Origin: Anaerolineales bacterium
GTDB lineage: Bacteria; Chloroflexota; Anaerolineae; Anaerolineales; RBG-16-64-43
Assembly: GCA_016928575.1 (NCBI GenBank)
Contig: JAFGKK010000046.1
Span: 1 to 35,910 of the forward strand
DNA length: 35,910 bases
Direction: 5' to 3'
Positions 1 through 35,910 of the stretch are shown in pieces. The position numbers were made by a program, and so were the translations under genes. The first letter of the stretch is position 1, and each line of letters begins with the position of its first letter. The notes beneath the pieces are model-generated. The model was not told the DNA's origin. It was given only the letters and a program-made list of their open reading frames with translations, and ran no database searches.

Positions 1-220
1 CGGGGACTAAGACTGAACTCACCAAACGGAGGAGCCCAGGGGGGGAACCGGCGGAAAACGGCATCCTATCTTCCCCGCCCCCCAAAAACTCCTCCCCCCA
101 TCCCTTCGGGATGCGGGGACTAAGACTGAACTCACCAAACGGAGGAACCCAGGGGGGAGGGAGACCGGCGGCAGACGGCATCCTATCTTCCCCGCCCCCC
201 AAAAGCTCCTCCCCCCATCC
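1..220. repeat. Tandem ~113-bp repeat, two copies
   Basis: Two head-to-tail copies run from 1 to about 113 and from 114 to about 220. Each begins CGGGGACTAAGACTGAACTC and ends in a C-rich CTCCTCCCCCCATCC block. They differ by a few substitutions and small indels (for example GGAGCCC against GGAACCC). The first copy ends in a perfect palindrome, CATCCC-TTC-GGGATG, at 99-113. A 67-residue minus-strand reading frame over the copies is itself an internally repeated peptide and is probably not a gene. The first copy starts at the window edge, so the array may continue to the left. Confidence 0.8.
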
Positions 221-238
221 AACTAATCCGGATGGGGG
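212..238. repeat. Perfect 9-bp-arm hairpin closing the tandem repeat
   Basis: CCCCCATCC (212-220) and GGATGGGGG (230-238) are perfect inverted repeats around a 9-nt loop. The element sits 38 nt beyond the stop of the CPBP gene on the minus strand. It could act as a transcription stop for that gene, but on the minus strand it is followed by a G-rich run and only four T, so a classic terminator is not well supported. It replaces the CATCCC-TTC-GGGATG palindrome found at the end of the first repeat copy. Confidence 0.5.
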
Positions 239-276
239 TTCTAAATAATCCGCCTCAATCTCAATCGTAAAACGCT

Positions 277-1074
277 CTAGGATTTTGCCCCGGCCGCCGG
301 CCAATGCTCAACGATATATTTCGTCAACAGCGCCCCGAGTGCGAGAGCCGGCCAAAGGAACGCATACAACAGCGCCAAGGCGGTCGTTTGATCCGCGCCC
401 GGAGTGTTCTGCACCAACAGCACGAAGATGTCATAGACATAGTGGAATACAATCGCCGGAAGCAGAGAACCCGTTTTTAAAACCACGTAGGTAAAAAGCA
501 ATCCGATGAGAAAAATGCTGAAAACATCCACCGCCATCGCCGCGTCGAAGCGCAGGGGATTGATATGAATGAGGGCGAACAGCAATGTGGCGAAGAATAC
601 GGCCTTCCCCTTGGAGAAGATTTTCATGAAGAGCACCAGGATGATGCCGCGGAAGAAGACTTCCTCCCAAATGCCGCGGGTGAGCCCCTTCACCCATCGC
701 AAGGCCGGAACGTGACTCCAATCCAGCGCGAAGCGCCCGGTGGCCAGCGCCGCCGCCAGGATTGCGGCCAGGGCCAACGCCGCCAGCAGCAATCCGAGCA
801 GGATGTTCCGGACAAGCGGCTTCACCGGGAGAAGCCGAATATCCTCCAAGTAATTCCGCAGCGGCTTGCGGCCGTTGGGCAGACCCAATACGAAGGGCAT
901 CAAAACCAACGCCAAAACTCCCAAGGTCAGGAAATACAGCACCGGGGGAAGATACGTTCCCGGCAATTGCTCCAGGAATCCCAAAAGCAAGTACGCCACA
1001 GCGGTGATCGCGATCGCCGGTCTCGGGTTTCGGGAAAGGAAGGAGCCGGTTTCTGGCTGATGGGCACTCGTCAT
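277..1074 (-). CDS. CPBP family intramembrane metalloprotease (Abi-type)
   Basis: Polytopic membrane protein of 265 residues. The ATG at 1074 is chosen because AAAGGAGG lies 6 nt upstream; the frame is open further up but has no better site. The CPBP (CAAX protease and bacteriocin-processing) hallmarks are all present: EEVFFR at residues 137-142, a second-motif histidine in FALIH at about 170, and HxxxD in FHYVYD at 211-215. Members of this family cleave substrates within the membrane, and many bacterial ones act in bacteriocin immunity or prenyl-protein-type processing; the substrate here cannot be told. At least six hydrophobic segments are visible. A second, longer CPBP gene lies about 1.2 kb upstream on the same strand. 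Confidence 0.9.
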   Translation of the reverse strand: MTSAHQPETGSFLSRNPRPAIAITAVAYLLLGFLEQLPGTYLPPVLYFLTLGVLALVLMPFVLGLPNGRKPLRNYLEDIRLLPVKPLVRNILLGLLLAALALAAILAAALATGRFALDWSHVPALRWVKGLTRGIWEEVFFRGIILVLFMKIFSKGKAVFFATLLFALIHINPLRFDAAMAVDVFSIFLIGLLFTYVVLKTGSLLPAIVFHYVYDIFVLLVQNTPGADQTTALALLYAFLWPALALGALLTKYIVEHWPAAGAKS

Positions 1075-1310
1075 GACATTCCTCCTTTGGGATCGATGAT
1101 GGCACGCCGTTTCCACCCCCGCGAAGAGGGGGCCTGGAGATTGTTGTTACGCTTGTGCGTGCCGGGGTTTATGCCTCCAAGGGTCAAGCAGTATACCACC
1201 GTGGCGTCCGAGGCAGCCCCCGCCCGCCGCCTGTTTTTTATTCGAATCGGCTGGTCCGATCGGAGAAGCCGGCGATTCCGGGGCGGGCGCGGAGACGGCG
1301 TCTTTCTTGT

Positions 1311-1768
1311 TCACCGGTTTGGGTTTTTCACCCACACCCGTATCGCCCAGGCATCCCTCAATTGATATTTCCCTTCGAGATAGAGGACATTGTCCGCGAA
1401 GGGAAATAGCGCGATGTCCCCGCTCCGCGTATCCCACACCACGCGGAAGTCCGCAAGCCCGTCGCCGTCGTAATCGACTTCCTCGTCGATCACTTCCGGC
1501 GCGGCGTCCCGCGGAGTCCAATCCACCTTAACGAATCCGCCGGCCGTCTCCCAAATCCATCCCATGAACACCGGCTCGTGAACCTGCGTCCGGTACCGGC
1601 CGTGGGAGATCGAAAACCCACCGCATCGAGCGTGATCCAGGGGGAAACCCGCAGGCCGCTGTCGGCGATCATCCGCATCCACCCTTCCGCGCCGAAGAAG
1701 GCCGCGAGCACCACGATCAGGGCCGCGCCGGCCCAGAGATATCCGAGCATCAACCTTACCGTAGACAT
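1311..1768 (-). pseudogene. Small membrane protein split by a -1 frameshift
   Basis: The N-terminal half starts at ATG 1768 (GGAGAAGG just upstream). It reads a hydrophobic segment at residues about 7-25 (YLWAGAALIVVLAAFFG), then SPWITLDAVGF. At 1619-1613 the coding strand has GGGTTTT; moving back one base there continues directly into SISHGRYRTQVHEPVFMGWI. That second half contains an acidic DYDGDGLADF segment and ends with VWVKNPNR at 1311. Joined, the product is about 150 residues with one membrane anchor and an extracytoplasmic domain. I do not recognise a named family. The break may be a true mutation, a sequencing error at a homopolymer, or programmed frameshifting, since GGGTTTT fits the X XXY YYZ slippery pattern in the correct phase. 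The gene lies just downstream of the 4Fe-4S membrane protein on the same strand. Confidence 0.6.
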
Positions 1769-1898
1769 GATCCTTCTCCGGTTTTCCATGGGAATGCCGG
1801 AGGAAGCCGGCGGCTGACCGCCGCAGGCTCCCGCCGCGACCGCCATTTTCAAAATGCGTGGCGATTCCCGCAAAAACCCGATCGTCCACCCCGCGGTC

Positions 1899-2225
1899 CT
1901 ACGAAACGCTTCCGATGAAAATCAGCCGGAGCAGATGGCCGAGGCCGAACGCGATTGTCCCGCCGTTCCCCGCGGCAAAGACAAGGAACGCCGGAAACAG
2001 GAAGAGCACCCGCGCCAGTTCGGGGCGAATACCGACGCCCGTTCCGCGGGCATGGAATGCGATCGCCTGCTTCGGGCAGACGTCACCGCACTGCCCGCAT
2101 TGGGTGCAGGCGAGCAGGGTCTTTCCCTGCCGCAGGCTTTCCTCGCAGATCGAGAAGGCCGGGCCTATGCGGATGCACAGACCGCAGGAGACGCCGCTGG
2201 CCAGACGGGGAAAAAATCCTTCCAT
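1899..2225 (-). CDS. Short 4Fe-4S ferredoxin-type membrane protein
   Basis: A 108-residue protein with a strong AGGAGG site 8 nt before ATG 2225. Seven cysteines are seen: a CxxC pair at 14 and 17, a single Cys at 27, and a full CxxCxxCxxxCP motif at residues 40-51 that should hold one 4Fe-4S cluster. The C-terminal third is hydrophobic (LARVLFLFPAFLVFAAG and a second short segment), so the cluster is probably membrane-tethered. It resembles the C-terminal part of larger polyferredoxin-like membrane proteins. It may be a truncated relative or a genuinely short electron carrier; the good ribosome binding site favours a functional gene. Its stop is about 130 nt before the start of the frameshifted gene, so the two may be co-transcribed. 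Confidence 0.7.
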   Translation of the reverse strand: MEGFFPRLASGVSCGLCIRIGPAFSICEESLRQGKTLLACTQCGQCGDVCPKQAIAFHARGTGVGIRPELARVLFLFPAFLVFAAGNGGTIAFGLGHLLRLIFIGSVS

Positions 2226-2286
2226 CGCTGAGGCCTCCTGTCAGGCGCCCGCCGGTCCGCCTTCCAGCCGGAGCCGGCCGACGGAA

Positions 2287-3528
2287 TTATTCGATCCGCC
2301 GAATCCACATATACCGGCCGCTGAGCAGGGTAAGGTAGACCGGGGCGAAGATCACGCGCCACCCTCCAAGATGGTTGCCGCATTCGAACCGCACGCACTC
2401 CCCTTCGCGGACGGCGAATTCGACCGGCCGGCAGCGGCACCAGTCCATCGTCAGGTGGAGCGTATGCGTTCCGGCGGATACCGGCACGGCGATGGATTCG
2501 CCGTCGCGAATCGAAGCCGCCTCGACGCCGTCGATAAGCACTTTATAGGCTTGCATCATGTCCGCAAATTCCGGATGGCGAGTAAGGGCGATGTGCGTCC
2601 CCGGACCCACGCCGCCCGGCTCTGCCGCTCCCTTTGTCCTTTGGCCCTTCGAAAGGCCGACCACCTGCCGCCATCCCAGATTTTCCGATCTCCGCATACG
2701 ATCCAGCAGTGCAATGCCGAGGATCATCGGAATAAGACCGCTCCACGACGCCGCCCACAAGCCGCTGCCATAGCCGACCAGCAGCATGATCGTCACGTCA
2801 CGCGTTAGGTTGTGCCAGTAGTGCGTCCAGCCGACCAGCGGGATACTCTCCGTCCGATACCAGATCCACCCCAGGACCGATCCGAACAGGATGTTGCCAA
2901 GGGTCAACTGCAGCGCGATGACAACCCCGGCTCCCGCCAATTCCAGAGGGGTCCTTTCTCCCAGGGCGACCTGCAAAATGACCGGCGAGACCAGCACCGG
3001 CCAGTGCCACAGCCCGCGAAGGGCGCCCGAGATGACCGCAGCCCGCGTTTTGCCGGCTTTTGGGGCAAGTAGGGTCAGCAGATAGGCGCACCATCCCGTC
3101 TCTTCGCCCATCCCGGAAATCCATCCGAACGCCAGCTCCACGGCGATGGCGATCCATACATATTCCGGGATCGGCGAAACGATCGAATCACCAAACAGGA
3201 GACCGATTCCTCCGGGCACAGTCCACATCGCCAGCATCGCCAACGCGGCCCACAAGTAATACTTCGGGCGGCTCCACTCCCAGGCCGGGGGCTCTTCCTT
3301 GCGAACAAAACGCCACAGCAAAAGCGCCGCCAAAGCCGGCCCAAGCATCGCCAGCGTATGTCCGATCAGAACCGACAATTTGGCCGCGGCCGTTTCGCAC
3401 CGTTGCGCAAACATGGGCTCCAACCACAAATCGCCGAAGAAGAAGAGGACCCAAGAGAACAGAAAGCTGATGAGCACAAACAAGCCCAATGCCTTGGTTG
3501 CCCTTTTTTCATTCATTTTTCTCACCAT
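2287..3528 (-). CDS. CPBP-like membrane protein with altered catalytic motif and C-terminal beta domain
   Basis: 413 residues from ATG 3528 (AAGG 8 nt upstream); ATG 3516 four codons later is an alternative. The first ~275 residues are polytopic and match the CPBP fold: GEETGWCAYL at about 141-150, LWHWP with the second-motif histidine at 175, and HYWHN (HxxxN) at 236-240. The family motif EExxxR would need Arg at 147, but the codon is TGC (Cys), one base from CGC (Arg). The cytoplasmic linker is followed by a ~75-residue domain (YKVLIDGVEAASIRDGESI, then a Cys-rich MDWCRCRPVEF) resembling PEGA-like carrier domains seen at the ends of many membrane proteins. Activity is uncertain because of the Arg-to-Cys change; it may be a pseudoprotease or scaffold. 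Confidence 0.8.
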   Translation of the reverse strand: MVRKMNEKRATKALGLFVLISFLFSWVLFFFGDLWLEPMFAQRCETAAAKLSVLIGHTLAMLGPALAALLLWRFVRKEEPPAWEWSRPKYYLWAALAMLAMWTVPGGIGLLFGDSIVSPIPEYVWIAIAVELAFGWISGMGEETGWCAYLLTLLAPKAGKTRAAVISGALRGLWHWPVLVSPVILQVALGERTPLELAGAGVVIALQLTLGNILFGSVLGWIWYRTESIPLVGWTHYWHNLTRDVTIMLLVGYGSGLWAASWSGLIPMILGIALLDRMRRSENLGWRQVVGLSKGQRTKGAAEPGGVGPGTHIALTRHPEFADMMQAYKVLIDGVEAASIRDGESIAVPVSAGTHTLHLTMDWCRCRPVEFAVREGECVRFECGNHLGGWRVIFAPVYLTLLSGRYMWIRRIE

Positions 3529-4627
3529 GGGGTGTACCTTGCGGAGGGATTTCGGCGGCAAGTCGTCCAAGGCATGCATCCTCCGACAATACAGCCCGTG
3601 AACGGATTCTCCGCCGCCGCCCCGCACGGCGCCGCAGGCCGGGACCGAAAAAGGCCTGGGTCAAAAAATCGGCATGGGGTTAGGGAATGGCACCGTCGGA
3701 TAAATGCCGTTGCTCGACCAACACGGTTAAAACCCCTCCATCCGCCGCGCGTTCCGCCGATCCCGTTTCCGGGCGGGTCGGATGGCACCCGCCTTGCCTT
3801 TGGCTTCGACACCGCAATCCGGAAAATCCATTTAGCCGTAAGGCTCACTTCGGCGGTATGAAAATAGGCCTCGCCGGATCATGGCTTCGGATCGACGCCC
3901 TTTCGAAATCCCCATAAAAATTTCGCCGCCGAGTATCGCTACGGCCTCGGAAGTACCCAGTCCTTGTTATCCGTTCGCCGCCATCCGCCTGGCATCCGCG
4001 GACTCTTCTCTCAGCATGAAGCATCCGGCGGTCGCGGCGAAGGGAAACGGGCAGACCGGAATCATGTCGTATCCGCTGTTCCGTGCCGGTCAGGCCATCG
4101 CGCCGGAACAGCCGCTTATGGGTAGCCACGGGAGCGGCGAAATGGCCGGGGGTTCAGGCGGTTCCCGATGCGCCCTGTGCCCCGCAGGAAGCCGGCGATC
4201 GCCAACCCGACTCATCCGCCGATCCGGCGGCTTCTGCGGACATCCCCGCCACCCGGGCTCCTCGCAGTGTTCCCATCACCATGCCGGCAAGCGTCGTCGT
4301 GAATGAAATGGAGCCGCCTGGAATCCCGCCCTAGAGGCGGACCAATAGCCCGCAGACCAAAACCAAAGCCGGCGAAACCAGAATCGGGATTCCAACGATG
4401 TCGAGATATTCCCGGAACGGGCACCGTGGAACCATTCTGTCTAAAACCATGGAACCCTTTCACGCCGGTTCTCCCACGACCGGAGCGGGAAGACCCGGAT
4501 CAAATTGGGGCGGGAACCAATTTTCCGCTCCTCCGGCCTCAAGCGCCGGATGGAAGGCAAGATGGTCGTGAATGCCAACGGCGGGCAAACCGGACGGGCT
4601 CCGACAGCCTTCCTTCCCGCCATCGCC
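3529..4627. other. Long low-coding intergenic stretch
   Basis: About 1.1 kb between the start of the second CPBP gene and the end of the ABC-2 operon. Reading frames of up to about 140 residues exist, but none has a recognisable domain, coding-like composition together with a ribosome binding site, or continuation into a neighbour. The only candidate worth naming is the hydrophobic 39-codon frame at 4331-4450. The rest may be decayed sequence; I see no terminator or RNA gene. Confidence 0.5.
4331..4450 (-). CDS. Possible small hydrophobic protein (39 aa)
   Basis: ATG 4450 has AAAGGG about 5 nt upstream and an in-frame TGA three codons before it. The product begins MVLDRMVPRCPFREYLDIVG and ends in a strongly hydrophobic stretch (IPILVSPALVLVCGLLVRL), compatible with one membrane span and an Arg near the end. 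It could be a small membrane protein or the surviving tail of a lost transporter gene. I do not recognise it. The evidence is only composition and a weak ribosome binding site. Confidence 0.2.
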   Translation of the reverse strand: MVLDRMVPRCPFREYLDIVGIPILVSPALVLVCGLLVRL

Positions 4628-5839
4628 CTACTCGTAACGGAACCGAAGCAGGCCAACCGCAAAGAACGCGGCCGCAAAACCGCACAGCACGCCCGCCACG
4701 GGCAGCACCTCCGCCAGGTTCTGCCCGCGCAGGAGGATGGCGTTCATCCCGAGCATCGACCAGGTGGTGGGCAGAGCCAGCGTGATCTTCTGCACGATGT
4801 CCGGAAACAGCTCCCGCGGATACCAACAGCCGCCGAGCATGGCCATCGACATGCCGAGCGCGAGGCTGATCCCGCCCGCTTGGGCCTGGGTTTTCACGAA
4901 GGTCCCCAGCATCGTGCCGAAGGCGACCGACGCCAAGCCGAAGGCGGCGAACATCGCCAGGGTCGCCGCCGGCTCACGCCACCAGGGCAGGCCGAACAGG
5001 GCCGTCCCGACCGTGGCGATCAGGATCATTTGCACCAGCGCCGTCGCCAATTGGCCGACGATGGTTCCCAGCAGTGCGGCCGCCTTGCCGATCGGTGCGC
5101 TGACCAGCCGCCGGAGAGTCCCCTGTTGGCGCTCGTAGGCGAACATCTCCGAGATCGCCAGCAGGGGGATGAACACCCAGGTGATCAGCTGGCCGGCGGA
5201 CGCCTGCCCGGCCGGGGTCCACGCATATTCCTCTGCCGCCGCCGGAGCGGCCGTCGTCACCGCGATCCATTCGGGCCGAAGCGCGAACCTCGATTGGGCA
5301 TCGGCTTTGGCGGCGTCGTAGAACGCCTGCCGCGCGAAGTCATCCGCAAACGGCCGGATCTCCTCCGCCGCGGCGGTGATGATGCCGGCCGCCTGCAGCG
5401 ACCGGCCCACCGCCCCAAGCGCGGCTTGCACGGCTTGCTGGGCGGCGACCGCGTCGGTGTTTCCGGCGGCGGCGGTGAACTGCAGGTCGATCGCCTCCCC
5501 CGCGGCCTGCGCTTCGTCCAAACCGGCCGGAATGACCAGGATCGCCGGGGCTTCGCGCTCCTTGAAGCCCCGCTCCGCCTCGGCGGCGCCGGTCAGCTTC
5601 ACGCGCACGGTCTCCGAAGAATCCAACGCCGCGATCAGATCCCGCGCCAGTTCCCCCCCGTCCTGGTCCACCACAAAAATCGGGATCCGCGAATCGCCGT
5701 CCGAACCGTAGGCCGAACCCACGCCGAAATTGATCACCAGCGTGAACACCACCGGCAGGACGATGAAGAACAGCCATTCCGTCCGGGAGGAAAACCGGAT
5801 GACGGTGTCTTTCCAGGCAATCGCGAGAATTTTTTTCAT
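4628..5839 (-). CDS. ABC-2 type transporter permease (second permease)
   Basis: 403 residues from ATG 5839 (GGGAG 7 nt upstream; an in-frame TTG two codons earlier is less likely). Architecture is that of the ABC2_membrane_3 group: one N-terminal membrane span (about 20-40), a large extracytoplasmic region of ~170 residues, then about five C-terminal spans containing FAYERQQGTLRRLVSAPIG. That E-rrqGTl-rL-saPi segment is the conserved coupling region next to the ATPase. It is homologous in layout to the permease upstream, from which it is separated by 18-24 nt, so the two probably form a heterodimeric pore. Related systems export drugs, lipids or peptides; the substrate is unknown. It is the last gene of the operon, and no clear terminator follows. 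Confidence 0.9.
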   Translation of the reverse strand: MKKILAIAWKDTVIRFSSRTEWLFFIVLPVVFTLVINFGVGSAYGSDGDSRIPIFVVDQDGGELARDLIAALDSSETVRVKLTGAAEAERGFKEREAPAILVIPAGLDEAQAAGEAIDLQFTAAAGNTDAVAAQQAVQAALGAVGRSLQAAGIITAAAEEIRPFADDFARQAFYDAAKADAQSRFALRPEWIAVTTAAPAAAEEYAWTPAGQASAGQLITWVFIPLLAISEMFAYERQQGTLRRLVSAPIGKAAALLGTIVGQLATALVQMILIATVGTALFGLPWWREPAATLAMFAAFGLASVAFGTMLGTFVKTQAQAGGISLALGMSMAMLGGCWYPRELFPDIVQKITLALPTTWSMLGMNAILLRGQNLAEVLPVAGVLCGFAAAFFAVGLLRFRYE

Positions 5840-5863
5840 GCCCAAACTCCCAACCCCAGCGGA

Positions 5864-7099
5864 TTATCCGTGCAAAACGCCGCGTCGCCGCAGCAACCAA
5901 ACCGATGCCAAAAAGAGCAGTGCGGCCATGACCAGCAGCGCCGCCAGGGTCCCGGCGATCTGCGGCAGGCCGTCCCCAAGGCCGAGGGCGACGAACCCGT
6001 CGAGGCCCCAGGCATTGGGCGTGATCCGCGCAATCCACCGGAACCACTCCGGCATGCCCGTAATGGAGACAAAGTTGCCGCCCAGAACGCCGAAGGTCAG
6101 CATCATCGCCGATCCCATGGTGGTCACCTGGCTGGGCGTGCGGGCCAGCGCGGCCAGCAGGATCCCCCACCCCGTGGCCGCGGCCGCGAGGGCGGCCACC
6201 AGCGCGAACACCGCCAGCCCGTCGCCGAAGGTCACGCCGAAGACCAAGGCGTTGACCGCGATCAAGATCGTCATCTGCGCGAGGGCCGTCAGGTAGATCC
6301 CCAACATTTTCCCGGCCAGGATCGCAGCCTCGCCGATCGGCGCGCTCGAAAGCCGGCCGAGGGTCCCGGTGCTCTTCTCGTCCAGCAGGCTTTTTCCGCC
6401 GAGGGACACGGTGAACATCAGGAAGAAAATCGCCATCGAGGGGGCGAAGTACGACATCGGGTCGAATTCCACCTCCGCCGAAACCGAATCTTCCGTCGAG
6501 ACCAGCCGGAGGGTGGCGCCGGAATCGACATCCGCGGCCTGCGCGCCCACGCGCATCCCGATATCCTGCGCCTGCGCGGGAGCGATCAAGCCGGCCGCCA
6601 GCATGTGCTCCACCGCCACTTGGCCGCTCACCCGCCCCAGTTCGATCTGTTGCACGAAGGATTCGACGACCGCCGTCACCACCTGGGCCGAAACTTCCCG
6701 CTCGGGGTTGGCATACACCTCGATCCGGACGTCCGGAGCCTGCCCCCCGACGATCGCCTCCGTGAAGCCGGCGGGGACCACCACCGCGGCGGCGGCCCGG
6801 TTTTGGTCCACTTCCGTCCGGGCGGCGGCGGCGTCTTGCAGGATCCCCACATCGAGAAGCCCGGCCAACGCGTCGGAGGAGAACGCCTCCACCAACATTT
6901 GCCCGATCTCCCCGTCATCCCGGTTGACGACGATCACCGGAATGTCCGCCAGGGTCGGTCCGGAAGAGCCCGTCATGCGCCCGCTCACCAGGGCCATGCC
7001 GAAGGTCAGCACCACCGGCGCGGCCAGCATCAGCAGCAATCCCGTCCGGTCGCGGAAGGCGACGGTCAAATCCTTAAAGGCGATCCGTAGGATTTTCAT
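5864..7099 (-). CDS. ABC-2 type transporter permease (first permease)
   Basis: 411 residues; ATG 7099 is preceded by GGGGAGGAG. It has one N-terminal span, a long extracytoplasmic domain (about 45-225) and five or so C-terminal spans. LLDEKSTGTLGRLSSAPIGEA is the coupling segment that contacts the nucleotide-binding subunit. It begins 12 nt after the stop of the ATPase gene and ends 24 nt before ATG 5839 of the second permease, so the three genes read as one transcript. The ATPase-permease-permease order and the one-plus-five span layout match YbhF/YbhS/YbhR-like and similar ABC-2 efflux systems; the assignment to export rather than import follows from the family. Confidence 0.9.
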   Translation of the reverse strand: MKILRIAFKDLTVAFRDRTGLLLMLAAPVVLTFGMALVSGRMTGSSGPTLADIPVIVVNRDDGEIGQMLVEAFSSDALAGLLDVGILQDAAAARTEVDQNRAAAAVVVPAGFTEAIVGGQAPDVRIEVYANPEREVSAQVVTAVVESFVQQIELGRVSGQVAVEHMLAAGLIAPAQAQDIGMRVGAQAADVDSGATLRLVSTEDSVSAEVEFDPMSYFAPSMAIFFLMFTVSLGGKSLLDEKSTGTLGRLSSAPIGEAAILAGKMLGIYLTALAQMTILIAVNALVFGVTFGDGLAVFALVAALAAAATGWGILLAALARTPSQVTTMGSAMMLTFGVLGGNFVSITGMPEWFRWIARITPNAWGLDGFVALGLGDGLPQIAGTLAALLVMAALLFLASVWLLRRRGVLHG

Positions 7100-7111
7100 C
7101 GCTCCTCCCCG

Positions 7112-8062
7112 TCAATCCCGCAGGGCGCGGCCGGTGAGGTGCAGAAAGACCGCCTCAAGGTTCGGTTCGCGGACGTCGATTCCGACGACTTTCACGCCGC
7201 GCGCGTTGGTCAGCGAGATCACATCGGGCAGCGATTCGTTGGCGTTTTCGGCCACGAGGCGCACGGTGTGGTCCTCGGATCGGGCCCCCCGCACCCCTTT
7301 CACCTTGGCCAGCGCCTCGGCCAATTCCGGCCCGGCGTGTTCGGCGGCGAGCTTGAGTTCGATCTCGTCTTGGCGGCCGACCAAACGGGTTAGTTCGTCG
7401 AGCGTGCCCAGCGCGATCAATTTACCGTGGTCGATGATCCCGATCCGCTGGCTGAGTTCCTGCGCCTCCTCCATGTAGTGGGTGGTGTAGAGCACGGTCA
7501 TCCCCTGCGCGTTGAGCGCTTTGACCATTTCCAGGATGTTGCGCCGGCTTTGCGGATCGATCCCGACGGTCGGCTCGTCGAGGAACACGAGCTTGGGCCG
7601 GTGCAACAGGCCCGCGGCGATGTTGATCCGGCGCTTCATGCCGCCGGAGTAGGAATCGACGCGCTCGTTTCCGCGGTCCTTCAGCCCGACCGTTTCCAGG
7701 ATGGATTCAATCCTGTGGGCGAGGTCCTTCCCTCCCAGCCCGTACATCCACCCCCAAAACCGCAGGTTTTCCCTCGCCGAAAGAGTCGGGTAAAGGGCGA
7801 TATCCTGCGGGACGATCCCGATGATGTGCTTTACCGCGTCGGCTTGCGCGCGGATCGAATGTCCGTCCACCACGGCGTCGCCGCCGGTCGGCGCGAGCAG
7901 GCAGGAAAGCATTCCGATCAGGGTGGTTTTTCCAGCCCCGTTGGGCCCCAGCAGGCTGAATACCTCGCCGCGGCGGACCCCGAAGGAAATCCCCTTCACG
8001 GCCGGTTCGGCCGCGCCGGGATACCGCTTTACCAATTCGTTGACCTCGAGGATGATCGACAT
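7112..8062 (-). CDS. ABC transporter ATP-binding protein (ABC-2 exporter)
   Basis: 316 residues from ATG 8062, chosen for GGGAGG 4 nt upstream; the open frame runs 35 codons further without a comparable site. Visible motifs: Walker A GPNGAGKT at 39-46, Q-loop Gln 86, signature YSGGM at 138-142, Walker B LVFLDE at 158-163, and the switch His in TTHYMEEAQ at 195. A ~90-residue C-terminal extension after the ATPase core, ending in VFLHLTGRALRD, is typical of ATPases that serve ABC-2 exporters. It powers the two permeases encoded immediately downstream. It is the first gene of the operon; the ~630 bp upstream hold no gene. Confidence 0.95.
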   Translation of the reverse strand: MSIILEVNELVKRYPGAAEPAVKGISFGVRRGEVFSLLGPNGAGKTTLIGMLSCLLAPTGGDAVVDGHSIRAQADAVKHIIGIVPQDIALYPTLSARENLRFWGWMYGLGGKDLAHRIESILETVGLKDRGNERVDSYSGGMKRRINIAAGLLHRPKLVFLDEPTVGIDPQSRRNILEMVKALNAQGMTVLYTTHYMEEAQELSQRIGIIDHGKLIALGTLDELTRLVGRQDEIELKLAAEHAGPELAEALAKVKGVRGARSEDHTVRLVAENANESLPDVISLTNARGVKVVGIDVREPNLEAVFLHLTGRALRD

Positions 8063-8698
8063 GGCGCCTCCCAAATTTGGACTTGGAAGAATATACGCCC
8101 CTGTGCCGCGGAACGCATCGGCCGGGATGGCTATTTCCGGGTCATGTTCAGGTAGGTTTCCGGTCATGCTCCGGAATAGGAGTAGGCACTGCCGGCGATG
8201 GGAAGGGCATACCGCAAGCCAGCGGCGGATGAATCGTCGATTTCCGATAAAACGGCTTCTGCTACCCTTCCAAGTTTTCGTATGTTTTTAGACCGCTCCC
8301 TTTCCCCCATCCGATCCCTACCCTCGTGTCGGTGTCATTTTCTCCGTTCTCCCGCCCCAAGTCCCACCCCTTGACTCACCCCTGGCTGCGCTTAAGGAAA
8401 GACTCTCCCCCTTTGCGGATCTTTCACCGTCCTGTCCCACGTTTCCGGCCTTCGCCTCAGAGCCCCCGTGAATACTCCGGCACCCTGCTCCCCTTTCTCC
8501 ATCAGGGAACGCGAGGGCAGGGCTGTGATCACGACGAAGGAAAGGAAATACACCGGCATCCCCCATCTCACCCGCAGGGGATTGATCCGAACCGCCAAAC
8601 GTCCAACCTTTAAAAAATCGCGGATGGAAAACAGCTCGAAGCCTGCAGGATGTGCAAGGCCATGACGGAAGCGAAGCGTCTGTTTTGGGGGCTTCTGC
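8063..8698. other. Gene-free stretch upstream of the ABC-2 operon
   Basis: About 630 bp between the ABC operon start and the hairpin cluster. It has C-rich tracts on the plus strand and short unconvincing frames only. I looked for a minus-strand promoter for the ABC operon and found no hexamer pair good enough to report. No regulator gene is adjacent. Confidence 0.4.
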
Positions 8699-8737
8699 AA
8701 AAAAAAATAGAACAGCCGCGCGACACGCCGCGCGGCT
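8699..8737 (-). terminator. Intrinsic terminator (minus strand)
   Basis: Perfect 9-bp stem AGCCGCGCG/CGCGCGGCT with loop at 8723-8728, followed on the minus strand by GTTCTA and nine T. It lies about 400 nt beyond the stop of the response regulator gene, so it more likely ends the candidate RNA or a read-through transcript. Confidence 0.8.
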
Positions 8738-8823
8738 TCAAGGATCGCAACCCCGGCCCCGCAGCGGCAAGCCGTTGCGGGCACCCAAGAACAGCCCCGC
8801 ACAGCGGGGGCAGACCTGGGGTA
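8699..8823 (-). ncRNA. Candidate structured RNA ending in an intrinsic terminator
   Basis: Read on the minus strand, GGGGT/ACCCC arms (8818-8822 with 8750-8754, extended by CC/GG across one bulged base) enclose two hairpins. These are CCCCGC-TGT-GCGGGG (8809-8795) and an 11-bp CCCGCA-CGGC/GCCG-TGCGGG stem with one G-U pair (8781-8758). This forms a three-way junction. Directly 3' comes the 9-bp hairpin AGCCGCGCG/CGCGCGGCT with a T-run (8737-8699). The motif GGCTGTTCT occurs twice, after the first hairpin and after the terminator stem. No protein-coding signal fits. It could be a small RNA or a repeated extragenic element; I match it to no known RNA family. Confidence 0.3.
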
Positions 8824-8875
8824 TTCCTCATCGCGCAAAAACGGGAAAAAAGCGACAGCGCACCCGGCGATCGTC

Positions 8876-8901
8876 ATGCCGGCGCGAATTCACGCCGGCA
8901 T
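8876..8901. repeat. REP-like palindrome
   Basis: ATGCCGGCG (8876-8884) and CGCCGGCAT (8893-8901) are perfect 9-bp arms around CGAATTCA. Preceded by GTC, it resembles the short GTCAT...GCCGGC palindromes scattered between genes in many bacterial genomes. No gene overlaps it. Confidence 0.6.
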
Positions 8902-8912
8902 ACAACATCACC

Positions 8913-8970
8913 AAAAAAACGCTGAACCCCGGCCACGAGCACCCCCGCTTTGCGAGGGCGGGCGCCGGGG
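8913..8970 (-). terminator. Probable terminator of the response regulator transcript
   Basis: On the minus strand an outer stem CCCCGGC/GCCGGGG (8970-8964 with 8933-8927) encloses a second CCCGC/GCGGG stem. It is followed after TTCAGCG by seven T (8919-8913). It is the first terminator-like structure downstream of the response regulator stop at 9142. Confidence 0.6.
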
Positions 8971-9141
8971 TGGCGAACAGAACCGGAAACACCGGGATTG
9001 CGCCTGGATAATTCTTCAGCAATTCGGAGGGCGGCGCCATGGGAGATGCGGAAAAGGAATAACGCAGCAACCGATCGGGGAAGGATGGGTCGGCGTCGTA
9101 AAGATCATCGACCGACGATGGCCCGTCACCGCTGATCGGGA

Positions 9142-9786
9142 TTAAATCAGTCCGTACTCCCTGGCTTTCACCGCCGCCTCGGTCCGGTCGGAGGCGTCGA
9201 GCTTGGCGAGGATGTTGGTCAGGTGGTTTTTTACCGTGCCCTCGGCGATCACCAGTTCGGCCGCGATTTCCTTGTTGCTCGCTCCGCGCGCCACAAGGAG
9301 CAATACTTCCAATTCGCGCTCGGAAAGCGGTTCAGCCAAGGCGTCCGTCGGCCGCGGGCTCAGGCGGGCGAATTCCGACACCACCTTGGCCGCCACCGAC
9401 GGCTCGAGGAAGGATTCGCCGCGCGCGGCCAGGCGGATGGCTTCGACCAGTTTCGCCGAGGGGGTGTCTTTGAGCAGGTATCCCACCGCACCGGCCCGCA
9501 ATCCCTCGAAGACGTTTTCGTCGTCATCGAAGGTGGTGAGCACGATCACCTTTACGGAAGGCTGGTCCCTCTTCAGCTGGCGCGTGGCGGCCGCCCCGTC
9601 CATCACCGGCATCTGCAGGTCCATCAGGACCACGTCCACTTTCTGCGCGGCCGCTTGGCGCAGGGCTTCTTCGCCGTTCCCGGCCTCGCCGACGACTTCC
9701 ACGTCAGGCTGGACGGAGAGCAGAGTGCGCAACCCTTCCCGGAACAACGTTTGATCGTCGACGAGCAATAATCGGATGGGCGGCAT
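9142..9786 (-). CDS. NarL/FixJ-family response regulator
   Basis: 214 residues: an N-terminal receiver domain and a C-terminal LuxR-type helix-turn-helix. Receiver residues are complete: acidic pair DD at 10-11, phospho-acceptor Asp 56 (VLMDLQMP), Thr 84-85 and Lys 106. The DNA-binding domain (LSERELEVLLLVARGASNKE onward) runs from about 150 to 210. The cognate kinase is probably the HisKA_3-type kinase at 11104-12318 on the same strand, because these two families normally act as pairs; a lipoprotein gene on the opposite strand lies between them. The start is the only sensible ATG, though the ribosome binding site is weak. A minus-strand extended -10 lies about 200 nt upstream. Confidence 0.95.
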   Translation of the reverse strand: MPPIRLLLVDDQTLFREGLRTLLSVQPDVEVVGEAGNGEEALRQAAAQKVDVVLMDLQMPVMDGAAATRQLKRDQPSVKVIVLTTFDDDENVFEGLRAGAVGYLLKDTPSAKLVEAIRLAARGESFLEPSVAAKVVSEFARLSPRPTDALAEPLSERELEVLLLVARGASNKEIAAELVIAEGTVKNHLTNILAKLDASDRTEAAVKAREYGLI

Positions 9787-9985
9787 GGGGTTTCTTGGCA
9801 GCCTATTCCTTTTGAAATAGCCCGGGCTCCCGCCCGAGCCGCTTCCTTCCCCCGGCGTCTGTTATCGGCGGATTTTTCCAGGGCAGCCGGTGGAGGGATG
9901 GGGGAAGCGGGGTCATTTTTTAGACCGTAGAAAGACCGAAGCCGCATCCTTTCCGTGCGATCGTTTCCTCTCAATCCATAAGAAC

Positions 9986-9994
9986 ATCATATCA
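9986..9994 (-). promoter_or_regulatory. Candidate extended -10 for the response regulator
   Basis: On the minus strand the sequence TGATATGAT gives TGn followed by TATGAT, a five-of-six match to the -10 consensus, in a locally AT-rich patch. No convincing -35 hexamer is seen, which is tolerated with an extended -10. It would give a leader of roughly 190 nt. Confidence 0.25.
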
Positions 9995-10150
9995 TCCAAT
10001 TCAAAAGGCGCACGGCGGAACGGCAGCCAGCCGGAAGAACGAAGGTGGTCTGGCCGTTTTTTACGGCCTCGATGCGCCCCTTCGGCCCTGCTCGATAGCC
10101 TTCAGATTTCTTCGGCCACCCGTTCGGAAAAACCGAATCCCGGTTTCATT

Positions 10151-10156
10151 TATAAT
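10151..10156 (+). promoter_or_regulatory. Candidate -10 box of lipoprotein gene
   Basis: A perfect TATAAT lies 22 nt before the lipoprotein ATG at 10179, leaving a leader of about 16 nt that still contains the GAGGA ribosome binding site. No good -35 hexamer is present at 16-18 nt spacing. Confidence 0.35.
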
Positions 10157-10178
10157 AATGCCCGAAAGCGAGGATCCC

Positions 10179-11009
10179 ATGAGACGACTTTCCGTTCTTG
10201 CGTTGACGCTCGCCGCCCTGATGCTCGCCTGCAACATCCCGACCCCCCAATCGCCGGCCGCCACCAGCCAGCCGCCGGCCGCCACCAACACTCCCCAACC
10301 GCCGGTCACGCCGACGGTCGCCGAAACCCCGGCCCTCCAACCCAACGTCCAATGCAATGAGATTTCGTTCTATTTGGATCCCGCCATCGCCTCCACCTAC
10401 AACTGCGAGACGGTCCCGCCGAACCTCGATGCGGATCCCTGGCAGACCCCCCAGCACACCCGGATCACCCTCGAGGGGTACGCCCTTCCGGGCGAAGTCT
10501 ACTTCCGGCGGATCAACGTCTACCGCCTGGCGGATTTTCTGGCGCTCCAGCCGCAGGCCGCCGCCCGCGTGGACGCTTTGCGGTCGCTGACCGCCGGCGG
10601 CTCCCCCGGTCCGGATGCCCTGCCGGTTCTGGACATCTTCGGCGCGGCGCAGGTGTTCCACGCCCATTACCGGGTGGTTCCCTTTGTCAACGGAAGCGGG
10701 ATCCGGTTCATCTCCGAATACGCGCAATACTGCGCGCCGATCAACAACGAGGATATGTTCCTCGTATACCAGGGGCTGACCGGCGACGGGCAATTCTACG
10801 TTTCGGCCGTCCTGCACATCTCGCATCCGAGCCTGCCCGCCAGCGCCATGCCCTTCCCCGGCGGTGTAGACCAGGGACAATTCTGCGATCAATACGAATC
10901 CTACATCGCCGACATCACCAACCAGTTGAACGCCCAACCGGAGGCCTCGTTCCTTCCGAGCATCACGCTTTTCGACTCGCTCATCGTGAGCATCACGATC
11001 TCGCCCTAG
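10179..11009 (+). CDS. Lipoprotein with Pro/Thr-rich tether, function unknown
   Basis: 276 residues from ATG 10179 (GAGGA 5-6 nt upstream; an ATG seven codons earlier has no site). The signal sequence MRRLSVLALTLAALMLAC ends in a lipobox with Cys 18, so the mature protein should be acylated and membrane-anchored. A low-complexity Pro/Thr/Ala stretch follows to about residue 55. The rest is a ~220-residue globular domain with several cysteines (for example QCNEISFYLDPAIA, YAQYCAPI and QFCDQYESY) that could form disulfides outside the cell. I do not recognise the family. It sits alone on the plus strand between a sensor kinase and its likely response regulator, both on the minus strand, and converges with the kinase at a shared terminator. 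Confidence 0.85.
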   Translation: MRRLSVLALTLAALMLACNIPTPQSPAATSQPPAATNTPQPPVTPTVAETPALQPNVQCNEISFYLDPAIASTYNCETVPPNLDADPWQTPQHTRITLEGYALPGEVYFRRINVYRLADFLALQPQAAARVDALRSLTAGGSPGPDALPVLDIFGAAQVFHAHYRVVPFVNGSGIRFISEYAQYCAPINNEDMFLVYQGLTGDGQFYVSAVLHISHPSLPASAMPFPGGVDQGQFCDQYESYIADITNQLNAQPEASFLPSITLFDSLIVSITISP

Positions 11010-11046
11010 AGGCAGGCGCGATCGCCGATCGCGGCGCCCGCGCCGC

Positions 11047-11083
11047 GAAAAACAGACCGAGGCGGCCTTGGAAGCCGCCTCGG
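11047..11083 (-). terminator. Terminator between lipoprotein and sensor kinase
   Basis: Perfect 10-bp stem CCGAGGCGGC/GCCGCCTCGG (11057-11066 with 11074-11083). On the minus strand it is followed by TCTGTTTTT, ending the kinase transcript. The same stem may also stop the convergent lipoprotein transcript, but there is no strong T-run on that side. Confidence 0.8.
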
Positions 11084-11103
11084 CATTTACGACTGCGCCG
11101 GTC

Positions 11104-12318
11104 TCATGTACCGGTTCGGCCTTTTCCAACCGGCAACTCCACCGCCAAGCGCACCCCGCCGCCGGGATTGATGCCGATCTCCATGGTCCCATGAAGGATC
11201 TCGGCTCGTTCGCGGATTCCCCTCAGGCCGAATTTTTCCTCTCCGTCTTCGGCGGAGGAAAATCCGACCCCGTTATCCGCAACCTCCAGCCGCACCGAAT
11301 TTTGCAGGTATTCCACCGTCACGTCCGCCTTCGAAGCCCGGGCATGCTTGCGGACGTTGGTCAGCGCCTCCTGAAGCGTTCGGTACAGCGCCAGCTCCGT
11401 CTGCGGGGCGGCCGGCCGCGCGGATCCTTCCCGGCGCAGGGAAACGAGCAAACCCGCCTCCTCATTTTCGGCGATCAGCGCCTGGACCGCCTCCCAAAAC
11501 GGCCTCTCGCCCAATGGATCGGCGCGCAAGGCCGCCACCGAGCGGCGGACGTCGGCCAATCCGCTGCGGGTGAGGGTCTGGGCCTTCTCCAGCGCGGCGG
11601 CCAGATCCGGCGCGTCCTGCTTCCACCCTTTTTTCCCCATCAGAACCCGGGCCGCCTCAAGCTGAACATTGACCACCGTCAGGTAATGCCCGAGGCTGTC
11701 GTGGATTTCGCGCGCCAAGCGGTTGCGTTCCCGCGAACGGGCCAGCTCCTCGGCTTGGGCGGCCGATTCCCGCAGGCGGGCGTTGGCTTGCTCCAGTTCC
11801 CCGGCCAGCCGCTCGACTTCGCGGCGCGCCTGCTGATCGCGCACGGAGACCTCGGTGAAAACCCAGACGAACACCAGCGCGCAGCCGAAAATCAGAAGGT
11901 TTTGGACGGCGTAAGAGGGATTCCCCCATTGGAACGGCAGGATGAAAATCGCCAGCAGCAGCGCATAAAAAACCGCCGTCGCCCAACGCGAAAGGATCGC
12001 CGCGGCCGTGCTGGCCAGCGGCATCAGGATCAGCCAGAAAACTCCTTGGCCCAGGTATAGGATCCCGGCGCAGATCGCGGCGTTGAGGAGAAAGTAGAGG
12101 CCGACCTTGACCGGCGTGCCGGATCCGAAAAAGAAGGAATCGGCACGCGTCAGGGCCAGATGAATGCCACCCAGCAGAATCAGGACCAGCCATTTTTCCA
12201 GCCCCAATTCGGAGCCCAGGGCTACGAATCCGGCGATATAGGCCACGACGATGGTCAGGGGAATCAACCAGCCGCCGCGAACCCCCGGATCGAATCTCCG
12301 GTCGGGAGAAGCCAGCAT
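11104..12318 (-). CDS. Sensor histidine kinase (HisKA_3/NarX-like)
   Basis: 404 residues from ATG 12318, which has CAGGAG about 10 nt upstream; an ATG at 12399 is the alternative and would add 27 poorly hydrophobic residues. The N-terminal ~155 residues contain about five or six membrane spans. A coiled-coil-like linker (160-195) leads to the dimerisation and phosphotransfer domain with AREIHDSLGHYL, phospho-His 206, typical of the HisKA_3 class. The HATPase domain shows the N-box Asn in LQEALTNVRKHA (about 321), DNGVGF (348-353) and FGLRGIRERA. It presumably phosphorylates the NarL-type regulator at 9142-9786. The signal sensed is unknown; the sensor is mostly membrane-embedded with little extracellular sequence. 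Confidence 0.93.
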   Translation of the reverse strand: MLASPDRRFDPGVRGGWLIPLTIVVAYIAGFVALGSELGLEKWLVLILLGGIHLALTRADSFFFGSGTPVKVGLYFLLNAAICAGILYLGQGVFWLILMPLASTAAAILSRWATAVFYALLLAIFILPFQWGNPSYAVQNLLIFGCALVFVWVFTEVSVRDQQARREVERLAGELEQANARLRESAAQAEELARSRERNRLAREIHDSLGHYLTVVNVQLEAARVLMGKKGWKQDAPDLAAALEKAQTLTRSGLADVRRSVAALRADPLGERPFWEAVQALIAENEEAGLLVSLRREGSARPAAPQTELALYRTLQEALTNVRKHARASKADVTVEYLQNSVRLEVADNGVGFSSAEDGEEKFGLRGIRERAEILHGTMEIGINPGGGVRLAVELPVGKGRTGT

Positions 12319-12491
12319 CTGGGGTACGCTCCTGCAGCCGCCGGATGCGGGATCATTCTGCTTCTTCCGGCGGGTGCCTCCGTGCGGATATCTTATCATC
12401 ATCTTTCCCCGGCGGATGGGCGCAGGGAAGAAAAAACGCCTCGCCATTTCGGCGGGGAGGTTTGGAACGGGCTCGGCAAACCCGCGGATAC

Positions 12492-12761
12492 TCAGGGCAA
12501 TTCCGGCTCGGCCGTCTGCTGAGGTCCTCCGCCCAGCCGCGGCTCCGGAGCGGGATGAAAATCCAGGTGCTGCTCAAGGAACAAACGCGCTGCGGGATGA
12601 TCGACATGGACCGCGTCGTAGCATTCTCCAACGGCGGGCGGCGGATCGTGCCGGATCGGCCGGCGGACGCCGAACAGCTCGAAGAATTCCGAGACCGCCT
12701 TCAGGATGGCGTAACGGTATTCCTGCATGCCCAGCGACTGCCGCTCGACGATCGACCCCAT
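12492..12761 (-). CDS. Small hypothetical protein
   Basis: 89 residues from ATG 12761 (AAGG 4 nt upstream; a GTG four codons earlier and an ATG eleven codons later are alternatives). Codon third positions are strongly G/C, as in neighbouring true genes. The first half looks like an ordinary soluble helical region (QEYRYAILKAVSEFFELFGV). The last 20 residues are Pro-rich. No motif is recognised. It lies between the dehydrogenase gene and the sensor kinase gene, all on the minus strand. Confidence 0.45.
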   Translation of the reverse strand: MGSIVERQSLGMQEYRYAILKAVSEFFELFGVRRPIRHDPPPAVGECYDAVHVDHPAARLFLEQHLDFHPAPEPRLGGGPQQTAEPELP

Positions 12762-12917
12762 CGCGCCTTGCACGCGGGCTTACCCGCAGACGATGCGGTG
12801 GATCTGTTGTGCGCGCCGTTGCGGCGCCCAGCGTCCACAGGACATGGATCCAATGGATCCGGCAGCCGGCCGGAAGCAGCCTTCGCAGGTTCATTTGCGG
12901 CCGTCGGCCCGACTTCC

Positions 12918-13793
12918 TTATCCGCCTTGCGGCTTGCGGATTGGTTCCGCAGCCGCGGCGTAATCCATCCCGCCCCAACCGCTCGCCTCCGCCTGGGCGT
13001 ACGCCGCACAAACCGCTTCCGCAGTCGCCAGCCGCAGCCCGAGGCCGTCCGCGAACTCCAGCGCGTAGCGCAGATCCTTAAGCATCCAACGCAAGGCGAA
13101 CTGCGTATCGGAAAAATCCCGCCCGAGGATCATCGGCAATTTGGCTTGAACGATTGGGCTGGCCGCCGCCCCATCCCGGACAGCCTCCGCCGTTCGGGAA
13201 AGGTCCAAGCCGCAGGCTTCGGCCAGCGCAATCTCTTCCCCGAGCGAAACAAGCTGGCCGGCGAGCAAAAGGTTGTTGATCAATTTATAGGCGGTCCCCA
13301 TTCCGGGCGGCCCGAACCGGAAAATTCGCCGAGAGAAGGCTTCCAGGACAGGCCGCACCCTTTCCAGAGCGGCTTCCTCCGCCCCGGCGAAGAGGGTCAG
13401 GGTCCCCGCTTCCGCTCCCGCCTTGCTTCCGGTCATCGGACAATCGATGAAGTCGATCCGCCGGGCGGCGGCTTGGGAGTGCAATTCCCGGATCCACGGC
13501 TCCGAGAGGGTCGCGCATTCAACGGCGGCGCTTCCGGACGGCATCGCCGCCAGCGCCCCCCGCTCTCCCATCCATACCTCGCGCGAGGCGGCGACATCGG
13601 CCACCACATCGATCACCACGTCGGCCTTGCGTCCGGCGTCGTCCGGGCCATCCGCGGCCTCCGCCCCGAGTGCGCGGAGCGGCTCCATCCGTTCCTTGGT
13701 CCGATTCCAGACCACCACATCGAACCCTTTGCGGATCAGATTGCGGGCGATCCCGCTTCCCATAATCCCCAATCCCAAGACGGCGATTCGCAT
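12918..13793 (-). CDS. NAD(P)-dependent oxidoreductase, 3-hydroxyisobutyrate dehydrogenase family
   Basis: 291 residues with AAAGGAGGG just before ATG 13793. The N-terminal Rossmann motif GLGIMG lies at 7-12, followed by a WNRTKERM segment that fits NADP(H) preference. DCPMTGSKAGAEAG (117-130) is the substrate-binding loop, and the catalytic Lys is in YKLINN (Lys 170, with Asn 174). This superfamily covers 3-hydroxyisobutyrate, tartronate semialdehyde and succinic semialdehyde/glyoxylate reductases. The exact substrate cannot be told. The gene is not in an obvious metabolic operon; a membrane protease gene lies upstream on the same strand behind a strong terminator. Confidence 0.9.
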   Translation of the reverse strand: MRIAVLGLGIMGSGIARNLIRKGFDVVVWNRTKERMEPLRALGAEAADGPDDAGRKADVVIDVVADVAASREVWMGERGALAAMPSGSAAVECATLSEPWIRELHSQAAARRIDFIDCPMTGSKAGAEAGTLTLFAGAEEAALERVRPVLEAFSRRIFRFGPPGMGTAYKLINNLLLAGQLVSLGEEIALAEACGLDLSRTAEAVRDGAAASPIVQAKLPMILGRDFSDTQFALRWMLKDLRYALEFADGLGLRLATAEAVCAAYAQAEASGWGGMDYAAAAEPIRKPQGG

Positions 13794-13931
13794 CCGGCCC
13801 TCCTTTGCCCCGCGGACAATTGTACATCCGCGGCGGCGCGGTTTTTTATCGCATCGATGATCCGCACATCCTACCTCTCTTCTGGCAGGGCGTGCGCCAC
13901 ATGCAGGAGGAAACGCAAGCCTTCCGTCCGC

Positions 13932-13983
13932 AAAAAAAGCGGCGCCCCGGTCAGGCCGATTTTTCCGGCCGGCCAGGCGCCGC
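13932..13983 (-). terminator. Intrinsic terminator after site-2 protease gene
   Basis: Long imperfect stem with perfect 8-bp GCGGCGCC/GGCGCCGC base (13939-13946 with 13976-13983) and an inner GGCCG/CGGCC helix. It is followed on the minus strand by seven T (13938-13932). It begins about 36 nt beyond the stop at 14020. Confidence 0.85.
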
Positions 13984-14019
13984 GGGGACGCGGAGCTTTT
14001 ATGAATCCGCAGTTAAAAT

Positions 14020-15135
14020 TTACACGCCCAATTCCGACCGGGTCCGCAGGTAGTGCAGGACCCGCTCGCGGGAAAGCGACCCGGCGATTTCCCCGCCCTC
14101 CACGACCGGCACCTGGTTGACATTGGCGTCATCCATGGCCTTCAGCGCTTCGAGCAGCATCTCCTCCGAGCGGACCCGCACGGTGCGCTCCATTGGGACC
14201 ATCGCCTCGGCGGCGGTGGTCCTTTCCCAATCCGGTTTGGGGATCCGGGCAATGTCGGCCAGGGTCAACAGCCCAAGCATCCGCCGGCTCTCGCCGACGA
14301 AGAAACAGCGTTTCCCGCCGGCGAGGACCTGATCGTCGACCAGACGGCGCAGGGATTCCCCCGCGGGCACGAACAAGCATTCGCGGCTCATCACCTGTCC
14401 GACGGTCACGCCGCGCAGCAGCTCCCGCAGGTTTGCCTGCGCGCCGACGGTGGCCGCGGCGTTCTGCAGGAACCAGCCGATCGCCGCCAGCCACAAGCCG
14501 TCGAAGAACCCCCCGGTCAGCATGGTGAGGAACCCCACCCCGATAAATCCGAAGGCGATCAGCTGGCCGCTGGAAGAGGCCGCTTGGGTGGCGCGGTGGA
14601 AATTGCCGCTGACCTTCCAGATCACCGCCCGCAGTACCCGCCCTCCATCCAGCGGAAAGCCCGGGATCAGATTGAAAATTCCCAGCGCCAGGTTGATCCG
14701 CATCAGCCAAATGCTGGGCGCGGCTAGGTAGGGAATTGTACGGTCCAGCTGCCACAGAAGCCCGAACAGGGCCGCCAGCCCGAGGCTGGTCAGCGGCCCG
14801 GCGACGGCGATCCGGAATTCCGCGCCGGGGGATTTCGGTTCGCGTTCGATTTGCGCCATCCCGCCGAAGATGAACAGCGTGATGTCGCGCACGGGGATCC
14901 GGTTGCGGACCGCCACGAGCGAATGCCCCAATTCATGCAGCAGGACCGATCCGAAAAACAGCAGGCTGGTGAGCGCCCCCAGGAGCCAATACGCTCCCGA
15001 CGGCAAATCCGGGTATTCGGAAGGGAAATATCCCTGCGCCAGCGAAAGCGTGACCAATCCGAAAATGAAAAACCATGTCCAATGAATTCGGATGGGGATG
15101 CCAAAAATCCTTCCAAAGCCGATTTGGGATTTCAT
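14020..15135 (-). CDS. Site-2 protease family (M50) membrane metalloprotease with two CBS domains
   Basis: 371 residues from ATG 15135 (GAGAGGAGG upstream; the open frame extends 18 codons further without a site). Zinc ligands are visible: HELGH at 67-71 in a membrane span and the third-ligand motif NLIPGFPLDGGR at about 155-166. Six or so membrane spans occupy residues 1-220. Two CBS domains follow from about 230, with CFFVGESRRMLGLLTLADIA and NQVPVVEGGEIAG as typical core strands, and probably sense adenylate-type ligands. The family cleaves transmembrane proteins within the membrane, often anti-sigma factors; the substrate here is unknown. Confidence 0.93.
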   Translation of the reverse strand: MKSQIGFGRIFGIPIRIHWTWFFIFGLVTLSLAQGYFPSEYPDLPSGAYWLLGALTSLLFFGSVLLHELGHSLVAVRNRIPVRDITLFIFGGMAQIEREPKSPGAEFRIAVAGPLTSLGLAALFGLLWQLDRTIPYLAAPSIWLMRINLALGIFNLIPGFPLDGGRVLRAVIWKVSGNFHRATQAASSSGQLIAFGFIGVGFLTMLTGGFFDGLWLAAIGWFLQNAAATVGAQANLRELLRGVTVGQVMSRECLFVPAGESLRRLVDDQVLAGGKRCFFVGESRRMLGLLTLADIARIPKPDWERTTAAEAMVPMERTVRVRSEEMLLEALKAMDDANVNQVPVVEGGEIAGSLSRERVLHYLRTRSELGV

Positions 15136-15612
15136 GCCGCCTCCTCTCGTCCGATTTCCGGCCGGCCCTGGATGCGCCGCCCCGTTCACCGGTTTTTGCA
15201 GCGGTTTATTTATTCTGACTGTTCCCCATTAGAAAACCGTATGCGGGATCAGTCCCTCCGGGGAGAAAACCGTTCCAACTCCGTTCCGCGCTGATCGGAT
15301 GGATGCCTTCCGCGTCCTTTCCGCCGGGCATCCTCCATCGGCCGGGCGCATGGGTTCCGACGACGGGCGAAACCCGACGCACGGGAGTCGGAAAAACCCC
15401 ATCGGACTCCGGCTTCGCGGGGCGAAGGCTATCCGCGACGGATTCGCCCGTCGTCCACCCCTTTTCGGCAATCGGGCATCCGGAGGCCGCCCGGCTGTTC
15501 TTGCTTTCTGTGGCCTTTTTCCAGAAAACCGCCGTTGCGATCGGCTGGGATTTTTCAGAACCGGCAAGCTGGGCAATGCCGGTCCAGGGTCGCCGGTGGG
15601 CGGTCCGGTTTC
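15136..15612. other. Intergenic region without recognised gene
   Basis: About 475 bp between the start of the site-2 protease gene and the end of the SH3-like gene. Several overlapping frames of 110-160 codons are present on both strands, but all have Arg/Pro/Ser-rich products without motifs. I see no terminator, tRNA or repeat. Confidence 0.4.
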
Positions 15613-16143
15613 TTACGCCGGCCTCAGATAATTTTCCACCGCCCAGCCTTGGCGGGCTGTGTCGTACACGCCTTGCAGCAGCCACCAAGTGTAGTTGTCG
15701 GCCTGGCGCGGGCCGTCGACGACGGTGAACAACTCATGCGCGCTGGCCTGGCTGAGAATCTGGCCGCTGAGCGAAGGCACGTCGCGCAGCCGCAAGCCGT
15801 CTTCGGTCACCTCCACCATCGCGCCGACTCCGATCGTGCCCGGCAGGACGGTGGGCAGCGGCGGGGTCGGCGTGTAGAACGGGGTCAGTGTGGCGGTGGG
15901 GGGGATCGGCGTGAACGTCGGCGGAGGATAAACCGTGAAATACGGCTCCGCGGCTTCGGCCGGCAGGCTGGGAAGCGGCGCCGCGAACATCAGCACCCAG
16001 ACGGCGGTGATCACGCCCAACCCGATCAGCGCCCCCAGCGGCCAGACCCACCAGGCGATGGATTCGCGCAGGCTGACGGCGGACGCGGGAAGCGGGGCTT
16101 TTGCTTTCACCGGACGGGTGGGGGCGGTATCGTCGATGGGCAT
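15613..16143 (-). CDS. Membrane-anchored SH3b-domain protein
   Basis: 176 residues from ATG 16143; the frame stays open upstream, but that part is antisense to the PHP gene. A single membrane span (about 31-54) is followed by a Pro/Thr-rich tether (72-100) and a C-terminal bacterial SH3-like domain. In that domain GLRLRDVPSLSGQIL is the conserved first strand pair and WWLLQGVYDTARQGWAVE the last. Bacterial SH3 domains usually bind cell-wall or surface polymers, so the protein probably sits outside the membrane. It is divergent from the PHP gene with only 51 bp between the starts. Confidence 0.85.
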   Translation of the reverse strand: MPIDDTAPTRPVKAKAPLPASAVSLRESIAWWVWPLGALIGLGVITAVWVLMFAAPLPSLPAEAAEPYFTVYPPPTFTPIPPTATLTPFYTPTPPLPTVLPGTIGVGAMVEVTEDGLRLRDVPSLSGQILSQASAHELFTVVDGPRQADNYTWWLLQGVYDTARQGWAVENYLRPA

Positions 16144-16149
16144 CGGGAA

Positions 16150-16178
16150 TTGCGAATCCCCGGGGGCTGTGCTATTCT
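16150..16178 (+). promoter_or_regulatory. Weak candidate promoter of PHP gene
   Basis: TTGCGA (16150-16155) and TATTCT (16173-16178) are separated by exactly 17 nt. Each matches consensus at four of six positions. The predicted start would leave only about 10 nt before ATG 16195, so transcription may in fact start elsewhere. Confidence 0.2.
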
Positions 16179-16194
16179 TCTCCCGAGGATTTGA

Positions 16195-17256
16195 ATGATC
16201 GAATTGGCCGGAAACCTCCACTTGCATACCCCGTATTCCGACGGGGAATTGTATCACGCGGACCTCGCCGCCGCGGCCGCCCGGGCGGGCCTGGATTTTC
16301 TCATCACCACCGACCACAACGTCTATGTCGAAGGCGTGGACCGCTGGACGGATTTTCCCGGCGGCCGGCGCGTGTTGATGCTGGCCGGGGAGGAGATCCA
16401 CCATCAGGACCGCACTCCGCAGAAGAACCACTTGCTTGTCGTCGGAGCGCGCACCGAACTCAGCCGCTTCGCCCCCGACCCTCAAGCCCTGATCGACGCC
16501 GTCAACCGGTCCGGCGGCGCGGCCTTCCTGGCCCACCCCTACGATCCCGCCGCGCCTTTGGTCAACGAGCAGGCCCTGGGATGGGTCGACCTGGACGTCC
16601 AAGGATTCGCCGGACTGGAAATCTGGAATTACATGAGCGAGTTCAAATCGCTTTTCCGCAACCGGCTGGAGGTGCTCTTCTACGCGCTCTTCCCTTCGCT
16701 GGGGATCCTCGGACCGTGCGGGCAAACCCTGGCGCTCTGGGACCGCCTTCTGGCGCAGGGCCGGAGGATTTCGGCCGTCGGCGGGCCCGACGCGCACGGC
16801 CATGCCTATTCGATGGGCCCCCTGCGCAAAGTTGTTTTTCCGTACGAATACCTGTTCCGGGCCGTGGTGATGCACGTGCTGGTCGATTCCGTTTCCGGGG
16901 ACGCGGACAAGGACGGCCGGGCGATCACCGAAGCGCTGCGGACGGGGCGAGGCTGGGTGGCCTACGATCTTTCCAAGCCGTCGCGGGGATTTTCCTTCCG
17001 CGCGCGCGGCGAGGATGGCGAAGCCATAGCCGGGGGGGACATCCCCTTTTCACCCGGATTGATTTTACGGGCGGACCTGCCGCATCCCGCCCGCTGGCGG
17101 ATGATCCTCGCCGGAGAGGGAATCGTCGCCCAAGGATCTGGAACGCAGGCGGCGTACTGCCCCTCCCAACCGGGCGCCTACCGCCTGGAGGCGCGCCGCG
17201 CTTTCCGGGGCCGGCTGCGCGGCTGGATCTTCTCCAATCCGATTTACCTTCGCTAA
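16195..17256 (+). CDS. PHP-domain metal-dependent phosphoesterase
   Basis: 353 residues; GAGGA lies 6 nt before ATG 16195. PHP metal ligands are visible in order: HLH at 9-11 with SDG (15-17), DH at 40-41, GEEIHH at 65-70, AHPYDP near 113-118, and DAHGH near 200. The N-terminal two thirds form the PHP barrel. The last ~100 residues (from about 255) look like an all-beta appendix ending RGWIFSNPIYL, as often found in secreted or sugar-linked PHP proteins, but no signal peptide is seen. PHP enzymes hydrolyse phosphate esters, for example nucleotides or sugar phosphates; the substrate is unknown. Confidence 0.9.
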   Translation: MIELAGNLHLHTPYSDGELYHADLAAAAARAGLDFLITTDHNVYVEGVDRWTDFPGGRRVLMLAGEEIHHQDRTPQKNHLLVVGARTELSRFAPDPQALIDAVNRSGGAAFLAHPYDPAAPLVNEQALGWVDLDVQGFAGLEIWNYMSEFKSLFRNRLEVLFYALFPSLGILGPCGQTLALWDRLLAQGRRISAVGGPDAHGHAYSMGPLRKVVFPYEYLFRAVVMHVLVDSVSGDADKDGRAITEALRTGRGWVAYDLSKPSRGFSFRARGEDGEAIAGGDIPFSPGLILRADLPHPARWRMILAGEGIVAQGSGTQAAYCPSQPGAYRLEARRAFRGRLRGWIFSNPIYLR

Positions 17257-17597
17257 TTCCAACTGCAGTCCTCGATCGAATTGCGGATAAAGTTGCCAAA
17301 GGGGAGCGCCGGCCCGGCGGTTTTCCACGCTATACCGCCACCGCCAAGAAATGCGTTCTCACTCACTCCCTCCGATTGGCCCAGGCCGGGGATGCGCCCG
17401 CCATAAACATGGTCTTTCCCGGGCTTGCTCCGTGAGGCAGGTCGGGGTTCGACCGGCCTTCTCAGCGCATTGCCGCAAGGTTTTTTTGCGCCGATCCGCC
17501 CATGACCGCCCTCTCCGGACGCGGGGTGATAAAATAAGGCCGATTGCCGCGGCGATAAGCGGCGTTCGCTCAACCTGATCATCCGAAGGAGATCCTT
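17257..17597. other. Intergenic region between PHP gene and lipoprotein
   Basis: About 340 bp. It holds a GGTCG/CGACC hairpin near 17440 and a run of seven T near 17481, not close enough together to call a terminator. A GATAAAATA stretch at 17528-17536 could be a -10 for the lipoprotein, but no -35 fits. No coding frame is supported. Confidence 0.4.
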
Positions 17598-18134
17598 ATG
17601 AGGTTCCCGGCAATTCCCGGCTTTCTTATTCTGGCATTGGTCCTTGCCGCCTGCGGCGCACAAACTACCGCCGCCCCGCCGACCGCGGCCGGGGTTTCCA
17701 CCGACCTTCCGTCCTCCCCGAGTGAGACCCCCGAAGCGGCCGCGCCGACCGAAACCCCGTCCGGACCCGGATCGATTTCCGGCGCCATCCTCACGCCGGA
17801 GGCGGCTCAGCCGGCGACCTCCATCCGCATCTACGCCCGGGAGAAGGCCACCGCCCGGGTTTATCCGACCGAGATTCCCATCGACCAGACAAATTACACC
17901 ATTTCCGGACTGCCGCTGGGGACCTATACCGTGTTCGCCTGGTACTATCCCGACGGAGTCCCCGGAGCCTATACTTCCGCGGATGTGGATTTCGCCAACA
18001 CCTCCTCCGAACAACTCAGATGCAGCAACTCGCTGATCGAGATCGTCCTCACCGAAGCCCAGCCGGATTTTCAGGGCGCCGACATCTCCTGTTGGGCCGG
18101 CGATTATTTCATCTACCTCACGCCGATTCCATAA
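17598..18134 (+). CDS. Small lipoprotein with carboxypeptidase-regulatory-like beta domain
   Basis: 178 residues; AAGGAG lies 6 nt before ATG 17598. The signal MRFPAIPGFLILALVLAAC ends in a lipobox with Cys 19. A Pro/Thr/Ser/Glu-rich tether runs to about residue 55. The rest begins GSISGAILTPEAAQPATSI and contains YTISGLPLGTYTVFAWYYPD, the strand pattern of CarboxypepD_reg-like folds, which usually bind or present carbohydrate or act as spacers. Two late cysteines (RCSNS and ISCWAG) may form a disulfide. A strong terminator follows, so it appears to be a single-gene unit. Confidence 0.85.
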   Translation: MRFPAIPGFLILALVLAACGAQTTAAPPTAAGVSTDLPSSPSETPEAAAPTETPSGPGSISGAILTPEAAQPATSIRIYAREKATARVYPTEIPIDQTNYTISGLPLGTYTVFAWYYPDGVPGAYTSADVDFANTSSEQLRCSNSLIEIVLTEAQPDFQGADISCWAGDYFIYLTPIP

Positions 18135-18155
18135 CGGCCCTGCCCATCGACGGTT

Positions 18156-18188
18156 AAACGCCCGGGCCATCCCGGGCGTTTATTTTTT
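18156..18188 (+). terminator. Intrinsic terminator of lipoprotein gene
   Basis: Perfect 11-bp stem AAACGCCCGGG/CCCGGGCGTTT with loop CCAT, followed by ATTTTTTG. It starts 22 nt after the lipoprotein stop. Confidence 0.9.
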
Positions 18189-18248
18189 GCGGCGGAAGGG
18201 GTTCCGCGCCCTCTTCGTCCGGCGGCGGGACTCACGCCGGCGCCCTTT

Positions 18249-18282
18249 CAAAAAAAAAGCGGACGCTCTTCGCGCCCGCTTT
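18249..18282 (-). terminator. Intrinsic terminator of isomerase-like gene
   Basis: On the minus strand AAAGCGGGCGC pairs with GCGTCCGCTTT (one mismatch) around GAAGA and runs into nine or more T. It lies about 20 nt beyond the stop at 18303. Confidence 0.85.
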
Positions 18283-18302
18283 CTGCAGCACGGCTGCGGG
18301 AA

Positions 18303-19382
18303 TTACTTCGCGGCTTTGACCATTTCCTCAAGGTTCTTCCGCGATTCCGTGTAGTACTTGAGCGGATCGTCGCCCGCCGGATCGATATCGTGTTCGCTGA
18401 TGATCGGTTTGCCCGTTTTCAGCATCAGTCCGACGGCCTTCTGCTGGTCGTCCCAGCGCTCCTTGCCGCCAGCGCCGACGTACCAATCGCGGTCGTCGCC
18501 GGGAGTTCCCTTGAGGATCTCGCCGGTCTTTTCGTCGATTTCGACGATCGCCATATCAGCCGAGTTGGCATGGAAGAAGCCGGTGAAGAAGCCCGCTTCG
18601 ATCGTCTGGCGCGTGCCGTCTTCCACGGTGCCGCCGCCGATCAGCAGATGGGCCCATTCATTGTTAAGGGCGAACACGTTCTTCCCGACCTTCTGATTGA
18701 CTTCCTTGCAGAAGCGGATCGCCCGCCCCATGGTGTTGATGTAGTCCTGGCCGGGAACCTCGGGCTTCCATTCCAGCCAGATCAACGGCAGGCTGGGGGC
18801 GATCTTTTCCTTTTCAAGCCGCTCCAGAACCGCCTTGGCGATGTCCGCCCAGGCCTTGACCAGCATATCCCACGCCTCTTGAATGGAAAGCTTGCCGGCT
18901 CCGTTGCCGTGGTACTTGCGCTGCGAATCCCAGGCCGGCCACCAAATGTAGATGCCCTCGCCCAGTCCCTTGGATTTCAGCCACTGAGTCTTGCAGATGC
19001 CGTCGACGTGCATATCGAAATACATCTTGCGGATGGCCGGATCGGGGTTGGTGGCGGCGCCGTTCTGGACGCCGGGGATTCCGAAGGCCGGAACGGTGAG
19101 CGCCGCGATGTGCGGGTAGGTGCCGGATTCGATGCCCTTGACGAGAGCGTTCCAGGCCACGGAATCCGGGCTGTTGTATTTTTGGTACTCACCGATCGTC
19201 GTTCCGAACTCGTGCCAGAGGTGACCCGACGTGAGGTCGTTGGGAAACGACTTCTTGATCAGCTTCAGGCGTTCGTCAAGCGGGCCGATCCCTCCGACGA
19301 TCACGCTGCCGCCGAACTTCGCGTGTGCGGCCCTGGGGCCCAGAGTCCACGAAGGCCACGAATGTCGTACTTGGTTGTCCAT
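18303..19382 (-). CDS. Xylose-isomerase-like TIM-barrel protein
   Basis: 359 residues; AAGGAG lies 6 nt before ATG 19382. No signal peptide. Several segments follow the xylose isomerase pattern: LIWLEWKPEVPGQDYINTMG resembles the metal-binding E-x-K-P region, FALNNEWAHLLIGGGTVEDG resembles the next N-x-E-x-xH element, and FFHANSADMAIVEID resembles the late H-x-N-x-x-D region. This supports a divalent-metal sugar isomerase or epimerase fold. Which sugar, and whether it is catalytic, cannot be settled from sequence alone; L-rhamnose-isomerase-like enzymes are a near alternative. It is a single gene closed by its own terminator. Confidence 0.75.
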   Translation of the reverse strand: MDNQVRHSWPSWTLGPRAAHAKFGGSVIVGGIGPLDERLKLIKKSFPNDLTSGHLWHEFGTTIGEYQKYNSPDSVAWNALVKGIESGTYPHIAALTVPAFGIPGVQNGAATNPDPAIRKMYFDMHVDGICKTQWLKSKGLGEGIYIWWPAWDSQRKYHGNGAGKLSIQEAWDMLVKAWADIAKAVLERLEKEKIAPSLPLIWLEWKPEVPGQDYINTMGRAIRFCKEVNQKVGKNVFALNNEWAHLLIGGGTVEDGTRQTIEAGFFTGFFHANSADMAIVEIDEKTGEILKGTPGDDRDWYVGAGGKERWDDQQKAVGLMLKTGKPIISEHDIDPAGDDPLKYYTESRKNLEEMVKAAK

Positions 19383-19681
19383 GGTTTGCTCCTTGTAGAG
19401 ATTTTAATATTGGGAGAGCTGACGGATTGTATGGTTCGAGTGTTGTTCTACCTTGCCCGATCCTTGGCTTGTTCTCCTTTCCAAAGCAAAGCCCCGGGAA
19501 TTCCCGTGGCCGATGCCGAGATTCCGCTTGGCGAGGCCGAAAGCGCCGCCATTGTAGCACAACCGTTGCCGGAAATGTAGACCGAAGGAACCGATTTAAT
19601 CGGATTTTTTATTCAAGTTTTCCGCATGGAAATTTACATGGATTGGGAGTTTCCGTGTAAGTTTCCACGAGGCGCTATCCA
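19383..19681. other. Intergenic region upstream of isomerase-like gene
   Basis: About 300 bp. On the minus strand a TATTAAAAT stretch some 25 nt before ATG 19382 may be a -10. A small plus-strand hairpin CCGAT/ATCGG followed by ATTTTTT (19599-19615) looks terminator-like, but no plus-strand gene precedes it. Nothing coding is seen. Confidence 0.35.
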
Positions 19682-20101
19682 TCATTCTCCGATCAGTTGG
19701 ACTATCAATTCCCGCTGGCGGGGGCGGATGTCGAAATCCACGTAGATAATTTGCTGCCAGGTTCCAAGCGTCAGCCGCGATCCGGTGAAGGGCACGGTCA
19801 GCGAGGGGCCGAGCAGAGCCGCGCGCAGATGGGAATGCCCGTTGCCGTCGTCCCAGGTTGCGTTGTGCGCGTACTCGCGCGCGGAGGGAAGGAGCTCCTC
19901 GAACATGCGCCGCAGGTCGGCTACGCAGCCGGGTTCGAACTCGACCGTCGTCAGCGCGCTGGTCGAAGAGGGGCAAAAAATGGTCGCCGCGCCCGCCGCC
20001 AGACCGCTGCGATCCACGACTTCCTGAACCGCCCCGGTGACGTCTCGCACGTCGGTCTGCCCTTTGGTGGAAAGGCGGATCGGATACGTCTGCACCTTCA
20101 T
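19682..20101 (-). CDS. yjbQ: YjbQ/UPF0047 family protein
   Basis: 139 residues from ATG 20101 (AGGAG 8 nt upstream; a GTG three codons earlier would leave the site too close). The conserved YjbQ signature is complete: PSSTSALTTVEFEPG at about 44-58, then YAHNATWDDGNGHSHLRAAL, PFTGSRLTLGTWQQI and FDIRPRQREL. YjbQ-family proteins are about 135-140 residues, as here. They have been annotated as secondary thiamine-phosphate synthases because some members can complement thiE loss; the physiological role remains unclear. No thiamine genes are nearby. Confidence 0.92.
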   Translation of the reverse strand: MKVQTYPIRLSTKGQTDVRDVTGAVQEVVDRSGLAAGAATIFCPSSTSALTTVEFEPGCVADLRRMFEELLPSAREYAHNATWDDGNGHSHLRAALLGPSLTVPFTGSRLTLGTWQQIIYVDFDIRPRQRELIVQLIGE

Positions 20102-20366
20102 GTCCCGCACTCCTGCCGCGCGGCTCCAGTTTTTTCCTCCGCATCCGAATTCCGGATTTCCTGCGGTCCGGGTATTTTACCCCTTCGCCATGCCGTTTCG
20201 GGTGCGGCGGTTCCCCATCCAAAAACAGCAACGATGTCCTCCCCGCCCGAATTGCGAATTCGTCTTCCGGTCCCGGGTTTCCCATCCCCTAGCGGCAAAC
20301 CGGCCGGCTTGTGGTTTTGGAGAGAGTGCCGGATAATCCGAAGGCGGAGATGCCGGAAGTTCCCGG

Positions 20367-21341
20367 GTGCGGAAAAAGCGGATGTCCCGTCGCCTGTCCA
20401 TTCCTTCCTGCGTGGTTTTCCTCTTCCTCGCCGGCACGGCTTGCGCTCCGGCCCCGGCCCCGCAGGCATTAACGACCGAAGCGCCCGCGGTTTCCCCCGT
20501 CCCCGCCCGCGCGCCGAGCGATACGCCGCCGCCCAGCCCAACCGTTCCCCCGTCCGCCACCCCTTCCCCGGCCTTTTCCCCTCCGGAGTATCCCCATATC
20601 ACCTTGCCCCGGCTCGGGCGCCTGCGGGAGATTTTTCAAACCGGTCAGGGTTCGGGCAAACGGAGTGCGGTTTTTTCCAAAGTCGGCGACAGCATCACCG
20701 ACAACAACCTTTTCCTGGCGCCCTTCGGAGCCGGGGACTACTCCCTTGGAGAGCACGGATACTTGCAGGAAGCGATCGGTTTCTTCTCGCGCGAGAACGC
20801 CCGCGATGGCAATTCTTTTGTCAACGATTCGCTCGCGGCGCGGGAAGGCTGGCGTGCGGAGCACGTGCTCTCCCCGGCCAAAGCCCAAGCCCCCTGCCCG
20901 GCCGGCGAATCCCCGCTGGCCTGCGAGTACCGGATCGTGCGGCCGGCGATCGCCGTGATCCTGCTGGGGACGAATGACGTGATGGCCGGAACGCCCGATT
21001 TTCCGGACAGCATGCAGACGGTCATCCTCCAATCGCTCGAGAGCGGCGTGATCCCGATCCTCACCACCCTTCCGGCCATGATCGGCAAGGACTCGGAACC
21101 CTTCAACGTCGCGATCCGCGAACTGGCCTTGGTTTGGGAAATCCCGCTGATCGACCTCTCCGCCGCGTTGGCGGCGCTTCCGAACCGGGGCCTGGGACCG
21201 GACGGGGTCCACCTCTCCTGGGTCGAACCGGCGGTTTTCGAACCGCCGTTCCTGAAGCACGGGATGACCGTGAGGAACCTGCTGACGCTGCAGGCGCTGG
21301 ACGCGGTGTGGCGGTCGTATCCGCTTGCCGCTTCAGGTTGA
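20367..21341 (+). CDS. SGNH/GDSL hydrolase lipoprotein
   Basis: 324 residues from GTG 20367 (GGAAG 7 nt upstream); ATG 20382 five codons later is also possible. A basic N-terminus and hydrophobic stretch end at Cys 26 in FLAGTAC, an imperfect lipobox. A Pro/Ser/Thr-rich tether runs to about 75. The SGNH blocks are then in order: VGDSIT with nucleophile Ser 109, LGTND with Asn 203, and DGVH with Asp 279 and His 282. The family comprises esterases and lipases, often acting on acetylated sugars or polymers; here it is probably anchored outside the membrane. No operon partner on the plus strand. Confidence 0.88.
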   Translation: MRKKRMSRRLSIPSCVVFLFLAGTACAPAPAPQALTTEAPAVSPVPARAPSDTPPPSPTVPPSATPSPAFSPPEYPHITLPRLGRLREIFQTGQGSGKRSAVFSKVGDSITDNNLFLAPFGAGDYSLGEHGYLQEAIGFFSRENARDGNSFVNDSLAAREGWRAEHVLSPAKAQAPCPAGESPLACEYRIVRPAIAVILLGTNDVMAGTPDFPDSMQTVILQSLESGVIPILTTLPAMIGKDSEPFNVAIRELALVWEIPLIDLSAALAALPNRGLGPDGVHLSWVEPAVFEPPFLKHGMTVRNLLTLQALDAVWRSYPLAASG

Positions 21342-21807
21342 CGGCTACATCCTCGAGCACTTCTTGAAGGAAGCCGCCGGTTTATTGGCTGAGGCTGTCA
21401 TCCCCCAGAGCTTTGTTCGGAGGCCGAGCGGTTTTCCCGGCGGATTTTTTCCGAACCCGGCGCTGAAAAAGCCCTGCAAGAGCATCAGCCAAGCCTCCCC
21501 CGCACGCCCGTCCCAGAAAAATCGCGGGTTAAGCACGGGGCAGCGCCGGGCCGGGGGTTCCAGGACGACGATCATGATGGTTCAGCGTCGCGGCCGGGTT
21601 TATTCGGGGGCTGACGAAAAAGGGGGACGACGGCGGTCTTCCCTGATACCGCGCTGAAGTTGGATCGTCATTCCCGCGCGGGTTTGGCGGGGATCCGAGG
21701 TTTCGCGGACCGGAGGCCCGCTTCAGCACGCGGGCATGGCGATCCTGCGTACGACGCGTGATCCTTTTGGGAAAGCCTCCCCTGTTTTTCGCCGGAGGAC
21801 AATCTCC
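21342..21807. other. Intergenic region between hydrolase and giant surface protein genes
   Basis: About 465 bp between convergent genes. A GTCATTCCCGCGCGGG segment at about 21668 resembles the start of short palindromic extragenic repeats, but its second arm is imperfect. I find no clear terminator for either neighbour and no coding frame I trust. Confidence 0.4.
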
Positions 21808-24800
21808 CTACCGGATTTCCACCAGCACCGCGCGCGCGACCTGCCGGTAGCGGTAGGTATCGTTTTGGGGGTTGTATCCGAGGCAGGTGACCAGCGTCAG
21901 CCACGGCTCCGCTTCGTGCCTCAGCGGGCCGTTGTCGTCCGGCAGGACGCTGGTGTTGGTGCGGACCTCGTAAATATACTGTTGTCCATCCATCCGCAGG
22001 ATGATCTTATCCCCCCAGCGCAACGCGGCCAGGTTTACAAACGGGCCGGGGAGGCCGTTCGGCAGATACACGTGGGCGGTAATGACCGAGTTGCCGGCGG
22101 TCCCGGGGAAGGCGGTCCCCTCCAGGTATCCGGCCTGATCCCAAAGCCAGGTCAGATCCCACCCGCCCTCCGTGATCGGCACGCCGACCACCGGCAGGTT
22201 TTGGTTCAACCGGGGGATTTGCAAACGCAGGCCGCCCAGCCGGGCATAGCGTTTCTCGGCCGGCTGTTCGGGCAGCGATGTCGTCCGCTTGGGCGCAAAG
22301 CCGGTGTCCGGCAGGGAGAGGGAAGTGACGGTCGCCGCGGCGGTCACCTGGTAAACGTCCGCCGGGTTGGCCGGATCGTACCGCCGCTCGTGCGAATACG
22401 GCTGGTTGAACTGCGAAAGGTAGGTGGCCGGCGGCGCGGGCACCTCGCCCGGCAGGCTGGTCCATTCGGCGCTGGCCGTATTCACCACCGCGGTCCCCGC
22501 CGGGATCGGGCCGAAGACCACCTGGAACTGGATCGTGGATTCCTGCCCCAATCCCAGTTCGGCCCATTCGGCATGCATGATCAGATTGCCGGTCGCCGGA
22601 TCGACGCCGGTGTCGTCGAGCAAGCTCGGCGCCGCGCCGCTGCCCGTCACGAAGCTCAAGGATCCCGGAACGTAGGTCAGGTCGTCCGGCAGGACGTCGT
22701 TGATCTCGGCGTCGTAGGCCGGCAGTTGGCTGACGCCGGAGTGGAAGATGCGGATCCGGTAGGTCAAAGTCATCCACGGCGAGGCCGAGGGGCTGTCGAC
22801 GGTTTTCTCCAGGCCCAGGTCCGGTTCGATGATCGTCACCGGCGCGGTCTGCCGGTGGATGGATCCGCTCGTCCACTCCATCAGCGCGTCGTTGGCCAGC
22901 CCGATTCCGCCGATGTTGCCGGTGATGTCGAGTACGACGGCGCGGTAGCGGATGGTGATGCTTTCGGGGGCGGAGGAGCTGGCGTTGGCGACCGTTCCGA
23001 AAGAGAAGACGGCCGTTCCGCCCGCGCCCGAGATCAGCGGATTGGCGCCGGCCCCGGTTCCGGCCGCGCAGTTGCCCGGCGTGTTGAGGGCGATCTGCGA
23101 ACTGGTCAGGTCCGCTCCCGCAGTGATGTCTTCGCAGTCGACGAAGGCCAGCCCCGAATCCAGCGTATCGGTCACCGTGTAGGTGTCGCTGGTCGCGGGC
23201 GGGATGGTCAGCACCAGCTGGTAAGTGAGGATCTCGCCGATGGTCACGTCCGGAAGCGCGGTGACCGGCGCCGGATGGCTGTCGCCGACCAGGGTTTTTG
23301 CCAGGTCGCGGTCCGTGTTCAAGGCCGTGCCGCTTTCGGCGGCGTAGTCGTTCAGCGCCCCGCCCGGCCCGTCGGCGCCGGTGCGTTCGTTGGAATCCAA
23401 CCCGGGCAGCGAACTCCACGCGGCGCGGGCGGTGTTGACGATCGGCGTGCCGAAGGGCGCCGTCACCGTCGCCTGGTAGCTGATCGTCAAACTGCCCGCC
23501 GTCGGGAATTCCGCCACCGAGAAGTAGACCATGTTTCCGATCGAGGTGTTCACCACGCCGGCCAGACCGCCCGAGGCGCTGAAGGAAACCGACGCCAAAT
23601 CGAGCGTCAGATCCGCCGGGAGGTTGTCGTAGATCTCCGCGTCGAAGGCCGTGGCCCCGCTGGCGGCGGCGTGGTCCACCACCACCATGAAGGTGACCAC
23701 CTGTCCGGGCGCGGGATTCGGATCGTCGACCGATTTGACGATTTGCAGGGTGGATTCGACGACGGCGACATCCTCGCTGTCGGTATAGGTGTCCACGCCG
23801 ACGAACAGGCTGGCGGTGTTGGTCAGCAGCGGCGGGGAAGCCTGGTTGCCCGCCTCGTTGAGCAGAACCGCCTGGTAACACAAGTAGAACGAGTTGTTTC
23901 CGGCGATGTTGTCGCCGTCGACCGCGATCGGGCCGAACTCGACGGTCAGGTCGGCGCCGCTGCCGCCGCCGGGCGGGTTCAAGGCCAGGGTCGGGACGGG
24001 CAGGGTTCCGTTGAAGTTCATTCCCAGACTGCCGCAGGACGCCGGCGGGTTGGTCTCGGTGACGACGGCCAAACTGCCGTCGACGTAAGCCAAGCCGTCC
24101 GGAACGAGATCCTGGACCTGCAAGGCCGGCGTGGTCCCCTCCGGCAGGGTGATCAGCAAACCGAAGGTGGCGATTTCGCCTATGGCGAGGCCGTTTCCGG
24201 CCGTGTGCGCGGCGGAGGTGGAGTCGAGCGATTTGGCGAAGACGGGCGCGGTGATGTCTAGCGTCGCGACGTCGATGCGGTCGTGGTCGTTGGGGTTCCC
24301 CGTCGGGCCGTTCGAGCCGTCGCGTTCCCCCGTCCCGCTCCCGGGCAAGCCCGGCGTCGCGTCGCCCGTGCCGTTCGGGCCGGGCAGGGAAGTCCACAGC
24401 GCCTCGGCGTCGTTGTCGATCGCCTGGCCGGGGGTGACGCCCGCGCCGACGGCCACCTGGTAGGTGATCACCACCTGGCCGCCGACCGGCAGGGAGGCCA
24501 CGGTGACGCGCACGGTGCCGCCGGCCGAGGCGTTGACCACGCCCGCCGCTCCGCCGCTGGCGGCGACGCTGACCGACGCCAGATTGAGGGTCAGATAAGC
24601 GGCCGGCGGCGTATCGGTGAACACCACGTCGAAGGCGGCGGCGGTGCTGTTCGTCGGCGCCGCCCCGTCGTTGACGATCGTCGCCGTGTAGGTGACGGTG
24701 TCGCCCGCGTCCACGGTTCCGGCGATCGCCGAATGGGTTTTCTCGAGCGTCAGGAAAGGCTCCACCACCCGAACCCGCACCGCGGAAGAGTCGCTGCCGA

Positions 24801-27800
24801 TCTGGACCGGAGTCACTCCGGCATAGGCGCGGACCCTGTTGTCGCGGTTGTCGCCGGAATCGTTTTGGTCGGCCGTCAGGTTGTGCACCAGGGCGTTGAA
24901 TTCGATCACCGCGTACTCGCCGTCGTCGTCCAGGTCGCCGTTGGTCAGGTCGCCGAGCTTGAAGTAGATATCGCTTCCGCTGCCGTAGGCGTCTGGATCG
25001 GCGGTGGTGCTGTTCGTACTGCCGATGTTCCAATCCTCCAGCAGGCAGGGCAGAACCGCCGGGTTGGTGGCGTCCGCCGCCGTGCCGACCAGGTTGCAAC
25101 CGCCCGGGACGGCCGGGACGCTGTCGCGCCCGGCGGAGACGATCCCGCCGTTGGAAACGAAACCGACTCGGGCCGTCCCGTCGTCGAGGAATACCAAGCC
25201 GGCGGGGAGCAGATCGCGGAATTGGAAATTCTCGCTCGTGCTTTCCGGGATGCGGGCCGCAATCCGGTAGCGGACGACCTCGCCGACCGCCACCTGCTCC
25301 ATGGTGGTGAAGCCGGTGTGCGCCTCCGACGTCCCGACGATGTATTTGGCCGGCGCGCCGCTGATCGTCACCGTCGCCTCGTCCCAGAGCGGCGAGGGCG
25401 TGGGCACGTGGTTGGGCCCGCCCTCTTCCCCGGCGTAACTCAGCAGGGTCTCGGTGTTGACGATGTTTCCGGGCGCCACGCCGGTGCGGATCTCCAGATC
25501 GTAGGTGATCAGGATCACGTTGTTGCCGAGGTTCGGATCGTACGCCGAGCAAACCCCCGCCTCGACCGGATCGATCAGTTCGATCCCGTCCTGGAAAAGC
25601 TCCTCGCCGCAGGGATCGTTGTCGCCGGCGGCGGTGCAGCCGCTGGTCAACCCCGCGTAGGAGATCGGCCCGCTGCCGTCTCCATAATAGGCCTGCAAGT
25701 TCAACCCGCCGGCGGGAATTTGATACTGGGCCGACTGCAGCACGTCGCGGATCCGAATGTCGAAGGCGCCGTTCAGGCTGGTTCCGGTGTTTTCGATCGT
25801 GATCGCAAAGGTGACCGTGTCGCCCGCGTCGACGTCGCGCACGTTGCTGTCGATCGGCCGCGCCGCCAATCCGTTGGAATGGATCGTTCCGCTCCAGCGC
25901 GGAGCGTTGGCCGGATCCAGGAAGGTCACACCGGCCGGTCCGCGGTTGGCCGGAGCGAAGACGTTGTTCGGATTGCTCGTCCAAATCACGCCCTTGGTCG
26001 AGGTCAGCGCCGGCTCGGTGAGGATCAATTGGACGATCGCGTCGGAGGGGACTTCCCCGGCGTTGGTCGATCCCTCGACCGCATATACCTGGTTGGTCAG
26101 GTACAAACCGTCGGCGAAGGGCTCGGTGGCGACCGTGACGGTGAAGAGCAGATCCACCGTGGTGGACTGGCTGGCCGGGTCGTCGAAATCGCCGTAGTGG
26201 AACTCGAGGCTGTTGTTGCCGGTGTCGGAGGCTAGGGCCGGAACGATCTCCGAATAATCGTAGAAGGTGTCCGCCGGCCCGAAGTTGGCCGCCCCCGGAG
26301 CGGGGATGACCGCCGGCTGGCCGCTTTGTCCGACCGCGTTGAAGGCCCACCCCGGCCCGTTGCCGTGGGCGGGGTAATCGTTTGCGTCCGGGTCGGCGAC
26401 AAAGAAGATCGGCAGCGGCAGGTAATCGGTGAACTCCAGGTTTTCCTCGTCGCTGGTCGGCATCACGTAGGTGATCCGGTAGGTCACCTCGTCGCCCGGT
26501 TTGATCCGGACCGGGGTGGGGAAAGACGTGCTGCCGTTGACGGCGTAAATGCTTTTGGTCAGCGCGCCGGAGCCGATGGCAAACTCCTCCTCGGCGTCGT
26601 CGGTGACGTCCGGTCCCGGCGTGAAGTCGTAGGTGTCGAGCAGCCGCCCCGTCAGAAGCGCGGTATCCAGGAACGTGTCCCCCTGATCCACGCTCCAATC
26701 CCCGGAGGGGTAGGTGTCGGTGAAATCCTCCTGGACGACGGCGCGGAAGCGCACGACCGCCGCGGTTGCGCCGTCGTTGAAGGCGCCGCAATCCGGATCC
26801 GTTGTGCCGCCGGCCGGATCCACGCAGCCGCCGATCAGCCGCACGTCCGATACCCGGTCTTCCAGCTCATCCGAGATCCGGAAGGTCAGGTGGGTCGTGC
26901 CGTCGGTGGCGGGATTTTCCGCCCCGGGCGGCCCGTCGGCGAGGTCGATTCTGGATTCGTCGACGGTGTAATTTGTCGCGTCGAAATTCACGGCCGGCGC
27001 GAGTTCATATCCGTTCCCCGAAACTTCCAAAGTCGGAACGAACGACGGATCGAAGCGCTGACCGTCGGAGAGAACGTCGAAAACGACGACCTGGTCGAAG
27101 GCGAAGAAATCCGAAACTTGGATCTCCAGCGCATACTCCAGCACGTCGTCGGGGGAGTAGCCGCCTCCGGTGAGGTTGGCGACGCCCTTTTGAACGGCCA
27201 GCGACCGGTCGGTGAGCGTGTGCTCGCATCCACCCGGATCGACCGTCACGGTTTGCGGGCCGTCGCGCGCATCGACCGGAGTCCAATCCCCCTCCGCCAG
27301 CGCCTCGTTGCAGGAAGAAACCGCCGCTCCGGTGAGCGGGTTGATCACCCGGATCCCGTCGGCGTTTTCGAGCGGAACAAAGAAGGAGAACGCCGCCTCG
27401 GCGTCCGCCGCACCCGCGCCGCCGGTGATCGCGCCCCAATGGACGATCAGGTCGTTGTCCGGCGGATTTTGCGCCGCGCCGGCGGCGGGCTCATCCTCCA
27501 GCCCATACCCCGGCGTCGCCGACACCAAGCCGGCGTATTGCAGGTTGTTGGGGAGAAGATCGTAGACACGCAGGTCGGTGATCGTCTGTCCCGGAGCGAT
27601 GTCCGCCGTCAGCGTGTACTGGCGGGCGTAGTTCGGGCCGGTTGCGGTCTCGTCCGAGACGTCCCCCGGTCCGGCGTAGGCCTTGGCCAGCGTCATCAGG
27701 GTCGGGGTGACGGAGTCGGAAACCCACCCGCTGAGGGTGATGTCGGGCGGATCGCCGCAGCACCAGTCGTCGAGCGGGGTGATGCCGAACTCGTAGCCGC

Positions 27801-28470
27801 CGCGCGCCCGGACCGTGAGCGCGTATCCGAGGTCGGCCAGGTTGCTCATGTTAACCGTCATCCCGACCGTGGCGGGCGGCTGTCCGTAGGTGAAACTGCC
27901 GAACGGCAGGCGGATGACCACCAGCTCGTCCCCCGGCGTGCCAGTGACGTTGATGAAGTTACCGCTCGCGTCGCGGAGGATCGGGTGATTCGCGTTGCCC
28001 CCGGCATTGAACGTGACCCGGTAGAAATCCTGCGCCGGAACGGGGCTTCCCATGTAGCTGGCGGTGATGGTCGTCGTCCCCAGCCCGTCGTCGGTCGCCG
28101 CGCCGGCCCCGTCCGCGCCGGTGCGCGGGATGGTCATTTCCACGAACGGGCCATAGCCGGTTTCGAATTCGGGATCGTTGTTGTCGAAGGTGACGGTGAA
28201 TGAGACGTCGGATCCGATCATCGCCTCGGGCGGAACGCCCAGGGTGACGGTCGGCGGATCGATAGCGCCCGGCGTGAGGCGCGGGGCCGCGAACGCGGGG
28301 AAGGACGACGACGCCGGGCAGGCGATTCCGGCGGCGAGCAGGAGGGAATAGAGGATAATCCGGCCGGGAATCCTTCCCGACCGCGTCAACCGGGATCGGC
28401 CGATCGGGCCGAACGCAGGCAGAGTTGTCCCTTCGAAGCGCGTCGCAGTCTCGGAATCCATTCCCGGCAT
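21808..28470 (-). CDS. Giant secreted DUF11-type repeat protein with LPDTG motif and C-terminal sortase domain
   Basis: About 2,220 residues from ATG 28470 (AGGA ~12 nt upstream). A signal peptide (IILYSLLLAAGIACPASSSF then PAFAAPR) directs export. About ten DUF11-like beta units follow, each opening with a K-containing strand such as LEKTHS, VKSVDD or AKTLVG, near residues 260, 423, 636, 826, 1041, 1241, 1410, 1575, 1721 and 1885. The last eight alternate between two kinds. LPDTG stands at 2053. The final ~135 residues form a sortase domain: LQIPRLNQNLPVVGVP, His 2133 in TAHVY, Cys 2196 in LVTCLGY, and an Arg cluster at 2207-2213. There is no C-terminal membrane span. DUF11 proteins are surface or adhesin-like; a fused sortase suggests it links itself, or a partner, to something. 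The coding strand is intact over 6.6 kb. Confidence 0.93.
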   Translation of the reverse strand: MPGMDSETATRFEGTTLPAFGPIGRSRLTRSGRIPGRIILYSLLLAAGIACPASSSFPAFAAPRLTPGAIDPPTVTLGVPPEAMIGSDVSFTVTFDNNDPEFETGYGPFVEMTIPRTGADGAGAATDDGLGTTTITASYMGSPVPAQDFYRVTFNAGGNANHPILRDASGNFINVTGTPGDELVVIRLPFGSFTYGQPPATVGMTVNMSNLADLGYALTVRARGGYEFGITPLDDWCCGDPPDITLSGWVSDSVTPTLMTLAKAYAGPGDVSDETATGPNYARQYTLTADIAPGQTITDLRVYDLLPNNLQYAGLVSATPGYGLEDEPAAGAAQNPPDNDLIVHWGAITGGAGAADAEAAFSFFVPLENADGIRVINPLTGAAVSSCNEALAEGDWTPVDARDGPQTVTVDPGGCEHTLTDRSLAVQKGVANLTGGGYSPDDVLEYALEIQVSDFFAFDQVVVFDVLSDGQRFDPSFVPTLEVSGNGYELAPAVNFDATNYTVDESRIDLADGPPGAENPATDGTTHLTFRISDELEDRVSDVRLIGGCVDPAGGTTDPDCGAFNDGATAAVVRFRAVVQEDFTDTYPSGDWSVDQGDTFLDTALLTGRLLDTYDFTPGPDVTDDAEEEFAIGSGALTKSIYAVNGSTSFPTPVRIKPGDEVTYRITYVMPTSDEENLEFTDYLPLPIFFVADPDANDYPAHGNGPGWAFNAVGQSGQPAVIPAPGAANFGPADTFYDYSEIVPALASDTGNNSLEFHYGDFDDPASQSTTVDLLFTVTVATEPFADGLYLTNQVYAVEGSTNAGEVPSDAIVQLILTEPALTSTKGVIWTSNPNNVFAPANRGPAGVTFLDPANAPRWSGTIHSNGLAARPIDSNVRDVDAGDTVTFAITIENTGTSLNGAFDIRIRDVLQSAQYQIPAGGLNLQAYYGDGSGPISYAGLTSGCTAAGDNDPCGEELFQDGIELIDPVEAGVCSAYDPNLGNNVILITYDLEIRTGVAPGNIVNTETLLSYAGEEGGPNHVPTPSPLWDEATVTISGAPAKYIVGTSEAHTGFTTMEQVAVGEVVRYRIAARIPESTSENFQFRDLLPAGLVFLDDGTARVGFVSNGGIVSAGRDSVPAVPGGCNLVGTAADATNPAVLPCLLEDWNIGSTNSTTADPDAYGSGSDIYFKLGDLTNGDLDDDGEYAVIEFNALVHNLTADQNDSGDNRDNRVRAYAGVTPVQIGSDSSAVRVRVVEPFLTLEKTHSAIAGTVDAGDTVTYTATIVNDGAAPTNSTAAAFDVVFTDTPPAAYLTLNLASVSVAASGGAAGVVNASAGGTVRVTVASLPVGGQVVITYQVAVGAGVTPGQAIDNDAEALWTSLPGPNGTGDATPGLPGSGTGERDGSNGPTGNPNDHDRIDVATLDITAPVFAKSLDSTSAAHTAGNGLAIGEIATFGLLITLPEGTTPALQVQDLVPDGLAYVDGSLAVVTETNPPASCGSLGMNFNGTLPVPTLALNPPGGGSGADLTVEFGPIAVDGDNIAGNNSFYLCYQAVLLNEAGNQASPPLLTNTASLFVGVDTYTDSEDVAVVESTLQIVKSVDDPNPAPGQVVTFMVVVDHAAASGATAFDAEIYDNLPADLTLDLASVSFSASGGLAGVVNTSIGNMVYFSVAEFPTAGSLTISYQATVTAPFGTPIVNTARAAWSSLPGLDSNERTGADGPGGALNDYAAESGTALNTDRDLAKTLVGDSHPAPVTALPDVTIGEILTYQLVLTIPPATSDTYTVTDTLDSGLAFVDCEDITAGADLTSSQIALNTPGNCAAGTGAGANPLISGAGGTAVFSFGTVANASSSAPESITIRYRAVVLDITGNIGGIGLANDALMEWTSGSIHRQTAPVTIIEPDLGLEKTVDSPSASPWMTLTYRIRIFHSGVSQLPAYDAEINDVLPDDLTYVPGSLSFVTGSGAAPSLLDDTGVDPATGNLIMHAEWAELGLGQESTIQFQVVFGPIPAGTAVVNTASAEWTSLPGEVPAPPATYLSQFNQPYSHERRYDPANPADVYQVTAAATVTSLSLPDTGFAPKRTTSLPEQPAEKRYARLGGLRLQIPRLNQNLPVVGVPITEGGWDLTWLWDQAGYLEGTAFPGTAGNSVITAHVYLPNGLPGPFVNLAALRWGDKIILRMDGQQYIYEVRTNTSVLPDDNGPLRHEAEPWLTLVTCLGYNPQNDTYRYRQVARAVLVEIR

Positions 28471-28510
28471 CAGCAAAAAGGATCCTTAAGGGGATTAATT
28501 ACTGGCATGA

Positions 28511-28516
28511 ATTATA
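28511..28516 (-). promoter_or_regulatory. Candidate -10 box of giant surface protein
   Basis: A perfect TATAAT on the minus strand in an AT-rich patch, about 40 nt before ATG 28470. No clear -35 hexamer at standard spacing. It faces away from the plus-strand -10 at 28554 in the same 118-bp divergent intergenic region. Confidence 0.35.
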
Positions 28517-28553
28517 TTATGGAATCGAAAAAACCGGGGTGACGCTTTGCATA

Positions 28554-28559
28554 TATAAT
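28554..28559 (+). promoter_or_regulatory. Candidate -10 box of SGNH-like lipoprotein gene
   Basis: A perfect TATAAT within GCATATATAATCGG lies 29 nt before ATG 28589, leaving a leader of about 22 nt with the GGAGG site. No convincing -35 hexamer is present. Confidence 0.4.
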
Positions 28560-28588
28560 CGGTCCATCCATCACTTATTGGAGGGCGT

Positions 28589-29659
28589 ATGGACCGGATG
28601 AGGCTGATCCCCATCGTTCTGATCCTGTTGCTGGCCTGCAATTTTGGTGCTCCGCCGGGATCGGCCGATACATCAGCCGATCAACCCGAGGAAGGGGAAT
28701 CCATTCCGCCCGCGCAAGGGGATTCCCCGCAGAACACCCCCCGGCCGGAAGAAGACGAGGCCGCGCCGGACGGCGGGCCCTCGGCCGTCGACGTCTCTCC
28801 CCCCTCCGAAACCGTCAAGCTGATCTTCATTCACCACTCCTGCGGCGAAAACTGGCTCGCGGATTGGAGCGGCGGCCTGGGCTTGACGCTGACGGGCAAC
28901 AATTATTTCGTCAGCGATACCAACTACGGCTGGGGTCCGGAGGATCCGTCCCTCGGCGGGGCGATCGGGGATTTCACCGACATCGGCCACTGGTGGAACT
29001 GGTTCCTCGGCCCCTCCAGCGAAGAGATCCTGCGGGCGCTGTTTGACGAAAGCGGACAGCATTCCGAGTACACCCGGATGGAGTCCGATCCGGGCGGCGA
29101 AAACGAGATCGTGCTCTTCAAATCCTGCTTCCCCAATTCTGCGCTGGAGGGCGATCCCGTCGATCCGCCGGCCGAAGGCGCCAGCCCCCTGCAAGGGATG
29201 GACTGCGGGTCCGATATGCACACCGTGGCCAACGCCAAGCGGATCTACCTCGACTTGCTGGACTACTTCGCCGCCCACACGGATAAGCTGTTCATCGCCG
29301 TCACCGCCCCGCCCCTGCTCGACACCTCCCCCGAACAGGCCGCCAACGCGCGGGCCTTCAACCGCTGGCTGGTGGAGGAGTGGCTGTCGGAGTATTCGCA
29401 TGCCAACGTCGCCGTGTTCGATTTTTACAACGTGCTCACGTCGAACGGCGGAAATCCGAACACCAACGACCTGGATTCCAAATACGGCAACCACCACCGG
29501 ATCCGCAACGGGCAGGTCGACTATGTCACCGGACAGGGGGGCGACGGCTCCGCCTACGCGGAAGAGGGCGACAGCCATCCCACCCCCGCCGGCAACCTTA
29601 AAGCCACCGCCGAGTTCGTGCCGCTGTTGAACCACTACTACCACCTTTGGCGCGGCTGA
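28589..29659 (+). CDS. Conserved lipoprotein, SGNH-hydrolase-like
   Basis: 356 residues; GGAGG lies 4 nt before ATG 28589. The signal MDRMRLIPIVLILLLAC ends in a lipobox with Cys 17, then an acidic, Pro-rich tether runs to about 70. The globular domain opens with KLIFIHHSCGENWLADW, which fits an SGNH-type first block (the nucleophile may be that Ser). Later come NNYFVSDTNYGWGPED, ENEIVLFKSCFPNSALEG and, near the end, DSHPTPAGNLKATAEF with the D-x-H pair of SGNH enzymes. The protein looks like a conserved family of uncharacterised secreted proteins; the enzyme assignment is inference. It heads a probable operon with the alpha/beta-hydrolase lipoprotein 34 nt downstream. Confidence 0.85.
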   Translation: MDRMRLIPIVLILLLACNFGAPPGSADTSADQPEEGESIPPAQGDSPQNTPRPEEDEAAPDGGPSAVDVSPPSETVKLIFIHHSCGENWLADWSGGLGLTLTGNNYFVSDTNYGWGPEDPSLGGAIGDFTDIGHWWNWFLGPSSEEILRALFDESGQHSEYTRMESDPGGENEIVLFKSCFPNSALEGDPVDPPAEGASPLQGMDCGSDMHTVANAKRIYLDLLDYFAAHTDKLFIAVTAPPLLDTSPEQAANARAFNRWLVEEWLSEYSHANVAVFDFYNVLTSNGGNPNTNDLDSKYGNHHRIRNGQVDYVTGQGGDGSAYAEEGDSHPTPAGNLKATAEFVPLLNHYYHLWRG

Positions 29660-29693
29660 GGCCGCCTGCGGTTCCGCGCGGCAGGAGGATCCC

Positions 29694-30725
29694 ATGAAAA
29701 GCATGCGCTGGACCCTTCCTTTAATTGCATGGCTGGCCTTCGCCTGCATTCTGCCAAGCGCCGGGCCGGCCGCCGTCGAATCCGGCCAAGCGGAGAAAAC
29801 CGCCGCCTCGGACAAGAGATGCGGCGATGGCGTCTGCAGCGGACCGGAAAACGCGGAATCCTGTCCGCAGGATTGCGCCCCCGGAGGCGCGGCTCCTTCC
29901 TCCGGCGGCGCCCAAAACGGGAGCTTCTCCGCCGGGACAAAGGAAAACACGTATTGGATGGTCAACCCCGCCAGCGGAGCGGATTTGTATATCGTCGTCT
30001 CCTATCCGCCCGGCGGCGGCGATTCGCTCCTGCCGGCGGTGATCATGGTCCCCGGCGGCCTGGGCGCCAAGGATCTGGATAACGGGACCGACACCGATGC
30101 GGCGCGGCTTTCCGCCGCCGGCTACGCGGTGATCCAATTCGAGGCCGACGGGCGCGGGTCGAGCGGCGGGGAGGAGGATTACAACGGCTTCGTCCACCAG
30201 GACGGGTTGGCGGCGCTGATCCTCGCCGCCGGGCAAATCCCGCGCGTGGATTCCTCCCGGTTGGGATTGATCTCCCGCTCCTACGGCGTCACCATGGCCG
30301 CCGGCGCGCTCGGCCGCCATCCGACGCTACCGATTCGTTTCTACATCGATTGGGAAGGGCCCGCCGACCGCAACTACACCACCAGCGGCTGCACCGGCAT
30401 AACCCACGGGATCGATTGGCCGCCCTGCGCCGACGAGGCGTTCTGGGCGGAGCGCGAGGCGGTCGAGTACATCGGCGCGGCGCGCATTCCCTACCTGCGG
30501 ATCCAATCCGCCGCCGACCACGTCCAAAGCACCAACGCCCACGCGGTCGACATGGTCAACGCCGCCGTGCAGGGCGGCGTGCCGTGGGTCCGGCTGAACG
30601 ATTATCCCGCGGGCCAGACCTACGATCCGGCCGCGCCGCCCGAGATGCTCCCGGATTCCGCCGACCGCCAGCTGTCGGAACTTTTCATCCGCTACGCCGG
30701 GGAGCTGTTCGCGCTGGAATGGTGA
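29694..30725 (+). CDS. Alpha/beta-hydrolase lipoprotein with Cys-rich CGDGVC motif
   Basis: 343 residues; AGGAGG lies 5 nt before ATG 29694. The signal ends in LAFAC with Cys 18. At 43-61 stands CGDGVCSGPENAESCPQDC, a Cys/Asp-rich motif repeated in many secreted bacterial proteins and probably disulfide- or calcium-stabilised. The hydrolase domain follows: PAVIMVPGGLGAKDL (oxyanion region), GLISRSYGVTMAAG (nucleophile elbow, S-x-S-x-G rather than G-x-S-x-G), an acid in SAADHVQ, and His in NAHAVDM. Dienelactone-hydrolase or S9-like esterase is most likely; the substrate is unknown. It is co-directional with the preceding lipoprotein. Confidence 0.85.
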   Translation: MKSMRWTLPLIAWLAFACILPSAGPAAVESGQAEKTAASDKRCGDGVCSGPENAESCPQDCAPGGAAPSSGGAQNGSFSAGTKENTYWMVNPASGADLYIVVSYPPGGGDSLLPAVIMVPGGLGAKDLDNGTDTDAARLSAAGYAVIQFEADGRGSSGGEEDYNGFVHQDGLAALILAAGQIPRVDSSRLGLISRSYGVTMAAGALGRHPTLPIRFYIDWEGPADRNYTTSGCTGITHGIDWPPCADEAFWAEREAVEYIGAARIPYLRIQSAADHVQSTNAHAVDMVNAAVQGGVPWVRLNDYPAGQTYDPAAPPEMLPDSADRQLSELFIRYAGELFALEW

Positions 30726-30819
30726 GTCTGTACATTGCTGGACATCTCCGCAGAATTGTTGGAAAATAGGCCCAAGTAACGGCGGCGCATTCCATCATCG
30801 ATAGGGTCTTGGAGGGTGT

Positions 30820-32136
30820 ATGCTGGAATTCCTCGGCGCGTTGTTCAACTTCCTGATCCGGCTGACAGCCGCCCTGCTGTGCCTGGCCTTCGTGGCGACG
30901 ATCGTCGTCGTCCTGCTGTTGGTCAACGCCGATTCAATGCTGCTGTCGCCTACGGTCTACACCAACGCGCTGAAAAACGAACGCATCTACGAACGGCTGC
31001 CCTCCCTGGCCGCCGAGCAAATCCATTCCAGCCTGCATCCGAAGGTGGAGGGCGTGACCTGGGAAGGGGGCGGAAATCCGCTGCAATACGCCGGGCCGGA
31101 AGCGCAGAGCTGTTCGATGGACGCCCTCGGCGAACAGGCCTTCCGGGATATCCTCGGCGGCCTGCGGCGCCCGACCCAGCAAGAGGTCGCCGCGATGCAA
31201 TCCTGCGGTGTGGGCGCGCAGTCCGGCGGCGCCGAGGGGGCGCCGGAGTTCTTCAAAGTCCTGACGATCGACCAATGGGGCTTCATCCTGCGGACCCTCC
31301 TGCCCGCAGATTGGCTGCAGGGACAAGTGGAATCCATCCTGCATCAAGCCTTTCAAATCCTCGAAACCCCCGGCCAGCCGCTGAGCATCACCCTCGACAT
31401 GCGGGATTTCAAGAAGCGGCTCACCGGCCCGGCCGGGACCGACGCCGTGATGGAGATCATCCGGTCCCTGCCCGAGTGCCCGGCGGGATACGTTCCGGAT
31501 GACGCCAACCCCTCCAGCCTGCTGGAATGCCGACCGCCCGAGGAAATGCTCGCGGTGATGGGGCCGGATATCTCCGCCGCCCTGACCGAGGCCGCCAAGG
31601 AGATCCCCGACGATTTGGACATCCTAGAACCGCTGCGGACTTCCGGCGCCCTGAGTCTGGAGCAGTTCGGCCTGCCCATCGGGCCGCGCCAACTGCTGCA
31701 GGTCGGCCGCTGGATCGTCCGGCTGAGCCCGATCTTGTGCCTCGCGATCCTGATTCTGGTGACTCTGCTGGTGGTGCGCTCGTGGCGCGGATTCCTGCGC
31801 TGGTGGGGGTTGCCGATCCTGGCGGCCGGGGCCTGCGTGCTGTTGACCGCGATCGCGATCTGGATCGGCTTGGACGTGGTGATCTCGCTCGGGCGGGAAA
31901 ATCTTCCGGCGGCCCTCTCACCCGGAGTGTACGACACCGGGGCCGGCGTGCTGGTGTTCATCGCCCACCGCTACGCGCTGGTGACCGGCGGGGAGGGCAT
32001 CGCCCTCGGATTCGTCGGCCTGGTGCTGGTCGTGCTCTCGTTCTTCATCGGACGCGGGAAGAAACCCGCACCGGCCGCCGCGCCGCCCGCCCCTCCGCCG
32101 GACGATGCGCCGCGGCACAGCGGCATTTTCGGGTAG
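30820..32136 (+). CDS. Multi-span membrane protein with large extracytoplasmic domain
   Basis: 438 residues; GGAGG lies 4 nt before ATG 30820. One span near residues 10-37 is followed by a ~245-residue soluble region containing three or four cysteines (AQSCSMDAL, MQSCGVGAQ, PECPAGY, LECRPP), suggesting an oxidised, outside location. Three spans follow near 285-310, 316-345 and 370-405, then a short Pro/Ala-rich cytoplasmic-looking tail. No enzyme motif is recognised. It lies 94 nt after the hydrolase lipoprotein on the same strand and could be in its transcript. I do not recognise the family. Confidence 0.85.
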   Translation: MLEFLGALFNFLIRLTAALLCLAFVATIVVVLLLVNADSMLLSPTVYTNALKNERIYERLPSLAAEQIHSSLHPKVEGVTWEGGGNPLQYAGPEAQSCSMDALGEQAFRDILGGLRRPTQQEVAAMQSCGVGAQSGGAEGAPEFFKVLTIDQWGFILRTLLPADWLQGQVESILHQAFQILETPGQPLSITLDMRDFKKRLTGPAGTDAVMEIIRSLPECPAGYVPDDANPSSLLECRPPEEMLAVMGPDISAALTEAAKEIPDDLDILEPLRTSGALSLEQFGLPIGPRQLLQVGRWIVRLSPILCLAILILVTLLVVRSWRGFLRWWGLPILAAGACVLLTAIAIWIGLDVVISLGRENLPAALSPGVYDTGAGVLVFIAHRYALVTGGEGIALGFVGLVLVVLSFFIGRGKKPAPAAAPPAPPPDDAPRHSGIFG

Positions 32137-32144
32137 GTACCAAA

Positions 32145-32200
32145 AACCGCTTTACCGCAAAGGCACTAAGGAAGCAAAGGGATAATCTTTGCGTCACCCG
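32145..32200. repeat. GCAAAGG-type intergenic repeat remnant
   Basis: The stretch ACCGCAAAGGCACTAAGGAAGCAAAGG has the GCAAAGG heptamer twice. It resembles the 'accgcaaaggcgc-aagg-cgcaaagg' extragenic repeats common in many GC-rich environmental bacterial genomes. Only one partial copy is seen in the window. Confidence 0.3.
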
Positions 32201-32317
32201 GTCCGCCGGATATGTGTTTTGCGGGATGGGATTTTACGCATATCCCGAACACCGTTTCCTCTGTGCCGTACAACTCCCCACACCGAAGGGGAACGGCCGC
32301 AGCCGATAAGGAGTTCC

Positions 32318-32967
32318 TTGAGCGGAAAACCGCGCGCGCCTCTCTTCCCGATCGCCACCATGCTCATCGCCGGCGGATTGCCCCTTCCGGCTTGCGGAAC
32401 GGCTCCGGCTTCCGCCCCTCCCGCGGATTCGGCCCGAACCCTGCAAGAAACTTCCTGAAAGGATTTTTCGGTTGCGGATTTCAACTCCGTGCACAGTCCG
32501 ATTCGGACGGAGAAGGCGGTTCTCTGATTTTCGGCTCGCTTCCCGTTTCCGCCCCCGCGGAGGATTTGGCGCCGGAGCTGGCCGTTTTTCTCGGGCGCTG
32601 GGAGGGATTTAAGCATGGGCGGGGAAGCGGCCTACCGTTTCGCCCTGATCCTGCCTGGTTTCTTCGCCGCCGTTTCGCCGCTGGCGGGCTTCAACCCCAA
32701 ACACTCTCCGGCGGCCCTGCAGGGCGGCTGCTCCCCCCTTCCGCTTCCCCTCAAAAACCTGAGGGGCGTTCCGGTTTGGGCGATCAGCGGCGCGGAGGAT
32801 ATCGTGGTTCCGCTGTCGGTCGTGCAAGCGGCCATCGACGAGCTCAAGGCGGCGGGAGTCGATATCCGGCTGAGACTATCCTGGAAGGCCACGACCACGA
32901 CGTCTGGACGGACACCTACTCTGATCCGGAGTATTACGAATGGTTCCTGCAATATCAACGCGACTAA
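32318..32967 (+). pseudogene. Decayed lipoprotein-esterase gene (multiple frame breaks)
   Basis: AAGGAG precedes TTG 32318, which opens a lipoprotein signal ending in LPLPACG. That frame stops at 32458. A different frame carries PAEDLAPELAVFLGRWEGF to about 32598. A third then carries DLSMGGEAAYRFALILPGFF, which looks like a G-x-S-x-G nucleophile elbow with its first Gly changed to Asp, and continues to VPVWAISGAEDIVVPLS and VDIRLRL. At 32871-32876 the sequence CTGAGACTATC has two extra bases: removing GA restores RLTILEGHDHDVW. The C-terminus EYYEWFLQYQRD ends at TAA 32965-32967. The order (signal, GRWEG domain, alpha/beta hydrolase) matches a secreted esterase that lost its middle and suffered two or three frame changes. 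A frame from ATG 32615 that runs on into the next gene is an artefact of this decay. Confidence 0.7.
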
Positions 32968-33022
32968 GACCCGATGTTCCCCGGCCGTCCGGCGGGCCGC
33001 ACCGCAGATCGGGCGGCGGACC

Positions 33023-33535
33023 ATAAGAATCCTGTTCTTCGCCGCTCTGGCCGGAATCTTCTGCCTTCACGGTTGCGCCTCCGCGTCCCCGAATCGCGCG
33101 ACTCCGAAGCCCGGATGGACGGTATACGCCAACGACCTGTATGGATATGAAATCCAATATCCGCAAGGATACGCCCTGTGGCCGACCGGTCCAGAAGGCG
33201 GTCGGGACGGCGCGAACATCCGCATCGCGCTTGCCGACCGCGCGGCGCCCGCTCCGGTCCTCGATATCCGGATCAGCCCGCGCACGCCCGAATCGGAATT
33301 TCCCGGCCCGGCCGCGTCCTCCGGACAATTCCAAGCCGAGGCGAACGAGGTCCTGATCGGCGGCCGCCCGGCCCGGGAATGGATCCTATTCTGGAAAAGC
33401 ACCGGCGAGATCGCATTCGTGGAAATTCTCGCCGACGGGGTGGTGTTCCAATTCGCCGCCGGTCCGGGGCCGGCGGATTTCCACGCCTCGGAATGGCGGC
33501 AAATCGTCGCCACGTTCCGGCTGACCGGCGGTTGA
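33023..33535 (+). CDS. Lipoprotein with no canonical start codon
   Basis: About 170 residues. RILFFAALAGIFCLHGCASAS is a good lipoprotein signal with lipobox LHGC, followed by a soluble domain (GWTVYANDLYGYEIQYPQGY, then EANEVLIGGRPAREWILFW) of the kind seen in PsbP-like secreted lipoproteins. In this frame no ATG, GTG or TTG lies between the signal and the decayed esterase gene; the expected position is ATA at 33023. The frame also stays open into the decayed hydrolase. So this gene either uses a rare ATA start, is fused to the remnant, or is itself losing function. Composition and domain look intact, so recent start loss is my preferred reading. Confidence 0.5.
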   Translation: MRILFFAALAGIFCLHGCASASPNRATPKPGWTVYANDLYGYEIQYPQGYALWPTGPEGGRDGANIRIALADRAAPAPVLDIRISPRTPESEFPGPAASSGQFQAEANEVLIGGRPAREWILFWKSTGEIAFVEILADGVVFQFAAGPGPADFHASEWRQIVATFRLTGG

Positions 33536-33639
33536 GCCCGCCGGCCGCGCTTCCCCGTCCGGCAGGCATCCGGCGATTTCCACCCCGGGGCTTTTCCCTC
33601 AACCGGGCCCGGGCAGTCCTTTTTCCAAGGTGGGTGATC

Positions 33640-34080
33640 ATGGATTATTCGATTCGAGAGGCGACCCCTGCTGATGCGCCGGACATCGTCGCGCTCGTCC
33701 GGGAAACGTCGCAGGAGGACAACGAGCACACTCCGCTGACGGAAGCTTATGTGGGCGAGTATCTCGCCGCTCCGGACAGCGGGATCCTCCTCGCCGAGGC
33801 GGACGGACAAACCGCCGGTCTGCTGAGTTATTCCATCCGGCCGGGCCTTTTCCACGCCGCGCCCTCCTGCCTGATCGAATTGCTCGTCGTCCGTAAGCCG
33901 CTGCGCGGCCGCGGCGCGGGCGGTGCGTTGCTTAAGAAGATGCTGGCGCGGGCCGCGGCGCTCGGTTGCGCCGAGGTGTCGGTTTCGACGATGCCGGACA
34001 ACGCCGGAGCCATCCGTTTCTACCGCCGCCACGGCCTGACGGAGGAGGCGGTTTTTCTGGAAAAGCATTTTCCCGGTTGA
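33640..34080 (+). CDS. GNAT family N-acetyltransferase
   Basis: 146 residues from ATG 33640 with AAGG/GGTGG upstream; the frame is open further but the new start gives a standard GNAT length. SIREATPADAPDIVALVRET is the typical first strand and helix. LLVVRKPLRGRGAGGALLKK is motif A with the acetyl-CoA pyrophosphate loop R-G-R-G-A-G, and MPDNAGAIRFYRRHGLTEEA is the end-domain motif. The family transfers an acetyl group from acetyl-CoA to an amine; the substrate is unknown. It stands alone between the lipoprotein and the glycosyltransferase gene. Confidence 0.92.
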   Translation: MDYSIREATPADAPDIVALVRETSQEDNEHTPLTEAYVGEYLAAPDSGILLAEADGQTAGLLSYSIRPGLFHAAPSCLIELLVVRKPLRGRGAGGALLKKMLARAAALGCAEVSVSTMPDNAGAIRFYRRHGLTEEAVFLEKHFPG

Positions 34081-34238
34081 AAGACCCCAGGCCGCCCCGC
34101 CGACTGTTTTTTATCCCCGCTTAAGGTATCCCGGCAACTCGGAAGCATATACAATCCATATAGTCTTTTTGGCCGCCTCCTGGCGGTTCGGACAGCCGCG
34201 GCCGATCCGCGCTCCCTTTCCGATCAAGGACCCGGACG

Positions 34239-35585
34239 ATGAAAAAATCCACCTTGGCATATTTGACCAGCCGCGAGCACATGCTCATCCTGACCTACGC
34301 CCCGGCCGGGCTCGGCCACCTGCGGATCACCGACGCGCTGTACGACGGCCTGCCGAAAACCGTCAACCCGGTCATCCTCGGCAGCCGGGATACGTCGATC
34401 CAAACCCTCCACCGGATCACCAGCATCCACCCCGTCGCCCGCGGCATCTTCGAGTGGCTGCAATCCGGCCCGCTGGCTCGGCAAGCCAACCGGCTTTACC
34501 GCTGGTCCCTGCGGGTCAACACCGGGGTGGTCTACGAGGAGATGTGCCGGGTGGTCGATGAGCGCTTCGATCCGCCGAAGAAAATCCTGGTGGTGTCGAC
34601 CCACTTCGGCTTGGCGCACAAACTGGCGGTGGTCAAGGAGCGGCTGCAGAGGGAAAAGCAGGTCGAGATCCTGCTCGTCGTCCTGGTGAGCGACGACACC
34701 TTTCAGCACATCTGGTACGTGGACGGGGCGGACCTGCTGGTCGTTCCGAGTGCATTCATCAAAAAGAAGTACGCCGCCTACGGCGAAAGCCTGGGAAAGC
34801 CCGTGCCGATCGAAGTCAATCCCTATCCCCTCAATCCCCAGCGGATGCGCAGGCTCGGGCCGGGTCCGATGGCGGAGAAGAAGAACCAGTTGAACCCGAG
34901 GGGCAAGGAACCGATCCGGATCTCGATCCCGGTATCCGGCGCGGCGGTGGGCATGCTGTATTTTTCCCATCTGATGGCCGCCCTCCACCGCAAGTCCGAC
35001 CGCTTCCGCTTCCACATCGTCTCCAAGGACGCGCCCTTCACCCAGCAATTCCTGAACGAATGGGAAAACACCCCTTGGGTGCACCTGCACGTCGGGGAAA
35101 CGGACCGCGAGACGGTGGACCTTTACGACCGGCTTCTGGACGAGAACGTCGTCTCGCTCGAAGTGACCAAACCGAGCGAGCAGGCCTTCAAGGCGTTGAT
35201 TCCGACGGCCATGCGGGGCGGCGTCATTCTGCTGTTTTCCGAGCCGGTGGGCCAACAGGAAATCGACAACCTCAACTTTCTCCAGCACCACGGGCTGACC
35301 CCCTCCCGGGAGGTCACCCAGGAATTATGGGCGATGGCCGAACACGGCGGGGGATTGGACGCCGCGCTGCGGAGGCGGTTTTACTCCGAAGCCCGGTACT
35401 GGCGCGGGGTGCGTCTGCCCTGGCGGTCGCAGAAATCCGCGGATTTCATCTGGTGGCTGCACCAATCCGGGATCCTCGATCGGATGTATTCCGCCAACGT
35501 CACCCAGCGGGTGCTGGATGAGGAATCTCGCGTCCTGGGGCCGAACGGCGTCTCCGAGTTCTGGGACTTGGTGACGTCGGTGTAG
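34239..35585 (+). CDS. GT28/MGDG-synthase-like glycosyltransferase
   Basis: 448 residues; AAGGA lies 8 nt before ATG 34239. No signal peptide or membrane span. The N-terminal loop AGLGHLRITDAL corresponds to the glycine-rich acceptor-side loop, and LVSDDTFQHIWYVDGADLLV resembles the D-x-x-x-H-x-x-W block of the family. A nucleotide-sugar-binding half begins near residue 220 (IRISIPVSGAAVGMLYF) and includes TKPSEQAFKALIPTA and SEPVGQQEIDNLNFL, the K-P-G/S-Q-x-x-x-A and G-Q-E-x-x-N elements of diacylglycerol glucosyltransferases and MurG. Likely role: a glycolipid sugar transfer on the cytoplasmic face. A TATAGT stretch at 34159 may be its -10. Confidence 0.78.
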   Translation: MKKSTLAYLTSREHMLILTYAPAGLGHLRITDALYDGLPKTVNPVILGSRDTSIQTLHRITSIHPVARGIFEWLQSGPLARQANRLYRWSLRVNTGVVYEEMCRVVDERFDPPKKILVVSTHFGLAHKLAVVKERLQREKQVEILLVVLVSDDTFQHIWYVDGADLLVVPSAFIKKKYAAYGESLGKPVPIEVNPYPLNPQRMRRLGPGPMAEKKNQLNPRGKEPIRISIPVSGAAVGMLYFSHLMAALHRKSDRFRFHIVSKDAPFTQQFLNEWENTPWVHLHVGETDRETVDLYDRLLDENVVSLEVTKPSEQAFKALIPTAMRGGVILLFSEPVGQQEIDNLNFLQHHGLTPSREVTQELWAMAEHGGGLDAALRRRFYSEARYWRGVRLPWRSQKSADFIWWLHQSGILDRMYSANVTQRVLDEESRVLGPNGVSEFWDLVTSV

Positions 35586-35910
35586 GGCGCGGGCGGACCG
35601 GCAAGGCGAGAGCCAATTACAATTCTCTCTTATTATAGTCATGCGGCGCTGGACCATGGACTGTGGTCCACCGAAAAGGCATTCCCCCGCGGAAGAAGGA
35701 ACCATCATCCCCCAGACAATCCTCGGCGATGGTCGATGGTTTATGGCCGCCGGCTGAATCCCAAGGGCCGATGCGCAATTCCCCCATAGAAGAACCGCCC
35801 CCTTCTTCCGATAGAAAAAATCATTGTATCTCCTCAGCCCCCCGTCCCTGCCCTTTCCTCACCCCCAACCCCACAACCCCTTCCCCCTCTCCTGACTTAT
35901 GCCAGGAGAG
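35586..35910. other. Right-edge intergenic region
   Basis: About 325 bp without a supported gene. It holds a TGGACCA/TGGTCCA inverted repeat at 35650-35670, a weak GAGAG/CTCTC hairpin near 35605-35628 that might end the glycosyltransferase transcript, a C-rich plus-strand tract from 35840, and a terminal palindrome. Confidence 0.5.
35887..35910. repeat. Terminal palindrome at right window edge
   Basis: CTCTCCTG (35887-35894) and CAGGAGAG (35903-35910) are perfect 8-bp arms around ACTTATGC, and the element may extend beyond the window. Preceded by a long C-rich tract, it resembles the 'ccctctcctg' extragenic repeats of some environmental bacterial genomes. Confidence 0.6.

Follow-up and report, generated by a model that had tools for sequence, protein, structure and literature searches.

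An LPxTG motif and a C-terminal sortase domain in one polypeptide: a giant DUF11-repeat protein of Anaerolineales and its relatives

Sortase pathways are understood as systems in which one enzyme serves many tagged clients, and to our knowledge the attachment of proteins to the envelope of Chloroflexota has been little studied. Our search of the open-access literature found no report on natural sortase-substrate fusions or on sortases from Chloroflexi/Chloroflexota. Sortases, LPXTG signals, DUF11 adhesins, and engineered self-cleaving sortase fusions are already known. BISOP, for example, is an engineered self-cleaving fusion with the sortase at its N terminus (PMC2901362), and sortase-tag expressed protein ligation, as presented in a later article that cites it, also uses an engineered sortase fusion (Warden-Rothman 2013, cited in PMC11561820). 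Among surface proteins, a Lys/Asp/Asn triad forming an intramolecular isopeptide bond has been described for DUF11 (CLIPPER) domains (PMC12617251), and the grappling-hook protein GhlA of Litorilinea comes, like the protein studied here, from Chloroflexota (PMC13319060).

We analyzed a 35,910-nucleotide stretch (here called the window) of an Anaerolineales genome (contig JAFGKK010000046.1), in which a gene on the minus strand spans positions 21808 to 28470 if read from an ATG (2,220 codons) or extends to 28476 if read from a TTG (2,222 codons). Residues are numbered from the TTG, the first possible start, which adds 2 to the ATG numbering; the length of 2,220 residues and the positions His2133 and Cys2196 given in the first-pass annotation are exact when counted from the ATG at 28470. 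The features of the gene are collected in Table 1.

Table 1. Features of the fusion gene in the window (residues numbered from the TTG start unless stated otherwise).
Feature	Position	Strand	Basis or remark
Fusion gene: secreted DUF11/isopeptide shaft, LPDTGFAP, linker, and C-terminal sortase	21808..28476	-	ORF, profile matches
N-terminal signal sequence	28285..28371	-	Hydropathy: core residues 36-54; AFA-A type cleavage site near 64, read off the sequence
Shaft, DUF11/isopeptide-forming repeats, residues about 65-2049	22330..28284	-	PF01345, TIGR04226, TIGR01451
Last shaft domain, residues 1885-2049	22330..22824	-	Lys1891/Asp1927/Asn1999 at DUF11 isopeptide triad places
LPDTGFAP, sortase recognition motif and conserved downstream residues, residues 2055-2062	22291..22314	-	
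Linker from motif to sortase, residues 2063-2081 (about 19)	22234..22290	-	Family consensus GRVTxLPxQPAxxxY; low confidence/flexible in model
Sortase domain, residues 2085-2219, end of protein	21820..22224	-	Pfam Sortase, structure matches
Catalytic His2135 (2133 from ATG)	22072..22074	-	111/111 invariant
Catalytic Cys2198 (2196 from ATG)	21883..21885	-	111/111 invariant
Catalytic Arg2211 (2209 from ATG)	21844..21846	-	109/111

The C-terminal domain is a sortase by profile (Pfam PF04203, residues 2085 to 2219, E = 9e-20, 71.1 bits against a cutoff of 26.6; TIGR01076, 45.4 bits against 39.35) that retains the catalytic His, Cys, and Arg, and it follows LPDTG and a linker as the first-pass annotation had described. 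Across 111 compact fusions of this kind, His and Cys are retained in all 111 and Arg in 109, and judged by its sequence the fused sortase has an intact active site. Its class is less clear. In sequence, most of its nearest neighbors among solved sortases are class C pilin polymerases, but the class C profile NF033745 gave 42.9 bits against a cutoff of 160, and the profiles for classes D, E, and F (NF033746, NF033747, and NF033748) gave 33.7, 38.9, and 34.6 bits against cutoffs of 160 to 166. In comparisons of the predicted structure with solved sortases, classes A, C, and E were nearly tied, with Z scores of about 14 to 16.

The shaft matches the DUF11 profile (PF01345) at 104.9 bits (cutoff, 24.6) and the isopeptide-forming fimbrial backbone domain TIGR04226 (RrgB_K2N) at 129.9 bits (cutoff, 30); TIGR04226 covers three stretches and TIGR01451 (DUF11) four. 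The last shaft domain also matches GhpA, with 64 bits for the best stretch, and in a sequence alignment Lys1891, Asp1927, and Asn1999 fall at the places of the DUF11 isopeptide triad. The signal sequence is the only segment of the whole protein above the hydropathy threshold, and the protein therefore lacks a C-terminal membrane span, as had been noted from the sequence at first reading. LPDTG, at residues 2055 to 2059, is the sole LPxT[GANS] match in the protein.

No further sortase or pilin was found among the genes beside the fusion, most of which have no family match. Just downstream, on the opposite strand, lies a GDSL-like lipase gene (20367 to 21341, plus strand; weak, above the Pfam cutoff), and a divergent neighbor (28589 to 29659, plus strand) encodes a protein of 356 residues that carries a lipoprotein-like signal and matches no Pfam or NCBIfam family. 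In other frames, two long open reading frames run across the fusion gene (21736 to 24261, plus strand, 841 codons; 22007 to 26791, minus strand, 1,594 codons) and are probably a by-product of the high G+C content.

To survey the motif, we searched 101 genomes of the order at the DNA level for LPxTGF[ASTP]P and added other fetched relatives. The motif preceded a C-terminal sortase in 85 nonredundant open reading frames, at a distance of 23 to 32 residues in 82 of them and 45 to 50 residues in three; the 13 further matches lay in frames without a sortase and looked like chance occurrences. No free LPxTGFxP protein without a sortase was seen in the 101 genomes. The window's own genome yielded no second LPxTGFxP motif and no other LPxTG protein with a transmembrane segment (TM), and the LPXTG_anchor search of that genome returned only membrane segments, all without LPxTG. 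A scan of the phylum gave many LPxTGFAP matches in the order and few outside it, and a scan of viral contigs found nothing.

In the alignment, L, P, T, and G of the motif are fixed at 4.2 to 4.3 bits, a value that is partly circular because the rows were picked with the pattern. This circularity spares two results, namely that position x is free (1.2 bits) and that the residues upstream are unconserved. The motif has a sharp boundary. As a noncircular test, we used an alignment of the sortase alone, without the motif (A3), to search 396 genomes. The new compact members recovered in this way kept TGF in 25/25 cases, Pro in 24/25, and a preceding Leu, Ile, or Val in 24/25, so that motif and catalytic triad are co-conserved in the survey of relatives that the first-pass annotation had proposed. 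Departures among the relatives include ILDTGFAP in L262 (Pro lost) and APATGFAP in L259 (Leu lost). In total, about 110 relatives carry the motif, with x free, before an intact sortase. A chance motif was rejected on the basis of the near-constant spacing before the sortase and the retention of TGF in all 25 relatives found with the motif-free query. A canonical C-terminal LPxTG anchor was likewise rejected, since no membrane span follows the motif; in place of a TIGR01167-type sorting signal, LPDTG is followed by a linker and the sortase, with no hydrophobic span.

The relatives show three arrangements within the class Anaerolineae. In the split form, the gene for a protein with a standard C-terminal sorting signal immediately precedes that for a sortase (L173, L189, L273, L278, and L280), with tails of the types LPETG-TM-RGRR, LPTTG-TM-KRW, LPETG-TM-NRKRK, LPETG-TM-KIKRG, and IPESG-TM-RRGR; the substrate at L173 carries a DUF11 domain, and the sortase at L189 falls on a branch farther away in the sortase-domain tree. 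In the membrane-hairpin form, one chain of about 1,000 to 4,463 residues contains, in order, a shaft, LPxTG, a TM, a short loop, a second TM, a Pro-rich linker, and the sortase; such open frames occur in several families (L040, L041, L145 to L149, L177, L194, L217 to L223, and L226). The window protein represents the compact form, in which the two helices are absent. In the sortase-domain tree, the compact fusions form one clade (support, 100/99), and six hairpin proteins with LPGTG are its sister group with weak support (89/69). Other hairpin proteins lie among stand-alone sortases elsewhere in the tree, and fusion may therefore have happened more than once. The compact cassette occurs behind unrelated shafts, including DUF11 repeats and, in L037, DUF285/fn3 repeats, and a single genome can contain several copies.

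From the coexistence of these forms, we infer an evolutionary order from split through hairpin to compact. Since relatives keep LPxTG with its membrane span either in a separate gene or within the fusion, the window motif is probably what remains of an ordinary LPxTG sorting signal after loss of the span. The view at first reading that the motif is not a normal anchoring signal thus holds insofar as no TM follows it and is amended as to its probable origin, and the expectation of related fusions in Chloroflexota was matched by both compact and hairpin forms.

Other LP-type motifs were observed near sortases in these genomes. The hairpin fusions L145 to L149 and L194 have LPGTG about 150 to 210 residues before the sortase and also conserve LP[DES]Y[PTA][VI]PTP closer to it, at a distance of a few tens of residues. 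At L181 (8328 to 11171), an LPVTG-TM-RRKE protein and a membrane sortase are encoded about 1 kb apart with another open reading frame between them. The window's own genome also has a separate membrane sortase (L001, on contig C129), of a kind present in most sampled genomes of the order, and the stand-alone membrane sortases L001, L047, and L151 to L170 share a nearly invariant VVLPSGHTPP between the membrane helix and the catalytic domain, a second setting for an LP-type motif before a sortase. In related stand-alone sortases (L046 and L050), the corresponding linker contains two LPGSSxPP motifs, and another group of stand-alone membrane sortases (L273 to L275, L277, and L278) has LGF[AS]LPxxSVNS[VI]T in common, immediately in front of the catalytic domain.

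In two AF2 models of the tail, built from a shallow alignment of only 11 sequences, the motif segment is flexible and not part of a strand; in the second model its pLDDT is about 50, barely above that of its flanks. Alignment of the model with class C structures begins near tail residues 207 to 209, and the motif occupies residues 193 to 200; equivalence of the motif to the class C lid was downgraded because the motif is N terminal to the aligned part. The linker would in principle be long enough for the motif to reach the active site. The first-pass annotation had named two observations that would speak against its reading, and neither was encountered: burial of the motif in a beta-strand was not seen in these two shallow-alignment models, and the sole member of the compact clade that combines an intact active site with a lost motif, L014, is also the only one that is apparently no longer fused to a shaft.

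Because the motif is co-conserved with the sortase and because split and half-fused forms exist, LPDTG is most likely the substrate of the fused enzyme; separate enzyme-substrate pairs are not in themselves proof that the fused enzyme has the same substrate. We consider it probable that the window protein unites a sorting substrate with its sortase in one polypeptide, which cuts its own motif and transfers the shaft to an amine acceptor. The protein would be exported by its signal peptide, and outside the membrane the C-terminal sortase would bind the LPDTG just before it, in its own chain or in that of a neighbor. Cys2198, assisted by His2135 and Arg2211, would cut between Thr and Gly and form a thioester with the shaft. 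An amine of the cell envelope or of a different surface protein could then accept the new C-terminal Thr of the shaft, with the sortase domain, now starting with GFAP, as the leaving group. The cut, its action in cis or trans, and the acceptor are what we infer from these comparisons. Since it has no membrane anchor, the compact fusion would install chiefly its own shaft; the enzyme of the two-helix form would remain membrane-bound. More tentatively, the protein might be a single-turnover surface ligase in which the enzyme is its own leaving group, and the LPxTGFAP-sortase cassette a portable attachment module used by many giant adhesins of one order.

One particular answer to the acceptor question would be self-polymerization as in pilins, with a lysine of another copy as the acceptor and with pilin and polymerase in one gene. 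The kinship to class C pilin polymerases among the nearest solved sortases and the fimbrial-backbone matches of the shaft point in this direction, but the class C score lies far under its cutoff, classes A, C, and E are structurally nearly tied, and a single molecule of more than 2,000 residues is already long-reaching without polymerizing, all of which makes this reading rather unlikely. Class C sortases have a regulatory lid before the core, and the order's stand-alone membrane sortases carry their conserved LPSGHTPP-like motif before the catalytic domain, so LPxTG could instead be a pseudosubstrate that closes the fused sortase until a trigger arrives and is not normally cut. Such a lid would explain neither the free x beside a fixed T-G nor the full sorting signals, with TM and basic tail, on separate neighbor genes, and the class C-aligned part of the model starts only after the motif; we regard it as improbable.

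Even less probable is that the separate membrane sortase cuts LPDTG and that the fused domain acts on some other target. An enzyme of that kind is indeed present in this genome and in most of those sampled from the order, but the near-constant distance between motif and fused domain in more than 80 proteins argues against it, as does the lack of the TM and basic tail that hold membrane-sortase substrates; the fused enzymes would also have to act on different substrates, and the searches turned up no free LPxTGFxP protein. Finally, the sortase might hydrolyze the Thr-Gly bond without transpeptidation, so that the shaft or the enzyme is shed. Sortases in cells are chiefly transpeptidases, and the two-helix membrane-hairpin forms fit attachment better than shedding. 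Self-release therefore seems quite unlikely to us, even though engineered sortase-LPETG fusions do cleave themselves (PMC2901362) and the compact form has no membrane anchor.

If the fused enzyme does act on its own motif, surface fibers of Chloroflexota could be anchored without a separate enzyme, and the cassettes would be ready-made modules for self-ligating protein engineering. The family represents natural one-to-one fusions of client and enzyme, and the split and half-way forms suggest a protein that may attach itself to its cell or its neighbors with no separate enzyme. As split, hairpin, and compact forms all occur in one class, the origin of such a self-attaching protein is therefore traceable. 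For annotation, LPxTG searches limited to the last 50 residues (as in PMC12617251) miss motifs of the kind found in the window.

Overall, the window protein shares its long DUF11 shaft with the DUF11 (CLIPPER) fibrillar adhesins (PMC12617251), GhpA of Aureispira, and GhlA of Litorilinea (PMC13319060), and the GhlA paper makes no mention of a sortase or LPXTG. It shares the Pfam family and fold of class C, D, E, and F sortases (Z of about 14 to 16), but its sortase scores far below the NCBIfam class cutoffs and has no membrane anchor of its own. Like the engineered fusions (BISOP and Warden-Rothman 2013), whose principle, as outlined in the articles cited above, is self-cleavage, it joins LPxTG and a sortase in one chain; those fusions are man-made, whereas the window family is natural and has the sortase at the C terminus. 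With Gram-positive pilus operons and pairs of sortase and LPXTG-substrate genes it has in common the LPxTG motif, a sortase fold with His, Cys, and Arg, and a substrate that consists mostly of isopeptide-type Ig-like repeats. In contrast to those systems, its motif is followed by FAP rather than by a membrane span and basic tail, its sortase is not itself anchored in the membrane, and enzyme and substrate are one polypeptide.
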